A stretch of DNA of 64,000 bases from an uncultured Tateyamaria sp. (GTDB lineage: Bacteria > Pseudomonadota > Alphaproteobacteria > Rhodobacterales > Rhodobacteraceae): assembly GCF_947496075.1 (NCBI RefSeq), contig NZ_CANMBJ010000004.1, positions 496,001 through 560,000 on the forward strand, read 5' to 3'. Under the pieces are notes generated by a model. It searched no databases and had not been told where the DNA came from. It saw nothing but the letters and a program-made list of their open reading frames with translations. This document shows positions 1 to 64,000 of this stretch, piece after piece. Within the stretch, counting starts at the first letter, position 1. Every line of letters begins with the position of its first letter. Position numbers and translations under genes: made by a program.

Positions 1-3000
1 GAAATCCCCAGATTGCGCTCGCCAGAGGCCAAATGCCCCGTTGCTGGCCTGTCGGGTCAGAACGCGATTGATCGCCGTCGTGATCCGCTGGTCGACATCC
101 GCCAGACCCGCCGCTTGTGCCGTGCGCGGCAGGTAGAGTAGCGGCAGCGCTGCTGACGTGACCTGTTCCGTGCAGCCATAGGGGTAACGGTCAAGCTGCC
201 CGATGAGCCCAGGCATGTCGAAGCGGGCCAATGGCCCGGCTGCGAGCGTTGCCCGCGCGCTGTCCGGTCGGAGGTTGGCAAAGACATTGTCATCGAAGGT
301 CAGCGCCTCACCCGCTGCCAGTTCCAGACGCTGGGTGACGGCGATGGTTGGGTCGTTGGCCCGAACGCCAAGCGTGAGCGACTTTGTCAGGACTGTGCCA
401 TCGGGTGTGGTCAGCGCCACGTCGATGCTGTGATCTCCGACCTCTTGCGCGATGAGGGGCAGAGACACGCGGACGGTGCCGTTCTCGGTCAGGTCAATTG
501 TCGGTGGCGCAGCGCCAACCGAAACGCCACTGCCCGACACTTCCAAAGGCATCACACCGGATGTGCCTGCCGCATGCACAAATTCAAACTGCACGCGGCT
601 TTGGTCGCCGGGTGCAAGGAAGCGGGGCAAGGCCGCAGAGATCACCACCGGGTCACGGGCGATGACGTCTTTGGCGGCTTGCCCAACCCCGTCATTCGAC
701 CAGGCCACGGCCATCAGCCGGATCGTGCCATTGAAGTTGGGGCGCGGGATCGTCACCCGGGCTAAGCCGTTGCTATCGACAGGGACTGGACCGGAGAAGG
801 CGGCCATGACCGCCTCGGTCGGGGGTGGGCTTTGCCGCTGCATGCTGCTGCCTGCATCCCCACCAGACCGAACCATGCCCAGCGCGCCGCTTTGACCATC
901 GATCAGGCGACCGTAGACATCGCGCAAGTCAACGCCAAGACGGCGCTGGCCGAAATAGTGTCCCTGGGGGTCCGGTGCTTCGAAGCCCGTCAGGTTCAGG
1001 ATACCGACATCGACAGCAGCGAGGGTGACAAAGCCTTGAGCGCCTTCAAGACCATCAATGCGCACTGCCACCTCGGTCTGTCCTTCTTGGCCACTCACCT
1101 CTTCCGGGGCGTCGATGGACACAGTCAGTGCTTTGTCCTCTGGATCAATGGCGGCATGGGCCAGTCCGAGCACGCGGGCTGGGCCGGGATTACTGGACAG
1201 GCCAGTGCGCAAGACTGACGCGGTGACATAGGCGCCTGTGCCCCAACCTTCCGTCACCTCAAGCGGGATCACCGTTTCGCCCGCGTGCACAGGGATGGCC
1301 TGCCGCGAGATCACGCTGCCAGACAGGACGGATACAAGCGCCACGCCGTCGTGGGGCGGCACAATCCGCAGTTGCGCGGTATCGCCAACCCGATAGTTCT
1401 CGGCATCGAGTGACAGCGTTAGGCGATCCGGGGTCGCGCTGCTGTCTGCGGCACCATACCAGCCGGACGCGAATGCAACCGAGCTGGCTGTATAGGCCCC
1501 TTGCGTGCTTTCGACGACCAGCTCGTAATCGCCCCATTCGGTTGGTGTGCTGATCTGAACCGGTATATCGCCAAGAACCGCAGCCCCTTGAGAGACGCGG
1601 ATGCGTCGTGTGATCGGTTCCCAGTCCCAGTTGCCGTTCAGTTGGTACCATTGGTACCGTGTTTCGATCTTGTTGACTGTCCACTGCACCGGTAGGTCGG
1701 CGGGTGCATCCACTGCGATCACTTCGAAATCGGCGCTGCCGCCTTCGGGCAGGACATCGTCGAAAGCGGGCTTGATCCCGATCACCGTACCTTCAGGCGC
1801 GATGGGGCGGGTCAGGCTGCGCTCAACCGGGCGGCCGCCGCTGTCGGACACGCGGACAGTCGCCACGGCTTCGAGCAGCACGTCATCAGCTTCTACCTCC
1901 GGCCAAGGCAGGGACAGGTAGGACCGACCCTCCGCATCCGTGCGCCCGCCCTGCACGTAGCGACGTTGTGGAGAGAAAGCCGCGTCATGCCGACCAAACA
2001 GATATCCGGGATACGCCGCGAGCCCGGTGCGTTGCCGCACCTGAATATCGCCTTCGACCGCCAGATCTGCACCGGGCGCACCAAACAGGTATTGCGCGTC
2101 CACATCAACTATTGCGGGGGCATCAAGGCTGAGCGGTGCGTCGTCCGCCGTCAGTGTCACATCGATACGGTCGGGGATGAAATCCTCGACCAGCACGGTT
2201 TCGGTGGCGAGCGCGGGCGCCTTCAGATCGCCCTTCACCTCAATCCGCCACGTCCCGCGCGGCACCGTTGAACCAATCGGCAGCGATACGACGTGGCCAC
2301 CGCTTTGTCCGTTGGAACTCACCGTCCGGCTATATTCGACACCATCCGGGCGGCTGAGAATGACGGTCAGGGGCAAGCCGTCAATGGCACGTGCCGTGTC
2401 GTCACGCGCCAGCGCTGTCAGGTAGATGGTGGCGCCGGGGCGATAGGCGCCGCGATCCGTCGTCACAAACAAGTCAATCGGCGGCGCAGGCGGGCGTCCC
2501 TCAACTCCGCGATCAGACAGGTCAAAGGCCGGGTCTGTCAGCGGCAGGAACACGAAATCATCCGCTGTTTCGACCTGCACCATGGCCGGACGCGCAGATC
2601 CAAGCCCGCGGGTCAAGCCAGCATCAAATCGCACGAACCCCTCGGTATCTGTCTGCGCCTCACCCAGCACGGCATTTGCCTGAGAAATCAGCCGCACGGT
2701 TGCCCCATCCACGGCACCCGCATCGCTGAGCGCGCGGACCGAAGCCGTCAGCCCATCATTCCCCTGCCACGTGCTCAGCCCCAGATCGGACAGCACAAAC
2801 CACTGCGTCGCGGCCACAACGTCATAGCCATCACGCCCCTGTTCGCGTGCGGACAGGACATAGACGCCGGGAGGCTGGTCGCCCAACGCCTCCTCCAGAG
2901 GAAGGCGCGTGCGCATTTCGGTATTGAGGTCATTCTGCACCTCGCCCGTGCCGCGCCAAATCTCTCGCGCAATGTCAGAATTAAACTGCTCGACCTGCCA

Positions 3001-4251
3001 TCGCGACAGCGGGCGGCCAAAGAAATCGCGGCGCAGGGATTGGATAAGGTTGCGGTCACTGACCCGGCTCAGCACGAGATCAACCTCGTTCACATTCACC
3101 GTCTCGATTGGGATGCTTGCCCCGGCCCCACGCGCCAGAACGTAACCCCGCCCCGGAAAGCGAACGACCGGCGTGCGGTCGCGAACATAGAGATTAAGCG
3201 ACACGTCCTTGGCCAGCACCTCTCCGCTTTCGGCTGGAAGGCCGGAGCGGAATGTGACGCTATACCGCTCTCCGTGCCGCACCCCGTCGATGCACAGGTC
3301 GCGTCCATCTGCGGCAACGACAAGGCCGGGTGTGGCCGTGCGCACGAACGGCTCGTAGTCCACGCCACCTTTTACCAAAGGTTCCGAGAAGGTGGCGCAG
3401 ATGCGCGGGGCGGCACTGTCATTGTCCACCTGATGTTCGACAACACGGAAACCGTATTTTGCGATAGCTTCATCCAACGCTCGGCCCACGTCATCGCGCG
3501 GCTGGATACTTTGGGCCAGGCGCAAAGCTCGGATCGTGTCGCGCCCCCGCCCGTTGAGTTCCAAGGCATCCGCAAGGGTTTGCAAGGCGCTGACCTGACT
3601 ACCCGGGGTGTCAGCACGCAAGTAGCCGTTCAAGGCTGCAGGCCCGGCAGCTTGCCGGGCGCTGCGACGCTGGCCTGACGGCACATCATCGCCTTGGCGC
3701 AGAGCGATGTAAGCGTAGCGTGTCCACAGGTCCGGCGCGTCCGTCAATGCAAGTGCCATTCCCGTCCAGCGCAGGGCTGCGGCCCTGTCCCCACGGTCCC
3801 ACGCGGCGCGGGAGGCCGTCAGCGACGCGTCCAACGCCTGACCCGACTGGGCAAAGCGCAAACCAATGTCAGAGGCCAATCCGCGCGCCTCATCAAAATC
3901 AGCCTCGGGTAAATCCAACGCAGCGGCACGGCGCGCAGCCGCTGTTTTCAGATCGTCAGATATGACAATCCGTCTGGCCGAGCGCGCACCGGCATAGGGC
4001 TGCTCTTCACTGATCTGGGCCTTGGGAAAACAAGCGTTTGACCGATCGTTGAACGTGAAGCCAATGCATGCATTATCCGCGCTGCAAGCCCGCGCGCAGG
4101 CATCAAAGGTTGTATCGAACAGAGATGTGCGATCCTCGCCAGGATAGTCGACATCCTGGGTCACGATATACCGATCATCCGGTATCGGACCCTGCCCCCA
4201 CGCCGCCGCTGCCCAAAGTAGTGCAACCAGTCCAACCAACGCGTGGCGCAT
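1..4251 (-). CDS. Alpha-2-macroglobulin family protein with PAN/Apple module (C-terminus outside window)
   Basis: Large periplasmic macroglobulin, read through 1,417 codons and still open at the window edge. Seen: an N-terminal signal peptide (MRHALVGLVALLWAAAAWG), then a cysteine-rich PAN/Apple-like segment around residues 35-75, then long beta-rich MG-type repeats. The motif YPYGCTEQ lies near the cut end, with the thioester CTEQ encoded at 163-174. In the family, CxEQ forms a reactive thioester that traps proteases; bacterial homologues act in envelope defence, often next to a pbpC-type penicillin-binding protein, which would lie outside this window. No lipobox is visible, so the protein is probably soluble in the periplasm. 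The first ATG after the upstream gap is used as start. The 461-residue plus-strand ORF inside it is a shadow. Confidence 0.93.
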   Translation of the reverse strand, partial: MRHALVGLVALLWAAAAWGQGPIPDDRYIVTQDVDYPGEDRTSLFDTTFDACARACSADNACIGFTFNDRSNACFPKAQISEEQPYAGARSARRIVISDDLKTAAARRAAALDLPEADFDEARGLASDIGLRFAQSGQALDASLTASRAAWDRGDRAAALRWTGMALALTDAPDLWTRYAYIALRQGDDVPSGQRRSARQAAGPAALNGYLRADTPGSQVSALQTLADALELNGRGRDTIRALRLAQSIQPRDDVGRALDEAIAKYGFRVVEHQVDNDSAAPRICATFSEPLVKGGVDYEPFVRTATPGLVVAADGRDLCIDGVRHGERYSVTFRSGLPAESGEVLAKDVSLNLYVRDRTPVVRFPGRGYVLARGAGASIPIETVNVNEVDLVLSRVSDRNLIQSLRRDFFGRPLSRWQVEQFNSDIAREIWRGTGEVQNDLNTEMRTRLPLEEALGDQPPGVYVLSAREQGRDGYDVVAATQWFVLSDLGLSTWQGNDGLTASVRALSDAGAVDGATVRLISQANAVLGEAQTDTEGFVRFDAGLTRGLGSARPAMVQVETADDFVFLPLTDPAFDLSDRGVEGRPPAPPIDLFVTTDRGAYRPGATIYLTALARDDTARAIDGLPLTVILSRPDGVEYSRTVSSNGQSGGHVVSLPIGSTVPRGTWRIEVKGDLKAPALATETVLVEDFIPDRIDVTLTADDAPLSLDAPAIVDVDAQYLFGAPGADLAVEGDIQVRQRTGLAAYPGYLFGRHDAAFSPQRRYVQGGRTDAEGRSYLSLPWPEVEADDVLLEAVATVRVSDSGGRPVERSLTRPIAPEGTVIGIKPAFDDVLPEGGSADFEVIAVDAPADLPVQWTVNKIETRYQWYQLNGNWDWEPITRRIRVSQGAAVLGDIPVQISTPTEWGDYELVVESTQGAYTASSVAFASGWYGAADSSATPDRLTLSLDAENYRVGDTAQLRIVPPHDGVALVSVLSGSVISRQAIPVHAGETVIPLEVTEGWGTGAYVTASVLRTGLSSNPGPARVLGLAHAAIDPEDKALTVSIDAPEEVSGQEGQTEVAVRIDGLEGAQGFVTLAAVDVGILNLTGFEAPDPQGHYFGQRRLGVDLRDVYGRLIDGQSGALGMVRSGGDAGSSMQRQSPPPTEAVMAAFSGPVPVDSNGLARVTIPRPNFNGTIRLMAVAWSNDGVGQAAKDVIARDPVVISAALPRFLAPGDQSRVQFEFVHAAGTSGVMPLEVSGSGVSVGAAPPTIDLTENGTVRVSLPLIAQEVGDHSIDVALTTPDGTVLTKSLTLGVRANDPTIAVTQRLELAAGEALTFDDNVFANLRPDSARATLAAGPLARFDMPGLIGQLDRYPYGCTEQVTSAALPLLYLPRTAQAAGLADVDQRITTAINRVLTRQASNGAFGLWRAQSGDF

Positions 4252-4396
4252 GATGCCGCTCCCAAAATCAATTTAAGAATGCCGTCAGTCTGGCACGCCC
4301 CATGCGAGCGGCGCAACGGGCCACCGAAGCGGTTAAGCGGTTCTTCACCGTCGGCGTGACATATGATGTGGGAATCTTGTGTGGCGGAGGACCGGT

Positions 4397-6577
4397 ATGA
4401 GTCTTGCAAACAAACTGGCAGAAGAGCGGCGCGGCCGTCTGGCCGCGGAACGTTTGCTTGAGCTGAAGGAAGCCGAACTGTCAGCCGCCAACCGCAAGCT
4501 GGGCAAACATGCCGCCGCCCTGCAGGGAGAAATAGTCGAAACCCGGGCCGAGGTGGCAACGGTCAAGACCGAGAATGAGCGCGTCAAAACCGAGCTTGGA
4601 CAGGCCAATCAGAAAGTCCAGATCGCCGAACGCCGCCTGTGGCATTCGGTACAGACGATCACCGATGGCTTTGCGTTCTTCAACTCCGACAACCAGATGA
4701 TCGCGGCCAACGCCAGCTACCTCGCGATCTTTGACAACATCGAAGCGATTCAACCCGGCGTGAACTACGTCACCATTCTGCAGGTGATGACGGACGAAGG
4801 TATCGTGAACACCGAAGGGATGGACGCCCAGGCATGGCGGCAGAAGATGCTGGACAGATGGATGCAACCCCAACCTGATCCGGTGACCGTCCGGCTGTGG
4901 AACAATCAGTATGTCAAACTGGTTGACCGGCGTGGGCAGGCCGGGGACATCGTTTCGCTTGGCCTCAACATCACCGAATCCGTACGCTACCAGCAGGAAC
5001 TCAAGACGGCCCGGGCAGAGGCGGAGGCCGCCAGCCGCGCCAAGTCGGCATTCCTTGCCAATATGAGCCATGAAATCCGAACGCCGATGAACGGTGTCGT
5101 GGGCATGGCAGAACTGTTGGCGGACACGGGGCTAAGTGAAGAACAACATCTCTATGTCGACACGATCAAGAACTCGGGCGAGGCGCTGCTTGTCATCATC
5201 AACGACGTTCTCGACTACTCCAAGATCGAGGCGCAGAAGCTGCAATTGCATCTTGAGCCCTTCGATCTTGAGCGCAGCATTCACGAGATCATCATGCTGC
5301 TTCAGCCCTCCGCACGTGACAAGGGTCTGACCCTTCTGCTGGATTACGACCTGTTCCTTCCGACCATGTATGTGGGTGATCCGGGACGTATCCGGCAGGT
5401 GCTGACCAACCTGATGGGCAATGCTGTCAAGTTTACCAGCGAAGGGCATGTATTGGTACGTGTCACTGGTGTTCCGGACCTGGACGCCGGCCATGCGGAT
5501 GTGACCATCGTGATCGAGGATACCGGCATCGGCATTCCAGAGGACAAGATCGATCACATCTTTGGCGAGTTCAATCAAGTCGAAAACGAACGCAATCGCC
5601 AGTTCGACGGCACAGGGCTTGGCCTTGCCATATCACAGCGACTTGTGTCGCTGATGGAGGGCGAGGTTTGGGTTAGTAGCGAGGAAGGGATCGGATCGGT
5701 CTTTGGTTTCCGCATTCCACTCAAGCTGAGCGAGGCAAAACTGCCAGAACATCCCCCGGTTCCGGAAGGGCTGCGGCGTGTGATGGTCGTTGACGACATT
5801 GAGGCCAACCGAACAATCCTTCAACGTCAGCTGGAGCAACTGGGTCTGGGCGTTGTGTGTTGCGCCTCAGGTGAAGAGGCGCTTGAGCAGTTGACCGACA
5901 TCGACCTGATCCTGACGGACCACAACATGCCTGACATGGACGGGCTTGAGCTGGCCGAGGCCGTGCGTGTGACGGGCGCGAACACGCCAATCCTGTTGCT
6001 GAGTTCAAACCCGAGCTTTGCCACCAACGACCCCGGTGCCGAGCATCTGCATGCCATCATGCAGAAACCAGTGCCCCGCGCTGACCTGTTTGCACGGCTT
6101 GAAAGCGTTGGCCCCGTAATTGGTGCGAATGGCACCTCTCCCAAGCCGGTCGAAACGCGACGGATGATTGTGTTGGCAGCCGAGGACAACAAGACCAATC
6201 AGCTCGTCTTTGGCAAAATGGTCAAGGATGCGGATATCGATCTGCATTTTGCGAACAATGGGATCGAAGCAGTCGAGATGTTCGAAAAGATTTCACCAGA
6301 CCTGATCTTCATGGACATCTCGATGCCCAAGATGGACGGCAAGGAAGCAACCGAAACGATCCGCGCGAAGGAGAAGGAGATCGGGGGCCACGTGCCCATC
6401 GTTGCGCTCACCGCGCATGCCATGGATGGTGACGACAAGGGGATTCTGGAGGCCGGTCTGGATCATTACCTGACCAAGCCCCTTCGCAAACCCGAAATCC
6501 ACGGCATGTTGCACGACATGTGCCCCGACGGCGTCACCCCGCCCTTTGGCGAAGTGCCTAAAGAAGGTGCCGCTTAG
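4397..6577 (+). CDS. Hybrid sensor histidine kinase with two receiver domains
   Basis: A 726-residue signalling kinase with no obvious membrane segment. Domains in order: coiled coil (about 5-80), PAS-like sensor (about 80-200), HisKA with phospho-acceptor His225 in [10 protein letters not shown], HATPase with N-box Asn342 and glycine boxes DTGIGIP and GTGLGLA, receiver 1 with Asp508, and receiver 2 with Asp640. This resembles ArcB/BarA-like kinases but lacks their transmembrane sensor and no Hpt domain is seen, so the phosphorelay partner must be encoded elsewhere. The ATG at 4397 was chosen over an upstream in-frame GTG because GGAGG lies 6 nt before it. The 3' end overlaps the convergent yaaA by 4 nt. 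The sensed signal is unknown. Confidence 0.92.
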
Positions 6578-7347
6578 TTTTTGGGATAGGGTCGGACAAA
6601 CACCGGTTTGGCATCCGTAGACAGGTCCGGTTTGTATTCGTAGCCATCCGTATTGAAACTGCGCATCCCGTCCAGATCCGTGATTCTGTTCTGGATAATG
6701 TGCCGTGCCATGGCGCCCCGCGCGCGCTTGGCAAAGAAGCTGACGATCTTTGGTCCTTGCCCCTTGTCCTCCATGAACGCGGGCGTGATCAGCTGCAGCT
6801 TCAGCGCCTTTTCGGGCACGGCGCCAAAATACTCCTGGCTTGCGCAGTTCACGAGCATATCAGCGCCCGTCTGTTCGGCCTGCGAGTTCAGCGCCTTTGC
6901 CAGATCGGTCCGCCAGTAGTCGTATAGCGAGGCACCCCGGCGAGTCTTTAGCCGGCTGCCCATCTCCAAGCGGTAAGGCTGGATCGCATCCAATGGACGC
7001 AATAATCCATAAAGCCCCGAAAGAATGCGCAGATGGTCTTGGGCATAGGTCGTGTCATCCGCTGACAGTGACGCCGCATCCAGCCCCTGATACGTGTCCC
7101 CAGCAAAGGCGAGCATTGCGGGGCGGGTCGTTTCAGCACCCGGATCGTCGGCAAAGGCTTGAAACCGGTCGCGGTTCAAGCGGGCCAGATCATCACTCAG
7201 GTCCATCAGAGACTTGAGTTTGCCCAATGTCAGATTGCGTGCCGTCCGCGCCAAACGCACCGCGTCGTCCTGCATGGCTGGGGCCGTCGTCTGCACGTCC
7301 CGCTCTGCCCAATCCAGCCGTTTGGCCGGAGAAATCACCACCAGCAT
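6574..7347 (-). CDS. yaaA: Peroxide stress protein YaaA (DUF328/UPF0246)
   Basis: A 257-residue cytoplasmic protein that starts with MLVVISPAKRLDW, the hallmark N-terminus of the YaaA family, and keeps the family length. In Escherichia coli YaaA limits intracellular iron during hydrogen peroxide stress and is an OxyR target; later work reports a DNA-binding fold. That role is inferred here from family membership. It shares 4 nt with the convergent kinase gene and lies 30 nt downstream of recQ on the same strand, so co-transcription with recQ is possible. Confidence 0.9.
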   Translation of the reverse strand: MLVVISPAKRLDWAERDVQTTAPAMQDDAVRLARTARNLTLGKLKSLMDLSDDLARLNRDRFQAFADDPGAETTRPAMLAFAGDTYQGLDAASLSADDTTYAQDHLRILSGLYGLLRPLDAIQPYRLEMGSRLKTRRGASLYDYWRTDLAKALNSQAEQTGADMLVNCASQEYFGAVPEKALKLQLITPAFMEDKGQGPKIVSFFAKRARGAMARHIIQNRITDLDGMRSFNTDGYEYKPDLSTDAKPVFVRPYPKN

Positions 7348-7377
7348 CTCTGCCCCCTCATCTTTATTCTCGCTGAT

Positions 7378-9420
7378 CTAGCCCGCGGCCCGCAGCACGT
7401 CCAGAAACGCGGGACCAAAACGTTCCGCCTTGCGATCACCCAGCAAGCGCTCCAACCCGGCATCATCATCTGGACGCAGCTGCGCCACCTTGGCCAACTG
7501 AGAGGCCGAACAGCTCAGCGGTTTGTCCGTGCCATCCCTGCCACGCGCCAATTCCGCCTGCACCGCCAGCAATTGGTCATAGATCGTGCCGGCGGTATGC
7601 CCCGCCAGTTTGCGGCGCGACGGGTGCACGGCCTCGGCCCCTCCATTGATCACTTCAAGGAAGGCAGATCCAAACTTCTCCAGCTTCTTGGCCCCGACCC
7701 CGTTGACCTGCGCCATCTTGTCCAGGTCCGCGGGACGCCGTTCGGCCATTTCAATCAAGGTACGGTCGGGAAAGATAACGTAGGCGGGCACTTTGGCCGC
7801 CTCAGCGAGTGCGCGGCGCTTGGCCTTGAGCGCTGACAAGAGCGGCACGTCTTCCTCGGACACCATCGATTTTACCGCTGGCCGGCGGGCAGCAGCCGCC
7901 TTGATCGTGTCCTTGCGCAGGGTGATCTGCGCCTCATTCCGCAGGATTGGCAGGGCCGCATCCGTCATACGCAATGCACCATACCGATCCGGGTCGGGCC
8001 GCACCAGATCATGGCCCATCATCTGCCGGAACACCGCCTGCCATTGCGGTTTCGAGTATTCCTTGCCCACGCCATAGGTGGGCAGACTGTCATGGCCGCG
8101 CTGCCGGATCTTGTCGGTCTCAATCCCCAACAGGATGTCGATCAGATGCCCAGCGCCAAACCATTCCTCGGTGCGCAACATGGCCGACAATGCCTTGCGC
8201 ACCGCTATGGTGCCATCGAACACTTCAGCCGGCTGATCGCACAGATCGCATTTGCCACAGGTGACCTCAGCCTCACCAAAATATCCCAAAAGCGTCTTGC
8301 GCCGACATTCCAGCGCTTCGGCCAGTCCAAGCAGCGCATTCAGGCGGGCATGGTCCGCCATACGGCGTTCGGGTGGTGCCAGCCCTTCATCGATCTGGCT
8401 CCGGCGCAGCTTGATGTCGTCGGGACCAAACAGGGTCAGCGTCTCGGCAGGTGCACCGTCACGGCCTGCGCGCCCGATTTCCTGATAGTACGACTCGATA
8501 GATTTCGGCAGATCCGCATGAGCCACCCAACGGATATCGGGCTTGTCCACGCCCATGCCAAAAGCCACGGTGGCCGCAACGATCAATCCATCCTCTTGCT
8601 GGAAGCGGCGTTCGGCGATGCGCCGATCTTCCGCCTCCATCCCGCCGTGATAATGGATTGCAGCGTGACCCGCCTCGCGCAGCGCTTGGGCCAGCGTTTC
8701 GGTCTTGGCCCGCGTGCCGCAATAAACGATGCCAGACTGCCCTTTGCGGGCGGCGGCGAAATTCAGGATCTGCGCGCGCGGGCCATTCTTGGCCGCAAAT
8801 GCTAGATGGATGTTGGGCCGGTCAAAGCCGCGCAAGAAGGTACGCGGTTGCACGCCGTCAAACAGCTTCTCAATGATTTCGACCTGCGTTTCGGCGTCCG
8901 CCGTTGCGGTGAACGCAGCCAGCGGTACGTCCAAGGCCCGCCGCAATTCGCCAATACGGAGGTAGTCGGGGCGGAAATCGTGCCCCCACTGGCTGACGCA
9001 ATGGGCCTCGTCCACGGCAATCAGGTTGACGCCGATGCGGCGCAGCATCCCGATGGACGACCCTGCAGCCAGCCGTTCGGGCGCAATATAGAGCAGTTTC
9101 AACTCGCGCCGTTCCAGCGCCTCCCACACGGCGTCCGTCTCTTCCGGCGTGTTGCCCGAGGTCAGGGCCCCCGCCTGCACGCCTGCTTCCTGCAATGCGC
9201 GCACTTGGTCGCGCATCAGGGCAATGAGAGGTGAGATAACAACCGTTACGCCATCACGGATCAGCGCAGGCAATTGGAAACAAAGAGATTTGCCGCCGCC
9301 AGTCGGCATGATGGCCAAAGCGTTTTCGCCCATCGCTACGGCATCGACTATCTCTTCCTGCCCGGGGCGGAAGCCGTCGAACCCAAACACATCCCCTAGC
9401 AGCGTGGCAGCGCTGGCCAT
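7378..9420 (-). CDS. recQ: ATP-dependent DNA helicase RecQ
   Basis: A 680-residue superfamily 2 helicase. Seen: Walker A PTGGGKS at 39-45, the DEAH box in VDEAHCVSQWGHDFRPDY, the conserved QEIGRAGRDG motif VI, and a zinc-binding RQC cysteine set (CRRKTLLGYFGE then CGKCDLC). After a winged-helix region comes an HRDC domain, and a second HRDC-like stretch follows near the C-terminus. RecQ unwinds DNA 3' to 5' in recombination and replication-fork repair. The start at MASAATLLGD gives the usual RecQ N-terminus. The downstream neighbour yaaA is on the same strand. Confidence 0.96.
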   Translation of the reverse strand: MASAATLLGDVFGFDGFRPGQEEIVDAVAMGENALAIMPTGGGKSLCFQLPALIRDGVTVVISPLIALMRDQVRALQEAGVQAGALTSGNTPEETDAVWEALERRELKLLYIAPERLAAGSSIGMLRRIGVNLIAVDEAHCVSQWGHDFRPDYLRIGELRRALDVPLAAFTATADAETQVEIIEKLFDGVQPRTFLRGFDRPNIHLAFAAKNGPRAQILNFAAARKGQSGIVYCGTRAKTETLAQALREAGHAAIHYHGGMEAEDRRIAERRFQQEDGLIVAATVAFGMGVDKPDIRWVAHADLPKSIESYYQEIGRAGRDGAPAETLTLFGPDDIKLRRSQIDEGLAPPERRMADHARLNALLGLAEALECRRKTLLGYFGEAEVTCGKCDLCDQPAEVFDGTIAVRKALSAMLRTEEWFGAGHLIDILLGIETDKIRQRGHDSLPTYGVGKEYSKPQWQAVFRQMMGHDLVRPDPDRYGALRMTDAALPILRNEAQITLRKDTIKAAAARRPAVKSMVSEEDVPLLSALKAKRRALAEAAKVPAYVIFPDRTLIEMAERRPADLDKMAQVNGVGAKKLEKFGSAFLEVINGGAEAVHPSRRKLAGHTAGTIYDQLLAVQAELARGRDGTDKPLSCSASQLAKVAQLRPDDDAGLERLLGDRKAERFGPAFLDVLRAAG

Positions 9421-9499
9421 GTCCGAAACCCTGTCAAATTTTATGTAGTCTGCTCTTTGGATACAGACTCACATTTTAACGGGCCGTGAACAAGGGGGA

Positions 9500-9781
9500 T
9501 CAGAAGAAGATGGCCGGCAGGATGATGCTGCGCAGGGCGATCACGATGACAAAGGCCACAAGCGGCGCCAGGTCTAGCGGATGCGTGTCTGGCATGAACC
9601 TCCGGATTGGCTGGTAGATCGGCTCAAGCAGCCTGTTCAGCCCCGTCCAGATCTGCCCCACGATGGGCTGGTGCATGTTCAGCACCTGGAAATTGATCAG
9701 CCAGCTCATGATGATGTGGACGATCATGATCACATAAATGACGCTTAGAACCAGATCGAGCAGTTGATAGATCACCAGCAT
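9500..9781 (-). CDS. YggT family membrane protein
   Basis: A 93-residue protein with two hydrophobic segments (about 5-30 and 68-92) flanking a conserved LLEPIYQPIRRFMP-type segment, which defines the YggT family (PF02325). Family members are small inner-membrane proteins linked to osmotic tolerance and cell division in some bacteria; the molecular role is not settled. It has its own short upstream region (9782-9906) shared with the divergent thioesterase gene. Confidence 0.9.
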   Translation of the reverse strand: MLVIYQLLDLVLSVIYVIMIVHIIMSWLINFQVLNMHQPIVGQIWTGLNRLLEPIYQPIRRFMPDTHPLDLAPLVAFVIVIALRSIILPAIFF

Positions 9782-9906
9782 GGGCGGTTTCCTTCGTTAT
9801 TCCAGCCACAGACCTAGGCCGTACGCCCATGTGGCGCAAGGTCACGTGGAACACCCATTGAACTTTCGCTGCAACGCCGCAACTAGGTGGGCAAGGAGTT
9901 AAGCTC

Positions 9907-10473
9907 ATGTTTCCATTCGTTCGCCTTGCCAAAGAGATGGTCAAAGCCCGCCGCCAACTGCCGCTGGGATTGACCGACCTGCATGTGACACAGCACCGGG
10001 TGTGGCCCTGGGACCTTGATGGCTTCATGGAGCTGAACAATGGCCGTGCCCTGACGCTGTACGATCTGGGCCGCCTTGGCCTTGGCCAGCGTGCAGGCCT
10101 GATTGATGTGCTCAGGGCCAATCGCTGGGGACTGACCATGGCCGGGTCATCTGTGCGCTATCGCCGCCGCCTGCATGCCTTCCAGAAATTCGAGGTGCGC
10201 AGCCGCGCCGTGTGCTGGGACGACAAGTTCACCTACCTAGAACAATCCATGTGGAAACCGGATGGTGAATGCGCCAGCCATGTCCTGTACCGATCGGCCG
10301 TAACGGATAAGAATGGGATCGTACCGCCGCACAAGGTGCTGGAAGCGATGAACCAGGACCCAACCTCTCCCCCCATTCCCGGCTGGATCGCGGCCTGGAT
10401 CAAGGCCGAGGCACAGCGCCCATGGCCGCCAATGCAGGAAACTGACATCCCAAGCCTGAAGTCTGTCGCCTAA
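9907..10473 (+). CDS. Acyl-CoA thioesterase family protein (hotdog fold)
   Basis: A 188-residue protein of the 4HBT/THEM6-like type. Seen: an N-terminal helix, then VTQHRVWPWDLDGFMELNNGRALTLYDLGR, which matches the central hotdog-helix pattern with an Asp and the following LNNGR found in this group. A C-terminal proline-rich PPIPGWIAAWIKAE tail follows. Likely hydrolyses acyl thioesters; the substrate is unknown. An AGGAG element lies about 7-8 nt before the ATG. It stands alone and is divergent from the YggT gene. Confidence 0.8.
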   Translation: MFPFVRLAKEMVKARRQLPLGLTDLHVTQHRVWPWDLDGFMELNNGRALTLYDLGRLGLGQRAGLIDVLRANRWGLTMAGSSVRYRRRLHAFQKFEVRSRAVCWDDKFTYLEQSMWKPDGECASHVLYRSAVTDKNGIVPPHKVLEAMNQDPTSPPIPGWIAAWIKAEAQRPWPPMQETDIPSLKSVA

Positions 10474-10541
10474 ACCTTTTCTTGCCACATGCCCCTTGGC
10501 CTGCTTTGGTCGCCGCAACAAAAAGACGAGGGACTTGGGGC

Positions 10542-11939
10542 ATGGCGGAGATTGGGCTGAGAAAGCGCATTTGGGGCTGGATGGCGTTCGATTGGGCGAC
10601 GCAGCCGTTTTACACGCTTGGGCTGACCTTCGTTTTCGGCCCCTATTTCGCAGCCGTATCTTTCACGTATTTTGAAGCGCAAACCACGGATATTGAGGCC
10701 GCCAAGGCTTCAAGCCAAGCACTTTGGTTCTGGGGTCAGACCATTGCCGGCCTGTTCATCGCCTTCACCGCACCCCTGATCGGGGCCTATGCAGACAGCA
10801 CCGGGCGACGGATGCCGTGGATCTGGATGTTCAGCGCGATTTACGTCGCCATGACAGCGGCGCTCTGGTTCACCTTTCCAGACGCATCCACCCTGTTCCT
10901 GATCCTGATCGCTTTCAACATCGCTCTGATCGCGGCCGAATTCATGCTGATCTTCGTCAACGCAATCCTGCCGTCACTTGGGACCAAGGACGAGATCGGG
11001 CGCATCTCCGGCAACGGGGCTGCCATCGGTTATTGGGGCGGCGTGCTGTCGCTGTTCATCATGCTGCTGCTTTTGGCCGAGAATGACAGCGGCAAGACAC
11101 TGATCGGGCGCGATCCGCTGTTTGGTCTTGACCCCGACACCCGCGAGGGCACGCGGTCGGTCGGCCCCTTCATCGCCGCATGGTTCGCTGTTTTCATGAT
11201 CCCGTTTTTCGGATGGGTGCGCGAGCCACGCCAAGCCAACCGGACAGGCGGCGTGAAAGAGGCCATGGCCGATCTCAAGCAATCGCTGGTCGGTGCCGTC
11301 AAACGGCGATCGCTTTTGAACTTCCTTATCTCGTCGATGTTCTACCGCGATGCTTTGAACGCGCTGTATTCGGCGGGCGGCGTCTATGCCACGCTGGTCC
11401 TTGGATGGAGCATCATTCAGATCGGCATCTTTGGGATCGTCGGGGCAATCACCGCGGCTGTGGCAACACAAATCGGTGGAATCTTTGATGGCCGGTTCGG
11501 CCCCAAACCGGTGATCAAGGCCTGCTGTTTCATCCTGATTGGCGTCACCATCGTCATCGTTGGCATGAACCGGACCAGCCTTTTCGGCATCATTCCGCTG
11601 TCCGACGGATCAGCTCTGCCGGACATGGTGTTCTATTTCTGCGGCGCTGCCATCGGCGGTGCAGGCGGCGCAATATATGCCGCATCCCGGTCGATGATGG
11701 TGCGGCACACACACCCCGAACGTCCAACCGAAGCCTTTGGCCTGTTTGCTCTGTCGGGCAAGGCCACTGCATTTCTGGCGCCATTCCTGATCGGTCTGTT
11801 TTCGACGCTGACAGGCAATGCACAACTGGGTTATGTTCCGGTCATATTGCTGTTTATCCTTGGCCTGTACCTGTTGCGCTACGTGCACCCCGAAGGAGAC
11901 CACGCCCAATGGTCAAAATCCGACGTTCCCTTACCCTGA
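10542..11939 (+). CDS. UMF1/Atg22-like MFS transporter
   Basis: A 465-residue polytopic membrane protein with about 12 hydrophobic segments and the N-terminal WMAFDWATQPFYTLG signature of the UMF1 branch of the major facilitator superfamily (Atg22-like). The substrate is unknown. The open frame extends 20 codons further upstream, but the ATG at 10542 is preferred: GAGGGA lies 8 nt before it and the protein then begins as its family does. The 3' end overlaps the start of mepA by 31 nt. Confidence 0.88.
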   Translation: MAEIGLRKRIWGWMAFDWATQPFYTLGLTFVFGPYFAAVSFTYFEAQTTDIEAAKASSQALWFWGQTIAGLFIAFTAPLIGAYADSTGRRMPWIWMFSAIYVAMTAALWFTFPDASTLFLILIAFNIALIAAEFMLIFVNAILPSLGTKDEIGRISGNGAAIGYWGGVLSLFIMLLLLAENDSGKTLIGRDPLFGLDPDTREGTRSVGPFIAAWFAVFMIPFFGWVREPRQANRTGGVKEAMADLKQSLVGAVKRRSLLNFLISSMFYRDALNALYSAGGVYATLVLGWSIIQIGIFGIVGAITAAVATQIGGIFDGRFGPKPVIKACCFILIGVTIVIVGMNRTSLFGIIPLSDGSALPDMVFYFCGAAIGGAGGAIYAASRSMMVRHTHPERPTEAFGLFALSGKATAFLAPFLIGLFSTLTGNAQLGYVPVILLFILGLYLLRYVHPEGDHAQWSKSDVPLP

Positions 11940-12829
11940 TCACCGCCTTCCTGCTCTGCGCCTGCACAAGCGGCGCGGGGACTGACATTGACGGCACGCC
12001 CACACCGGATGTGGACCCTGCCACGCTGCAAAACATCGCCAAGGGACAGTTTGGTGGCAAGCGTCGCGCCTCGGCGCAGATGGCTGCGCCTTTTGGCGGG
12101 TATTCCAGGGGATGTCTGGCAGGTGGCGTGCAACTGGCCGAAACCGGCCCGACATGGCAAGCCATGCGCCTGTCGCGCAACCGGAACTGGGGGCATCCCG
12201 AACTGGTGGACTATGTGCAGGACCTAAGCCGCAAGGCCGCTGCTCAACCGGGCTGGTCCGGCCTGTATGTCGGTGACATGAGCCAGCCACGGGGCGGCCC
12301 AATGCTGACAGGGCACCGCAGTCACCAGATCGGCCTTGATGCTGACATCTGGATGTTACCAGCTCGGAACCTGACACTGTCCGCTGCCGAGCGTGAAAAC
12401 ATCAGCTCCATCTCGACCCGTCGCGCGTCCGGTGCCTATACGAATTCCAGCTGGACCCGCGCCCATCACGAGATCATCAAGGCCGCCGCCAGCGACGGCC
12501 GCACGGCGCGTATCTTTGTCTTCCCCGGCGCCAAGGTGCAGATGTGCAAGGATGAAAAAGGCGATCGGAGCTGGTTGCGCAAGGTCCGTCCCTGGTGGGG
12601 ACACCACTATCACTTCCATGTCCGCCTCAACTGTCCCGCGGGCACACGTGGCTGCGTAGATCAGGCCGCCCCGCCCCCCGGTGATGGATGTGCTGATGCG
12701 CAGCAGTGGGTGAACAATATCTTGAATCCGCCCCCACCCGACCCGAACGCCCCCAAACCCAGACCGCGCCGCGAACTGCGTGTAGGAGACTTGCCGCAAC
12801 AATGCTCTGGCGTTCTGGCATCGCGCTGA
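11909..12829 (+). CDS. mepA: Penicillin-insensitive murein endopeptidase, lipoprotein form
   Basis: A 306-residue periplasmic enzyme expected to cleave D-Ala-meso-DAP cross-links in peptidoglycan. Seen: a lipoprotein signal with lipobox LLCAC near residues 16-20, the zinc-site motif GHRSHQIGLDADIW, and a second ligand motif WWGHHYHFHVRL near the C-terminal half. Both belong to the MepA (M74, LAS-type) family. The tail is rich in Pro. It overlaps the MFS gene upstream and the next gene downstream, so the set is likely co-transcribed. Confidence 0.9.
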   Translation: MVKIRRSLTLITAFLLCACTSGAGTDIDGTPTPDVDPATLQNIAKGQFGGKRRASAQMAAPFGGYSRGCLAGGVQLAETGPTWQAMRLSRNRNWGHPELVDYVQDLSRKAAAQPGWSGLYVGDMSQPRGGPMLTGHRSHQIGLDADIWMLPARNLTLSAAERENISSISTRRASGAYTNSSWTRAHHEIIKAAASDGRTARIFVFPGAKVQMCKDEKGDRSWLRKVRPWWGHHYHFHVRLNCPAGTRGCVDQAAPPPGDGCADAQQWVNNILNPPPPDPNAPKPRPRRELRVGDLPQQCSGVLASR

Positions 12830-13635
12830 TCCTGTCGGCAACAGCTGCGCTTGCCGAACCGCTCACCTTCATCCAACGCTGGCCGCTTGCATCGGACCGG
12901 AAGGATTTTGGTGGTCTGTCCGCTATTGAGATGTCAGAATCGAATTCGGCAATCGTTCTATCGGATCGGGGCACGGCCTTTGCGCTGACCCTGGATCGCT
13001 CGACCCGCAGCATCACAATTGAACCGGCCAGTCAGCCCTATCCCAACAGCGACAGCGAAGGGTTGGCGCGCGCCGGGGATACGCTGTATTTCAGCTATGA
13101 AGGGCCAGCGGCCATTGCTGCACAGGATGGCACGCGGGTCCCCCCTCACCCGGATTTCGCAACATACCATCCGAATGGGTCGCTAGAGGCACTGGCCGCG
13201 GATGACGACGGCACGCTCTATACGCTGCCGGAACGGTCGGGTGGCCTGGCGCGCCCGTTCCCGATCTATCGCTTTCGAAACGGCACTTGGGACATCATTG
13301 CAACCTTGCCGCGCACGGGGCCATTCCTGCCTGCAGGCGCGGATATCGGACCGGACGGGCGGCTCTATATCCTGGAACGTACGTTTACGCCGCTCGGCTT
13401 TCGTAACCGGGTTCGACGCATGGACCCCAACCAACCGGGCATGCCTGCAGAAACGTTGCTGACCACCGGCGCCGGCCGGCATGACAATCTTGAAGGCTTG
13501 TCGATCTGGCAGTCAGACAGCGGCGCAACCTGCCTGACCATGGTGTCAGATGACAACTTCATATCGGTTCAGCGCACGGAACTGGTCGAATACGCCCTGA
13601 CGGAAACCCTTGCGGGCGGCGCCACCTGCGACTAA
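12802..13635 (+). CDS. Secreted esterase-like / phytase-like beta-propeller protein
   Basis: A 277-residue protein with a clear signal peptide (MLWRSGIALILSATAALA) followed by a repeat-rich fold resembling the esterase-like activity of phytase family (PF13449): FGGLSAIEMSESN, SDRGTAFALTLDR, NSDSEGLARAGDTLYFSYEG, DNLEGLSIWQ. Activity on phytate is not shown by the sequence. The start at 12802 is chosen because it yields the signal peptide; an AGGAG sits 13 nt upstream, which is long. It overlaps the mepA end by 28 nt. Confidence 0.75.
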   Translation: MLWRSGIALILSATAALAEPLTFIQRWPLASDRKDFGGLSAIEMSESNSAIVLSDRGTAFALTLDRSTRSITIEPASQPYPNSDSEGLARAGDTLYFSYEGPAAIAAQDGTRVPPHPDFATYHPNGSLEALAADDDGTLYTLPERSGGLARPFPIYRFRNGTWDIIATLPRTGPFLPAGADIGPDGRLYILERTFTPLGFRNRVRRMDPNQPGMPAETLLTTGAGRHDNLEGLSIWQSDSGATCLTMVSDDNFISVQRTELVEYALTETLAGGATCD

Positions 13636-13699
13636 GAGGCGCCCGTCCGGCATGTTGCCGGGCCAAGTCGCCGCTACCTTGCAAAAACGGGCACCAGAT

Positions 13700-14332
13700 A
13701 TGACACGCGCACACCTTCCCGGCATCATTGCCATGGCCATGATCGTCGTGGCCTCGAACATCCTTGTTCAATTCCTGTTTGGAAATTGGCTGACCTGGGG
13801 AGCATTCACCTACCCGCTGGCCTTCCTTGTGACGGACATCATGAACCGGGTCTATGGCGCGGGCCCGGCCCGCACGGTCGTCTTTGTCGGCTTCATCGTT
13901 GGCGTGTTCTGCTCGCTCATCGGCACCCAGATCATGTTGCAGGGTGACGGGTTCACCTACCCCGCCGTGACCTTCCGCATCGCTATTGGCTCTGGCCTCG
14001 CCTTCCTGACGGCCCAGTTGCTGGACGTCGGCATCTTTTCCGCCCTGCGCAATGGCACATGGTGGAAAGCGCCGCTGGCCTCGACCATCATCGGCAGTTC
14101 GGTCGACACGGCCATTTTCTTTACCCTCGCATTCTCAGCCAGCCTGACATGGCTTGAGCCCGGCAACGATGTATCCTGGGCGGGCGAGGTTCTGCCGCTG
14201 CTTGGCGTCGGCCCCGAGGTCCCGCTTTGGGTGTCCCTGGCCGTTGCCGACTGGATGGTGAAGCTGACGCTGGCGCTTATTGCATTGGCACCCTTCCGCT
14301 GGGTGACCGCACGCGCCGGCACCGCGACCTAA
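13700..14332 (+). CDS. Queuosine precursor transporter (YhhQ/DUF165 family)
   Basis: A 210-residue integral membrane protein with about six hydrophobic segments and the family signature FLVTDIMNRVYG early in the chain. YhhQ-family (QPTR) proteins import queuosine precursors used for tRNA wobble modification. The frame is open from 13610, but the ATG at 13700 places the first membrane helix directly at the N-terminus as in the family; an intermediate ATG at 13652 cannot be excluded. It ends 53 nt before the candidate leader RNA. Confidence 0.85.
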   Translation: MTRAHLPGIIAMAMIVVASNILVQFLFGNWLTWGAFTYPLAFLVTDIMNRVYGAGPARTVVFVGFIVGVFCSLIGTQIMLQGDGFTYPAVTFRIAIGSGLAFLTAQLLDVGIFSALRNGTWWKAPLASTIIGSSVDTAIFFTLAFSASLTWLEPGNDVSWAGEVLPLLGVGPEVPLWVSLAVADWMVKLTLALIALAPFRWVTARAGTAT

Positions 14333-14384
14333 ACCTGTTGACTTTTGCAGGGGCTGTGCCACCATCACTTTGAGTTCAACATTT

Positions 14385-14557
14385 GAAAGGAGGTGATCCA
14401 GTGTCGAGAAAGGTATTGGAGAGAGGTGTCGGAACAGCTTGGGAGGTCTCCTGCTAAGGCAGTCCTTCGCGGTGCAGACCGCCAAGTTGGTCGGTTGATC
14501 TAACCGGCACAACCTCCGAAACATTTCGAGAAGGGCCGCCCACCGGGTGGCCCTTTT
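14385..14557 (+). ncRNA. Candidate structured leader / attenuator upstream of arfB
   Basis: A non-canonical 170-nt element. It begins with a 17-nt run (14385-14401) fully complementary to the usual alphaproteobacterial 16S rRNA 3' end, which serves as an exceptionally strong Shine-Dalgarno for a GTG mini-ORF at 14401. Hairpins seen: CTGC/GCAG (14451-14462, covering the mini-ORF stop), GCGGT/ACCGC (14469-14482) and CGGTT/AACCG (14492-14506). The last competes with a long-range stem GTGTCGG (14426-14432) / CCGGCAC (14504-14510). A terminator hairpin follows at 14531-14558. This arrangement suggests translation-dependent attenuation of the downstream arfB; that function is inference. A free-standing small RNA is the alternative. 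Confidence 0.55.
14401..14457 (+). CDS. Putative 18-residue leader peptide
   Basis: GTG-initiated ORF reading VSRKVLERGVGTAWEVSC and ending in TAA. The AGGAGG core at 14388-14393 is 7 nt from the GTG, and pairing with 16S rRNA could extend through the start codon G. The stop codon lies inside a small hairpin, so a ribosome at the end of the ORF would affect downstream folding. No obvious run of one regulatory amino acid is present (it has three Val, three Arg, one Trp and a C-terminal Cys). It may be a real small protein or only a ribosome-loading device. Confidence 0.5.
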   Translation: MSRKVLERGVGTAWEVSC

Positions 14558-14558
14558 T
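14531..14558 (+). terminator. Rho-independent terminator before arfB
   Basis: AAGGGCC (14531-14537) pairs with GGCCCTT (14549-14555), with additional CCC/GGG pairing inside the loop, followed by a T tract. It lies between the leader element and the arfB start at 14588, so it would end the leader transcript unless it is read through or an alternative fold forms. Confidence 0.75.
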
Positions 14559-14587
14559 CGTGCGCGCCACTCGGTGTATCCAAGGCC

Positions 14588-15004
14588 ATGCTGCGGATTA
14601 ACGACGACATCGCCATTGAGGATTGGGAACTGAGCGAGCAGTTTGTGCGCGCATCGGGTCCCGGTGGGCAGAATGTGAACAAGGTGGCGACGGCGGTTGA
14701 GTTGCGGTTTGAGGCGGCAAGGTCACCTTCCCTTCCCGGCCCGGTCAAGACGCGGCTGCGGCGGCTGGCGGGGCGGCGCTGGACGACCGAGGGGGCGCTG
14801 ATCATTCAATGTGATGAGACGCGCAGCCAGGCCAGAAATCGGGACATTGCCCGGCAGAGGCTGGTGGATCTGATCCGGAAGGCGCTGGTGGCGCCGAAAA
14901 AAAGGATCGCGACGAAGCCGACTTTGGGATCAAAAAAACGCCGGTTGAAGGCCAAGAAAATGCGGGGGGACGTGAAGGCCCTGAGGGGTCGGATCGAGGA
15001 GTGA
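14588..15004 (+). CDS. arfB: Alternative ribosome-rescue factor B (peptidyl-tRNA hydrolase)
   Basis: A 138-residue class I release-factor-like protein with the catalytic GGQ in SGPGGQNVNK near residues 24-33 and the strongly basic C-terminal tail (KKRIATKPTLGSKKRRLKAKKMR) typical of ArfB/YaeJ. It enters the empty mRNA channel of stalled ribosomes with the tail and hydrolyses the peptidyl-tRNA. It is preceded by the terminator-bearing leader described at 14385-14557, which suggests controlled expression. Length and motifs fit the family. Confidence 0.93.
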   Translation: MLRINDDIAIEDWELSEQFVRASGPGGQNVNKVATAVELRFEAARSPSLPGPVKTRLRRLAGRRWTTEGALIIQCDETRSQARNRDIARQRLVDLIRKALVAPKKRIATKPTLGSKKRRLKAKKMRGDVKALRGRIEE

Positions 15005-15507
15005 TGGGCCCCGGAGAAATCAGGTGTCACATGGTGGGACGGATTTCGGATCATGGAATTTCAATGGGTTATGGAGACGGTTTTACCGTTTGTTAGGGTT
15101 TGGAGACAGGATACTCTTCGTTCTGGGAGACTTCTGACCTTCGGCTCAACAACAGAAATGCGCAAAGCGCAGGAAGTGGACTTTGCAAAGTTTGGTCGAA
15201 TGACCGCTATGAGCCCAGACCTGCCGATTGCTGCCGAATGATCGGCGAACTGCACCTAAGCCAAGATTCACTCACTTGAACTTGCTCCTCAGTTTGACTT
15301 GCTTCATGGTGCACTCGAGTAACGGGAGCAATTCGCGATTGCATCGTTCGAACCCGCACCTGAGATGCCTGCATGGTCGGGTAGTCCAACCAGAATTGCA
15401 CAAGTGCTAGATGTGTTTTGGTCGATTGCAAGAGGCCAAGTAGTCCAAGTAGGTCGGTGAGCGCGCGTTCAATTTGGAGCGCTTGGATTGATCCCCGGAG
15501 TCAGCAA
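15005..15507 (+). other. Intergenic region without a supported gene
   Basis: About 500 nt between arfB and the AraC-type gene. Short ORFs on both strands have no good ribosome-binding site and no recognisable motif. A short element GTAGTCCAA occurs twice (about 15382 and 15438). Base composition is more AT-rich than the core genes upstream. It probably marks the edge of an acquired patch. Confidence 0.4.
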
Positions 15508-16560
15508 ATGAGTTTGCCATACTACAGGATTAAGCCCACTGAACACTCTTTCATAGCCGCAATTGAGCAATGGCGCGCATCGCGACGTGATATGTACGAC
15601 ATTGCCGCTCTCAACGGCGATTTTGGCCGGAGTTTTTTCCAGACCACCGCTTTTAGATCCGACAACATCGTTTTCTCCAAAACACGTTCTCGCAACCTTT
15701 TTCTGAGCCGACATCGGCGCCAATTGGACAGCGATGTGTCCGGGTTTGTCCGAATAAAATTTACGACGGGCAACCAGCTCTTAAACAGCAATTCCGGGGA
15801 GTTTGAAAACTCAGCTCGAAGAGCACTTACGGTTGTTGACTACTCTCGGCCCATCGACATGTTCATTAGAGACGTACAGGAACTTGGCGTGTACTTGCCC
15901 CACTCAGCCATTGATTTTCAGCCGGGTCAAATGAACGCTCAGACTAACTTCTGTTTGGATAGCGCTGCAGGGCGCATCTTGAGTTCCACAATGGCGACGA
16001 CCTACTCTCAGCTTCACCAAGCTACCATCGAAGACGCCAGCAGTATCGCTTCAGGTTTTGCCGGATTGGTGCGCGGCCTGCTGGAAGGTGGGGCGATGTC
16101 ACAAAACGAAAGCAAGATGCAGCAGGCCAGAGCTCGATCTATGCGTGATTTCTTGGAGCGAAATCTGCGCGACCCTGATCTCAGCGCCGCCACTCTACAG
16201 AAAGCTTTTGGTGCGTCTCGCGCGACTGTCTTTAGGGATTTTTCCGGGTATGGCGGTATCGCCCGCTACATTCTAAACAGACGACTAGAGCGTGCGCTCA
16301 GCGATCTCGCCGAGGCAGCTCCGAAGCGCGGAGAAGTAACACGGACTGCGGAACACTGGGGATTTCTTTGCGCCAGTCAGTTTAGTCGCGCATTCCGCAG
16401 TCGTTTTGGGTTTGCACCAGGCACTGCCATAGGAACCCTGTTCAATCCTCCCTATGCTGGACAGACCTCAATCGGCGGAGACAAGAGTCAAATGGCTCTC
16501 GGGATCCAAGGTGATCCAGGCCGCCTTGAGAAATGGCTCTCGCAATATGGATCTCGGTAG
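15508..16560 (+). CDS. AraC-family transcriptional regulator
   Basis: A 350-residue regulator with an N-terminal AraC-binding-domain-like region (PF14525 type, about 20-200) and a C-terminal double HTH (about 240-335; LSAATLQKAFGASRATVFRDF and CASQFSRAFRSRFGFAPG). The frame is open 30 codons further upstream, but the ATG at 15508 has GGAG 7 nt before it. It is more AT-rich than the flanking core genes. Neighbouring Pth2 and the transposase scrap suggest acquired DNA; its target genes are not evident. Confidence 0.83.
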   Translation: MSLPYYRIKPTEHSFIAAIEQWRASRRDMYDIAALNGDFGRSFFQTTAFRSDNIVFSKTRSRNLFLSRHRRQLDSDVSGFVRIKFTTGNQLLNSNSGEFENSARRALTVVDYSRPIDMFIRDVQELGVYLPHSAIDFQPGQMNAQTNFCLDSAAGRILSSTMATTYSQLHQATIEDASSIASGFAGLVRGLLEGGAMSQNESKMQQARARSMRDFLERNLRDPDLSAATLQKAFGASRATVFRDFSGYGGIARYILNRRLERALSDLAEAAPKRGEVTRTAEHWGFLCASQFSRAFRSRFGFAPGTAIGTLFNPPYAGQTSIGGDKSQMALGIQGDPGRLEKWLSQYGSR

Positions 16561-16605
16561 TTTTGTTAGTTTACCGATTTCATTGCCTGGGAAGCGGTGC
16601 GCCGG

Positions 16606-16713
16606 CTACACGGTTTTAGGTTGATTCCAGGGCGGCAACTCGTTGATGTTAGTTTGTTTGTGTCCGTCAGAAATGGCTTTCAGAACACCAGACAGATAGT
16701 CATGCGGTTCGAC
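16606..16713 (-). pseudogene. IS66-family transposase (TnpC) C-terminal remnant
   Basis: On the minus strand this stretch encodes VEPHDYLSGVLKAISDG followed by a segment ending INELPPWN. This fits the C-terminal signature of IS66 TnpC proteins (VDPxAWLxDVLxRIADH...NRIDELLPWN). Only about 35 codons remain and the upstream frame does not continue the homology, so it is a scrap of an old insertion. No terminal inverted repeats were found. Confidence 0.6.
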
Positions 16714-17006
16714 GGCTACCAGTATTGCAACCACCACCCTGAGCAACCGATGGATTTTCGGTCGAGAAAGTTCTCGTAGCGAATCCGGGATAAGCAGGAA
16801 TTCTGACCGCAAGTGATGAAGCGGAACTCCACGGAAATACCGCGAAGGTCAATTTCGTCCGCACAACCGTCATCGAGGCTGAGAAAGGGCTACCTCCGCA
16901 AGTTCGGTTTGAGCCCTCAGTGGAATTGAAAGTCTAATAATGAACTATCAACTCCAAAGCGGTCAATCGAGTTGTCGCGCCTCTGGAATGCGGGCACTGT
17001 GTTTCA
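16714..17006 (+). other. Intergenic region, no supported gene
   Basis: About 290 nt between the transposase scrap and pth2. Nothing recognisable was seen on either strand; it may contain further decayed mobile-element sequence. Confidence 0.35.
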
Positions 17007-17345
17007 ATGAAACAGGTTATTGTCGTGAACGATGCGCTGAGACTGCCTAAAGGCAAGCTCGCGGTACAGGTTGCGCATGAATCAGTATCGGCTTTTCTTG
17101 CTGCAGCAGAAAGTATGCGGGAAGATTGGCTTGAATGCGGAATGCCAAAAATTGTGCTTAAATGCGCTTCGAAACTGGAGTTGGAGAAATTGCATTCCGA
17201 AGCGCAAACCAAGTCATTGCCTGCCTGCCTCATTCGAGATGTTGGTAAGACGCTTCTTGCACAGGGTACAATCACTTGCTTGGGTATTGGCCCGGCGACG
17301 GATGCTGAAATTGACACTCTGACTGGTGACATGGCCCTTCTTTGA
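17007..17345 (+). CDS. Peptidyl-tRNA hydrolase, Pth2 (archaeal/eukaryal) family
   Basis: A 112-residue protein matching the whole Pth2 fold: MKQVIVVNDALRLPKGKLAVQVAHES at the N-terminus (GKxAxQxxH motif), then KIVLKCASKLELEKL, then LIRDVGKTLLAQGTITCLGIGP (D-x-G-x-T ... GT-x-T-x-LGIGP) and a TGDM-type end. Pth2 releases tRNA from peptidyl-tRNA and is the normal enzyme of Archaea and eukaryotes; most bacteria use the unrelated Pth1. Its presence beside an IS66 scrap suggests lateral acquisition. It may serve a specialised role, as a Pth1 is presumably encoded elsewhere. Confidence 0.85.
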   Translation: MKQVIVVNDALRLPKGKLAVQVAHESVSAFLAAAESMREDWLECGMPKIVLKCASKLELEKLHSEAQTKSLPACLIRDVGKTLLAQGTITCLGIGPATDAEIDTLTGDMALL

Positions 17346-17739
17346 TCCTGTCAAACCTTCGTCGGAAAGACAGGTTGTAAGGCACTTGCATGTGTCCGCT
17401 TTGTCCCGCACTGCGGACCTTGAGCCTGACCAACGCAAGCCCGTGGGGTGGTGTCGCACCGCTCATTTGGTAGCGCTTTTGGGTCGCCAAGCACATTCCA
17501 CAGAAATTCTGTTCGGGGCAGCAGCCGAAACACCAGCCCGCCGGGACGGGCTTGTGTTGGACCGGCGCCTTCGGCTTGATTCCGGTCTGGTCTGTGATCT
17601 GAATGCACGGGCTTTCGTCCCGCAGATCTAACGTATGGGCCATTCCAGCGGTGTCCGCTTCGGGCTGCAGTTTGATCTTTCGGCTTTGCGACGCTAGCCA
17701 TGGAGTTTGAAAGACTGACTTTCAGGCGGTGCGGGTGAC
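17346..17739 (-). other. Intergenic region with an unrecognised minus-strand ORF
   Basis: About 390 nt between pth2 and the LysR gene. A 123-codon minus-strand frame (17272-17643) contains a cysteine-rich GWCFGCCPEQNFCGMCL segment but runs into pth2 and lacks a convincing start. It resembles no family I recognise. No terminator was identified. Confidence 0.3.
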
Positions 17740-18639
17740 ATGACCATTCGATTGCTGCGCACCCTTGTTGCGGTCGCGGACAACAAGACGTTTAGCGCTG
17801 CGGCAGACGCCGTTCACGTCACCCATGCCGCTGTCAGTCAGCAAATGCGCGCGTTGGAGGCCGAGCTGGGCCTTGCCCTGTTCAACCGTTCAACGCGGAC
17901 ACCCGAGCTGACCCCCGTTGCGCATGAAGTTGTGGCAAAGGCGCGCAAGCTGATTTCTGATTATGACACCCTTGTTCCGTCCGTGCTGGCCGATGGTGGG
18001 TTGAGCGGTGTGCTGAAACTGGGCGCCCTTGGCACGACGCTGACAGGGCTGACGCCGCAGGCCATGGCCATATTCAAAGGCCGGTTTCCACGGGTGGGCC
18101 TGCACATCCGCCCCGGGCTGACGGGTACATTGCTGGCCGATATTGAACGCGGCCATCTGGATGCCGCGATCATCACCAAACCTCACCTCATGCCCGTGGG
18201 CATCGTGTTTCGCCCGTTGACTGAAGAGCCGATGCAATTGATCGCTGCCATGGAAGAGCAGGAAGATGACCCCATGCGGTTGCTTGCGACCAAACCATAC
18301 ATCCGCTTCAACCGGAATGCGGTGCTGGGGGTCTTGATTGACAATTGGATCAGGTCGAAGCGTATCCGCGTGACCGAGGCAATGGAATTGGATACGCCCG
18401 AAGCCATTGTCAGCATGGTGCATGCCAACCTGGGTGTGTCGATTGTGCCCGATCTTGCCGTGAAACCGTTGGAGAATGTACCCGTGAAGCGATTGAGCCT
18501 TGGTGCCGACGCACCGACCCGGGTGCTTGGGTTGGCCTTCCCGGAAGATCAGATCAAGATGCGGGCCGTTGATGAGATTTTCGATGCCCTGGCCGGGGCT
18601 ATCGCGGCTGTGCGACCGCAGGGCACAGATACCGTATGA
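17740..18639 (+). CDS. LysR-family transcriptional regulator
   Basis: A 299-residue regulator: N-terminal winged HTH (RLLRTLVAVADNKTFSAAADAVHVTHAAVSQQMRALE..., split here for brevity at residues 3-62) and a C-terminal effector-binding domain. The stop overlaps the start of the downstream TauE/SafE gene by ATGA, so the two are translationally coupled. It lies about 1.5 kb from the end of the minus-strand dicarboxylate operon and is a good candidate for its regulator, although it is not divergent from the operon promoter. Confidence 0.9.
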   Translation: MTIRLLRTLVAVADNKTFSAAADAVHVTHAAVSQQMRALEAELGLALFNRSTRTPELTPVAHEVVAKARKLISDYDTLVPSVLADGGLSGVLKLGALGTTLTGLTPQAMAIFKGRFPRVGLHIRPGLTGTLLADIERGHLDAAIITKPHLMPVGIVFRPLTEEPMQLIAAMEEQEDDPMRLLATKPYIRFNRNAVLGVLIDNWIRSKRIRVTEAMELDTPEAIVSMVHANLGVSIVPDLAVKPLENVPVKRLSLGADAPTRVLGLAFPEDQIKMRAVDEIFDALAGAIAAVRPQGTDTV

Positions 18640-19379
18640 CCGCGGACATGATCCTGTTTCTTGCGCTGGGGGCTGCGGCGGGTGGTTTCATCAACGGCTT
18701 GTCCGGCACTGGCACCGCATTGTTTGCACTGGGTTTTTACCTGGTTGTTTTGCCACCCACGACGTCTGTTGCCATCGTGGCGTTGATGTCCGTGCTGGTG
18801 GGTCTTCAAGGTCTGTGGATTGTGCGTGCGTCCATCTTTGCCCGTCCGGACCGTTTGGCCCGTTTCATCCTGCCCGGGCTTGCGGGTGTGCCGCTTGGCC
18901 TGCTGTTGTTGGATGTCATTGACACCGGGACGCTGCGCATCGGGATTGCCGTGTTTCTGATTGTCTACGGCGGATATTTTGGTTTTCGCGCGGCGCTGCC
19001 GTCATTTTCACGCAGGACCCCCATCATTGACGTGATTGTTGGTTTTCTGGGCGGTGTCCTTGGCGGTACGGCTGGTGTGTCGGGTGCTTTGCCTGCCATG
19101 TGGCTGTCTGTGCGCCCGTGGACCAAATCCGAGACGCGCGCTGTCATGCAGCCGTTGAACATGGTCATTCTGAGCACGACGGTCACGTTGCTTTTCTTCA
19201 AGGGGGCGTATGATCAGGCTGCGGTGAATGCGCTGATGATCACAATTCCCTGCGGGTTGGTCGCTGCACAGGTTGGGATCATGGTGTTTCGCCGGCTGAG
19301 CGATATCGGCTTTCGTCGCTTGCTGATCCTGTTGACCCTTGCGATGGGGGCAGGTCTGCTTTTGAGCGAATTGACGTAG
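18636..19379 (+). CDS. TauE/SafE-family permease (plus-strand copy)
   Basis: A 247-residue membrane protein with about eight hydrophobic segments and the duplicated glycine-rich layout of the TauE/SafE family (AAAGGFINGLSGTGTALFALGF; VGFLGGVLGGTAGVSG). Family members are proposed exporters of sulfite or organosulfonates, or uptake systems for organic anions. It is coupled to the LysR gene and converges on a second TauE/SafE gene 7 nt away, so both may serve the same pathway. Confidence 0.85.
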   Translation: MTADMILFLALGAAAGGFINGLSGTGTALFALGFYLVVLPPTTSVAIVALMSVLVGLQGLWIVRASIFARPDRLARFILPGLAGVPLGLLLLDVIDTGTLRIGIAVFLIVYGGYFGFRAALPSFSRRTPIIDVIVGFLGGVLGGTAGVSGALPAMWLSVRPWTKSETRAVMQPLNMVILSTTVTLLFFKGAYDQAAVNALMITIPCGLVAAQVGIMVFRRLSDIGFRRLLILLTLAMGAGLLLSELT

Positions 19380-19386
19380 GCGTGTG

Positions 19387-20133
19387 TCAGCCCAAGAGCG
19401 CGCCCAAAACCAGATTTGCACCCAACACCGAAAACGCTGCCAGGAAGAGTGTCCTGAATTGTTCCGGGTTCGTCCGGTGCCTCAAGCGCTCGCCTGCTGA
19501 AAAACCGATAAGCGCCGGGATCAGCAAGAAAGTGGAGACTGCCAGATCCGGGGCCGAACTGTGTCCTACGGCAACAAACATGATAAAGATCGAGACGCTG
19601 CCTGCCGAGATCAGAAAGCCAAGTGCCTGTACAAAGGCGTCGCGGTCGAGCCGGAGGCCGGTCAGATACATGACCAAGGGCGGGGCCCAGGCGGCCGTCA
19701 AGCCTCCGATCAAACCGGCGATTACGGCGCTTAACCCTTCGAACAAGCGCACCCGGTGCGCCGGGATGGGAGGCACCATGTTGCGCCAGCTGAGAAAGCA
19801 GAACGCGAGAACGAAAACACCCAAGGTCGCACGCAGAAATATGTCGGGTGCGGATTGGCTGAACCAGACGGTTGCGGCCACAAACAGGGTCAGAATGGCC
19901 GCATAGCGCCAATGCTGTTTGACACACCCGAGCCTGTCCGGACCACGCGAGAACTGCCAAACATTGCTGAGCAGCATGGGGACGACGACCAACGACACGG
20001 CAGACCTGGTATCAAGCTGAAATGTGAGCAGGGTCAGGGCCACTGTCGGCATCCCCAACCCGATAAAACCCTTCACCGTGCCTGCCAGCAGTAAAACGGC
20101 GCTTGCAAACGCAATCAGCAACAGGTCGGGCAT
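19387..20133 (-). CDS. TauE/SafE-family permease (operon copy)
   Basis: A 248-residue polytopic protein, last gene of the minus-strand operon that starts at 25997. The first helix carries the glycine-rich motif AGTVKGFIGLGMPTVALTLL typical of TauE/SafE, and the second half has LSAVIAGLIGGLTAAW. It follows the fumarase beta gene by 7 nt, which ties transport of an anion (possibly sulfite or a sulfonate, by family precedent) to the operon's chemistry. Confidence 0.85.
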   Translation of the reverse strand: MPDLLLIAFASAVLLLAGTVKGFIGLGMPTVALTLLTFQLDTRSAVSLVVVPMLLSNVWQFSRGPDRLGCVKQHWRYAAILTLFVAATVWFSQSAPDIFLRATLGVFVLAFCFLSWRNMVPPIPAHRVRLFEGLSAVIAGLIGGLTAAWAPPLVMYLTGLRLDRDAFVQALGFLISAGSVSIFIMFVAVGHSSAPDLAVSTFLLIPALIGFSAGERLRHRTNPEQFRTLFLAAFSVLGANLVLGALLG

Positions 20134-20140
20134 GGATGCT

Positions 20141-20800
20141 TCAGATCACCTCGTCCGTGCGGTCGTCACTTTCGCCGTAGCGTTTGAGGACAGCCGGTTT
20201 GGTGCCTTCGTACACCCGGGCCACGTTTTCGGCAATCTTGGCGTTTTCGCGCTCAAACAGGCAGTCGCCGTTCAGGTCTGATGCCACAATGAAGGGTCCC
20301 ATGCGGTTGCATTTGATGACCCACATGGCTTGGGCCAGGCCCAGTTCCTCGTTCCAATGCACCGCTTCGACGTTTTCCACGCCGCGACCCAGCAAGGCAC
20401 CGGTGCCATAGCCCACCGTGGACAGGTAGACGGCTCCGTTTGGGACGAAGTATTCTTTGTAGTCTTTGGACGTCATGCCGCCCTTGCCCACGATCAGCTT
20501 GGCCCCGGTCTTGGCCATCCATTCCGGCAGCCATTTGGCAAAGCGGAAGGAGGCGGTGGCGGTGACGGCCCCCATATCGAAGCTGCCATCGGGGTTGATG
20601 CGGGCGGCAGGCGAGCAGTGGAAATTCGCCGCCGATTGGCTGGGCAATTCCATCGGGATGTTCGCCTTGTCCTCGAGCGCGCGCATGTAGACACCCTCGC
20701 GCGCTGTGTACATCAGGCCATCGAGGTAGACGACATCACCGAGGCGCAGGTCGGCAATGGCCTCACCGGTTGGGGTGGTCGATAGAACGATTTCGCGCAT
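20141..20800 (-). CDS. Class I fumarase/tartrate dehydratase-like hydro-lyase, beta subunit
   Basis: A 219-residue subunit matching the C-terminal (beta) domain of class I fumarases and L(+)-tartrate dehydratase TtdB: early LRLGDVVYLDGLMYTARE, then GAVTATASFRF in place of the usual GPTTS-RM, then VGKGGMTSKDY and AVYLSTVGYGTGALL. It should pair with the alpha subunit encoded at 21400-22356 to hydrate or dehydrate a C4-type dicarboxylate. It starts 3 nt after the SDR gene. The altered GPTTS motif suggests a substrate other than fumarate. Confidence 0.85.
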   Translation of the reverse strand: MREIVLSTTPTGEAIADLRLGDVVYLDGLMYTAREGVYMRALEDKANIPMELPSQSAANFHCSPAARINPDGSFDMGAVTATASFRFAKWLPEWMAKTGAKLIVGKGGMTSKDYKEYFVPNGAVYLSTVGYGTGALLGRGVENVEAVHWNEELGLAQAMWVIKCNRMGPFIVASDLNGDCLFERENAKIAENVARVYEGTKPAVLKRYGESDDRTDEVI

Positions 20801-20803
20801 GTT

Positions 20804-21403
20804 TCACTCCACGATCAGAACTTGGCCCGTCACGGCACCTTCGACGGATTTCACATATGCCGCTCCGACCTTTTGCGACGACACCGGGATATGCCCTCTG
20901 AACCAGTTGCCATAGCGGGGCATGGAGGCTTCGAGCACTTCAGGGCTGACCACATTGATGCGCAAACCGCGTGGCATCTCAAGCGCGGCGGCCTTCACAA
21001 AGCCACCCAAGGCCCCATTGGCAGCGGCGGCGTTTGTGGCCATCGGGATCGGATCTCGATCCAATACACCGCTTGTTAAAGTGAATGAACCGCCGTCGTT
21101 CAGATGATCCAAGCCTTGCAGAACCAGATTGACCTGACCCATCACTTTTTGGGTGAGACCGATCATGAAGGTTTCTTTGGTCTGATCCACAAGTGCCGCA
21201 AAATGCGCATCGCCTGCTGTAGAAACAAGCGCATCCAATGGGCCGACCTTTTTGTACATCTCGGCTACGGAAGTGGGATCGGAGATATCGACTTGAACAT
21301 CGCCCGAAGACCGCCCGGCCCGGATGATCTCGTTGCGTTCAGACAAGGCGTCGCAGGCAGCTTGACCGATGTCCCCATTTGCACCAACTACGAGGACCTT
21401 CAT
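20804..21403 (-). CDS. Short-chain dehydrogenase-like protein (atypical active site)
   Basis: A 199-residue Rossmann protein beginning MKVLVVGANGDIGQAA. It is shorter than classical SDRs, and the usual YxxxK is not visible: the corresponding stretch reads NGALGGFVKAAALEMPRGLRINVVSPEVL, so the catalytic Tyr is missing or replaced while the following Lys is kept. Its ATG overlaps the alpha-subunit stop (ATGA), giving tight coupling. By operon logic it could oxidise the hydroxyacid product, but loss of Tyr leaves the chemistry open. Confidence 0.78.
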   Translation of the reverse strand: MKVLVVGANGDIGQAACDALSERNEIIRAGRSSGDVQVDISDPTSVAEMYKKVGPLDALVSTAGDAHFAALVDQTKETFMIGLTQKVMGQVNLVLQGLDHLNDGGSFTLTSGVLDRDPIPMATNAAAANGALGGFVKAAALEMPRGLRINVVSPEVLEASMPRYGNWFRGHIPVSSQKVGAAYVKSVEGAVTGQVLIVE

Positions 21404-22356
21404 TCCGCGGCCTCTCGCTGTGGTTCCCATTCAACGGTTTCGCGGCGCTGGTAGTCAGTGAACCAGTCGGGATCGGTGCGATGTTCCACCCGGCCATCAG
21501 CATGAATGCGCGCGACGGCGCGGCGGGATGAGAGGCAGAAGGCGTGCACCGACATAGGCATCCCGCCCGTGTGGCAGTACCCGACCTCGATATTGCAATC
21601 GATCACCATGTTCTTGCCAACAAAGCCCATGGCGCCCATGCCGATGGAGTTGCCGAGGTCCTTGAACTCATCCTCCATCTCGGCGATCCGCGGGTCGGAA
21701 TTGCGGCTGCCCACGATGCGTAGGGTCGAAGCGCGTTTGCCCAATGTCATGCAGATATCCTTGGACCCGCCCAGGCCGATCCCGATGATGGCCGGTTGGC
21801 AGGCGAGGCCGCGTTTGCCGAACGCCATGAGGCTGTCGAGGTAGAACCGCTTGATCCCCTGAATGCCGTCGCTGGGGAACAGCATCCGGTAGTCGGTGCC
21901 GAATAGCCCGCCCTTGTGCACGGTGATCAGGTCGATCCATTCGCCTTCCGGCTCGAACCCGTATTCGATTTCGGGCGCGCCAATGCCGACATTGTTGTCG
22001 TGATCCGTCCGCCACAGCGGGTGCACGCGGTTGGGGCGCAGGGGCACGCCGTTGGTGGCGTTGGCCGTGGCGCGGCGCAGAGCAGCTTCAAGCGCGACCA
22101 TGCCGCCCTCGACCCGGGCGTCGTTCCCCATCTTCACGAACCAGCGCGGCACGCCGGTGTCGCCACACATGGCGCGGCGGTCTTCCTTGGCCGCTTCGTA
22201 GTTGTCGAGCATGGCCTTGAGGACGAAGGAGGACAGGTCGCCATCCTCGGTCTTGGCCGCGTGTTGCAGTCCATCGAGGTAGTCTTGCGGGATTTCGATG
22301 GCCGCCTTGTCCATGAGGACCTCGGCGGTGGATTGGATGAGGGAGATGGGGATCAT
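21400..22356 (-). CDS. Class I fumarase/tartrate dehydratase-like hydro-lyase, alpha subunit
   Basis: A 318-residue subunit of the iron-sulfur class I hydro-lyase family. Seen: MCGDTGVPRWFVKMG with the first cluster Cys, AIIGIGLGGSKDICMTLGKRA with a second Cys, and NIEVGYCHTGGMPMSVHAFC with further Cys and His. These correspond to the FumA/TtdA N-terminal domain that carries the [4Fe-4S] cluster. It pairs with the beta subunit at 20141-20800, with an SDR gene inserted between the two subunit genes. Confidence 0.87.
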   Translation of the reverse strand: MIPISLIQSTAEVLMDKAAIEIPQDYLDGLQHAAKTEDGDLSSFVLKAMLDNYEAAKEDRRAMCGDTGVPRWFVKMGNDARVEGGMVALEAALRRATANATNGVPLRPNRVHPLWRTDHDNNVGIGAPEIEYGFEPEGEWIDLITVHKGGLFGTDYRMLFPSDGIQGIKRFYLDSLMAFGKRGLACQPAIIGIGLGGSKDICMTLGKRASTLRIVGSRNSDPRIAEMEDEFKDLGNSIGMGAMGFVGKNMVIDCNIEVGYCHTGGMPMSVHAFCLSSRRAVARIHADGRVEHRTDPDWFTDYQRRETVEWEPQREAAE

Positions 22357-22366
22357 GACGTGAGAC

Positions 22367-22849
22367 CTAAGTTAGCGTTTCTGCTGAATCGAAGATTACA
22401 CTGCTGAGTTCGCGTTCCGTTTCTGGAGTCCATTGAGCATCCTCGTATCTGACCCAAAACCGAGTTGCTCTCAGTTCTATCTTGAGATCATAGAGAAAAG
22501 ATAGAACACCGGTTACATCGCTGACATCCTCTGGAAAGAAAGTGAATTCCACATCCGCACTGCCGTCATCCATCCATTCGACGTAACACTGCGCTTGCCC
22601 AAAAACTGCTCTTCCCGATTGGAGTAAAATGAGTAACGCGCTAGAGGTGGAACAGGCAGGTTCTGAAAGCTGATCGAAAGCAACGTCTTTACCGTCTTGG
22701 TCAAACACTTTGATGGTTTTGAAATGCTCGTCAAAGTACTTGTAGACTTCGTTGATACAGACGTGTTCCACACCCACAAAGTTGACGTCTCTGCAAGATC
22801 CGTCGGCATCTAGGACAGCAGCTCGAATTTGATCAGTTAGTTGGTTCAT
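22367..22849 (-). CDS. Hypothetical protein embedded in the dicarboxylate operon
   Basis: A 160-residue acidic soluble protein, MNQLTDQIRAAVLDADGSCRD..., rich in Asp, Glu and aromatic residues, with no signal peptide or membrane segment and no family I recognise. It is more AT-rich than its neighbours. Its ATG overlaps the flavoprotein stop (ATGA) and it ends 10 nt before the fumarase alpha start, so it is expressed with the operon. It could be an assembly factor, a regulator or an inserted orphan. Confidence 0.7.
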   Translation of the reverse strand: MNQLTDQIRAAVLDADGSCRDVNFVGVEHVCINEVYKYFDEHFKTIKVFDQDGKDVAFDQLSEPACSTSSALLILLQSGRAVFGQAQCYVEWMDDGSADVEFTFFPEDVSDVTGVLSFLYDLKIELRATRFWVRYEDAQWTPETERELSSVIFDSAETLT

Positions 22850-24603
22850 TGCGCCGCCACCAACGTTTCTGGTTCACCCTCTGGCAAGATCGTTTCGCCG
22901 GGACATACGATTGTGAATTGAACGGGTTCGCGGGTGACGTTGACCTCTTCGCTTTCGAGGGTCGCGACTGTGAAATCGCTGTTCTCCAACCCGCCGTCTT
23001 CGGGGAAGTCCTCGCGATAATGCGCCCCACGGGAGTTTTCGCGAGCGATTCCGGCCTTGGTGATGACTTCTGAGATATCACAAAGTGACCGCAAATTCAG
23101 CCAGTCATGCCAGGTGAGGTTGAAGGCCAGATTGCTGGCATCCACGCCTACATTCATCAGCGCGTCCGACACCTGCGCAATGCCATCGAGCCCGCGCTTC
23201 ATCCCCGCCTCGGTCCGCATCACGCCGACCTCTTCCCACATGCACTCCTGAAGCTGTTTGCGCAGGGGCAGGATCAGGTCGGGTTTCCGGGTCAGTGGAT
23301 AGGTGGCGCGTTCGAATTCGGCGGCCAGCACGTCCTCGTCCGGGTCGCGCAGCGTCATCGCACCCACGTCATGGCCCATCGTGTCACCCGCGATGCCGCC
23401 GTAGACGGTGGAGTTGGCGACCCCGTTGCCACCCAGCCGGTTTGATCCGTGCGCGCCGCCTGCGTCCTCGCCTGCGACGTATAGCCCCTCCATCGCGGTG
23501 CGCGTGTCCACATCGACCACGACACCGCCCATGAAGTAGTGGGCCGTCGGCACCACCTCGACCTTGCCCGCGGCGAGATCAAAGCCGCTGTCGGCGCAGC
23601 GTTTGACCATGCCTTTGAATTTCTGAGCCACCCAGTTCGGGCCAAGGTGGGACATGGAGATGAATACACCCTCCTGATCCGGATTGTTGTTCTTGCGCAT
23701 CTCGGCATAGATGCCGCGACTGACGACATCGCGGGTGGCACGCTCGCCCTTGCCGTCGTAGTCGAACATGAAGCGCTGGCCGGAGTGGTTGATCAACTGC
23801 CCGCCTGCCCCGCGCAACCCTTCCTCAAGCACCGTTCCAGTCATGCGCGTATGGTCACCAGCGAGGAGGCCCGTGGGATGAAACTGCACCATCTCCATAT
23901 CACGCAGCGGCAAGCCTGCGCGCAGGGCCATGGCGAGGCCGTCCATCGTCTTATCCCCCGAGGGGGTGTGATACTTGTACATGGTTGGGCCACCGCCCGT
24001 GGCCATCAGCACCGTTTTGGCGCGGACCAAACGAAAGCGTCCGGTGCGCATGTCGATCATCAGGACGCCCGCCAGCGCGGAGCAATCTTTCGTTGGAATG
24101 AGGCCCACCGCCCGGTGTTCTTGCATCTTCTCGACGCCACTCGCCAGCACCTTTTCCATCAGGCGGTTGATGATCTCGATTCCCGTCAGGTCGCCCTTGT
24201 GCACGGTCCGGTCAGCGGTCTGGCCCGCGAATGCCTTTTGGTGAAGCGACCCGTCGGGATTGCGATCAAAGAAGCATCCGACCTCGTTCTCCAGCTCGCG
24301 GATGCGCACCACGGCCTGTTCGCACAGGCGCCACGCCATGTCCTGATTGGGCAGCCACTTGCCGCCCTGGATCGTGTCCATGAAGTGCCGCTCGACCGTG
24401 TCGCCGCCGCCCAGCGCAACGTTGTAGCCGCCCTGCACCATGCGGGTGCAGCCGCATTTGCCGATCAGCCCCTTGACGGCGATGCTGATCTTGGTGCCTT
24501 CGGGGGCGGTCTGTTGTGCGTGCAGCGCCGCGAAGAGGCCCGCGCCCCCGGTGCCGAGGATCAGGATGTCTGTGTCGTGGCGTTCGATATCGCTCAGTTT
24601 CAT
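22846..24603 (-). CDS. Succinate dehydrogenase/fumarate reductase-like flavoprotein subunit
   Basis: A 585-residue FAD protein: dinucleotide motif ILGTGGAGLFAALHA at the N-terminus, substrate-site motifs QFHPTGL, HYFMGGVVVD and GGAHGSNRLGGNG, all as in SdhA/FrdA. The region that in SdhA/FrdA reads SHTxxAQGG and binds FAD through His reads GCTRMVQGG here, so the covalent-link His is replaced by Cys. That suggests non-covalent FAD or altered redox potential. Its stop codon lies in the start of the hypothetical gene; the SdhC-like gene ends 1 nt upstream. Confidence 0.88.
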   Translation of the reverse strand: MKLSDIERHDTDILILGTGGAGLFAALHAQQTAPEGTKISIAVKGLIGKCGCTRMVQGGYNVALGGGDTVERHFMDTIQGGKWLPNQDMAWRLCEQAVVRIRELENEVGCFFDRNPDGSLHQKAFAGQTADRTVHKGDLTGIEIINRLMEKVLASGVEKMQEHRAVGLIPTKDCSALAGVLMIDMRTGRFRLVRAKTVLMATGGGPTMYKYHTPSGDKTMDGLAMALRAGLPLRDMEMVQFHPTGLLAGDHTRMTGTVLEEGLRGAGGQLINHSGQRFMFDYDGKGERATRDVVSRGIYAEMRKNNNPDQEGVFISMSHLGPNWVAQKFKGMVKRCADSGFDLAAGKVEVVPTAHYFMGGVVVDVDTRTAMEGLYVAGEDAGGAHGSNRLGGNGVANSTVYGGIAGDTMGHDVGAMTLRDPDEDVLAAEFERATYPLTRKPDLILPLRKQLQECMWEEVGVMRTEAGMKRGLDGIAQVSDALMNVGVDASNLAFNLTWHDWLNLRSLCDISEVITKAGIARENSRGAHYREDFPEDGGLENSDFTVATLESEEVNVTREPVQFTIVCPGETILPEGEPETLVAAQ

Positions 24604-24604
24604 G

Positions 24605-24955
24605 TCACACCGCCTGCATCAGAAAGAGCGTGGCAATCAGGAAGGACAGGGCCGTCGCACCTGCGGCGAGCGTCTTTTGCGGAGGCGTCCACGGAAGCCA
24701 TTCCATCGCCATGAGGCGCAGGCCGCCGAACATGTGGACGGCCAGCAGAAAGACCAGTCCGACCTCTGCCAGTTTGACCGCTCCGATGTCTGTCAGCGCC
24801 AGAAAACCATCCAGCCGCGCGGGGTTCGTCAGGGCCAGCGACAGGATCCAGAAGTGGAAGGGTAGGAACAGGGCGAGGCCGAGCCCCGACAGCCGGTGCA
24901 GGATATAGGCGAGCCACAGGGGATGCACCCGCGATGTTATGCCTGCGGCCCTCAT
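24605..24955 (-). CDS. Succinate dehydrogenase cytochrome b-like membrane anchor (SdhC type)
   Basis: A 116-residue membrane subunit with three hydrophobic helices and the motif YILHRLSGLGLALFLPFHFW characteristic of SdhC. It would hold haem b and the quinone site together with the next subunit. The ATG at 24955 forms an ATGA overlap with the stop of the upstream anchor gene, which settles the start over a longer frame. Confidence 0.85.
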   Translation of the reverse strand: MRAAGITSRVHPLWLAYILHRLSGLGLALFLPFHFWILSLALTNPARLDGFLALTDIGAVKLAEVGLVFLLAVHMFGGLRLMAMEWLPWTPPQKTLAAGATALSFLIATLFLMQAV

Positions 24956-25284
24956 GCGAATGTCACGGCCCAGACGGCCCGTGCCCCCAGTGCGAAGAGG
25001 GCAAAGCCCACCACCCACATGAATACCTCGAGCGCTGTGTCTTTCAAACCGCCCCACTCATGCACAACCGTGCGCAGGCCGATGGCGCCGTGGATCGACA
25101 CGGCGGCAACGAACAGGCCGTAGAACAGAAACCAGGCGATGGACCCTTGGGTTCGACCCAGGATTTCGGCGGCGCTTAGCCCCCCTTGGATTGCATAGAT
25201 CATCACGGCGAGGTGGCCGAGCACCAGCGGTGCCATCAGGAGGGCCGTGATCCGTTGCAGCATGTAAAGGCGCAAGCTCAGCAT
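24952..25284 (-). CDS. Succinate dehydrogenase second membrane anchor (SdhD type)
   Basis: A 110-residue protein with three membrane helices; MLQRITALLMAPLVLGHLAVM and VSIHGAIGLRTVVHEW carry the His residues expected near haem and quinone in SdhC/SdhD-type anchors. Its ATG overlaps the iron-sulfur subunit stop by one base (TAATG). It completes a four-subunit membrane complex that transfers electrons between a dicarboxylate and quinone. Confidence 0.83.
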   Translation of the reverse strand: MLSLRLYMLQRITALLMAPLVLGHLAVMIYAIQGGLSAAEILGRTQGSIAWFLFYGLFVAAVSIHGAIGLRTVVHEWGGLKDTALEVFMWVVGFALFALGARAVWAVTFA

Positions 25285-25997
25285 TAGCGGCCCCTCCGGA
25301 AAAACGACTTGGCCGTTTCGCGTTTCAGACCGGCGATGGCGGACATCGGGTCGAGATCGTTTGGGCAGTAGGTGGTGCAGGAGCCCATCGAGTGGCAGTT
25401 ATGACAACCGCCACTGCCCGAAACAGCGTCGAGGATGGCCACGCGCCCTTCGTCCTTTGCGTCATTGAGCAAGGTCCATGCGCGTTGCAGCGCAGCCGGG
25501 CCAAGATAGTCGGGGTTGCCCGCAACGGTGTCACAGGCCGCATAGCAAACCGAACAATTGATGCATTCGATCCCGGCATTTGCCTCGACCCGTGCTTCGC
25601 TGGTTTCGTCTACCGGGGCGATTGGGTCGTCGCGGGTCAGGGTGCCATGATGCACACCTTCGGCCCCGACCCACTTGTCAAAGAACGGGTCCATATCGAC
25701 GACCAGATCCTTGACCACCGGCAGATTGCGCAGAGGGCCAATAGTAACCGCGTTGTCCTTGAGGACCTTGGACATGTGCGTGCGACAGGTCCACCGGGGC
25801 ACCCCGTTTACCATCATTGCGCAACTGCCGCACATCCCCACACGGCACGCAAACCGGTAGCTGAGCGTTGGGTCGGCATTCTGCTGCACCCAAGACACAA
25901 CGTCGAGCACGGTTTGGCTTTCGTATGCGGGCACGTCGAACACATCCCACGTGTCCGGGCCACGTTCGATGGTTACCTTGAGCGAATGTGCTGTCAT
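25284..25997 (-). CDS. Succinate dehydrogenase/fumarate reductase-like iron-sulfur subunit
   Basis: A 237-residue SdhB/FrdB protein. [2Fe-2S] ligands are visible in FACRVGMCGSCAMMVNG...WTC, a [4Fe-4S] set in CINCSVCYAAC, and the third-cluster set in GCHNCHSMGSCTTYCPNDLDP. The Pro usually following the last Cys of the second set is replaced by Asp. It is the first gene of a tightly coupled minus-strand operon running to about 19387. It faces the divergent nitroreductase gene across a 129-nt promoter region. Confidence 0.92.
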   Translation of the reverse strand: MTAHSLKVTIERGPDTWDVFDVPAYESQTVLDVVSWVQQNADPTLSYRFACRVGMCGSCAMMVNGVPRWTCRTHMSKVLKDNAVTIGPLRNLPVVKDLVVDMDPFFDKWVGAEGVHHGTLTRDDPIAPVDETSEARVEANAGIECINCSVCYAACDTVAGNPDYLGPAALQRAWTLLNDAKDEGRVAILDAVSGSGGCHNCHSMGSCTTYCPNDLDPMSAIAGLKRETAKSFFRRGR

Positions 25998-26126
25998 GGT
26001 TGGCTGGGACTTTCCCGGGCTGCATGTTTCGTGTCAGAGTATAGCTTACAGAATTGCTTAATGAGTGCGATAATTTCTGAAGCTTCTTGTTAGAAAAGCT
26101 TACAATTATTCGATCCGGATGGCTGG
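25998..26126. promoter_or_regulatory. Divergent promoter region with repeated AGCTTACA element
   Basis: An AT-rich 129-nt gap between the sdhB-like and nitroreductase genes. The element AGCTTACA followed by AATT or ATT occurs twice as direct repeats (starting at about 26043 and 26097), 54 nt apart. These are candidate sites for the operon's regulator. No clear -35/-10 pair was assigned. Confidence 0.35.
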
Positions 26127-26963
26127 ATGACACAAAGTTCCGAACCAGACCTGAACACTGCATTGGCCGAACGCTATTCGGACGCGCCCGATACGGGGAT
26201 GTCAGAGGAGCCGCTGCTGCAATCGATGGCGGCCCGCGGGTCGTGCCGCGCCTTTGAAGCGGCACCGGTTCCGGACGATCTGTTGCAAACGCTCTGCGCC
26301 ATTGCGCTGGCGTCGCCCACCAAAAGTGACCTGCAGCAGCGCGACATCGTTGTGTTGAAATCACCCGAAGCGCGCGCACAGCTTGCAAAGCTTGTGTCCG
26401 GCCAAGCGTGGGTCGCGCAGGCGCCTGTGCTGTTGGTGTTTTGCGGGAACAACCGGCGTCAGCGGTTGTTGCACACCTGGCATGACGTGCCGTTTGCCAA
26501 TGATCATATGGATGCGGTCATCAATGCGACGGCAGATGCGGCCATCGCCCTTGGTGCATTCGTTACAGCGGCTGAAGCGGTGGGCTTGGGATGCTGCCCA
26601 ATCAGCGCCGTGCGGAACGACGCGCAAGCCGTATCTGAGTTGCTCGGGCTGCCGGATCACGTGTTTCCCTTCGCCGGTCTGGCGCTGGGGTATCCGAGCG
26701 AGGCGCCCGAGATTGCAAAGCGACTGCCGTTGAGCGTCACGTGCCATGCGGATCGGTATCAGGAGGATGGTCTGCGCGACGCGGTTCACGCCTATGACGC
26801 AGATCGTGCCGAAGCGCAGCCATATGCAAAGCAGCGTTTTGTCGAAGCGTTCGAAGAAGCGGAGCACTACACTTGGTCAGACGACAAGGTGCGCCAATAC
26901 AGCCGGCCGGAACGTGCAGGTTTTGGCGCGTATCTGCGCAGGCGGGGCTTTTGCGTCGACTAG
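26127..26963 (+). CDS. Nitroreductase-family NAD(P)H:FMN oxidoreductase
   Basis: A 278-residue protein of the NfsA/nitroreductase type: N-terminal RGSCRAF motif for FMN binding, ASPTKSDLQQRDIVVL, a central AIALGAFVTAAEAVGLGCCPIS segment and FAGLALGYP near the FMN site. It reduces an unknown electrophilic substrate. It is divergent from the dicarboxylate operon and ends 4 nt before the convergent zinc dehydrogenase gene. Confidence 0.85.
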   Translation: MTQSSEPDLNTALAERYSDAPDTGMSEEPLLQSMAARGSCRAFEAAPVPDDLLQTLCAIALASPTKSDLQQRDIVVLKSPEARAQLAKLVSGQAWVAQAPVLLVFCGNNRRQRLLHTWHDVPFANDHMDAVINATADAAIALGAFVTAAEAVGLGCCPISAVRNDAQAVSELLGLPDHVFPFAGLALGYPSEAPEIAKRLPLSVTCHADRYQEDGLRDAVHAYDADRAEAQPYAKQRFVEAFEEAEHYTWSDDKVRQYSRPERAGFGAYLRRRGFCVD

Positions 26964-26967
26964 GACG

Positions 26968-28002
26968 CTAGGCTTGGAAATTGGTGATGACAGCGGTGCC
27001 CGGCGGGGTGGGGCCATGCATGGCCCGCAATTCGGCGCTGGCACCGGACAAGGGAACCTCGCGCGCCACCATGGGTCTCAGGTCAACATCGCCCCGCTCG
27101 ATCATCGACAGGAGCGACGGGTACTTCCACGCAGGCATGCCGCGTGTGCCGAAGAACGACAACTGCTTGGTATAGATCGCCCGCATGTTCACCTGCATCA
27201 TGCCGGAACCCGCTGGCATACCCACATGCACGTGGCGGCCCAAGGTGCGCAGGCAATCCACCGACGCGTTGGTGGTTGCTTCGATCCCAAGGGCTTCGAC
27301 CGACACATGGGCGCCGCCGCCGGTGATGTCCCGGATCGCAGCGGCCGCGTCGGTATCGGCTGCGTTTACTGCTGCATCCGCGCCAAGGGACTTGGCATGG
27401 GTCAGCTTTTCCTCGACCACGTCCACAACAACCACCTGTGCCCCAAGCATCTTGGCCAAGAGCAGCGTGGCAAGGCCAATGCCCCCGGTGCCATGTACGG
27501 CCACCCATTCACCTGCCCGCGCATTGGCCCGATCGGTCAGCGCATGCCACGCGGTGGTCACCCGGCATCCCAGACCGGCGGCCAGCGCGGGTGTCATCGT
27601 ATCGGGCAGATGCACGAGATTGTGGTCAAATGGCACGGCCACGTATTCCGCATAGGCGCCCGGCACCCCGAAGCCCGGCACCACCTGGTTTTCGCAGGTA
27701 TTGGACACACCGGTGTGGCAGGCTGGGCAGTCGCCGCAAGACAGGATGAAAGGTGCGATCAACCGGTCGCCCAGCGCGTGTTTCGCATGTGGTCCCGCAT
27801 CGACCACCGTGCCGCAGTATTCGTGGCCGAGGATCGATCCGTCTTGGACGCGAGGATGTTCACCCGTCCATCCGTGATAGTCGGATCGGCAAACGCCGCA
27901 GGCCGCGACCTCGAGAACGACGCCGTTGTCGGGGCAAACCGGGTCGGCCACCGTTTCGATCGACAAGTCTTGGCTGAATGTGCGGACGACGGCTGCGCGC
28001 AT
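26968..28002 (-). CDS. Zinc-dependent alcohol dehydrogenase family protein
   Basis: A 344-residue medium-chain dehydrogenase. Catalytic zinc ligands are in GVCRSDYHGW and GHEYCG; the structural zinc loop is CGDCPACHTGVSNTC; the NAD(P) motif is VHGTGGIGLATLLLAK followed by acidic VVDVVEEK, which favours NAD. It is the last gene of the set behind lodB (75-nt gap), so it may process an aldehyde or alcohol made by, or feeding, the quinoprotein system. Confidence 0.9.
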   Translation of the reverse strand: MRAAVVRTFSQDLSIETVADPVCPDNGVVLEVAACGVCRSDYHGWTGEHPRVQDGSILGHEYCGTVVDAGPHAKHALGDRLIAPFILSCGDCPACHTGVSNTCENQVVPGFGVPGAYAEYVAVPFDHNLVHLPDTMTPALAAGLGCRVTTAWHALTDRANARAGEWVAVHGTGGIGLATLLLAKMLGAQVVVVDVVEEKLTHAKSLGADAAVNAADTDAAAAIRDITGGGAHVSVEALGIEATTNASVDCLRTLGRHVHVGMPAGSGMMQVNMRAIYTKQLSFFGTRGMPAWKYPSLLSMIERGDVDLRPMVAREVPLSGASAELRAMHGPTPPGTAVITNFQA

Positions 28003-28077
28003 GGAGACACCCGGAAGCTGTTTCGAATGTGGCAGATGATCTGCCCTTGGACCCGTTTACCCGCCAAGCAAAAGAAA

Positions 28078-29202
28078 TCAAAAAGTATTCTCAGCCTTCG
28101 GCACCTTGCCTGTTTTGGCATATGTGCCGGCCCTGCGTGCCCAGAACGGGCGATCCACCCATCGTTGTTCGGTGCTGTAGACCTGATGCAATGCCGTCAG
28201 ATACTGTTCGACCCCCTTGGCAACACTTTCGGCGTAGGCGTGCATCTTGCCCCGATCCTGCGCGACAAACGCATCCGCAGCTTGTATGGCGGACCAAAGT
28301 GCAGTTGTCATGCCGTGCGACGAAAGAGGGTCAAACGCTGCGGACGCGTCTCCTATCGCGACCCACCCAGCGCCGATGGCGGGGGCGATCCAGCTGCTGT
28401 TTGTCGTGATCCGCTTGGCATCGCCGCTTATCCGGTAACCGTAGTCCGAGAGATAGGCTGATATGGCCTTGGTACGGTGCGCATTTTCCTCGAGCTGCGC
28501 GTTGTCAAACCCGGGCAAGTCCGCGTCTGAATAGAAGTTCACAATGACGCGTTGGTCAGCCAAGACGGACATGTACCACCATCCGCGCGCTTCGGCCTCG
28601 ATCAGTGTGACGGGCCTTGGGTCTTCCAGCGCCGAGCTGGTGAACAAAGCGTATTGGCAGCTCAGTTTGTCGGCTTGAAACCGGGTTGCAAACTTTGATG
28701 CGACAATTGCCTTCCGTCCGGTGGCATCGAACACGAAACCCACCTTGATCTGATTGTCACCGGCATCCAGGTGCCAAAGCCCGTCGGCAACGCGCAGGTT
28801 GCCAACGTCCTGTTCAATCCGTTGGGCACCCGCAGCGACCGCCTGTGCCGTCAGGGCATCCTCGAACGCGCCGCGATCCAGGACGATAGGTGGGCCTTCG
28901 AGATGAACGATTGCATTGCGTTCGACCAGCATGTCGCTGCCCCAAGCCGAATAGGTGCTGTGGGCATGCCGGTGGACTTCGGACCGCAGCATCGCGTCTG
29001 ATCCGAGTGTTTTCAGCAGCGGAATGGCGGCGGCGCTGAGGTGTTCGCCCGGTTTGAAGGTATCCTGCCGGTTCTGCGCGATCCAAACGGGGTGTAGGCC
29101 GCCCTGCGCCAAACGCAACGCAGCCGCGGCCCCCGCGATCCCGCCCCCGAGGACGGCAACCTGATGGATCAATTGGGCAACATCCCCTGGCTCGGGTTCC
29201 AA
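28078..29202 (-). CDS. lodB: LodB-like FAD-dependent maturation flavoprotein
   Basis: A 374-residue flavoprotein with N-terminal FAD motif VAVLGGGIAGAAAALRLAQGG and C-terminal GWVAIGDASAAFDPLSSHGMTTAL, the FAD motif of the flavin monooxygenase/halogenase group that includes LodB. LodB proteins act in the cytoplasm to form the cysteine tryptophylquinone of the LodA partner. The gene overlaps the lodA end by 34 nt if the ATG at 29202 is used; a TTG at 29172 that overlaps the lodA stop is an alternative start. Position directly after the lodA-like gene supports the call. Confidence 0.82.
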   Translation of the reverse strand: MEPEPGDVAQLIHQVAVLGGGIAGAAAALRLAQGGLHPVWIAQNRQDTFKPGEHLSAAAIPLLKTLGSDAMLRSEVHRHAHSTYSAWGSDMLVERNAIVHLEGPPIVLDRGAFEDALTAQAVAAGAQRIEQDVGNLRVADGLWHLDAGDNQIKVGFVFDATGRKAIVASKFATRFQADKLSCQYALFTSSALEDPRPVTLIEAEARGWWYMSVLADQRVIVNFYSDADLPGFDNAQLEENAHRTKAISAYLSDYGYRISGDAKRITTNSSWIAPAIGAGWVAIGDASAAFDPLSSHGMTTALWSAIQAADAFVAQDRGKMHAYAESVAKGVEQYLTALHQVYSTEQRWVDRPFWARRAGTYAKTGKVPKAENTF

Positions 29203-31196
29203 TCGAACCGGGTTTCCATGTTGTCGGCGTGCTGCATCTCGACAAACACATCACCTTGGGGTGACGGCATCCTGACGACAAACCCCATCCGTTCCCACAC
29301 AGTGATCATGTTGGTGATCCCATCCCAGTAGCTGGAATTGGCGTGGTACCCGATGCCTGCGACGCCACGCGACCAGTTGACCCGGCTTGTAAGGAACTTG
29401 TCCCGCTCGGCTTCGGTCAGGGTCTCATCAAGGCTGGCGGCGTAGTAGGGTTCGGGCAACACATCGATGGGCAGCAAGGCTGGCCACCACACGGCGGTGG
29501 GATAGTTCTGCTGCAGCAGCACCTGTTGGCAACTGAACGCATCGCATTGCCATGGCAGGCCCATCCACCGGGTCAGGTCGCCTGCCATCTGTGGTCCGAT
29601 TGCGGGCGGCGTATCTTCAAATCCTCCGAATGCAATCTCGGGCGTCAACAAACGGCCAAGGTTCTGGTTCAGGCTTGGTCGATCCCCATGCGCGATGCGG
29701 AATGGTTCAGCTGTTTCATCGTAGTTGCGCGCATACATCTCTTTGAGCCGCAGGTAGTAGGTCAGTTCCACCCCGGGATGGAACGCCCCTCCGGAACAGG
29801 GTTCGAGCGCGGCTTGGGTCAGCGCCCCCGGCTGCAATTCGAGCGGGATGTCATCGAAGCTTTGGTAGTCTGCTATCGGATCCTCGGGGAATTGTCCGTC
29901 ATAATCGTCGACAAAGTCACCCGCCGCCCAAGCAACTAGATAGTCATATTGCAATTTGGGGAACTGGAACCACTGCAGGGGACTGCCGTCATAATTCACG
30001 CCGTCGCCCAGCATATAGGGGATCTTCAGTCGTTCTTCGATGTAGGACGTGTCAGTCAGGTTGTAAGGGTTGCGGAACAGATCGAAAATGGATTGTCTGA
30101 ACGCGGCATTCTCTGGCGACGGGTCAGCAAGTTGCGCCACGTAGGCAGGGTCGCTCAGGTCTCCAATCGCCATCCAGCCCTGACGCAAGTTAGCGGCTTG
30201 TGTCACCCACTCCATCAACGCAACCCGCCTGAAGGTTGGGTAGATGTATGTCATGAATGAGATCGGAAGCGCTGGCGCGTCTGACCAACCTTCCTGCACG
30301 TTCAGGTCGGCGACCAAGTCATAGAGCGTGGTAATGGGGGGAATTTCCGGCGCGAAGTTTGGACCGACACAGGCCACCCATGACGGTTCAGCCTCAAGCA
30401 TCTGATCGCCAATTTGCACCAGCGCGGTGACCGGTCCATCGCACCAATCGTCATGCCAAGCGTTGTTGTCTGCAAAGCTTGTGATTGCGGCATTGCTGGG
30501 TGAATTGGACACGCCGTCCGGTGGGACCACCAGCAAGCGCCCGGCATCATCGGTGCGAAGTTGACCCAAACCGACCGAGATTGCGTCAGCCTGCCCACCC
30601 CAGAACGTCCCTTCGAATTGGTAGTTGGAATCGTTGCCAGCCTGATTGGTGCCAAGTCCCGAAATTTCGCGCGCGCCACCGTCGATGATCAGGTTTTCTT
30701 CGCGGTCCGCATTCGTGACAAAGTATTGATTGCGCTTTTGCGAAGGCAGGCCGGGGGCCAGATCACCATTGTCGAGAGGATTGTTGAACCCGTACCAGTT
30801 CGCCTTTGTGTTGGCCAAATGGACGCCCCACGTGATGTCCTCGCCCGTGACTTCGCCAATGATCCTGTCCTCTGCGTCAAAGGCATAGACGCGAAAGCGC
30901 TGGACCTGCTTTTTGACCTTCTCAAGCCCGTCCTTGAAATTTCCATCCTCGGGCTGCGGTGGCAGACCCGGCACTTCGGGCGCATAAAACCATTTTGGTG
31001 ATCCCCCCACGCGGCAAATGCCCAGCGCGGGGTAAATCCGCACTTTGGCAACAGCAGCGTCGGATGCTGCCAGTTCGTAGACATTTTGTGTATTTATGTT
31101 CGCCCGCGCGGGCCAAGGTGCCCCTGCGATCAATGCTGCGCTTGACGCCATGCCAAGAAACTGGCGACGGGATTTGAAATCTGAACGATCTGACAC
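29169..31196 (-). CDS. lodA: LodA-like CTQ-dependent quinoprotein oxidase with Tat signal
   Basis: A 675-residue protein of the LodA/GoxA family, whose members oxidise free amino acids using a self-derived cysteine tryptophylquinone. Seen: twin-arginine signal SRRQFLG (residues 9-15) with a hydrophobic stretch ending ARA, early family motif IYPALGICRVGGSP, a candidate cofactor Cys (about 467, PCSGGAFHPGVELT) and candidate Trp pair (about 570-571, WWPALLP). GTG at 31196 is taken as start because GAGG lies 6 nt upstream. A longer frame to 31241 fortuitously encodes another RR motif. Tat export would carry the folded, LodB-matured enzyme to the periplasm, beside the hexahaem cytochrome. Confidence 0.85.
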   Translation of the reverse strand: MSDRSDFKSRRQFLGMASSAALIAGAPWPARANINTQNVYELAASDAAVAKVRIYPALGICRVGGSPKWFYAPEVPGLPPQPEDGNFKDGLEKVKKQVQRFRVYAFDAEDRIIGEVTGEDITWGVHLANTKANWYGFNNPLDNGDLAPGLPSQKRNQYFVTNADREENLIIDGGAREISGLGTNQAGNDSNYQFEGTFWGGQADAISVGLGQLRTDDAGRLLVVPPDGVSNSPSNAAITSFADNNAWHDDWCDGPVTALVQIGDQMLEAEPSWVACVGPNFAPEIPPITTLYDLVADLNVQEGWSDAPALPISFMTYIYPTFRRVALMEWVTQAANLRQGWMAIGDLSDPAYVAQLADPSPENAAFRQSIFDLFRNPYNLTDTSYIEERLKIPYMLGDGVNYDGSPLQWFQFPKLQYDYLVAWAAGDFVDDYDGQFPEDPIADYQSFDDIPLELQPGALTQAALEPCSGGAFHPGVELTYYLRLKEMYARNYDETAEPFRIAHGDRPSLNQNLGRLLTPEIAFGGFEDTPPAIGPQMAGDLTRWMGLPWQCDAFSCQQVLLQQNYPTAVWWPALLPIDVLPEPYYAASLDETLTEAERDKFLTSRVNWSRGVAGIGYHANSSYWDGITNMITVWERMGFVVRMPSPQGDVFVEMQHADNMETRFDWNPSQGMLPN

Positions 31197-31342
31197 AATA
31201 CACCTCTTTAAAAAATTCCTTCGAGACAAGCGTCTACGCAAAGGCTCAAAAAATCAACCATAAGGTGTGTCGTTCGGCTGGATAAAATGCAATTGCGGGT
31301 TTGACCAAGCAAAGCGTTTACAAACGCAAGCGCATGGGGGTT

Positions 31343-34300
31343 TTAGCGCAGTTGAGCACTGTCCCCTTGTATCTTCAGCTTCCAATCTTCGATCAATGTA
31401 CCTTTGGTTTTTAGGCGGCTGGCCAGATAGTACAGGCGCTGTGTTGCCGGACCATTTGGTGCCGTTTCAAAGCGCTGTTTGAGGTAGTAGGGCGGAATGG
31501 CCTGAGAATAGAGTGTGGCCGCGACGGTCACATCCTTGGCGTCGACACCGGATGGCAGCGCGATCTTGTAGGTCAGTTCATCTTTTCCCGCTTTCACGCC
31601 CTCATCATGCTCTGCCCGGCCTTCTGGCATTGTTGCCTTCATGAAGGCGGCTGTGACCTCTGACGTGCCAAACCGTTTCACGAACGCTTCCGTGCCGGGT
31701 TCGGCTGCCCCCCATGGCAGTAACCGGTTGTCCTTCGGGTGATAGACCCGATGGACGAAGCTGGTCGTGAATTCCCTTTTGGCGTTCTGCGTCAGCTCTT
31801 CGTAGATTTGGACCTGTGTCTCATCATCAATCAGATTGTAATGTGGCTGATACAGTGCCTCGGTCGCGCCTTCGGGTACAAAGTCCAGGAACTCGGTTTT
31901 CAAGGGCTGTTTGTCTGGTCCGATGATGACCCCGGCGCCGTTTGTGCAACCGGAACACCAAAGCTGCGTGCCACTGCCATCGGTCACTCGAACTTCGAGA
32001 AATGCGCGGCGGAAGCCGACGCCGGATGGCAGACGGTGACCGGTCTTGTTATCGACGCTGACCACGGCTTCGAGCGTGCCGTTGCTTTCCGTCAGGCTTT
32101 CGATTGCAACATCTGCCGTTTCATCCCGCGCCTGCAGCGCCATCGTGTCGAGTGCCAGTTGCGCGCCGTTTGTCGCGTAAGTCATTGGATCCTTGGGACC
32201 CAATCCCATCTCTTCGTCGAATTGCGACAACATCTTCACCATGAAGGCGTTGAGACCGACAAAGTTGTGACGTTTGTAGGTGTCGCGGAACGGCACATCG
32301 ATCTCTTCATGCGGTAGCGCGTTGGGCACTTCGGGCAGGTTGGTGTCCTGGATTGATGCGATTTGCGTGGTCAGGCTTTCGATATTCACCGTCCCATCCA
32401 GAGTTTCGAAGTTGCTTTTCATGTGGCAGTCCTGACAGGACTGCGCCGTGCCCGCATCGGCGAATTCACTGTTCTGCCATTCAATGAATGTCGCCTGTTC
32501 AACCGAGTGCTGAAACTGCACCAGCGGCTCGCGATAGGTGACGCCAAACTCATCCTTCAGGAACGCAACCGCATTCTTTGCGGAGTCGTTGAGGATGGCC
32601 TGTTCGGCAGGTGTGAACCCGGGCAGCGGCTGATCTGTTGCGGCATCCACATTGGGCAGGTTGATCGTATGGCAGGCGCCACACATCTCGCTGTCCTTGA
32701 TGTAATCATTGTGCAGCGGCGTGATGCCCATCGCATTCTGCATCGGCTTTTGTCGGACGTCAGAATAGGGGCCGATCAATTCATCCGCAGCGTTCATGCG
32801 GAACACCCCGGTTGTGCCGTTCATCAGATAGGTATCGAGTTTGTTGTAATCCGGTTGTCCATCCGCCCGCTCTGGCGGCGCGATGTGGTGGCACACGGCG
32901 CACGAGATGCCCTCGCGCGCGAGGTTTCCATATTCGTGATAGGGGTAAGTGCCGTCCGCGATTTGCTGGTCTTTTTCTTCAAGCGTCAGCGGGTCATGCA
33001 ACAGGACGTATTCGGGTTTGAAGTTATTGCCGTCCAGTCCGAGATCGGGATTGGCATGTGCGTCAATCTCAAGCTGGCGCTGTCCCATGGCACCGTGACA
33101 GGACAGGCATGTCGTGCCCAGGTTGCCGGACAAGTCGCCGACACCGGCTTGGTCCAGCAGCGCAAACTCTGATTCCAGTTGCGCATAGAAAATCGGGTCG
33201 CGCCCGGCCAGACCCATGGGGGACCAGCGCCATTCGCCGTATTCCGAGATGTTGTAGCCATCGCCATAGTCCGGGCCGTTCTTGATGAACATGGTCACGC
33301 CTGATGGCGCGCCGCCCAGGCCGCCATGGCATCCAAGACAGTTGTCGGAGGTCAGGAAATGCTGGGTGTCATTGGGGCGGGCGGGCACATGGTCCAGCCA
33401 TTCGCTTGGCAGGGTCTGCAAGTTGGCACGCGTAATATCGACCCCGCCCGTGCCGGGGAACATGGCGGTGAACTCGGGGTTCTGATCGACGGGAGACGCG
33501 GTTGCGGCCGCCACATGTGCGGCGCGCATGGCAGCCGGATCGTGGGGATCGTTCAAATAGGCTTTGATCAACGTCGTCAGATCCACACCGAATGCAGGTT
33601 TTTGCTGTTTTGGCAGGTCTCGCCAGCTTTCATCGACGCGGAAGATCAACGGTTCGCCCGGATATCCTTCGATGTTCTCAAGTGCGGAAAAGATCAGCTC
33701 TTCGGCCGCAGACGCATGGCAGCGCATACACATCCCGTCGCCGCCCGCTCCGAGCGGTGGGCTGTAGGGCGGCTGGAAATTGTCGATGACCGGCTTGCGC
33801 GCTTTCATGTCATCCTTGCCGGCGAAATAGACCGAGGCAAAGAACCATCCGCCATGCGACAGCTGGCTGTCCTTGACCATGACCGTCCAATTCAGCCCGC
33901 CGGTGTCATAGGCATAGTCGGCCATTTCCTTGGCGACTTTTTCGGGGTCATCCTTGTATTTTTCGACAAGCGCCGCGTGATGTTCGTTGTATTTGGCAGA
34001 CGGTGGATTCACCATTTCCTTGATGACGATTGCGCCATCTGCAATCGCGCCTTCGCGGCCGTTTTCCAGCCAGGACATGATTTCGGGGGAATAGTACATG
34101 CGCACTGCGGGATGAATCCCAAAGCTCATATTGAATACGAACGGGCCGGTATCTCTCCAGCTTTTGTCACGGTTCCAACCGAGGCCGACATATTCGCGTT
34201 TGGCGATCCAGGGGAACAGCACCCTCTCGTAGTCAATAAGCGGCAGGCTGGACGGTAGAGGAAGATCGGCGGGCTGGGATTGGGTCGGTTCACCTGCTGC

Positions 34301-34378
34301 GAATGTTGCGGTCGCGCTGACCGTTGGCAGCAGTAAAAGCAATGCAAAAACGAAAATACGTGCCCGGAACATCAGCAA
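31343..34378 (-). CDS. Hexahaem c-type cytochrome with P460-like N-terminal domain
   Basis: A 1,011-residue secreted protein with signal peptide (about 1-28). Six CXXCH haem motifs are visible: CMRCH (217), CLGCH (347), CLSCH (424), CAVCH (493), CGACH (566), CQDCH (648). The N-terminal part (about 75-220; GAIVIKEM, WTVMVKD, GGWFFASVYF ... CMRCH) resembles a cytochrome P460 domain. A haem-free C-terminal third (from about 690) is beta-rich, with DNKTGHRLPSGVGFRRAFLEV. It lies 146 nt upstream of lodA on the same strand. It may take electrons from the quinoprotein, replacing oxygen as acceptor; that is inference. Confidence 0.85.
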   Translation of the reverse strand: MLMFRARIFVFALLLLLPTVSATATFAAGEPTQSQPADLPLPSSLPLIDYERVLFPWIAKREYVGLGWNRDKSWRDTGPFVFNMSFGIHPAVRMYYSPEIMSWLENGREGAIADGAIVIKEMVNPPSAKYNEHHAALVEKYKDDPEKVAKEMADYAYDTGGLNWTVMVKDSQLSHGGWFFASVYFAGKDDMKARKPVIDNFQPPYSPPLGAGGDGMCMRCHASAAEELIFSALENIEGYPGEPLIFRVDESWRDLPKQQKPAFGVDLTTLIKAYLNDPHDPAAMRAAHVAAATASPVDQNPEFTAMFPGTGGVDITRANLQTLPSEWLDHVPARPNDTQHFLTSDNCLGCHGGLGGAPSGVTMFIKNGPDYGDGYNISEYGEWRWSPMGLAGRDPIFYAQLESEFALLDQAGVGDLSGNLGTTCLSCHGAMGQRQLEIDAHANPDLGLDGNNFKPEYVLLHDPLTLEEKDQQIADGTYPYHEYGNLAREGISCAVCHHIAPPERADGQPDYNKLDTYLMNGTTGVFRMNAADELIGPYSDVRQKPMQNAMGITPLHNDYIKDSEMCGACHTINLPNVDAATDQPLPGFTPAEQAILNDSAKNAVAFLKDEFGVTYREPLVQFQHSVEQATFIEWQNSEFADAGTAQSCQDCHMKSNFETLDGTVNIESLTTQIASIQDTNLPEVPNALPHEEIDVPFRDTYKRHNFVGLNAFMVKMLSQFDEEMGLGPKDPMTYATNGAQLALDTMALQARDETADVAIESLTESNGTLEAVVSVDNKTGHRLPSGVGFRRAFLEVRVTDGSGTQLWCSGCTNGAGVIIGPDKQPLKTEFLDFVPEGATEALYQPHYNLIDDETQVQIYEELTQNAKREFTTSFVHRVYHPKDNRLLPWGAAEPGTEAFVKRFGTSEVTAAFMKATMPEGRAEHDEGVKAGKDELTYKIALPSGVDAKDVTVAATLYSQAIPPYYLKQRFETAPNGPATQRLYYLASRLKTKGTLIEDWKLKIQGDSAQLR

Positions 34379-34568
34379 TCCCCCAGATTGTCTATGCGAA
34401 ACAGTATTCCCGCAAAACGTGTTCTGACAAACTGTTTTGGTGTCAAGAATTGTTACAGTGGGGTTCTGTGCCCGGCCTGATGGTGTTGAGCAAGGTCGTC
34501 TGCAGTTGTCTTACAGGGCATATCAACGACTCACGATTTCATCGTCACTCGTGTGATCGGTCGGAGCT
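34379..34568 (-). promoter_or_regulatory. Probable promoter region of the cytochrome/lodAB set
   Basis: Upstream of the cytochrome gene, the minus strand carries a perfect TTGACA (complement of 34441-34446) and a pair of inverted AAACAGT/ACTGTTT elements (about 34399 and 34431). No good -10 was found at 16-18 nt, so an activator may be needed. Confidence 0.35.
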
Positions 34569-34622
34569 TTTGGCTCAAACGGCTCAGGTTTGATGTGATG
34601 CCACCGCACCGTTTGAGCCAAA
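34569..34622. repeat. 14-bp perfect inverted repeat with 26-nt spacer
   Basis: TTTGGCTCAAACGG (34569-34582) and CCGTTTGAGCCAAA (34609-34622) are exact reverse complements and can be extended with a G-T wobble and another pair. It lies between the cupin gene end and the cytochrome promoter. It could be part of a bipartite terminator for the minus-strand TRAP operon or an operator for the lod set. Confidence 0.6.
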
Positions 34623-34627
34623 GGGCG

Positions 34628-34645
34628 ACGCCCCGTGCGGGGCGT
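34628..34645 (-). terminator. Hairpin downstream of the cupin gene
   Basis: ACGCCCC (34628-34634) pairs with GGGGCGT (34639-34645) around a 4-nt loop, just after the cupin stop codon. On the minus strand the stem is followed by CGCCCTTT rather than a long T tract. It is probably the terminator of the TRAP/SDR/cupin operon. Confidence 0.5.
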
Positions 34646-34649
34646 AACC

Positions 34650-34970
34650 CTACAGGAAGTCGTCGCGCCGGGGCGTGAAGCTGTCGATCAGCGTCCCGGG
34701 CGCGAGGCAGACGCAGCCATGTGTCTGCCCCGATGGAATGACAAAACTGTCCCCCGGACCAACAACGCGCTTTTTATCCCCCAACGTGAATTCGAAGCGC
34801 CCGCTTTCCACATAGGTGGATTGAACGTGGGGATGATCATGCAACGCGCCGATGGCGCCTTCCGCTGAGAAGCGGAAGGCCACCACCATCATCTCGGGGT
34901 GGTCAGCCAGCACTTGCCGTGTGACGCCCTCGCCCGTCTGAACGACCGGGTGGTTCGGAGTGCCGGTCAT
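34650..34970 (-). CDS. Small cupin-domain protein
   Basis: A 106-residue single-domain cupin. Metal-ligand pattern: AEGAIGALHDHPHVQSTYVESGRFEF (HxH...E) and PSGQTHGCVCL (second-motif His). Such proteins are often sugar or acid isomerases (KdgF-like) or dioxygenases, but the activity cannot be set from sequence. The ATG overlaps the SDR stop (ATGA). As the last gene of the TRAP operon it probably acts on the imported compound. Confidence 0.8.
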   Translation of the reverse strand: MTGTPNHPVVQTGEGVTRQVLADHPEMMVVAFRFSAEGAIGALHDHPHVQSTYVESGRFEFTLGDKKRVVGPGDSFVIPSGQTHGCVCLAPGTLIDSFTPRRDDFL

Positions 34971-35710
34971 GAAAACAGCATGCCGCCGTTGATGTCGATG
35001 TTTGTTCCGGTCAGGAAGGCGCTGTCATCACAGGCGAGGAACAGCACGAGGTTCGCGGCATCTTCGACATGGCCCTGCCGCTTGAGCGGGGCGTTCGCTT
35101 CGAACCCGCGGCGGCCTGCGTCGGGTGTGTGGATGTTGTGGAAATCGGTGTCGATCATACCGGGGCAAAGCGCGTTGACGCGGATATCCGGGCCCAGTTC
35201 CTTGGCCAGCCCACGTGTCATGGTCATGACGGCCCCCTTGGATGTGGCATAGGCCACCGCACCTGGCCCACCCCCGTCACGTCCGGCCTGGCTGGCAAGA
35301 TTGACAATGGCCCCTTGCGACATGTGAGCAAGGCAGGCCTTTGTCATCAGGAAAGTGCTTGTCAGGTTCAGGGACATGACAGCATTCCAATGATCCACGT
35401 CCATCTCGGCGATGGTCTTGCGTGCGATCAGGCCCCCGGCATTGTTCACGAGGATGTCTATGCCACCGAAGGTCTCGACCGTCTTGGTCACCAGTGCATC
35501 AACATCGGTCGCCTCGTTCAGATCACCTTGGATCGCGATGGCCTTGCCGCCGACCGCCTCGACCTGCGCCACCGTCTCCTCTGCGCCCTTTGAGCTAGCG
35601 AAGTAGTTGATGGCGACATTGGCCCCTTCGGAGGCCAGTTTCACGGCAACGGCACGTCCAATATCGCGGCCACCTCCGGTCACGATCGCGGTTTTGCCTG
35701 CAAGTTTCAT
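34967..35710 (-). CDS. SDR-family oxidoreductase of the TRAP operon
   Basis: A 247-residue classical short-chain dehydrogenase: cofactor motif TGGGRDIGRAVA, NNAG at the expected spot, catalytic AYATSKG (YxxxK) and a C-terminal TGTNIDINGGMLFS. Likely NAD(P)-dependent oxidation of an imported sugar acid or polyol. The ATG at 35710 is chosen because AGGAGAGAG precedes it by a few bases and the protein then starts MKLAGKTAIVTGG. It is coupled to the cupin gene by ATGA. Confidence 0.9.
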   Translation of the reverse strand: MKLAGKTAIVTGGGRDIGRAVAVKLASEGANVAINYFASSKGAEETVAQVEAVGGKAIAIQGDLNEATDVDALVTKTVETFGGIDILVNNAGGLIARKTIAEMDVDHWNAVMSLNLTSTFLMTKACLAHMSQGAIVNLASQAGRDGGGPGAVAYATSKGAVMTMTRGLAKELGPDIRVNALCPGMIDTDFHNIHTPDAGRRGFEANAPLKRQGHVEDAANLVLFLACDDSAFLTGTNIDINGGMLFS

Positions 35711-35777
35711 AAAGCTCTCTCCTGTCAGGGCGGGCGCTATGCGGCCCGGGGGTTCGGGATGAATGAGGTTCACGGGA

Positions 35778-37088
35778 TCAGGGGAATGCCCCGGGCATGA
35801 GGGTTCTGGGAAGCCACAATATGATGTCGGGAACCGCCGCGAGGAGGATCAGGATCGCCAGCATTGGGGCCAGTATGATTGCCACTTCGCGCAGCACCTG
35901 CACCACGTTGAGGCCGCCGATAGCTGATGAGATCAGCAAGCATAACCCGTAGGGCGGTGTCACCAATCCGAACGCCAGCGACACGATCCCGATGATCGCG
36001 AACGCGATGGGGTCGACCCCGCCGGCCTGCGCCACCGGCATCAGAACTGTGCCAAGGATAATGATTGTCGGGATTGCATCGATGAACAGCCCGAAGATCA
36101 GGAACAGTGCAGCGATGACCAAGGCGGTGCCAAACGGGCCGAAGTCCCACGCGGTCAGGATACCGACGATCAGGCGCGGCGCATTGTAAAAGGACAAGAG
36201 CCAGCCAAAGGCCGTTGCAGTGCCGATGGCGAACAGGGAAATCGCAGCGAACCGCGCTGTGTCGTACAGGATGAAGCCAAGATCGCGTGGCTTGACGGTT
36301 CGGTAGACGAACATGCCCAGGATCAGGGCATAGCCCGCTGCGATAATGGCGCTTTCTGTTGGCGTAACGATGCCCCCCACGATGCCACCAATCACGAAGA
36401 TCGGCGTAAGCAGCGCGAGAGCGGCCCCTTTCCAGGCTGCGAGGAATTCACGCCAGTCCGGCCGCGCCGTCACGGGATAACCGCGTACCTTTGCAAAGCC
36501 ATAGACCGTCGCCATCAGCGCCAGTCCGATCATCACCCCGGGTATGGCGCCCCCCAGAAACAGCGCCCCGACCGAGACTTGCATCACACCGCCCCAGACG
36601 ATCATCAGGATGGACGGCGGAATGATCACCCCCATCACGGACGAACAGGCGGTGATCGCGACGGCAAAGCGTGTGTCATACCCTTCCCTCTGCATGGCGG
36701 GGATCAGGATCTTGCCAATCCCGGCAGCATCCGCCGTGGATGAACCGGAGATACCGGCAAACAACATGGAAACGGCCACATTCACATGCCCAAGTCCGCC
36801 GGGCAGCCAGCCCGTGAGCACGCGGGCCAGTTCGATCAACCGATCCGTGACTTTGCCACTGTTCATCAGATTTGCCGCAAGCAGGAAAAACGGCACGGCC
36901 AGAAGGATGAACGAGTTGTATGACTGGAACATCCGGTCCAGCACGATGAACGGCGTCAGGCGCAATTCGATCAGGACAACTGGCACCGTGGACAGGCCAA
37001 GCGCAAAGGCCACAGGAATCCGGATCAGGATGAGAATGAGGAAGCCCGCAATGAGCATGAGGCTCGCTGTGGCAGTGTCGAGGATCAT
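35778..37088 (-). CDS. TRAP transporter large permease (DctM type)
   Basis: A 436-residue membrane protein with about 12 hydrophobic segments and DctM hallmarks: VPFFLLAANLMNSG, FAGISGSSTADAAGIG, GVIIPPSILMIVWG, and a C-terminal LVTPPYGLCLLISSAIG. It forms the sodium-driven channel with the small permease. The ATG at 37088 overlaps the DctQ stop by ATGA; the longer open frame upstream is not coding. Confidence 0.95.
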   Translation of the reverse strand: MILDTATASLMLIAGFLILILIRIPVAFALGLSTVPVVLIELRLTPFIVLDRMFQSYNSFILLAVPFFLLAANLMNSGKVTDRLIELARVLTGWLPGGLGHVNVAVSMLFAGISGSSTADAAGIGKILIPAMQREGYDTRFAVAITACSSVMGVIIPPSILMIVWGGVMQVSVGALFLGGAIPGVMIGLALMATVYGFAKVRGYPVTARPDWREFLAAWKGAALALLTPIFVIGGIVGGIVTPTESAIIAAGYALILGMFVYRTVKPRDLGFILYDTARFAAISLFAIGTATAFGWLLSFYNAPRLIVGILTAWDFGPFGTALVIAALFLIFGLFIDAIPTIIILGTVLMPVAQAGGVDPIAFAIIGIVSLAFGLVTPPYGLCLLISSAIGGLNVVQVLREVAIILAPMLAILILLAAVPDIILWLPRTLMPGAFP

Positions 37089-37579
37089 TGGGTCGCTCCG
37101 GCGGGTTGGCGGAATGCCAGGAATTCCTGCGCAAGTCGGTAGCTGGCAAAAATGGACCAGATCACGCCGACAACGGGCAGGGAAATGTGGGTGATCAGAA
37201 GGTTGGCGCGCATCATCACTGAACGCTGGTTGCTGCCAAACTCGGCGTATTCGATCCCGTAGATTGCAAACATCAGCCCGAATATGAGGATCGCCAGATG
37301 AACAATGCCGTTCTGGATCAGACGCAGCACGGGGCGCTGTGCATCCGGGATCACACGCACATCGAAGTGTGTGCCATCCCAGACAGCCACCATTGATCCG
37401 ATCATGACGATCCATATGAAGATGAATGTCGCCAGTTCCTCGGTCCACAGATACGTAGGGATCAGGCCGGTGTACCGAGATATTACCTGCATCGCGACCG
37501 GGATGGCCAGAACGCCCATCAGCACGCCGAGCAAGATACGAAGACCGATGCAAAATCGGTCTAGAAGTCGTCCAACCAT
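37085..37579 (-). CDS. TRAP transporter small permease (DctQ type)
   Basis: A 164-residue protein with four hydrophobic segments and the DctQ motif YLWTEELATFIFIWIVMIGS. It pairs with the large permease directly downstream by an ATGA overlap. An 86-nt gap with a strong hairpin separates it from the binding-protein gene. Confidence 0.93.
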   Translation of the reverse strand: MVGRLLDRFCIGLRILLGVLMGVLAIPVAMQVISRYTGLIPTYLWTEELATFIFIWIVMIGSMVAVWDGTHFDVRVIPDAQRPVLRLIQNGIVHLAILIFGLMFAIYGIEYAEFGSNQRSVMMRANLLITHISLPVVGVIWSIFASYRLAQEFLAFRQPAGATQ

Positions 37580-37623
37580 GTTCTGTCCTATGCGGGAGTG
37601 TCCCGAAACCGGGTCAAAGAGCC

Positions 37624-37656
37624 GACGGACGGCACCCCCGAAAGGTGCCGTCCGTC
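37624..37656 (-). terminator. 13-bp stem-loop between dctP and dctQ
   Basis: GACGGACGGCACC (37624-37636) and GGTGCCGTCCGTC (37644-37656) form a perfect 13-bp stem with a 7-nt loop. No T tract follows on the minus strand. It probably stabilises the dctP transcript or partly attenuates transcription into the permease genes, raising binding protein over permease. Confidence 0.65.
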
Positions 37657-37665
37657 ATCATGAAA

Positions 37666-38649
37666 TTACATCCCGCGGATGCGCTCAAGCAGTTCGGTTG
37701 CACCCAGCTCTGCAGCATAAGCGTCCTGGACCGGCTGCACGAGTTCGAGCATCTCTTCACGTCCGGCGAAGTCGTGAACCTTGATCTGGCCGGCGTCCGC
37801 CATCGCCTGTAGCTTTTCACCGTCCTGCCCGCTTTCAAGGGCACGACCAAATGCACCGGCCTCGGCCCCTGCATCCATGATGGCAGCCTGCAGATCGGCG
37901 GGCAAACCGTCAAAGATCTTGGCCGACATCACGATGGGACGCACTGTGATGGTGTGCTGTGTCAACGAGATATGCGGAGCAACCTCGTAGAACTTCAGGT
38001 TCTGGATTGACGCCGCTTCGTTTTCGAAGCCTGCGATCACACCGGTCTGGATGGCGTTGTAGACCTCGTTATACGCGATGGCCGACGGCGCGGCACCCAC
38101 GGCTGAGAATGTCTGTGCCTGGATTGGAGCACCCATCACCCGCATCCGGTGACCGGCGAGTTCTTCCATATTGGTGATTGGTTCGGCCGAGGCGAGGTTG
38201 CGCACACCGCCGCCGTGATAGCCAACAATGACAATTCCAGCAGCTTCGCGCAGATCAGCCTCAAGCGGTTGCAGCGCGTCCGATGACAGAACCGCGTTCC
38301 AATGGTCGAGATCCCGGAACAGGAAAGGCATGTCCATCAATGGAATCGATTCCGAAAAGACGGCCATGTTGGACGGTGCGAGGATCGTATAGTCGACCGC
38401 CACGCCCTGATTGAGATACGTCACATAGTCGGATTCAACGCCCAGTTCCCCGTTCAGACGCAGATCGAATGCGACCTCACCGTCATATTTATCGGCAACC
38501 AGCCGTTCGAATTCGCGCAGGGTCTGAGTGAACGCATGTTCTTCGTCGAACATGCTTGCGCCCCGCAAGGTTACGTCGGCTTGCGCGATGGAAACGCCGC
38601 CGATCAGGACAGCAGCAGCGGTCGCTGCCTTCAGTGAAAAGTTAAACAT
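37666..38649 (-). CDS. TRAP transporter substrate-binding protein (DctP type)
   Basis: A 327-residue periplasmic protein with signal peptide (MFNFSLKAATAAAVLIGGVSIAQA). The DctP fold is supported by RLNGELGVESDYVTYLNQGVAVDYTI, GYHGGGVRNLASAEPITNMEELAGHRMRV (split motif with the ligand-binding Arg region) and AYNEVYNAIQTGVIAGFENEAAS. It binds an organic acid; ligand identity is unknown. First gene of the minus-strand operon and divergent from the GntR gene. Confidence 0.93.
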   Translation of the reverse strand: MFNFSLKAATAAAVLIGGVSIAQADVTLRGASMFDEEHAFTQTLREFERLVADKYDGEVAFDLRLNGELGVESDYVTYLNQGVAVDYTILAPSNMAVFSESIPLMDMPFLFRDLDHWNAVLSSDALQPLEADLREAAGIVIVGYHGGGVRNLASAEPITNMEELAGHRMRVMGAPIQAQTFSAVGAAPSAIAYNEVYNAIQTGVIAGFENEAASIQNLKFYEVAPHISLTQHTITVRPIVMSAKIFDGLPADLQAAIMDAGAEAGAFGRALESGQDGEKLQAMADAGQIKVHDFAGREEMLELVQPVQDAYAAELGATELLERIRGM

Positions 38650-39027
38650 GTGAGCCTCCCATTCATGTTCTGGTCTTCCTGTGCGGTTGCCGTCCTCCTC
38701 AGACGGAAACCATAGTGGAAGGCGTAGGCTTGCGGGTCTTAAGCTGAATCATGTGGAGCCGAGTGAGCCGTTGATTGCTGGCCACTGCAAATCCCACGAG
38801 ACTTCACTCCTATCGACCCGGTTGTCCCGTCCCTTCCTGAAGTGAAGATAGGCAACACGAAAACTTGCATACTAGTCAACAAGAAAGTTTACATTTTACG
38901 GTATCTGTTTATTTTCAACGTTGCGGAGCGCTGTTTCAGATGTTGTCTGGTATACAGAAATGGGGGCTTCCCAAGCCTTGTATCTTTGGCAAAATGCGCC
39001 AATCGAATATCGGAAAGACGAACACCA
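38650..39027. promoter_or_regulatory. Divergent dctP/gntR control region
   Basis: A 378-nt region that is AT-rich near 38860-38960. Two GntR-like operator candidates are seen: TTGCATACTAGTCAA (38865-38879, TTG/CAA ends around ACTAGT) and TCTGGTATACAGA (38946-38958, close to the TGGTATACCA type used by FCD-domain GntR proteins). No other feature was identified. Confidence 0.4.
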
Positions 39028-39708
39028 ATGGCATCCACAGAGACCGTCGATCGCATCACCAGCACGGACCGCATCTTCGACGAATTGTTTGCTCGAATCG
39101 TCGGGCTTGATCTGCTTCCCGGTACAAAGATTTCTGAGACGGATGTTGCGAAGTCTTTCGGATATTCACGCCAGCCGGTGCGCGAGGCGTTTACGCGGCT
39201 TGCCAATCTCAACCTACTGCTGATCAGGCCCCAACGGGCCACGATTGTTCGCCCATTCTCGCGCGATTTGATTGCAAATGCACGGTTCGTGCGCGCCGCC
39301 ATTGAACTTGAGGTGGTACGCACTGCCGCCCAGTCACGGAACGTGGCATTCGATGCCGATCTCAAGGCGAGTCTGCGCGGTCAGCGGGATGCAATTGCGG
39401 CGGAGGACACGAAGGCGTTTCATGATCTGGATTACGACTTTCACCGCTTGCTTTGTCTGTCGGCCGGCCGCCCCTTTGCATTCGAGATGATCGCTGCAAA
39501 CAAGGCACAGGTCGACCGGTTGTGCATGTTGTCACTCACCAGCACTGAGGCCATGCAAACGCTGTACGAAGATCACGATGGGCTGGTGCAGGCGCTGTTT
39601 GGACAGGATGCGGAGGCCGCTGATCGCATTCTGCGCCAACACCTTAACCGTCTCGACCCGATCATCGACGCGATCTATACGACGCATAAGGGCTATTTCG
39701 AAGAATAG
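39028..39708 (+). CDS. GntR-family regulator, FCD subfamily
   Basis: A 226-residue regulator with N-terminal winged HTH (GTKISETDVAKSFGYSRQPVREAFTRLANLNLL) and an all-helical FCD ligand domain with metal-type residues (DLDYDFHRLLC, EDHDGLVQALFGQD, RQHLNRL). Most likely controls the divergent TRAP/SDR/cupin operon by sensing the imported acid. The ATG at 39028 places the HTH at the usual distance; the frame is open upstream without a better start. Confidence 0.88.
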   Translation: MASTETVDRITSTDRIFDELFARIVGLDLLPGTKISETDVAKSFGYSRQPVREAFTRLANLNLLLIRPQRATIVRPFSRDLIANARFVRAAIELEVVRTAAQSRNVAFDADLKASLRGQRDAIAAEDTKAFHDLDYDFHRLLCLSAGRPFAFEMIAANKAQVDRLCMLSLTSTEAMQTLYEDHDGLVQALFGQDAEAADRILRQHLNRLDPIIDAIYTTHKGYFEE

Positions 39709-39866
39709 ACACACGATGCGGATCGAGGATGAGGGGATTTTTGGCGCCCAGAAAAGGCATCATAGTCCCTTTCATGCACCTTCTTGAGATTCCCTGCGCC
39801 AAGTTTCCCGTGGAAAAATTCATTTATTTCAATGCCTTTGGCTTCAAGGGCTTCGCTTTCCTTCAT
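39693..39866 (-). CDS. Putative small protein of unknown function
   Basis: A 57-codon ORF starting MKESEALEAKGIEINEFF. It has AAGGA 5 nt before the ATG, which is the main reason to list it. It overlaps the gntR end by 16 nt on the opposite strand and matches no family I know. Expression is uncertain. Confidence 0.3.
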   Translation of the reverse strand: MKESEALEAKGIEINEFFHGKLGAGNLKKVHERDYDAFSGRQKSPHPRSASCVYSSK

Positions 39867-39899
39867 GTTGTTCCTTAAAAAACCGGCGGATACTTCAGA

Positions 39900-40113
39900 A
39901 TGGCAAAGAACAAGCTGCACGTAACGACCATCAAAAGCGCGGGGCCCGGCCTGCTCGGCGACGGCGGCGGGCTCTATATCAAAAAAACAGGGCGTGAGCG
40001 TCGGGAAGTGGCACTACCCGTACTCGTTTGCGGGCGCCCGCGTTGAAATGAAGCTTGACGGCTGGCCTGCTATCAGTTGGAGCGAAGCGCGCGAACTGCG
40101 CAATAGATATTGA
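39900..40113 (+). pseudogene. Tyrosine recombinase (P4-type integrase) N-terminal fragment, frameshifted
   Basis: Begins MAKNKLHVTTIKSAGPG and continues LLGDGGGLYIKKTG, then in another frame KWHYPYSFAGARVEMKLDG and ending SWSEARELRNRY. Together these follow the DUF4102 arm-binding domain of P4-like integrases (DxGGLYL ... W.yrY..g.r..m.LG.yP..sL.EAR.lr). At least one frameshift and an early stop make it non-functional, and the catalytic domain is absent. It marks a former integration event. Confidence 0.65.
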
Positions 40114-40290
40114 ACGTTTCTCAAGACAACTCGCAAGGACCCGCGCGGAGCGTGACCAGCACCATTCAACCGAGCAATACCGTTAGATGGCGGCTTTGAG
40201 CCCGTTCCGACCAAAATGCTGCATGGCGGCGAATGTCTGCTCCCAGTTCCGCCCAACGGGCTTCGATAAGCTATCGGTGCGACTGTCCCG
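40114..40290. other. Short non-coding remainder behind the integrase fragment
   Basis: No gene is supported here. It may hold further decayed island sequence. No attachment-site repeat could be found in the window. Confidence 0.3.
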
Positions 40291-41730
40291 TCAGTCTTCT
40301 CTTGATCTCAAATAGGCAATCAAGGCTGCTCTGTCTTGCTCCGCGTCAAACCCGTCAAAACCCATAGACGTACCTGGCACGAGTGCTTTTGGTGACTTCA
40401 AGAAACTATCTAGGAGCGCCTCGTTCCAAGCACCCTGCGCGTGTCCAAATGCAGATAGCGCAGGAGAATAGCCTTCGAACGAAGGGTCAGCGGCGATCCG
40501 TTTTCCCACAATTCTGGTCAGGTCGGGTCCGACCGCCAACTCGCCCGTTGCGCTGTGGCACAAGACGCATTGGGCGAATAGCTGACGCCCGCGTTCAATA
40601 GGATCATCTGGAAGCGTGTCCAATATAGTGCCCGTATATTTGGCGCGCATGGCCAACAGATCAGCCGACTGAGCATCTGACAGACTGTTTCTTACGTTCA
40701 GCATGGCCAACGCCTGCGCCCAGGTCATGCTGGCTTCGATCTCTCCCACGGATGCGCCAATCTGCGCGACCTGAGAAGCATCAATTGTGGCACCGGACAA
40801 AGCACCTTCAAGCGTCCGCATCAGTTGCGCCCGCACTGCGAGAAAATCCTCAAATACCTCAGCATTCTGGATGGCAGCTGCGTCGAGCATCTGTTGCTGA
40901 TCTGGCCTCAACAACGCCAACACTTCATTCGCAACAGAGCCACGCTGCACACCGTGGTTCGATTCTATGCGCAAGCTGACAAATCCAAAATGCTGACTGG
41001 GCTTTCCGACGACTTCGAAGTCATTGAACTCCTGCGAGCCTGTGGTCCAGCTCAGCAGGCGGGCGGCAAGGTTCACAAGCTCTTGCTTGTCTTCTTGCGA
41101 CAGACGCAACCGTGCAGGTTGCCGGGTGATTTGGTCACCCTGACCCGAGATGTACGCGGTTCTAATGTCGTGCAGAGCCATCTGCTGATCAGGGGTTAAT
41201 GTCTGGGCGACATCGCCCAGCCGCTGTCCGATGACCCGCCCAAGCTCGGCCTCGGCTGCGCCGTAGACACGACCAAGTTCTAGAAAGGCCTCTTCAGAAA
41301 TGACTTCTCCAACCAGCATATCCTCAAGCGCGCGATTCATCTGATGGCGCGCGTTCAGGGTCCGCTCGTGCGCTGGCTTCTGATCCTCTAGCAGTGCAAC
41401 AAGCCCGCGACGCTGGTCGTCGGTCAGGACAGCCAGCGTGTCTTGCGCAACCGCACTGCGGGTCAAACTTTGTCCGCTGGAAACACGCAGAGCCACGAAA
41501 CCAAAGAAATTGGCCGTACGACCAACTGAGATGTAGTCGTTGTTGGATGAACTGCCCGTCAGCCAGGTGAGTGTTCTGGAAGAGACAGCTTCGCGCAACC
41601 GCCGCTCATCAACTTGTTGATTGGTGATGTCGCGGAGGGCTACTGCTCTATCCTGCGCAAAAGCCGAAAAGGAAAGAAGTGGGACGGCGATTAAAGCCAA
41701 AAGCACGCGGGATCGAAAACTCATGGACAT
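40291..41730 (-). CDS. Secreted c-type cytochrome with two copies of a Spy/CpxP-like helical domain
   Basis: A 479-residue exported protein. After a signal peptide (ending FSAFAQ) there are two homologous segments, about 45-195 and 215-365: compare LTWLTGSSSNNDYISVG with LLSWTTGSQEFNDFEVVG, FFGFVALRV with HFGFVSLRI, and VLTDDQRRGL with LLRPDQQQML. The helical, Gln/Arg-rich segments recall metal- or chaperone-type Spy/CpxP proteins. A class I cytochrome c follows (CVLCH, Met ligand in GTSMGF). The ATG at 41730 has GAGG 5 nt upstream. The physiological partner is unknown. Confidence 0.78.
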   Translation of the reverse strand: MSMSFRSRVLLALIAVPLLSFSAFAQDRAVALRDITNQQVDERRLREAVSSRTLTWLTGSSSNNDYISVGRTANFFGFVALRVSSGQSLTRSAVAQDTLAVLTDDQRRGLVALLEDQKPAHERTLNARHQMNRALEDMLVGEVISEEAFLELGRVYGAAEAELGRVIGQRLGDVAQTLTPDQQMALHDIRTAYISGQGDQITRQPARLRLSQEDKQELVNLAARLLSWTTGSQEFNDFEVVGKPSQHFGFVSLRIESNHGVQRGSVANEVLALLRPDQQQMLDAAAIQNAEVFEDFLAVRAQLMRTLEGALSGATIDASQVAQIGASVGEIEASMTWAQALAMLNVRNSLSDAQSADLLAMRAKYTGTILDTLPDDPIERGRQLFAQCVLCHSATGELAVGPDLTRIVGKRIAADPSFEGYSPALSAFGHAQGAWNEALLDSFLKSPKALVPGTSMGFDGFDAEQDRAALIAYLRSRED

Positions 41731-41872
41731 GGCGACCTCACCTGTTTGTTCTACTTCTAATACGGGGAGGTTGGGGGTTTCCGTCGAAAACATGCCCTTC
41801 GTTTTTGGTCAATGCGCCCCGGAGACCGGCATGGTTCTCTCATTGCAGGGGGCTCAGCCGGTTAGAGACGCC

Positions 41873-42769
41873 CTACATGAACCTGTCATCCTGAAACGAC
41901 TTCACTGCCCAGTCGATAAACACACGCACACGCGCTGAAAGCTGGCGACTTCGCGGATACAGCAACGAGACAGGTACAGAGGGAACGTCATACTTTGCCA
42001 GAACTTGAATAAGACGCCCAAGCCGGAGATCGTCGTCGATGTGAAAGAGCGGCATCTGCGCCAGGCCAAAACCAAGCAAGGTGGACAAACGATAACTCTC
42101 CGGACCATTGACCGAAACCTGTGTCGGCGGCCTCAAACTCTTGATTTGGTCTTTTACAATGAAGTCGAGCGGAACGACCGCGCCTGTCGTCATAGGCCAA
42201 ATACCAACCATTTTGTGGGTTTCCAGATCGCTTAGCGAGATTGGTTCGCCGAACTTCTCCAGGTAGTCACGTGAAGCACAGGTAATCCTTTTTGCCATAC
42301 CCAGTGGTCGCACGATCAGATCGCTGTCTGGCAGCTCACCCCACCGCAAAGCACAATCGACACCTTCCTCGACCAGATCGACCCACCGGTCTCTTTCGCT
42401 GATGGATATTTCGATCTCGGGGTATCGGGCTAGGAAGTCCGGCAGACCCGGCATCAGAAAGTGTCTGGCCAACGTGCCCTGGACCTCAATCCGCAGGTGG
42501 CCTTTCGGTGGCGCGCCGACAAAGGCACTGTCGGCCTCTTCAACGTCGTTAAGTATCGAAAGGCATCGCTGATAGTAGGCTTGCCCATCAAGAGTTGGGC
42601 GCACGACACGCGTCGTACGATGGAGCAATTGCACACCAAGCCGTTGCTCCATCTGCTGGATCACTTCCGTGACGGTGGATCTTGGTGTCCCGGTATCGTG
42701 GGCGGCGTCGGTAAAGCTGCGGCGTTCGACGATCCGCACAAAAAGCTGCATTGCCTCAAACCGGTCCAT
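41873..42769 (-). CDS. LysR-family transcriptional regulator
   Basis: A 298-residue regulator with N-terminal HTH (MDRFEAMQLFVRIVERRSFTDAA at the start, then HDTGTPRSTVTEVIQQME) and an effector domain including LRWGELPDSDLIVRPLG, typical of the DsdC/YhjC-like LysR branch that controls divergent oxidoreductase genes. The divergent SDR gene begins 124 nt away, making it the likely target. Confidence 0.92.
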   Translation of the reverse strand: MDRFEAMQLFVRIVERRSFTDAAHDTGTPRSTVTEVIQQMEQRLGVQLLHRTTRVVRPTLDGQAYYQRCLSILNDVEEADSAFVGAPPKGHLRIEVQGTLARHFLMPGLPDFLARYPEIEISISERDRWVDLVEEGVDCALRWGELPDSDLIVRPLGMAKRITCASRDYLEKFGEPISLSDLETHKMVGIWPMTTGAVVPLDFIVKDQIKSLRPPTQVSVNGPESYRLSTLLGFGLAQMPLFHIDDDLRLGRLIQVLAKYDVPSVPVSLLYPRSRQLSARVRVFIDWAVKSFQDDRFM

Positions 42770-42892
42770 TGCACCCTCATTGTTCGCTTGGGGCGAATAG
42801 TGATGTCAAAATATACCCCGTTATCCCGCTCCATCACCAGCATATCTTCCGGCCATCGTCAGCATGGTGCTGGCGCACGGAAAGGAGACATC

Positions 42893-43633
42893 ATGACCAA
42901 TACAAAATCTAGAACAGCAATTGTCACCGGCGCTTCCCGTGGAATTGGTGCAGCCGTTGCCGAACGTTTGGCATCCGATGGCCTTAATGTCATCGTGAAC
43001 TACTCTGGCAGCGAAGAAGCGGCCGCGGCCGTCGTCAACAAGATTGAGGCCGCAGGTGGCAAGGCCATTGCTGCCAAAGCAGACGTATCCGATGCTGAGG
43101 CTGTGCGACGGATGTTCGACGCAGCTGAGACCGCCTTCGGAGGTGTTGCTGTGCTCGTGAATAACGCAGGCATTATGAAGCTGGCCAAGATCGCTGACAG
43201 CGACGACGACCTGTTCGACGCGCATATTGCCGTCAATCTCAAGGGCACGTTCAATACCATGCGCGAGGCCGCGGACCGGCTGCAAAGCGGTGGTGCAATC
43301 GTCAACTTCTCGACCAGTGTCGTGGGCACAAAGCTTGAGACTTATGGGGTGTACACGGCGACCAAGGCGGCCATCGAAACGCTGACAGGCATCCTCTCAA
43401 AGGAGCTGCGCGGGCGCAACATCACCGTCAACGCCGTGGCACCTGGGCCGACTGCCACCGACCTATTCCTCGACGGCAAACCGCCAGAGTTGATTGAGCG
43501 TTTCGCAAAGATGGTCCCGCTCGAACGGCTCGGGGAACCCCGCGACATTGCCAATGTCGTATCATTTCTGGCCGGAGAGGACGGTGCTTGGGTCAACGGG
43601 CAGACAATACGTGCAAACGGTGGATTGGTCTGA
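42893..43633 (+). CDS. SDR-family oxidoreductase (FabG-like)
   Basis: A 246-residue classical SDR: TGASRGIGAAVA cofactor motif, NNAG, catalytic Ser in FSTSVVG, YTATKAA (YxxxK) and C-terminal VNGQTIRANGGLV. NADP preference is likely because no acidic residue follows beta-2 (VNYSGSEEAA). AGGAG sits just upstream of the ATG at 42893, which settles the start over a long open frame. It is divergent from a LysR gene and 40 nt before a second SDR. Confidence 0.92.
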   Translation: MTNTKSRTAIVTGASRGIGAAVAERLASDGLNVIVNYSGSEEAAAAVVNKIEAAGGKAIAAKADVSDAEAVRRMFDAAETAFGGVAVLVNNAGIMKLAKIADSDDDLFDAHIAVNLKGTFNTMREAADRLQSGGAIVNFSTSVVGTKLETYGVYTATKAAIETLTGILSKELRGRNITVNAVAPGPTATDLFLDGKPPELIERFAKMVPLERLGEPRDIANVVSFLAGEDGAWVNGQTIRANGGLV

Positions 43634-43673
43634 ACGGACCAACCCACCAGCCGAAAACCAAGGAGCAATCAAA

Positions 43674-44594
43674 ATGACAAAAGGATCAGAAAAACAGATT
43701 GTCGTCGTTACCGGCGCATCAAGCGGTTTTGGCGAGATGACGGCGTACGCCTTGGCCGATGCAGGTCACACTGTCTACGCGTCCATGCGCGGCACGAGCG
43801 GCCACAACGCAGATAAGGTCAGTGCCGCAAAGGACTATGCCATCAAGAACAAGGTCGATCTGCGCGTAATCGAGATTGATGTGGTCGACGAGGCATCCGT
43901 TGCTGCCGGGATTGATCAGGTTTTTGATGAGGCGGGCCGCCTTGACGTCATTGTCCATAACGCGGGCCATATGTCATTCGGTCCGGCGGAGGCGTTCACG
44001 CCCGAACAGATGGCGCAGCTCTACAACATCAATGTGTTGTCGACACAGCGCGTGATGCGCTCGGCACTGCCGAGAATGCGTACACAAGGCCGCGGGCTTG
44101 TTGTCTGGGTATCCTCATCAAGCGCCCGAGGCGGCACGCCGCCGTTTCTGTCGCCCTATTTTGCTGCCAAGGCGGGTATGGATTCGCTCGCTGTATCTTA
44201 CGCATCTGAGCTGGCCCGCTGGGGGATCGAAACCTCGATCATGGTGCCAGGCGCCTTCACTACCGGTACCAATCACTTCGCGCATGCCGGGCAACCTGAC
44301 GACCAGGCTGTTACCGACGCCTATCTGTCTGGCCTCTATGAAGACGTGCCTGCAAGGGCACTCGATGGGCTGCGGTCGCTCGAGCCCGCCGACGCAGACC
44401 CGTCCGCCGTGGCACAAGGCATCGTCGAGATTGTGAACGCGCCATTCGGAAAGCGACCGTTCCGGGTTCATGTTGATCCGTCACATGACGGATCAGAAGT
44501 TGTCAGCGGGGTGGCTGATCGGGTGCGAGCAGAGATGTTCCGGCGGATCGGTCTGGAAGACTTGTTATCTCCGATTGAACAGGCATCAAGCTGA
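43674..44594 (+). CDS. SDR-family oxidoreductase
   Basis: A 306-residue extended-length SDR: TGASSGFGEMTAYALADAGHTVYASMR, HNAGHMSFGP in place of NNAG, WVSSSSARGG, and YFAAKAG as YxxxK. This branch often reduces ketones or aldehydes with NADP(H); the substrate is unknown. AGGAG lies about 9 nt before the ATG. Probably co-transcribed with the upstream SDR under LysR control. Confidence 0.9.
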   Translation: MTKGSEKQIVVVTGASSGFGEMTAYALADAGHTVYASMRGTSGHNADKVSAAKDYAIKNKVDLRVIEIDVVDEASVAAGIDQVFDEAGRLDVIVHNAGHMSFGPAEAFTPEQMAQLYNINVLSTQRVMRSALPRMRTQGRGLVVWVSSSSARGGTPPFLSPYFAAKAGMDSLAVSYASELARWGIETSIMVPGAFTTGTNHFAHAGQPDDQAVTDAYLSGLYEDVPARALDGLRSLEPADADPSAVAQGIVEIVNAPFGKRPFRVHVDPSHDGSEVVSGVADRVRAEMFRRIGLEDLLSPIEQASS

Positions 44595-44673
44595 TCCATG
44601 AGTTAAAGCTGTGGCATTGCCGAACGAGTCTTCGGCAGTACCACATCGAGCGTCGCACACCGTACCTGCCAGA

Positions 44674-45453
44674 TTATTGCACCCGCTCTATCATGGGCGT
44701 CTCGTTACCGCGCAGGGTCAAAACCTCAACGCCACTACCGGTGACCGCAACTGTATGTTCGAACTGAGCCGAGAGCTTTCTGTCTTTGGTTATGACTGTC
44801 CATCCGTCGCTCTCGGTTGTGACCATGCGACTGCCCCTATTGACCATCGGCTCGACGGTGAAAACCATGCCTTCGCGCAGCTTCAAGCCCGTTCCCGGTC
44901 GTCCGAAGTTCAGCACCTGCGGTTCCTCGTGCATCTCGCGACCGATGCCATGTCCGCAATATTCCCTTACAACAGAGCAACCGTTCTTTTTGGCGTATCT
45001 CGCGATGGCGAAGCCGATATCTCCCAAGTGTGCTCCTGGCCGCACCTGTCTTATGCCTTGCCACATTGCCTCTTGGGCGATCCGTACCAACCGTTTCGCA
45101 GCAGGTGGGGCATTGCCGACCAGATACGTCTTGCTTGAATCCGCTATGTAACCGTTCTTTTCGAGCGTGATATCGAAATTAACGATATCGCCGTCACGGA
45201 TGATTTCATTCGGGTTTGGTACGCCGTGACAAACAACGTGATTGATCGAACAATTCAGGACATATTCGAAACCATATTGGCCCTTACTCGCCGGACGGGC
45301 GTCGAGGTCGACGGTGATGAAACGGTCGACCAGATCGTTGACTTGCAATGTCGACATGCCTTCAAGCTTCTGTCTGTCCAGCATCTCGAATACCGACGCT
45401 AGCAATCTGCCGGACAGGCGCATCAGATCCAGTTCGTCGGGGGTTTTTACCAT
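44674..45453 (-). CDS. map: Type I methionine aminopeptidase
   Basis: A 259-residue cytosolic metalloprotease that removes initiator Met. All five metal ligands are visible: Asp in DIVNFDITLEKNGYIADSS (two), His in YCGHGIGREMHEEP, Glu in FTVEPM and Glu in AQFEHT. The start at 45453 is 1 nt after the stop of the ParD-like gene, so the pair is coupled. It may be a second copy beside a housekeeping map elsewhere. Pairing with an antitoxin-like gene makes a specialised role possible. Confidence 0.93.
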   Translation of the reverse strand: MVKTPDELDLMRLSGRLLASVFEMLDRQKLEGMSTLQVNDLVDRFITVDLDARPASKGQYGFEYVLNCSINHVVCHGVPNPNEIIRDGDIVNFDITLEKNGYIADSSKTYLVGNAPPAAKRLVRIAQEAMWQGIRQVRPGAHLGDIGFAIARYAKKNGCSVVREYCGHGIGREMHEEPQVLNFGRPGTGLKLREGMVFTVEPMVNRGSRMVTTESDGWTVITKDRKLSAQFEHTVAVTGSGVEVLTLRGNETPMIERVQ

Positions 45454-45454
45454 G

Positions 45455-45661
45455 TTACGCTGCCGCGACGTCCGCGACACGTACCTGCGCCGCTTCCAGC
45501 TGCATCTTCACGATGTCGTTGAAGGACAGGGTCGGGTTGGCTTCGGCCAACATGCCGATCTTCATCCAGAACTCTGCCTGCGCATTGATGGACCGGCACA
45601 GCACACTGCTGGCCCGACGGACCTCTTCATGTAGGTCGTCGTTGATTTTCACGATGCCCAT
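45455..45661 (-). CDS. ParD-like antitoxin-type protein
   Basis: A 68-residue protein, MGIVKINDDLHEEVRRASSV then SINAQAEFWMKIGMLAEANP and SFNDIVKMQLE, matching the ParD-like family (PF11903) annotated as type II antitoxin-like ribbon-helix-helix proteins. AGGAG lies about 6 nt before this ATG; the frame extends 26 codons upstream without a site. It is immediately followed by map, not by a ParE toxin. Confidence 0.82.
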   Translation of the reverse strand: MGIVKINDDLHEEVRRASSVLCRSINAQAEFWMKIGMLAEANPTLSFNDIVKMQLEAAQVRVADVAAA

Positions 45662-45801
45662 CTGCGTCTCCTCGAGCTCAAAATGTACGAATCGTATATG
45701 TTTCATATCATCATTGGTCGATCTGATGAAAAAAAACATAGTAGCTTGCGTTCACGAAAAGTATTGAGTCGGTTGGTTCCCACGATGGGCGATGCCGTAC
45801 A

Positions 45802-46644
45802 TCACCTCTTGCTCCAAACATCCGCATTGGCGGCGATGAACTCCTCCAGCGCGTGCGCTGGTCGTCCGGCCATGCGCGGCACGGCGTCAGTGATACGATC
45901 TTCTGAACCCGCAGCGATGTCAGCATCCATCTGTGCAAGTGTTTGGGCATAGGCTTCTGGCAGGCCGGATTGATCCCTATGTCGCGCGGCAAGCTCATCC
46001 ACGCTCAGGTGATGGTGCATGACCGGGCGCTTCAACACATCGCTGAGCGTCGCCGCCACATCATCATAACTGAGTGCCGCAGGTCCGGTCAGGATCATGT
46101 CGCCTGACACACATTCTGGCTGGGTCAATGCTTCGACTGCGACGGCTGCAATATCCTTTGCATCGATGAACCCGATCCGCCCTTGATCTGCCGCGGTGTA
46201 GATCGCGCCCTGATCGCGGATGGTCGCAAGGTGCTGGCCATCAGAGAAATTCTGCATGAACCATGTCGGACGCAGAACCACCCATTCCGGCGCGTGATCG
46301 CGCAGCCAGGCATGTACCGCGCCCATCATCGGCCCACCCGGTTCCAACGAGGATGCGCTGAGCAGGACGAAGCGTCTGACGCCATTGCGGATCGCGAGTT
46401 CCATGAACGGGATCATCACGGGCAACGGTTCAGCGATGCCACTTGGCGCGACGAGATAAATGCTTTTGACGTCTTCCAGCGCTGCCGCCCAGGTGGTCTC
46501 AATCATCCAATCGAAGCGGATGTGGTCTTTGGCGCCGGGATTGCGTGTTGCGACGCGATGCCGAAGGCCGCGGGCGGAAAGCCGAGCGGATACACGGCGT
46601 CCGGTCGTGCCGGTCCCGCCCGTGACAAGGATTGTATCAGGCAC
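45802..46644 (-). CDS. NmrA-type NAD(P)-binding protein
   Basis: A 280-residue atypical SDR starting VPDTILVTGGTGTTGRRVSARL from a GTG at 46644, with GGAGGG about 8 nt upstream and an 8-nt overlap with the NTF2-like gene. It lacks YxxxK and has the NmrA/azoreductase-like pattern (VLLSASSLEPGG, LRPTWFMQNF, DAKDIAAVAVEAL). Such proteins are redox sensors or quinone/azo reductases. It forms an operon with the NTF2-like gene and is divergent from a TetR gene. Confidence 0.82.
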   Translation of the reverse strand: MPDTILVTGGTGTTGRRVSARLSARGLRHRVATRNPGAKDHIRFDWMIETTWAAALEDVKSIYLVAPSGIAEPLPVMIPFMELAIRNGVRRFVLLSASSLEPGGPMMGAVHAWLRDHAPEWVVLRPTWFMQNFSDGQHLATIRDQGAIYTAADQGRIGFIDAKDIAAVAVEALTQPECVSGDMILTGPAALSYDDVAATLSDVLKRPVMHHHLSVDELAARHRDQSGLPEAYAQTLAQMDADIAAGSEDRITDAVPRMAGRPAHALEEFIAANADVWSKR

Positions 46645-47098
46645 GGGTAAAACCCTCCCCCTCAGGCTGGGGAACAGCGTCTCCGGTTGCAGCAAGCGTG
46701 ATCCGTGGATCCCAATAGTCGGCGTAATAGACAATTTTGCCGTCGCGCGTTTCGATCACCGATATCCATTTCTGATCGTAAGATGCACCGGTTCGGCCTT
46801 CGCCGCTGCCGCGAAACTCCAGCACGACTTTGTTGGGGTCCGCCATTTCGCTGACCCGCAGGTCAAAGAAATCGTCGATGCGAATCAGGTCGGGCAAAAC
46901 CATCAGGTAACGCTCCAACGCATCTCGACCGTCGATTCGGACAATGAATCCCGGCGGTGCATAGGGAGCCTCAAACACACAGTCCTCGGCGATCATGTCG
47001 AGGAACCCTTCCGCGCCCGGGGCAAGCCGGGCACCGAGCCCTTCACGCAATATGCCGGCGAGTCCTTCAAAACGGGTTTGCTGAGTGGTCATTGACAA
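46637..47098 (-). CDS. SnoaL/NTF2-like protein
   Basis: A 153-residue single-domain alpha+beta cone protein: FEGLAGILREGLGARLAPGAEGFLDMIAEDCVFEAPY and a C-terminal segment GKIVYYADYWDPRITL, as in the SnoaL-like/nuclear transport factor 2 fold. These can be isomerases, hydrolases or ligand carriers. It is the first gene of the pair with the NmrA-type gene and is divergent from TetR. Confidence 0.82.
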   Translation of the reverse strand: MSMTTQQTRFEGLAGILREGLGARLAPGAEGFLDMIAEDCVFEAPYAPPGFIVRIDGRDALERYLMVLPDLIRIDDFFDLRVSEMADPNKVVLEFRGSGEGRTGASYDQKWISVIETRDGKIVYYADYWDPRITLAATGDAVPQPEGEGFTRA

Positions 47099-47111
47099 AT
47101 CTCCTTTTTGG

Positions 47112-47168
47112 ATGGAACGCTATCGTATCGACCATATAGGAGATCAGCGGATGGAACGCAACCGTTCC
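47112..47168. promoter_or_regulatory. Repeated TetR operator candidates
   Basis: A perfect palindrome GGAACG-CAAC-CGTTCC (47153-47168) lies over the tetR start, and an imperfect relative GGAACG-CTAT-CGTATC (47114-47129) lies 39 nt upstream. The surrounding 24 nt are repeated at about 19 of 24 positions. They lie between the divergent NTF2-like and TetR genes and could be autoregulatory sites. Confidence 0.45.
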
Positions 47169-47780
47169 GACGAAAGTTTGGCAGCAAATGCATCTACGCG
47201 TGCGCCCAGCGGAGCGGCCGTGATGCGCTCGTCCGTGACCGATGCACTGACCCGCGCGTTTTTTGAGGAATGGGCGCAGACAGGTCTTGGTGCGCTTAGC
47301 CTGGAACGCGTCGCCAAGCGGGCCGGTGTTGGAAAGGCAGCGCTCTATCGCCGTTGGTCGTCAAAACAGGACATGGCGATCGAACTGATCAAGACGGTTG
47401 GCCTGAACCTCACACCCATCCCCGACAGCGGGTCGTTATTGGGGGACCTGCGGCTGATCCTGTTGTCGCTGCGCCAGACGCTTCGCCACCCGCTAGTCCG
47501 GCGCATTCTGCCCGACCTGCATGCCGAGATGGCCAGAACCAGCGCATTGAGCGCCGAGATAAGGAACACTCTGCAATATGAGCGCCGCGAACGCGGTAAG
47601 GTGATCGTCGATCGAGCCATCACACGTGGTGAACTAACCGCAAGTGCGGACCGCGACCTTGCCAACGATGCGCTGGCAAGCATCCTTTATTGGCGAGTCG
47701 TCGTGACCGGAGGTCGCGTCAGCAGGGTGGAAATAGACAAAATCGCACAGTTCATCGCTGCAGGTCTTGGCCGTCAGTGA
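47151..47780 (+). CDS. TetR-family transcriptional regulator
   Basis: A 209-residue regulator with N-terminal HTH (FFEEWAQTGLGALSLERVAKRAGVGKAALYRRWSSKQDM, about residues 36-74) and a helical C-terminal domain resembling TetR_C (PF16859-type) members. ATG at 47151 is favoured by AGGAG 8 nt upstream; ATG codons at 47085 and 47112 are in frame. It probably represses itself and the divergent NTF2/NmrA operon. Its 3' end overlaps the convergent AraC gene by 7 nt. Confidence 0.88.
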   Translation: MERNRSDESLAANASTRAPSGAAVMRSSVTDALTRAFFEEWAQTGLGALSLERVAKRAGVGKAALYRRWSSKQDMAIELIKTVGLNLTPIPDSGSLLGDLRLILLSLRQTLRHPLVRRILPDLHAEMARTSALSAEIRNTLQYERRERGKVIVDRAITRGELTASADRDLANDALASILYWRVVVTGGRVSRVEIDKIAQFIAAGLGRQ

Positions 47781-48733
47781 AGCAGGTCTGCATGCTCTTT
47801 GATCTCTCGCGCGTATTCTGTAGGTGGGCGTCCGACGATGCGGGTAAACGCCACGCTGAACGCGCTTGGAGAGCCATAGCCGACGCTGTAGGCGATCTCT
47901 GAAATAGAGCTGTTGCCGGCGCATAGCTTGTCCTTGGCCAACGACATCCGCCAGTTTTGCAGATATTCGATCGGCGCCATGCCAACCACGCGATTGAATT
48001 TCGCGAAGAAGGCCGACCGCGAAAGTGCGGCTTCGCGTGACAATTCATCGACAGTCCAGCCATGTATGGGGTCTTCGTGAATGAGGCGGATTGCCTGCGC
48101 GATCTGATCGTCAGCGAGCCCGCGCACAAGCCCCGAAAAGCCGCCTTCGTCTGGAAGGGCGCGAAAGGCTTCGATGCACAGGACTTCGAGCAGCCGATCA
48201 AGGATCACATCGCGCGCATTGCGCCGGTTTCGATACTCGTCGTCTACCAAACGCGCGAGCGCGGCCAAGCGATCATTTTTCCGGATAATGACAATCTGCG
48301 GCAAGAGCGAGACCAGCAAGGACGCGTCAGGCGAGCCGAAGAGGCAGTACCCGATCATCATCCTGACATTGATCGGCGCATCCGGGTCGCCCACGCGATA
48401 TTCTCCGCCAGACAGATCAACGGGAAGCGCCAAAAGGGCATCGCCGGTGACTTCGATCTTGCTCGATACCGTGAAATCGGCGGCCGAGGGGACCAACAGG
48501 AAGTCGCCAGCCTCGATGACGACTTCCGCCTGTCCATCCGGCTGGAATCGAAACCCTCCATCCAGCGCCAGTCCATAGAAGACCCGGTCCGTGACTTCAC
48601 GGCGTACACGCCAAGCGCCGCCACCATACACCAGCTTCATCGCGGCAGGCTGTGGCTGCAGCAGGGAAATCACATCGGTCAGTGGATCGGTCAAGACAAG
48701 ACTTTCGCGAATGAATGCCGGATTTTGAGCCAT
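47774..48733 (-). CDS. AraC-family regulator with cupin sensor domain
   Basis: A 319-residue protein: N-terminal cupin_6-type AraC-binding region (about 10-190; DPLTDVISLLQP at the start is typical of regulators beside short-chain dehydrogenases) and C-terminal double HTH (TVDELSREAALSRSAFFAKFNRVVGMAP; ISEIAYSVGYGSPSAFSVAFTRIVGRPP). It is divergent from the SDR/NmrA pair at 48800-50438 and likely controls it. Confidence 0.92.
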   Translation of the reverse strand: MAQNPAFIRESLVLTDPLTDVISLLQPQPAAMKLVYGGGAWRVRREVTDRVFYGLALDGGFRFQPDGQAEVVIEAGDFLLVPSAADFTVSSKIEVTGDALLALPVDLSGGEYRVGDPDAPINVRMMIGYCLFGSPDASLLVSLLPQIVIIRKNDRLAALARLVDDEYRNRRNARDVILDRLLEVLCIEAFRALPDEGGFSGLVRGLADDQIAQAIRLIHEDPIHGWTVDELSREAALSRSAFFAKFNRVVGMAPIEYLQNWRMSLAKDKLCAGNSSISEIAYSVGYGSPSAFSVAFTRIVGRPPTEYAREIKEHADLLH

Positions 48734-48799
48734 CGTTAGTACACACTCCGGCTGCTATTTTGTCAACAGAGGAGAACCAAACAGAAATAGGAGGTCTGA

Positions 48800-49573
48800 A
48801 TGAAAACCGTACTCATTACAGGGTGCTCCTCCGGATTCGGACTGGAGACAGCATTGTTCTTCCTTAGCAAAGAGTGGTCCGTCATCGCGACGATGCGCAC
48901 CCCACGCGAGGATCTGTTCCCGCCGAGCGACCGCCTACGGGTGCTACCACTGGACACGACCGATCCGGATAGCATCGCGGTCGCCATTGACGCTGCCGGT
49001 CCCATTGACGTGCTGGTCAACAACGCGGGCATCGGAATGCTGAGCGCTGTCGAGGGCCCCGACATGGCACACGTTCGCGCCATTTTTGAAACCAACACCC
49101 TTGGCACAATCGCCATGACCAAGGCGATCCTGCCTACGTTTCGGGAACGCGGCACAGGCGTGATTGTGAACGTCAATTCCAGCACAACGATGAAGCCGTT
49201 TCCGCTGTTTTCGTTCTACTCCGCCAGCAAGGCGGCGATCATCGCGTTCAGCGATTGCCTTGCGCTTGAAATAAAAGAGTTCGGCGTGAGGGTAAAAGTT
49301 GTCATTCCCGGGCAGGCCGAAACGCGCTTTGCCGAAAATGCGCAGTCGCGCGCATCGGACGGCATTCCCGCAGCCTATGCGGACTTCGCCAAAAAGACGT
49401 TTGCCGGTCTGGCTGCTCCCTCGGCCACAACGAAGATCGAAGACGTAACCGAAGCGATCTGGCGGGCTGCAACCGATCCGGACTGCCCTGACCACCTTCC
49501 TGCGGGTGCGGATGCCTGGGCCCTCGCCAACACGGCATCTCAAACCTCATCACCTCAAACCCAAACCAACTGA
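48800..49573 (+). CDS. SDR-family oxidoreductase
   Basis: A 257-residue SDR: MKTVLITGCSSGFGLETA, NNAGIG, VNSST and YSASKAA as catalytic YxxxK. The GCSSGFG cofactor motif and Arg after beta-2 (ATMRTPRE) favour NADP(H). AGGAGG sits upstream of the ATG. It is followed by an NmrA-type gene 16 nt downstream and faces an AraC gene. Confidence 0.92.
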   Translation: MKTVLITGCSSGFGLETALFFLSKEWSVIATMRTPREDLFPPSDRLRVLPLDTTDPDSIAVAIDAAGPIDVLVNNAGIGMLSAVEGPDMAHVRAIFETNTLGTIAMTKAILPTFRERGTGVIVNVNSSTTMKPFPLFSFYSASKAAIIAFSDCLALEIKEFGVRVKVVIPGQAETRFAENAQSRASDGIPAAYADFAKKTFAGLAAPSATTKIEDVTEAIWRAATDPDCPDHLPAGADAWALANTASQTSSPQTQTN

Positions 49574-49589
49574 TCGAAAGGAAAATCTC

Positions 49590-50438
49590 ATGTATCTTGT
49601 ATTTGGAGCAACAGGAAATGTCGGTGGCGAAGTCGCGACACAGCTCCTGCAAAAAGGCCATGGAGTGCGTGCCTTTGTCCGCGACGAAGCCCGTGCCAGG
49701 AAGCAACTGCCAGAGGGTATCGAATTTGCTGTCGGCGAACTTGATGACGCCAAAAGCATCGCAGAAGCGACACAGGGCGTGGAGGGCGTATTCTTCATGC
49801 AGGTCGGCCCATCCGTCGAGCAGGCGCAAAGTATGGTCGACGCGGCACATGCCGCCAACGTGAAACGGATCGCCCTGCTCTCATCGCTTGGGACCAGCCT
49901 GCAACCCTATCCAATGATCGGTGCCATGATTGCCGCGCGCGACGAAGTCTTCCACAAATCGGATCTGGATGTGACCTATCTACGGGCCAACGGGCTTATG
50001 TCAAACGCCCTGTGGTGGCTTGACGCGATCAGAAAAGAGGGCCGCGTGGTGGACGCGACCGATCCCGGCACCCTCGCAATCGTCGATCCCTATGACGTGG
50101 CGCGTATCGCCGTGCTGGCACTGACCGAGCAGGGCCATGCTGGCAAGGGATACATCCTGAACGGCCCCGAGGCCCTGAGCGCCCGCGAACAGGTCGCAAT
50201 CCTCTCTGACGTGATCGACCGACCCATCGAGTTCAAATCAGTTACGCCTGAGGAGCTTGAGCATCGACACATCGCGGACGGCATGCCAGAGCCAAATGCC
50301 AATGCCCTGCGCAACCTCAACGAGGTGTTCCGTGCGGGACGTGCTGGCTTTCTCGCCGATGACATCGCGAACCTATCCGGTACCGCGCCGCGCAGGTTCC
50401 GCAAATGGTGCGAAAAGCACGCGGACGAGTTTGCGTGA
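49590..50438 (+). CDS. NmrA-type NAD(P)H-binding protein
   Basis: A 282-residue atypical SDR: MYLVFGATGNVGGEVATQLL at the N-terminus, VRDEARARKQLPEG as NADP-binding basic loop, and DPYDVARIAVLAL. No YxxxK. Related to NmrA and NAD(P)H:quinone-type reductases such as YtfG. AAGGA lies about 8 nt before the ATG at 49590, which is preferred over an upstream in-frame start inside the previous gene. Confidence 0.87.
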   Translation: MYLVFGATGNVGGEVATQLLQKGHGVRAFVRDEARARKQLPEGIEFAVGELDDAKSIAEATQGVEGVFFMQVGPSVEQAQSMVDAAHAANVKRIALLSSLGTSLQPYPMIGAMIAARDEVFHKSDLDVTYLRANGLMSNALWWLDAIRKEGRVVDATDPGTLAIVDPYDVARIAVLALTEQGHAGKGYILNGPEALSAREQVAILSDVIDRPIEFKSVTPEELEHRHIADGMPEPNANALRNLNEVFRAGRAGFLADDIANLSGTAPRRFRKWCEKHADEFA

Positions 50439-50828
50439 CTTTGTAGCTGACTCGGCCCGACGTAGGGGTCCTGTCGATCCCTGCGTTAAAGTCGTTCCGG
50501 TGTTAGAGTATTAAAGCACGCCGATCCGGATGACGTGTGGGAAGCAGGTAAGCGGCTGGTTTTAGTACCATCGTGTTGTGAACACTGCAGATAGGCGGCT
50601 CGCCAACGGCGTCCAGCGCATGGAAGACATGACGCAGTTTAGCCGGTAGAAGGCCGTGGATGAGCTTTTAGTGAAGAATTTCTGCAACGCAGCCAATGTC
50701 AGCTTCGCTGATCGGACCGAAGAACTTTCAGATCATTCCTCTATATTGTCTCTCAGAAATAGAGGCTGATCGGGCGGTGTGTATTTTGTGTTCAAAGCGG
50801 GCCGTCAAGTCAGAGACTTTTGTCGACT
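50439..50828 (+). other. Intergenic region, probably decayed coding sequence
   Basis: About 390 nt with no intact gene. On the plus strand a stretch reading AVDELLVKNFCNAANVSF and continuing DRTEELSD looks protein-like but has stops and no start. Nothing was identified with confidence. Confidence 0.3.
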
Positions 50829-51797
50829 CTACTTGAAATCGACGTAGCCGTGGGAACTGGCGTGGCTCTGCAATTCGCTGCAAGCCACCGACCAAGCCTG
50901 ATCGCCCTCGCACAACGCTGAACGCAAATAGGCCCATGTCATGCGCTGGACGACCGCCAGGCGATCTGGATCCTCATCACTTGTTTCCTTGGCGTCGTAA
51001 CCTGAAACGCCTCCCAACCCGTGTTTTCCCCCGATCAGGGTCAACATGCTGTCTGCACCCGGTCCGTTACGGAATGGATCCCTGTACCAATCCGCCCCGC
51101 GAACGGTAAGATGCGCGGCCAGGTCGGCGTCACCAGCAACCACCAGCGTTTTTGTCGTCATATATGAGAAATCCGGATTCAGGGCCGAATAGTTCTCTCG
51201 CGCATTGTCGCTAAGGCTGTCGCCGCCGTTACCTGGGGCGGCCAGAAGTACGCCAACCTTGATGCGCGGCTCGATCATATTGACGTCCACCGCATCCGGA
51301 TCCTTTGGATCGGTCAACCGGGCACCAAGCAGCATGCCAACGGTCTGTCCGCCAAGGGAATGCCCGACCGCTGCGACTTTGTGGTGATCAAGGCGTCCGG
51401 CAATGGCCGGGATCGAAGCCTCAATATCTTCCAGATGATCAAGGATCATAGACATATCCTGAACGCGCGACCGCCAGAACAAGGGGCCGCGGGGTGCATC
51501 GGCCGGAAGGCCCGCAACCTTTGAATTTACGTGGGTCGGTTGAATTACGACAAAGCCGTGCGCGGCGTAGAAATTTGCAAGCGGAGCATAGCCGTCCTTG
51601 GAGGGGATGTAGAGAGAAGGTCCGTGGCCGTGCGACAGCAGAATAATCGGCAGGTCGTAGCCGGTTACAGGCGCGGTGATGCGCATTTCCAACGGCACGC
51701 CCCGATCTGGGGCCTCCAACGTCACCGGGTTGATGGAAATCGTTTGAGTGGGTTCATTGACGGGAATGTGACGAGCGTCGGTTATGAGGCTATTCAT
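50829..51797 (-). CDS. Alpha/beta hydrolase
   Basis: A 322-residue hydrolase with nucleophile elbow GHSLGG, an oxyanion region ILLSHGHGPSLYIPSKDGYAPLANFYAAHGF (split here: residues about 50-80) and a late His in GGKHGLGG. It resembles the chlorophyllase/PAF-acetylhydrolase-like group of dienelactone-type hydrolases. No signal peptide. The ATG at 51797 has GTGGAG close upstream. It is divergent from a TetR gene whose operators lie between the two. Confidence 0.85.
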   Translation of the reverse strand: MNSLITDARHIPVNEPTQTISINPVTLEAPDRGVPLEMRITAPVTGYDLPIILLSHGHGPSLYIPSKDGYAPLANFYAAHGFVVIQPTHVNSKVAGLPADAPRGPLFWRSRVQDMSMILDHLEDIEASIPAIAGRLDHHKVAAVGHSLGGQTVGMLLGARLTDPKDPDAVDVNMIEPRIKVGVLLAAPGNGGDSLSDNARENYSALNPDFSYMTTKTLVVAGDADLAAHLTVRGADWYRDPFRNGPGADSMLTLIGGKHGLGGVSGYDAKETSDEDPDRLAVVQRMTWAYLRSALCEGDQAWSVACSELQSHASSHGYVDFK

Positions 51798-52022
51798 TGC
51801 TCCACTCTCCTTTGCTGTAATTGGGATTGCCCTGAAGAGGGTCACGATGTCCGGGACAACCAAAACTGCCGCAACATCCCGTTATCTATGTCTGCTGGAT
51901 ACGGCCCGGCGGGTTCTGCCGCCTTTGTGGCTTGGGGGCTAGTGAATTGCGAATGGCAGTCATGGGGCATTCTCCTTTCATGTGAAATTTCTGGTCAGGA
52001 GGAACGAACCTCACTATAAAAA
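51798..52022 (-). other. Intergenic region with a 25-codon frameshift-like ORF
   Basis: Contains a minus-strand ORF at 51886-51963 (MTAIRNSLAPKPQRRQNPP...) with AGGAG 8 nt before its ATG. A one-base shift would continue as KAAEPAGPYPADID, a more protein-like ending, so this is probably the remnant of a disrupted gene start. No other feature is supported. Confidence 0.3.
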
Positions 52023-52092
52023 CGGAACGTTGCTCCGAATTCATATACGGAACACCGTTCCGTATGTCAATATTAAGCGGATCATCATTCCG
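52023..52092. promoter_or_regulatory. Three tandem CGGA-N7-TCCG operators
   Basis: Palindromic sites at 52023-52037, 52048-52062 and 52078-52092, with centres 25 and 30 nt apart. The middle one extends to ATACGGAAC-ACC-GTTCCGTAT, a perfect 9-3-9 inverted repeat. They precede the tetR start at 52114 and face the divergent hydrolase gene. They are probable binding sites of the adjacent TetR protein. Confidence 0.75.
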
Positions 52093-52113
52093 TTTTCTGT
52101 TTTGGAGACTGAA

Positions 52114-52761
52114 TTGAACCCGTCAAAAACAGACAATAAGAACGGCGCCAAGCCGATTAAACCAAGGGAAAAACGCGTCCGCGCAGACGCGCAGCGCAGC
52201 ACCGATGCGCTGCTGGAAGCCGCCAAGTCGGTCTTTGCAACATCGGGCGTCGACGCCCCGGTTCGCGAAGTCGCGGAAAAGGCGAGCGTGGGAATCGGTA
52301 CCGTCTACCGGAACTTCCCGCAGCGGTCGGACCTGATCGCTGGCGTATTCCGGCGGGAGGTGGACGCGTGCGTGGCCGAGGCGGAAAAGCTGTCAGGTGC
52401 GCACTTTCCGCTGGATGCGCTGTCGCGCTGGCTGCATCGCTACACCCTGTTCATCACGACCAAGAAGGGGCTGGCGTCCGCGCTGCATTCCGGCGATCCC
52501 GCCTTTGCTACCTTACCTGAATATTTCCGGAAAAACTTTGAACCAGCGCTCACCGCTTTGCTGGAGCGGGCGACAGACGCAGGAGACATCAATGGCGACG
52601 TCGAACCCTACGACTTGTTGCGGGCAATCGGGAACCTTTCGGTGGCATCCGGTGAGGATGGTGCGGATCATATCCGTCGCATGGTGGATCTCATGATCAG
52701 GGGGCTGCGATTTGGTGCGGCCGGTCCCGGCGGTCTTGATGCCCAACAGAACGATGTTTAG
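52114..52761 (+). CDS. TetR-family transcriptional regulator (TTG start)
   Basis: A 215-residue regulator with HTH VREVAEKASVGIGTVYRNFPQRSDLI and a TetR_C-type helical domain, of the kind found in YxaF/SCO4850-like regulators. No ATG lies at a sensible position; TTG at 52114 has GGAG 6 nt upstream and puts the HTH about 50 residues in. The longer frame from 51982 would run through the operators. It likely autoregulates and represses the divergent hydrolase. Confidence 0.85.
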   Translation: MNPSKTDNKNGAKPIKPREKRVRADAQRSTDALLEAAKSVFATSGVDAPVREVAEKASVGIGTVYRNFPQRSDLIAGVFRREVDACVAEAEKLSGAHFPLDALSRWLHRYTLFITTKKGLASALHSGDPAFATLPEYFRKNFEPALTALLERATDAGDINGDVEPYDLLRAIGNLSVASGEDGADHIRRMVDLMIRGLRFGAAGPGGLDAQQNDV

Positions 52762-53180
52762 CCAAAATGTAGCGTCCTGATGTATTCGCCCAGCATACCG
52801 ATAAAGCGACGGACCCGCACGTCCAACAGACGCCGGTGTGGATAGAGGGCAACGATGGGAACCATACCGAAACTCACCTGCGGCAGAACATGTTTGACGC
52901 GGCCCTGGGCATGGTACGTGGTCCCGTCCTCTTCGTGCAAAATCCAGCCTTGCCGCTCAGAGCAGCGCCTCACTTCGCAGCAAGGTCCGAACGACAAAGC
53001 CCTGATCGGGGGAGGTCACGGCAATGCGGACCGACAGATCAAAGCCCGCCTCGATGACATTGTCGACCCGGTCCGAAAAGCTCATCTCGATCTGTGTCTC
53101 CGGCCAATGCTCAAGATGACGATAGACCCAGCAGGCGGCGCCCAAGACCGTCAGGTGCAATGATCCGCAGCGTTCCGCGT
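52758..53180 (-). pseudogene. LysR-family regulator remnant
   Basis: Two fragments in different frames match a LysR effector domain: SLHLTVLGAACWVYRHLEHW followed by MSFSDRVDNVIEAGFDLSVRI, and then LPQVSFGMVPIVALYPHRRL with VRRFIGMLGEYI at the end. The HTH domain is missing, the middle of the effector domain is deleted, and the frame shifts near 52975. It stops close to where a RidA fragment begins on the other strand. Confidence 0.7.
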
Positions 53181-53200
53181 GGTATGCTGGAAGCGCCCGC

Positions 53201-53452
53201 AACACTGTCATCGGCGGCCTCAATAGCCACGCGGATAGCTTGCCAGTGTTCTTAAAGGCTACGACCGACAATATCGTTCAGATGCGCATCTACGTGACGG
53301 ACCTGCGCGCTGAGAAGCAGGAAATCGCTATTATCGAAGTTATCCGGTTTCTGAATGGTGCCCGGCCAAGCCTGACCGGCATTCGCGTTCAGGCCCTTGC
53401 AGGCCCAGACCTTCAGATCGAGGCCGAGATGGTGGTGCAGGTCAAAAGCTAA
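53201..53452 (+). pseudogene. RidA/YjgF-family C-terminal fragment
   Basis: Reads TTDNIVQMRIYVTDL, then RPSLTGIRVQALAGPDLQIE and AEMVVQ, the C-terminal half of a Rid-family enamine/imine deaminase. The N-terminal half and any proper start are absent; only a TTG at 53240 could serve. The fragment is next to and divergent from the LysR remnant, so both were probably truncated by one deletion. Confidence 0.65.
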
Positions 53453-53476
53453 TGCAAACCAGCGCCCAGTGATATT

Positions 53477-54502
53477 CTAGCCCGCGACCGCAAAACGCAT
53501 CCGGTAGGTGTTCGGCGATACGCCTGTCAGCTTTTTGAATACTTTTCGAAAGGCGGCAGGGTCTTCATAGCCGATGCTCCACGCGATCTGATCGACGGTT
53601 TGCTGCGTCAGTTCGAGGCTCTCACGCGCCTTGGCGATGCGGACATTCTGGACATATTGGGTGGGCTTCAACCCGGTTGCCGAAGAAAACCGGCGCAGAA
53701 ATGTACGTTCGCCCAAGCCTGCAATTGCAGACAGTTCGGCCAAACTATGGGCCGTGGCCGGTTGTGCATGCACATGTTGTTGGGCCTGCAGAACAGGGCC
53801 GTCTCTGTGATCGAAGCGGGGCAGAAATTGCGCAAATGGCCGCTGAGAGCTGCGAGGTGGATCGACAAGCAGAAATCGCGCGGTCGCCAGCATGATGCTT
53901 GGCCCCATCAGGCGTTCGACAAGCGTCAGACCAAGGTCGGTCCACGCAAGAATCCCACCCGCCGTGATGATGTCGCCATCGTCCAGAACCATGTGTCGCT
54001 CGGCCACGTCGATTTTGGGAAAGCGGCGCGACAGCTGGTCGGCAAATGCCCAGTGGGTCGTGATCTTGCGTCCATCCAGCAGTCCGGTGTCGGCCAGGAC
54101 AAACGCGCCGGCACATACCGAACAGATCCGCGTACCAGCGCCGTGCCAGCTATTCAGCCAGGCAGCCTCTTCAGGCATGTCAGACATCTGATCGGGCATA
54201 ACGATGCTCGGTGGCAGGATGATGTAGTCAAGCCTGTGACCCTGCCCGGGATGGCTGTCCCAGCTGCAGGCCGGTGGGGCATCCGGGTTGCTGACATTTC
54301 GGGTCCAGTGGGTGACGCGAATGTATGACCGCTCCGCCTCGGCCGTCCAATCCGTAGCGATCCGGAACAGATCCGTCATGCCGTACACGGATGACAATTG
54401 GCAGCCCGGATAAGCGAGCAGGCCGATTTCGGCGACGCATCTCATCATCTGATTGTCAGTTTTGCCTTGGTATTTGTCAATATCGCCAATCCTGAACGCC
54501 AT
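53477..54502 (-). CDS. GlxA-type AraC regulator (DJ-1/PfpI domain plus HTH)
   Basis: A 341-residue protein: N-terminal class I glutamine amidotransferase-like domain (about 22-200, with ICSVCAGAFVLADTGLLDGRK containing the usual Cys) and C-terminal AraC double HTH (SLAELSAIAGLGERTFLRRF; QIAWSIGYEDPAAFRKVFKKLTGVSP). This is the GlxA arrangement. ATG codons near 54448 would give the family's usual shorter N-terminus. It is divergent from the haloperoxidase-like gene 58 nt away and is its likely regulator. Confidence 0.9.
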   Translation of the reverse strand: MAFRIGDIDKYQGKTDNQMMRCVAEIGLLAYPGCQLSSVYGMTDLFRIATDWTAEAERSYIRVTHWTRNVSNPDAPPACSWDSHPGQGHRLDYIILPPSIVMPDQMSDMPEEAAWLNSWHGAGTRICSVCAGAFVLADTGLLDGRKITTHWAFADQLSRRFPKIDVAERHMVLDDGDIITAGGILAWTDLGLTLVERLMGPSIMLATARFLLVDPPRSSQRPFAQFLPRFDHRDGPVLQAQQHVHAQPATAHSLAELSAIAGLGERTFLRRFSSATGLKPTQYVQNVRIAKARESLELTQQTVDQIAWSIGYEDPAAFRKVFKKLTGVSPNTYRMRFAVAG

Positions 54503-54560
54503 TTGAACCGCCTAAATCTCATCCTGTCGAAACAACGACATCAACTTTGGAGCTGTACCG

Positions 54561-55529
54561 ATGACTGAACAGACCAACACCAAATTCACACCCAACCGGC
54601 GCGATGTGCTGCTGATGGGTACGGCCGCTTCGGTCGCCTTGGCCTTGCCATCCATCGCACTGGCGCAATCACAAATCGATCTGAAAGGAACTGATCCAAT
54701 GTCTACTTTCACCACAACCGACGGAACCGAAATCTTCTACAAGGACTGGGGCCCGAGAGATGGCCAACCCATCTTTTTCCACCATGGCTGGCCGCTTTCC
54801 AGCGATGACTGGGACAATCAGATGCTGTTCTTCGCGTCAAAAGGTTACCGCGTCATCGCTCATGACCGCCGTGGGCATGGCCGCTCGGCCCAGACTGATG
54901 TCGGTCACGACATGGATACCTATGCCGCTGATGTGGCGGCATTGGTCAAAGAGTTAGACCTGCAAAATGCAGTTCATATCGGCCACTCGACCGGCGGTGG
55001 GGAGGCAGCACGATATGTCGCGCGTGCCGAACCCGGGCGCGTCGCCAAGGCCGCTTTGCTTGGGGCGATCCCTCCGCTGATGTTGCAGACCGATGCGAAC
55101 CCCGATGGCATTCCCAAGGAGGTCTTTGACGGGTTTCGGTCCGCCTTGGCTGCAAATCGTGCACAGTTTTATCTTGATGTGCCATCGGGTCCGTTCTTCG
55201 GTTTCAACCGCGAAGGGGCCGAGGTGAGCCAGGGCCAGATCCAGAACTGGTGGCGCCAGGGCATGATGGGCAGCGCATCCGCGCACTACCAGTGCATAGA
55301 AGTCTTTTCTGAAACTGACCAGACCGAGGACCTCAAGGCAATCGATGTGCCGGTGCTTGTTATGCACGGCTCTGACGACCAGGTGGTGCCGATATCGAAT
55401 TCGGCAGAGAAGGCCGTGAAGCTTTTGAAGAACGGGACTTTGAAGGTTTATGACGGGCTGTCACACGGGTTCTTCGCCACGCATCCAGACGTCGTCAACA
55501 CAGATCTGTTGGGGTTCATCGAAGCCTGA
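54561..55529 (+). CDS. Tat-exported cofactor-free haloperoxidase-like alpha/beta hydrolase
   Basis: A 322-residue protein. After a twin-arginine-type signal (NRRDVLLMG, hydrophobic run, ALA) comes a complete non-haem chloroperoxidase-type hydrolase beginning [19 protein letters not shown], with [10 protein letters not shown], the nucleophile elbow GHSTGGG, a GSDD acid and [11 protein letters not shown] with the catalytic His. Most homologues start at the internal MSTFTT and stay in the cytoplasm. GGAG lies 8 nt before the ATG at 54561. Likely a perhydrolase or esterase. Confidence 0.9.
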
Positions 55530-55538
55530 TCACAAATG

Positions 55539-55566
55539 GCTGCGGAGGAGGCATGTCCTCCGCAGC
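55539..55566 (+). terminator. Terminator after the haloperoxidase-like gene
   Basis: GCTGCGGAGGA (55539-55549) and TCCTCCGCAGC (55556-55566) form a perfect 11-bp stem with a 6-nt loop, followed by TTTA. It lies 10 nt after the stop codon at 55529. Confidence 0.75.
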
Positions 55567-56396
55567 TTTAGACGAAGCGGCCATTGGCGCCGTTGCAGCG
55601 AAAGGTCGCTTCGTCCCGCAGCGTGCAAGCCCGCTGGCCGTCTGACTTTGCGGTTGCGGCGAAGGTCCGGTCTGGTGAAACTGCGCCGCAGCGCTTGACG
55701 ATGAAGCGAATGGCTGGTTTGGGCCGCTTCTACTTGAGGAGATAGACGCAACGTTCGCAATGACGGCCAAACCATTGCGCAAAAACAATACAATTTGTGT
55801 GGCCTTGATGAACCCGAGATTGCCCTCATGCACGGCAGCATTTGAGTCAGGTAGCTCACTGCTTAAGAACGACACCCGCTTCTGTCATTTCAAATACCTC
55901 CAGATGAATACCGGACGCCGAAGCCCCCTGTCGGACCGCTGCCTTTACCTGCTCCAGATGGGTCGGATCCGACATGGCAGCATCTAGCGCGACGCTGACC
56001 AAGATGGTCTGCTGATAGTGCGCCTTGGCCATCTCCTGTTGGGTTGCATTGTCTGATGAAAGCAGTGCAGGAAATGTGGCAATCGCAGGGTTTTCAGCTA
56101 TCTCCCGTCACACGCGCTGAAGGTGAATTTAGCACGTAGGTTAATGCTATCGGAACACTTGAAAAGGTCCAACAACTTGCCGTCTGCATTGTCTGGCAGA
56201 GGGGAAGTAGCTAAGCGAACCCTAGATGGAAGCCGACAATCAGTTCAGTTGCTGTTTCGGTCGAAAGGACCAATGCAAATAACATGTTCGAAACAGAAGA
56301 AAGACCTGCGCGCGCAGGGCACGGCACTCCAAGCCGGGAACGAAACACATCCGATGGCCCCGAAAAGCGCAAGAATGTCGCTACATCGTTTCAGAG
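55567..56396 (-). other. Intergenic region with one protein-like minus-strand fragment
   Basis: About 830 nt. On the minus strand, about 55856-56105, a frame reads ENPAIATFPALLSSDNATQ, then MAKAHYQQTILVSVALDAAM and ends EMTEAGVVLKQ. It looks like the C-terminal end of a real protein but is cut by a stop upstream and has no spaced ribosome site before its only ATG (56032). The family is not recognised. The rest shows nothing supported. Confidence 0.35.
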
Positions 56397-57476
56397 TCAG
56401 AGACCGGTGGCCAATCGAACTTGTGTGTCCGCGTCAAAAACGGTTGCGCAGCCGCGGTCGAACGAAAGCGGAACCCGGTTCGAGCCCGGCGCAAATCGTG
56501 CTGGCATACGTGCCAAAACGTCGACACCGGCCCATTCGAATGTCAGAAACGTGTCTGACCCGGTGTCTTCCATCATGCTTGGGTTGGCCTCAACGAGCGC
56601 ACTTTCTTCGGCAACGCTGAAATGCTCCGGTCGGACACCGACAAGCACGTCCTGTGGCACGTTGGAGAGTGAGGTTGCGATCCGGCTATCGCCTATCTGC
56701 AAGTGCCCATCTGCAAAGGTTGCCGGGATCAAGTTCATCGGCGGCGACCCCATAAAGTCTGCCACAAAGGTATTGGCGGGCATGTCATAGATCTCGGTCG
56801 GTGTCCCGATCTGCTGCACATGGCCACCCTTCAGAACGACGATCCGGCTTGCGAGTGTCATGGCTTCGACCTGATCATGGGTGACGTAGACGATGCTTGC
56901 GCCTGTCTGCATGTACAACCTTTTGATCTCCGCGCGCATCTCGACACGTAGCTTCGCGTCCAGGTTCGAAAGCGGCTCATCGAACAGGAACAGCCTTGGG
57001 TCCCGTACCAACGCGCGCCCCATCGCAACGCGCTGGCGTTGCCCGCCGGACAGCTGGCTCGGTTTCCGCTCCAGTAGATGGTCAATTTGCAGCAACTCGG
57101 CCACAGAAATGATTTTCTGCTGCATCTTGGCCTTCGGCATACCGCGGATCTTCATCCCGAAACCGATATTCTCACCCACGCTCATGGTCGGATAAAGAGC
57201 GTAGGATTGGAACACCATCGCGATGTCGCGGTCCTTGGGTGGTTCTTGCGTCACGTCGCGCCCACCGATGAAGAGTTGGCCCGAACTGATCTCTTCCAGC
57301 CCCGCGATGCAATTCAGCAGCGTAGACTTGCCGCACCCCGAGGGACCGACAAGCACAAGGAATTCACCCTCGGCCATATCGATATCAAGATCGTGCAAAA
57401 CCTCGACTGCGCCGTAGGTTTTGCGCAAACCACGCACCGATAGGGCAAGGGGGGTATCAGTGTCATCGAGGGCCAT
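56397..57476 (-). CDS. Alpha-glucoside ABC transporter ATP-binding protein (MalK/UgpC type)
   Basis: A 359-residue ATPase: Walker A GPSGCGKST (44-52), signature LSGGQRQRVAMGRAL, Walker B LFLFDEPLSNLD, switch His in VTHDQVEAMTL, then the C-terminal TOBE/OB regulatory domain that marks the CUT1 (MalK/UgpC) group. It energises the permeases at 61481-63980, which lie across the divergent LacI-glucosidase promoter. It overlaps the lacI-type gene end by 14 nt. Confidence 0.94.
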   Translation of the reverse strand: MALDDTDTPLALSVRGLRKTYGAVEVLHDLDIDMAEGEFLVLVGPSGCGKSTLLNCIAGLEEISSGQLFIGGRDVTQEPPKDRDIAMVFQSYALYPTMSVGENIGFGMKIRGMPKAKMQQKIISVAELLQIDHLLERKPSQLSGGQRQRVAMGRALVRDPRLFLFDEPLSNLDAKLRVEMRAEIKRLYMQTGASIVYVTHDQVEAMTLASRIVVLKGGHVQQIGTPTEIYDMPANTFVADFMGSPPMNLIPATFADGHLQIGDSRIATSLSNVPQDVLVGVRPEHFSVAEESALVEANPSMMEDTGSDTFLTFEWAGVDVLARMPARFAPGSNRVPLSFDRGCATVFDADTQVRLATGL

Positions 57477-58503
57477 CGGATATCTCCGGTTTTGGGGCGG
57501 GCCCGGTAGAGCCGCGAATGATCAGATCGGCCTTCAGCGTCACCTGAAGCTCATGTGCCGGGGTGCCGTTCAAGTGATCGACCAACATATGCGCCAGCGG
57601 TGCGCAGGCATCACGCATCGGCGCGCGCGTGACCGTCAGCGCCGGTTCGAAATTGATTGCGCGGGTTTGCGGCAGCGCGTCATCGTGGGCCATGACCGAT
57701 ACATCGCCGGGCACACTCAGCCCGCGATCGCGAATGGCACGCATGGCGCCCGCCGCAATAACGGTCGATGCACAGATAATGGCGGTCGGCGGGGTGGCCG
57801 CTGACAGAAGATCAAGCGCCTGAGAATAGCCGTGGCTTTCCAGGCTCGCGCCTGTCCTTATCAGGTCTTTGTTCAATCCGAAATCTTCCATCGCGGCCTC
57901 GAACGCGGCGAGGCGATCATGCGCAAACGCGGCCGACACTTCGCCGTTGATCAGTGCAATTCGCCGATGGCCCAACTGCGCCAGAAGCCGAACGGAATCA
58001 GTCGAGACCGAAAAATTATCTATCCCGAAAGTCGGGTAGTTCGGGCACGCCCGATCCTGACCGTGTAGCACAAATGGGATGCCACGCTCTTGCAGAAAAG
58101 AGACCCTGGGGTCGTCAGGGACCGGCGCATTTAAAATGAAGCCATCGAGGACATCGCGTTCCAGCATCCGCTGATAGGGCAGCACTGGATCCTCTGCCTG
58201 ATCGACGGCCAGTACCAGATCGGTTTCCCGCTCAGACAGCGCGGCCGTTAGCCCTGTTAACATCTCAAAGAAAGTCTGGTCGGCACTCATGTCCGGCTTG
58301 ATCTTTACGATCATGCCGACCATTCCGGAACGCCCGGTCACAAGCCGTTGCGCCACTCGGTTCGGGCGGTAGCCGAGCCGATCTGCAGCCTCCCGCACCC
58401 TATTGCGGGTTGTTTCTTTGACCTCGGGAAACCCATTCAAAGCACGACTGACGGTTGCCACCGACAGCCCAAGCTCTTCCCCGATTTTCTTCAGCGTTGC
58501 CAA
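57463..58503 (-). CDS. LacI-family repressor of the alpha-glucoside cluster
   Basis: A 346-residue regulator: N-terminal HTH ATLKKIGEELGLSVATVSRAL with hinge region at about 45-60, then a periplasmic-binding-protein-like sensor. This is the AglR/ThuR type found with alpha-glucoside transport genes in alphaproteobacteria. Its start faces the GH13 gene across 142 nt that hold two operator-like palindromes, and it is followed by the transporter ATPase gene. Confidence 0.93.
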   Translation of the reverse strand: MATLKKIGEELGLSVATVSRALNGFPEVKETTRNRVREAADRLGYRPNRVAQRLVTGRSGMVGMIVKIKPDMSADQTFFEMLTGLTAALSERETDLVLAVDQAEDPVLPYQRMLERDVLDGFILNAPVPDDPRVSFLQERGIPFVLHGQDRACPNYPTFGIDNFSVSTDSVRLLAQLGHRRIALINGEVSAAFAHDRLAAFEAAMEDFGLNKDLIRTGASLESHGYSQALDLLSAATPPTAIICASTVIAAGAMRAIRDRGLSVPGDVSVMAHDDALPQTRAINFEPALTVTRAPMRDACAPLAHMLVDHLNGTPAHELQVTLKADLIIRGSTGPAPKPEISDGPR

Positions 58504-58514
58504 GGGTTGGCCTC

Positions 58515-58524
58515 AAAGCGTTTT
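58515..58524. promoter_or_regulatory. LacI operator candidate 1
   Basis: AAAGCGTTTT, a near-perfect version of the AAAACGTTTT palindrome typical of LacI-family sites (central CG). It lies just upstream of the repressor gene start, fitting autoregulation. Confidence 0.6.
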
Positions 58525-58582
58525 AAAAAACTGCGCGCGTTGTGCAAAAACAGTGCCAGCATACATCAAAGAAGGCAAATTT

Positions 58583-58592
58583 AAAACGTTTT
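58583..58592. promoter_or_regulatory. LacI operator candidate 2
   Basis: AAAACGTTTT, a perfect palindrome extended to TTAAAACGTTTTGAA, 68 nt from the first site and upstream of the alpha-glucosidase gene. The pair could allow looping repression of both directions. Confidence 0.65.
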
Positions 58593-58645
58593 GAATAGTG
58601 TTGGATTTCTTGATACATTCTCCGCAGAATCGTCCGGAGGTTTTC

Positions 58646-60265
58646 ATGTCAGACTGGTGGCGCAACGCCGTGATCTATCAAGTTTACCCGCGGTCCTTTC
58701 ACGACTCAGACGGCGACGGCGTTGGGGACCTGAAGGGCATCACTCGTCGCCTGCCGCACATCGCCTCTCTTGGTGTCGACTGCATCTGGTTAAGCCCTGT
58801 CTTCACGTCGCCGCAAAAGGACATGGGCTACGATGTGTCTGACTATTGCGATGTTGATCCGCTCTTCGGCACGTTGGCGGATTTCGACGCGCTCATCGCC
58901 GAGGCGCATAGCCTGGGCCTGAAAGTCATCACTGATCAAGTCCTGTCCCACACCTCTGACCAGCACCCATGGTTTCGCGAAGCGCGCGTCAGCCGCGACA
59001 ACCCAAAGGCTGACTGGTATGTCTGGGCCGACCCGCAGCCCGACGGATCACCTCCGACGAACTGGCACAGCCATTTTGGCGGGGCGGCATGGGAATTCGA
59101 TCCGCAGCGCGGACAGTACTACCTGCACAACTTCCTCGCCGCGCAGCCCGATCTGAATTTTCATAATCCAGACGTACAGGACGCGATCCTGGATACATGC
59201 CGCTTCTGGCTCGAGCGTGGGCTTGATGGCTTCCGTCTCGATACCGTGAACTACTACGTTCACGACCAGCAGCTACGATCGAACCCGCCGGCGCAGGTCG
59301 CGCCGCAGGTGATGGCGACTGACCTCTTCGGGATGCAGGACAACATCTACAATAAGAACAGACCCGAAAATCTGGCCTTTCTGGAACGGTTGCGTGCACT
59401 GACCGATGAATACGCTGATATCATGATGGTCGGGGAAGTGGGCGACATTGGCACCCGCTCCATCCGCATCATGGGTGAGTACACCGAAGGCAGCGCGCGC
59501 CTGCACATGGCCTACAGTTTCGCCATGCTCAGCCCGGAATTCAGTGCCGATCACTTCCGCACCTGCATCGAAGGTTTCCAGCAGGGGGCACCGGGTGGGC
59601 ACCCCAAATGGTCCTTTTCGAACCACGATGTAGAACGCCATGTCAGCCGCTGGTCGCAACACGCAACCTCCGAAGATGATATTGCGCGGCTGGCCTGCGC
59701 GATGCTGATGTCCTTTGAGGGCGCGATTGGCATCTACCAAGGCGAGGAATTGGGCCAGACCGAGACCGAATTGGTTTACGAAGAGCTGACCGATCCGCCT
59801 GCGTTGCGATTCTGGCCCGGCATCAAGGGCCGCGACGGCTGCAGGACGCCCATGGTTTGGGAGGCCGAGGCGCCGAACGCGGGCTTCACCTCTGGCAATC
59901 CCTGGCTGCCCGTTAAAGCTCCGCAAGCGGCCCGTGCCGTCGATCTTCAGGAGGTGGCCAACGACTCGGTCCTGCATTTCTATCGCAACGCCATCGCCTT
60001 CCGCAAAGCCAACCCTGCGCTGCAATCGGGCCGCACCGCGTTCCTGACGGCCCCAAAGGCGGTTCTCGCTTTCCGGCGTGAGACCGCCGAACAGACGCTC
60101 ACTTGCGCCTTTAACTTGTCGAAAGAGCCGCTGACGCTGACCCTCTCGGAAGCCGCCAACCTGACGGGTCCGTACAATGCGGCGCTTGAAAACCAAACCC
60201 TCACGCTGCCCGGCAACGGGTTCGCCTACCTCAGCCATGACGGGCACCTGTCCTTGTCCGCCTGA
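58646..60265 (+). CDS. GH13 alpha-glucosidase
   Basis: A 539-residue cytoplasmic glycoside hydrolase, family 13 (subfamily 23-like). Catalytic residues: nucleophile Asp199 in GFRLDTVNYY, acid/base Glu264 in MMVGEVG, and Asp328 in FSNHDVERH. N-terminal WWRNAVIYQVYPRSFHDSDGDGVGDLKGI is typical of oligo-1,6- and alpha-1,4-glucosidases. It should hydrolyse imported maltose-, trehalose- or sucrose-type glucosides to glucose. GGAGG lies 5 nt before the ATG. It is followed by the transporter genes. Confidence 0.95.
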   Translation: MSDWWRNAVIYQVYPRSFHDSDGDGVGDLKGITRRLPHIASLGVDCIWLSPVFTSPQKDMGYDVSDYCDVDPLFGTLADFDALIAEAHSLGLKVITDQVLSHTSDQHPWFREARVSRDNPKADWYVWADPQPDGSPPTNWHSHFGGAAWEFDPQRGQYYLHNFLAAQPDLNFHNPDVQDAILDTCRFWLERGLDGFRLDTVNYYVHDQQLRSNPPAQVAPQVMATDLFGMQDNIYNKNRPENLAFLERLRALTDEYADIMMVGEVGDIGTRSIRIMGEYTEGSARLHMAYSFAMLSPEFSADHFRTCIEGFQQGAPGGHPKWSFSNHDVERHVSRWSQHATSEDDIARLACAMLMSFEGAIGIYQGEELGQTETELVYEELTDPPALRFWPGIKGRDGCRTPMVWEAEAPNAGFTSGNPWLPVKAPQAARAVDLQEVANDSVLHFYRNAIAFRKANPALQSGRTAFLTAPKAVLAFRRETAEQTLTCAFNLSKEPLTLTLSEAANLTGPYNAALENQTLTLPGNGFAYLSHDGHLSLSA

Positions 60266-60287
60266 AACGCATCTCTGGGAGGATACC

Positions 60288-61445
60288 ATGAGAACGACCA
60301 CCATCCTGACCACCGCAGCGTGTCTGCTTACCACCGCGATCCCTGCCGCCGCCTTCGACGACGACAGCCTTACGATCTGGACCGGCAGCAACCGGGACCG
60401 CGATCAGCTTATGGCCGCCACCTCCGCCTTCACCGAAGACCTCGGGATCGAGGTAATCGTCGAGGTTGTCGATCCCGACCTGCCACAGAACTATCAGCAG
60501 GCAGCCGCCACCGGAGATGGCCCTGACATCTTGATGTGGGCCCACGACCGCTTTGGCGAATGGGCCAGCGGCGGCCTGATCCAGCCGGTTTCCCCCGCAG
60601 CCGGATGGGTCGAAGGTGTCCTTCCTTCCGCGATGGACGCGGTGCAGTTTGACGGGAAGACGTGGGGTTATCCCGTCGCGGTTGAGGCCGTCACGCTGGT
60701 CTACAATGCCGATGTGATCGATACCCCTCCTGCCTCGTTTGAAGAGATCATTGCAACCGGCGAAGCCAACATCCTCTGGGACTACAACAACACCTATTTC
60801 ACGATGCCGATGCTGATGGCAGGTGGCGGCTATGCCTTCCAGAAGGTCGATGGAAGCTATGATGGCAGCCAAACCGGTGTCGCCACTGACGGCGCAATCG
60901 CAGGTGCCGAGGTTCTGGCGGCGCTGTTCGAGAACGACATCATGCCCGAGGGCGTCGACTATGGTGTGATGGATAGTGCAATGGCCAGCGGCGATGTCGC
61001 CATGGTCCTCAATGGACCGTGGAGTTGGGACGGCTATGCCGATGCTGGTATCAATGTTGCTGTGGCTCCAATCCCGTCTGTAAACGGTAACACCGCGCCA
61101 CCCTTTCTGGGCGTCCTATCGCTTGGCATCAACGCGGCTACACCCAACGCCGATCTCGCGGTGGAACTGATCGAAAACTACCTGCTGACCGATGAGGGGC
61201 TGGCCACTTGGAACGCCAACGGAGCCCTGGGCGCAGTGGCCGACATCTCTGCCGCCGAAGCGCAAGGCGATCCGCTCGTCTCCGGAATGCTTGAGGTTGC
61301 GGCCAACGGTGTTCCGATGCCCTCGAACCCCGAAATGGGGGCCTTCTGGGCGGCCATGGGGCCCGCGCTGACGAACATCACATCGGGCACATCCGCGCCG
61401 GTCGATGCGCTGAACGACGCCGCCACGCGGATCATGGAAGAATAA
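60288..61445 (+). CDS. malE: Alpha-glucoside ABC transporter substrate-binding protein (MalE type)
   Basis: A 385-residue periplasmic protein with signal peptide (MRTTTILTTAACLLTTAIPAAA) and CUT1 binding-protein motifs: LTIWTGSNRDRDQL, GDGPDILMWAHDRFGEWA, KTWGYPVAVEAVTLVYN and MVLNGPWSWDGY, closely resembling MalE. Start at 60288 has GGAGG 5 nt upstream. It lies between the glucosidase and the two permease genes. Ligand is likely maltose/maltodextrin or a related alpha-glucoside. Confidence 0.92.
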   Translation: MRTTTILTTAACLLTTAIPAAAFDDDSLTIWTGSNRDRDQLMAATSAFTEDLGIEVIVEVVDPDLPQNYQQAAATGDGPDILMWAHDRFGEWASGGLIQPVSPAAGWVEGVLPSAMDAVQFDGKTWGYPVAVEAVTLVYNADVIDTPPASFEEIIATGEANILWDYNNTYFTMPMLMAGGGYAFQKVDGSYDGSQTGVATDGAIAGAEVLAALFENDIMPEGVDYGVMDSAMASGDVAMVLNGPWSWDGYADAGINVAVAPIPSVNGNTAPPFLGVLSLGINAATPNADLAVELIENYLLTDEGLATWNANGALGAVADISAAEAQGDPLVSGMLEVAANGVPMPSNPEMGAFWAAMGPALTNITSGTSAPVDALNDAATRIMEE

Positions 61446-61480
61446 GGTCCACGGGGTGGCCTTGTGCCTCCCCAATCGCC

Positions 61481-63007
61481 ATGACCACCCGCACCGATAT
61501 TCACGCACAGCCAGCCTCGGCCTTGCCTCGCGTCATGCTTGTCGCTGCGGTTTTTGCTGTGTTGTGCGCGGTGGCCTTCTATCTCTACCAGATCGCGCAA
61601 CCGCTCTTCGGGGCGATCGTTCTTGCTCTGGCGACAGGCTTCGCCGTCGTCTTCGGGGCCAGCCGCTTCTACGGCGCGCGGTTCATCTTTCCCGGCATCG
61701 CAGCGGTCCTGATCTTCATCGCCTTTCCGGTGATTTACACAATTTACATCGGGTTCACGAATTACAGCAGCTCCAACCTGCTGACTTACGACCGCACGGT
61801 CGAGGTCCTGACCTCACGCGCGTCGGTCGATCCGGCGACCGAGCAGCCTTTCGCCGTGGCACAGGATGATCGCGGCTACCGCATCTGGTTGCCCGAAAGC
61901 GCCCTTTTGTCCGAACCTGTCACCCTCACCGGCGAGGAAACCGCCACGCTTTCCGCGGCCCAGGCACCCGACACCCTGCTTGAAAGGCGCGCGGCTGTAC
62001 GCCTGCGCTCGGGCCTCCAAACCCTGACCCTGACGCTGCCCGATGGCACGAAGCTCCAAAACTCGGGCCTGCGGACATTCGGCACCGTCACGGCTGACTA
62101 CACCCGCACCGACCGGGATGAGTTGACACGCTTCGATGGCATGGTCTTGCGCGCTGACCATTCCACAGGCTTTTTCACCGACACTGCGGGTGAGCGGGTG
62201 CCGCCCGGTTGGCGGGTGCCGATTGGCTGGGACAACTTCGAACGCATTTTTCGGTCCGAAGGCATTCGTGGCCCGATGCTTCGCGTCTTCGTCTGGACGT
62301 TCTTCTTCGCCTTCGCCTCGGTCCTATTGACGTTCACTCTAGGCCTGACGCTTGCCGTCATCCTCCAATGGCCGCATCTGCGTTTCAAGGCGGTCTATCG
62401 GATTTTGCTGATCCTGCCCTATGCGGTGCCCGCCTTCATCTCGATCCTCGTATTTCGTGGGCTGTTCAACCAGAACTTTGGCGAGATCAATTTGATCCTT
62501 GAGGCGATCTTCGGCATCCGCCCGAATTGGTTCACCGACGGCACATTGGCGCGGACTATGGTTTTGGTGGTGAACACCTGGCTTGGCTACCCCTACATGA
62601 TGCTGCTGGCGATGGGGTTTCTTCAAAACGTGCCCGAAGATCACAAGAAATCCGCAGCACTCGAAGGGGCATCCTCTGTCCGCATCTTCTTTTCCATTAC
62701 GCTGCCGCAGATCATCCCGCCGTTCCTGCCGCTTCTGATCGCCAGCTTCGCGTTCAACTTCAACAATCTCGTCCTGATCTTCCTGCTGACCCGCGGCTTG
62801 CCCGACATTCCCGGCACCGTAATCCCAGCCGGCGAGACAGACATTCTGGCAAGCTTCACCTACCGCCTTGCCTTCGACAATGCCGGTCAGCAGTTCGGGT
62901 TGGCCGGGGCGATTACGCTGCTGATCTTCCTCGTCGTGGCTGCGATTTCCTATGCCAATTTCGTGGCGATGCGCCGCGCCGCTGAAAAACGGTCGGGGAG
63001 GGCGTGA
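61481..63007 (+). CDS. malF: Alpha-glucoside ABC transporter permease (MalF type)
   Basis: A 508-residue permease with about eight membrane helices and, as in MalF, a large periplasmic P2 domain between helices 3 and 4 (about residues 100-260; begins after IGFTNYSSSNLLTYDR). The ATPase-coupling EAA-type loop reads KKSAALEGASSVRIFFSITLP. It pairs with MalG and the ATPase at 56397-57476. Confidence 0.93.
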   Translation: MTTRTDIHAQPASALPRVMLVAAVFAVLCAVAFYLYQIAQPLFGAIVLALATGFAVVFGASRFYGARFIFPGIAAVLIFIAFPVIYTIYIGFTNYSSSNLLTYDRTVEVLTSRASVDPATEQPFAVAQDDRGYRIWLPESALLSEPVTLTGEETATLSAAQAPDTLLERRAAVRLRSGLQTLTLTLPDGTKLQNSGLRTFGTVTADYTRTDRDELTRFDGMVLRADHSTGFFTDTAGERVPPGWRVPIGWDNFERIFRSEGIRGPMLRVFVWTFFFAFASVLLTFTLGLTLAVILQWPHLRFKAVYRILLILPYAVPAFISILVFRGLFNQNFGEINLILEAIFGIRPNWFTDGTLARTMVLVVNTWLGYPYMMLLAMGFLQNVPEDHKKSAALEGASSVRIFFSITLPQIIPPFLPLLIASFAFNFNNLVLIFLLTRGLPDIPGTVIPAGETDILASFTYRLAFDNAGQQFGLAGAITLLIFLVVAAISYANFVAMRRAAEKRSGRA

Positions 63008-63089
63008 TGTATCGCGGCAAAGTATCTAGGATGTCGTCTGGATACACCGGTTTCGTATCCGGTAATCTCGGCATGCCGGGGCGCGTCTC

Positions 63090-63980
63090 ATGATCGTCGA
63101 ACGCCCTCGCGACCTTCTGATCAAGAAGGTCCTTGCCCACGGCTTCCTGCTGGTCTTCCTCGGGCTGATCCTCTTTCCCTTCATCGTTGTCCTGTCGATT
63201 TCTTTCCGTGAAGGCAATTTCGCCGTAGGCAGTATCATCCCGGAAAACCCCACATTGGAACATTGGGTCTTGGCGTTCGGGTTCGACTATACCCGAGCCG
63301 ACGGCACAGTGGTTGAACCGCCCTATCCGGTTCTGCGTTGGATGTGGAATTCGATCAAGATCGGCTTGATCGCCAGCACCGGTGTTCTGGCTGTGGCCAC
63401 AATCTCTGCATATGCATTCAGTCGGATACGCATTCGCGGCAAGGGAGCGATGCTGGATGGTCTGTTCCTGATCCAGATGTTCCCAACGACGCTGGCACTG
63501 GTTGCGATCTATGCCATTTTCGACACTTTGGGTGAGGTCTCACCCATCCTCGGCCTCGACAGCCACCTCGCGCTGATCCTGATCTATATGGCCGGAGTGA
63601 CGCTCCATATCTGGACGATCAAGGGCTACTTTGACAGCATCGACACCGCACTCGACAAGGCCGCCGCCATAGATGGCGCGACGCCTTGGCAGACATTTCG
63701 CTTCATCTTCCTGCCACTCGCCGTTCCGATAATGTCTGTCGTTTTTGTCCTCGCCTTCATCGGTTTCGTCAATGACTATCCGATCGCTTCCGTCCTCATC
63801 CGGTCCGAGGACCAGATGACGCTGGCTGTCGGCAGCCGCCTCTACCTGAATGAATTCAGGTACTTGTGGGGGGATTTTGCTGCTGCCGCCATCCTCTCGG
63901 GCTTACCGATCACCGTTGTTTTTCTCATTGCTCAACGCTATCTCGTATCGGGTCTCAGCGAAGGTGCCGTCAAAGGCTAG
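63090..63980 (+). CDS. malG: Alpha-glucoside ABC transporter permease (MalG type)
   Basis: A 296-residue permease with six membrane helices and EAA loop DKAAAIDGATPWQTFRFIFLP; the C-terminal VSGLSEGAVKG matches the MalG end that inserts toward the binding protein. It lies 82 nt after malF. The cluster is complete with binding protein, two permeases, ATPase, hydrolase and repressor. Confidence 0.94.
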   Translation: MIVERPRDLLIKKVLAHGFLLVFLGLILFPFIVVLSISFREGNFAVGSIIPENPTLEHWVLAFGFDYTRADGTVVEPPYPVLRWMWNSIKIGLIASTGVLAVATISAYAFSRIRIRGKGAMLDGLFLIQMFPTTLALVAIYAIFDTLGEVSPILGLDSHLALILIYMAGVTLHIWTIKGYFDSIDTALDKAAAIDGATPWQTFRFIFLPLAVPIMSVVFVLAFIGFVNDYPIASVLIRSEDQMTLAVGSRLYLNEFRYLWGDFAAAAILSGLPITVVFLIAQRYLVSGLSEGAVKG

Positions 63981-64000
63981 GCACCTGTTGCGACGGAGAG

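Follow-up and report, generated by a model that had tools for sequence, protein, structure and literature searches.

Gene arrangement

The window, a stretch of 64,000 nucleotides from an uncultured Tateyamaria sp., carries on its minus strand a gene for a six-haem c-type cytochrome, followed in the order of transcription by goxA, goxB, and a gene for a zinc dehydrogenase (Table 1). The initial annotation had likewise placed this set on one strand with the zinc dehydrogenase downstream, and this was confirmed. The open reading frame of goxA opens at 31241 and spans 690 aa, and we read its start by eye as the GTG at 31196. The spacing within the set is uneven, as 146 bases lie ahead of goxA whereas goxA and goxB overlap by 34 bases, in keeping with a cytochrome gene separate from the goxAB unit. 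Four terminator-like sites were observed in the region, compared to 7.8 expected from shuffled sequence.

Table 1. Coordinates of the genes and related features in the window
Feature	Position	Strand	Details
Six-haem c-type cytochrome gene	31343..34378	-	1,011 aa; Sec-type N-terminal signal by eye
P460/c'-beta-like domain of the cytochrome	33659..34249	-	Residues 44-240; first CXXCH at 217-221
Gap between cytochrome stop and goxA start	31197..31342	-	146 bases; weak hairpin 31327-31314
goxA	29169..31196	-	675 aa; group II LodA-like, CTQ-dependent glycine oxidase GoxA
goxB	28078..29202	-	FAD-dependent maturase GoxB; 34-base overlap with goxA
Zinc-dependent dehydrogenase gene	26968..28002	-	Family match

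Assignment of the enzyme genes

On sequence evidence, the pair appears to be a typical exported GoxA accompanied by GoxB, the flavoprotein that serves its maturation. The LodA-like protein scored 1167 bits against the NCBIfam GoxA equivalog model NF038173 (cut-off, 750), but only 159 bits against the LodA model, below the cut-off of 600, and both Pfam LodA_N and LodA_C matched it. Its best solved relatives were chains of PlGoxA from Pseudoalteromonas luteoviolacea (6byw and other entries; E = 1.1e-65), which have 816 residues compared to 675 in the window GoxA, the alignment consisting of two stretches. The goxB product reached 457 bits against the NCBIfam GoxB equivalog model NF038174 (cut-off, 400); the solved protein nearest to it was the peptidyl tryptophan dihydroxylase 7ctq (E = 1.6e-14), followed by FAD halogenases.

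The predicted CTQ residues of GoxA are C571 and W586 (numbering of the 690-aa open reading frame). C571 was present in 22 of 22 aligned LodA-like proteins and corresponds, via the alignment of L013, to residue 516 of the L-lysine 6-oxidase 3weu, i.e., C516 of LodA. W586 was found in 21 of the 22, the exception being a fragment that ends before this position, and this invariance, rather than a direct alignment, suggests that W586 is the equivalent of LodA W581. D567 and H488 align with D678 and H583 of PlGoxA, so that the equivalents of both are kept. H583, the partner of H488 in this alignment, is a residue with a role in PlGoxA. Asp678 of PlGoxA is named in a passage of PMC7876137.

GoxA also carries the twin-arginine signal SRRQFLG, which scored 19.4 bits against TIGR01409 (cut-off, 16.7). 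Tat export, a maturase neighbor, and the Cys/Trp pair are all features already published for GoxA or group II proteins: passages of PMC3948610 describe the Tat signal of GoxA and the adjoining maturase gene, passages of PMC3948610 and PMC4417212 the Cys/Trp cofactor pair, and, in the latter, all except three group II LodA-like proteins have the Tat motif. The GoxA/GoxB pair of Marinomonas mediterranea is like that of the window in its equivalog matches, Tat signal, and adjoining maturase gene, but the genes flanking its goxAB are oppositely oriented (a passage of PMC3948610), whereas the window has a cytochrome gene upstream of goxAB that is transcribed in the same direction. With the GoxA and GoxB matches, the conserved CTQ residues, and a Tat signal of the published type, the enzyme part of the locus is therefore of a known kind. 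These results support the initial annotation in describing a LodA-like protein that has the Cys and Trp of CTQ as well as a Tat signal and is accompanied by a gene for a LodB-type maturase.

The same annotation had suggested that a respiratory use of CTQ would be undescribed. CTQ in an amine dehydrogenase has a precedent, however, in QHNDH, the enzyme in which this cofactor was first described (a passage of PMC4417212). QHNDH resembles the GoxA/GoxB of the window in having the CTQ cofactor and a flavoprotein, QhpG, in its maturation. The window GoxB scored 157.6 bits against the QhpG model NF049967, below the cut-off of 240; no QhpG above this cut-off was found in the window's genome, and we do not assign the enzyme to the QHNDH type. 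The three best matches of the model in that genome were three lodB-like genes adjoining lodA-like genes. In QHNDH, CTQ resides in the small subunit, beside QHNDH's own di-haem subunit.

The adjacent cytochrome

The cytochrome has six conserved CXXCH motifs, one in its N-terminal domain and five further. Modeled alone, this domain has the fold common to the cytochrome P460/cytochrome c'-beta superfamily, with its CXXCH near the domain end, and the model places it among the P460/c'-beta-like domains; the six motifs and the P460-like N terminus had also been pointed out in the initial annotation. The window protein did not reach the gathering score of Pfam PF16694 (16.9 bits; cut-off, 27), and 25 of the 26 cytochrome family members matched PF16694 at E ≤ 0.1, the best at 2.1e-7. 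Known members of the superfamily are small single-haem proteins, whereas in the window the P460/c'-beta-like domain stands at the head of a 1,011-residue six-haem protein.

The full-length AlphaFold model of the cytochrome had a mean pLDDT of 45 with an alignment of 26 sequences, comprising the window protein and those of 25 of 27 loci (L020 and the broken L041 were left out). The N-terminal domain was modeled by itself in its place, from the same set of sequences. A profile of the cytochrome gave only weak matches to PDB sequences, such as cytochrome c552 5ze8 (E = 0.0011, over a short C-terminal stretch), and the closest named cytochrome was that of T. omphalii KCTC 12333, with 96% identity. 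As a guess, the P460/c'-beta-like domain may have a small-ligand or peroxide function.

Distribution of the two gene sets

The cytochrome was found at 27 loci in species genomes, whose flanks were examined over at most 8 kb in each direction (less at six loci). goxA lay in the flanks of two of them, L015, with the window's order of cytochrome, goxA, and goxB, and L016, with the order goxA, goxB, and cytochrome. A genome-wide search for GoxA, which covered the genomes bearing 25 of these loci, found it above the cut-off in 7 and not in the other 18; three more of the 25 had only LodA-like proteins scoring below the GoxA cut-off. The genomes with both, including the window's own, thus number eight: in three the genes are side by side, in four they are on different contigs, and in one, Phaeobacter marinintestinus (L087), a full-length goxAB and a broken cytochrome gene are 8.1 kb apart.

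Among 20 genomes of the genus, GoxA was found in 9, the cytochrome in 10, and both in 6, with 3 having GoxA only, 4 the cytochrome only, and 7 neither (Fisher p = 0.37, two-sided). Some entries share their coordinates: those of goxA are identical in G631 (T. omphalii KCTC 12333) and G656, within the window's own genus, and identical coordinates also mark G305/G642, G450/G655, G658/G645, G662/G638, G670/G632, and G672/G653 as the same genome. Within the class sample (240 genomes), GoxA was above the cut-off in three and the cytochrome present at E ≤ 1e-10 in five, the window's own genome alone having both; the GoxA genomes G015 and G159, which lie outside the family, gave no cytochrome match at E ≤ 1e-10. 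The phylum sample (329 genomes) had GoxA above the cut-off in 2, the window's own genome and G159. The initial annotation had named a lack of conserved co-occurrence of the cytochrome with this LodA clade as an observation that would refute its reading, and such a lack is largely seen, given the 2 of 27 loci, the genus p value of 0.37, and the separate losses and breakages described below.

The family sample (394 genomes from 393 genera) showed a different picture, with the cytochrome present in all three GoxA genomes (broken in one), compared to 10 of the 391 others (p = 2.8e-5, or 0.0009 without the window's own genome). Conversely, 7 of the 25 cytochrome genomes had a GoxA above the cut-off, whereas the family sample had one in 3 of its 394 genomes. 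A similar leaning was seen for LodA-like proteins scoring below the GoxA cut-off: of the three family-sample genomes with such proteins, two, the window's own included, also bore the cytochrome. At least two adjacencies in seven lineages would arise by random placement with a probability of 5e-4, a rough estimate, so the adjacency in two orders is unlikely to have come about in this way. Across seven genomes, GoxA and cytochrome identities correlated moderately and not decisively (r = 0.50; naive p = 0.02, from 21 non-independent pairs), although GoxA identities spanned only 84-94% and those of the cytochrome 67-96%. The pairing is, then, largely not conserved, and a residual association remains in the family sample and in the two-order adjacency. 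As the numbers are small and the LodA-like proteins below the cut-off lean the same way, we take this association to reflect either a habit that the genes share as accessory genes or a benefit that is optional, and not an obligate partnership in electron transfer.

These distributions bear on the possibility that the reduced CTQ of GoxA passes its electrons to the six-haem cytochrome, the two acting in the periplasm as an amino-acid dehydrogenase that feeds respiration, as proposed in the initial annotation. We consider this improbable. The two genes are adjacent on the same strand, both with export signals, and the adjacency in two orders and the 3 of 3 GoxA genomes of the family sample fit such a coupling as well; however, GoxA above the cut-off is missing from 18 of the 25 cytochrome genomes, 3 of the 9 GoxA genomes of the genus have no cytochrome, goxAB is intact beside a broken cytochrome gene in L087, the GoxA genomes outside the family are without a cytochrome match at the threshold used, and the LodA and GoxA enzymes characterized so far are oxidases according to passages of PMC4417212.

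A looser relation, in which the cytochrome removes the hydrogen peroxide of GoxA or handles another of its products and tends to accompany GoxA as a useful but not obligatory companion, would account for the loose association. Within group III, some LodA-like proteins carry a fused catalase domain (a passage of PMC4417212), and a cytochrome P460 variant is reported to have peroxidase-like activity, unlike the wild type (a passage of PMC11928373), both of which are in line with such a role. It nevertheless seems quite unlikely to us, as no CCP/MauG domain above the cut-off was found in the cytochrome (14.2 bits compared to 25.6) and the same 18 cytochrome genomes are without a GoxA above the cut-off.

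The gene neighborhoods point to separate histories. The order goxA, goxB, dehydrogenase, nitroreductase, and frd (fumarate reductase) is also present in L085, L086, and L130, there without the cytochrome, and L018, L023, L030, and G657 have the cytochrome at another locus, common to these four. The zinc dehydrogenase follows goxB at 5 of the 9 GoxA loci of the genus, whereas the cytochrome is a neighbor at 3 of them. At L034, a full-length cytochrome gene (95% identical) occupies the window's locus, goxAB is absent, other genes take the place of goxAB and the dehydrogenase gene (adh), and an apparent 43-residue dehydrogenase remnant (65% identity) lies ahead of the nitroreductase gene. L034 and the broken cytochrome gene of L087 show that each of the two gene sets has undergone loss or breakage in a genome that retains the other. 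A role for the cytochrome in accepting electrons from GoxA is accordingly unsupported, the pairing being largely unconserved and each gene lost or broken alone.

We see about an even chance that goxAB and the cytochrome gene are simply co-located, as accessory genes sharing common hot spots. Integrase- or transposase-like open reading frames, identified by eye near goxAB in L084, L086, and L087, are consistent with this, as are the replacement of goxAB and adh at L034 and the leaning of LodA-like proteins below the cut-off toward cytochrome genomes; the two separate adjacencies, however, would require two coincidences, for which the rough estimate given above applies. This reading is a narrower form of, and overlaps with, the one that we prefer.

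Interpretation of the locus

In our preferred explanation, which we regard as probable, the locus holds a standard, oxygen-using GoxA unit and an independent gene for a multihaem cytochrome. GoxB would complete the CTQ of GoxA, probably ahead of export, and the folded GoxA would then be exported by Tat. Judging from its family, GoxA would use oxygen to oxidize glycine, or else a small primary amine like it, and yield glyoxylate, ammonia, and hydrogen peroxide. The cytochrome would be an exported six-haem protein that may act on a small N- or O-ligand, and its gene, scattered among roseobacters and other Alphaproteobacteria, would be independent of goxAB. Its position next to goxAB in a few genomes of Tateyamaria would come from both being accessory genes, mobile and prone to loss. 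As an adjacent gene, it encodes a candidate rather than a demonstrated functional partner of GoxA, and, since what looks like an ordinary GoxA/GoxB pair stands here with a cytochrome mostly found without goxA, a new respiratory enzyme is not demonstrated. Most of the support for a respiratory LodA-type enzyme is thereby removed, and the pair is classed as a GoxA/GoxB in a roseobacter.

Searches of the open-licence PMC literature found nothing on a LodA-like protein together with cytochrome c and CTQ, and nothing on Tateyamaria together with glycine oxidase; for P460, multiheme, and roseobacter, the GoxA-cytochrome pairing was absent from the titles and abstract beginnings among the matches listed. 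A recent, optional partnership, in which the Tat-exported GoxA of Tateyamaria passes glycine electrons to the six-haem P460-type cytochrome and a CTQ enzyme of the LodA family thus serves as a respiratory dehydrogenase, would account for the existence of two gene orders and for the many cytochromes that stand alone, but we consider it highly improbable. If the loose link to GoxA were functional, it would represent a route from a CTQ oxidase to a dehydrogenase. The cytochrome itself, conserved, uncharacterized, and carrying six haems behind a P460/c'-beta-like head, merits study in its own right.

The zinc-dependent dehydrogenase gene (adh) lay after goxB at 5 of the 9 GoxA loci of the genus, versus 3 of 9 for an adjacent cytochrome gene, and is therefore the steadier neighbor. 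At L034, where the cytochrome gene occurs without goxAB, there is an apparent 43-residue dehydrogenase remnant (65% identity), which seems to mark the spot at which goxAB-adh was lost and the cytochrome retained. Phaeobacter marinintestinus carries a broken copy of the six-heme cytochrome gene approximately 8 kb away from a full-length goxAB.

The window's own genome encodes two additional LodA-like/LodB-like pairs in tandem, their LodA-like proteins sharing 37% and 24% identity with the window GoxA. Elsewhere in the window, no Pfam match at E ≤ 0.001 was found for a 160-aa protein encoded within the succinate dehydrogenase/fumarate reductase-like set, and a protein with a C-terminal cytochrome c domain shows an apparent internal duplication, judged by eye.

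Coordinates of goxAB-associated and other features
Feature	Locus	Position
Zinc dehydrogenase after goxB	window	26968-28002
Zinc dehydrogenase after goxB	L015, L085, L086, L130	
Apparent dehydrogenase remnant	L034	15429-15557
Broken six-heme cytochrome	L087	2760-4271
Tandem LodA-like/LodB-like pairs	L098 (contig C1)	8595-15072
Succinate dehydrogenase/fumarate reductase-like set, class I fumarase in two parts	window	20141-25997
Protein with C-terminal cytochrome c domain	window	40291-41793
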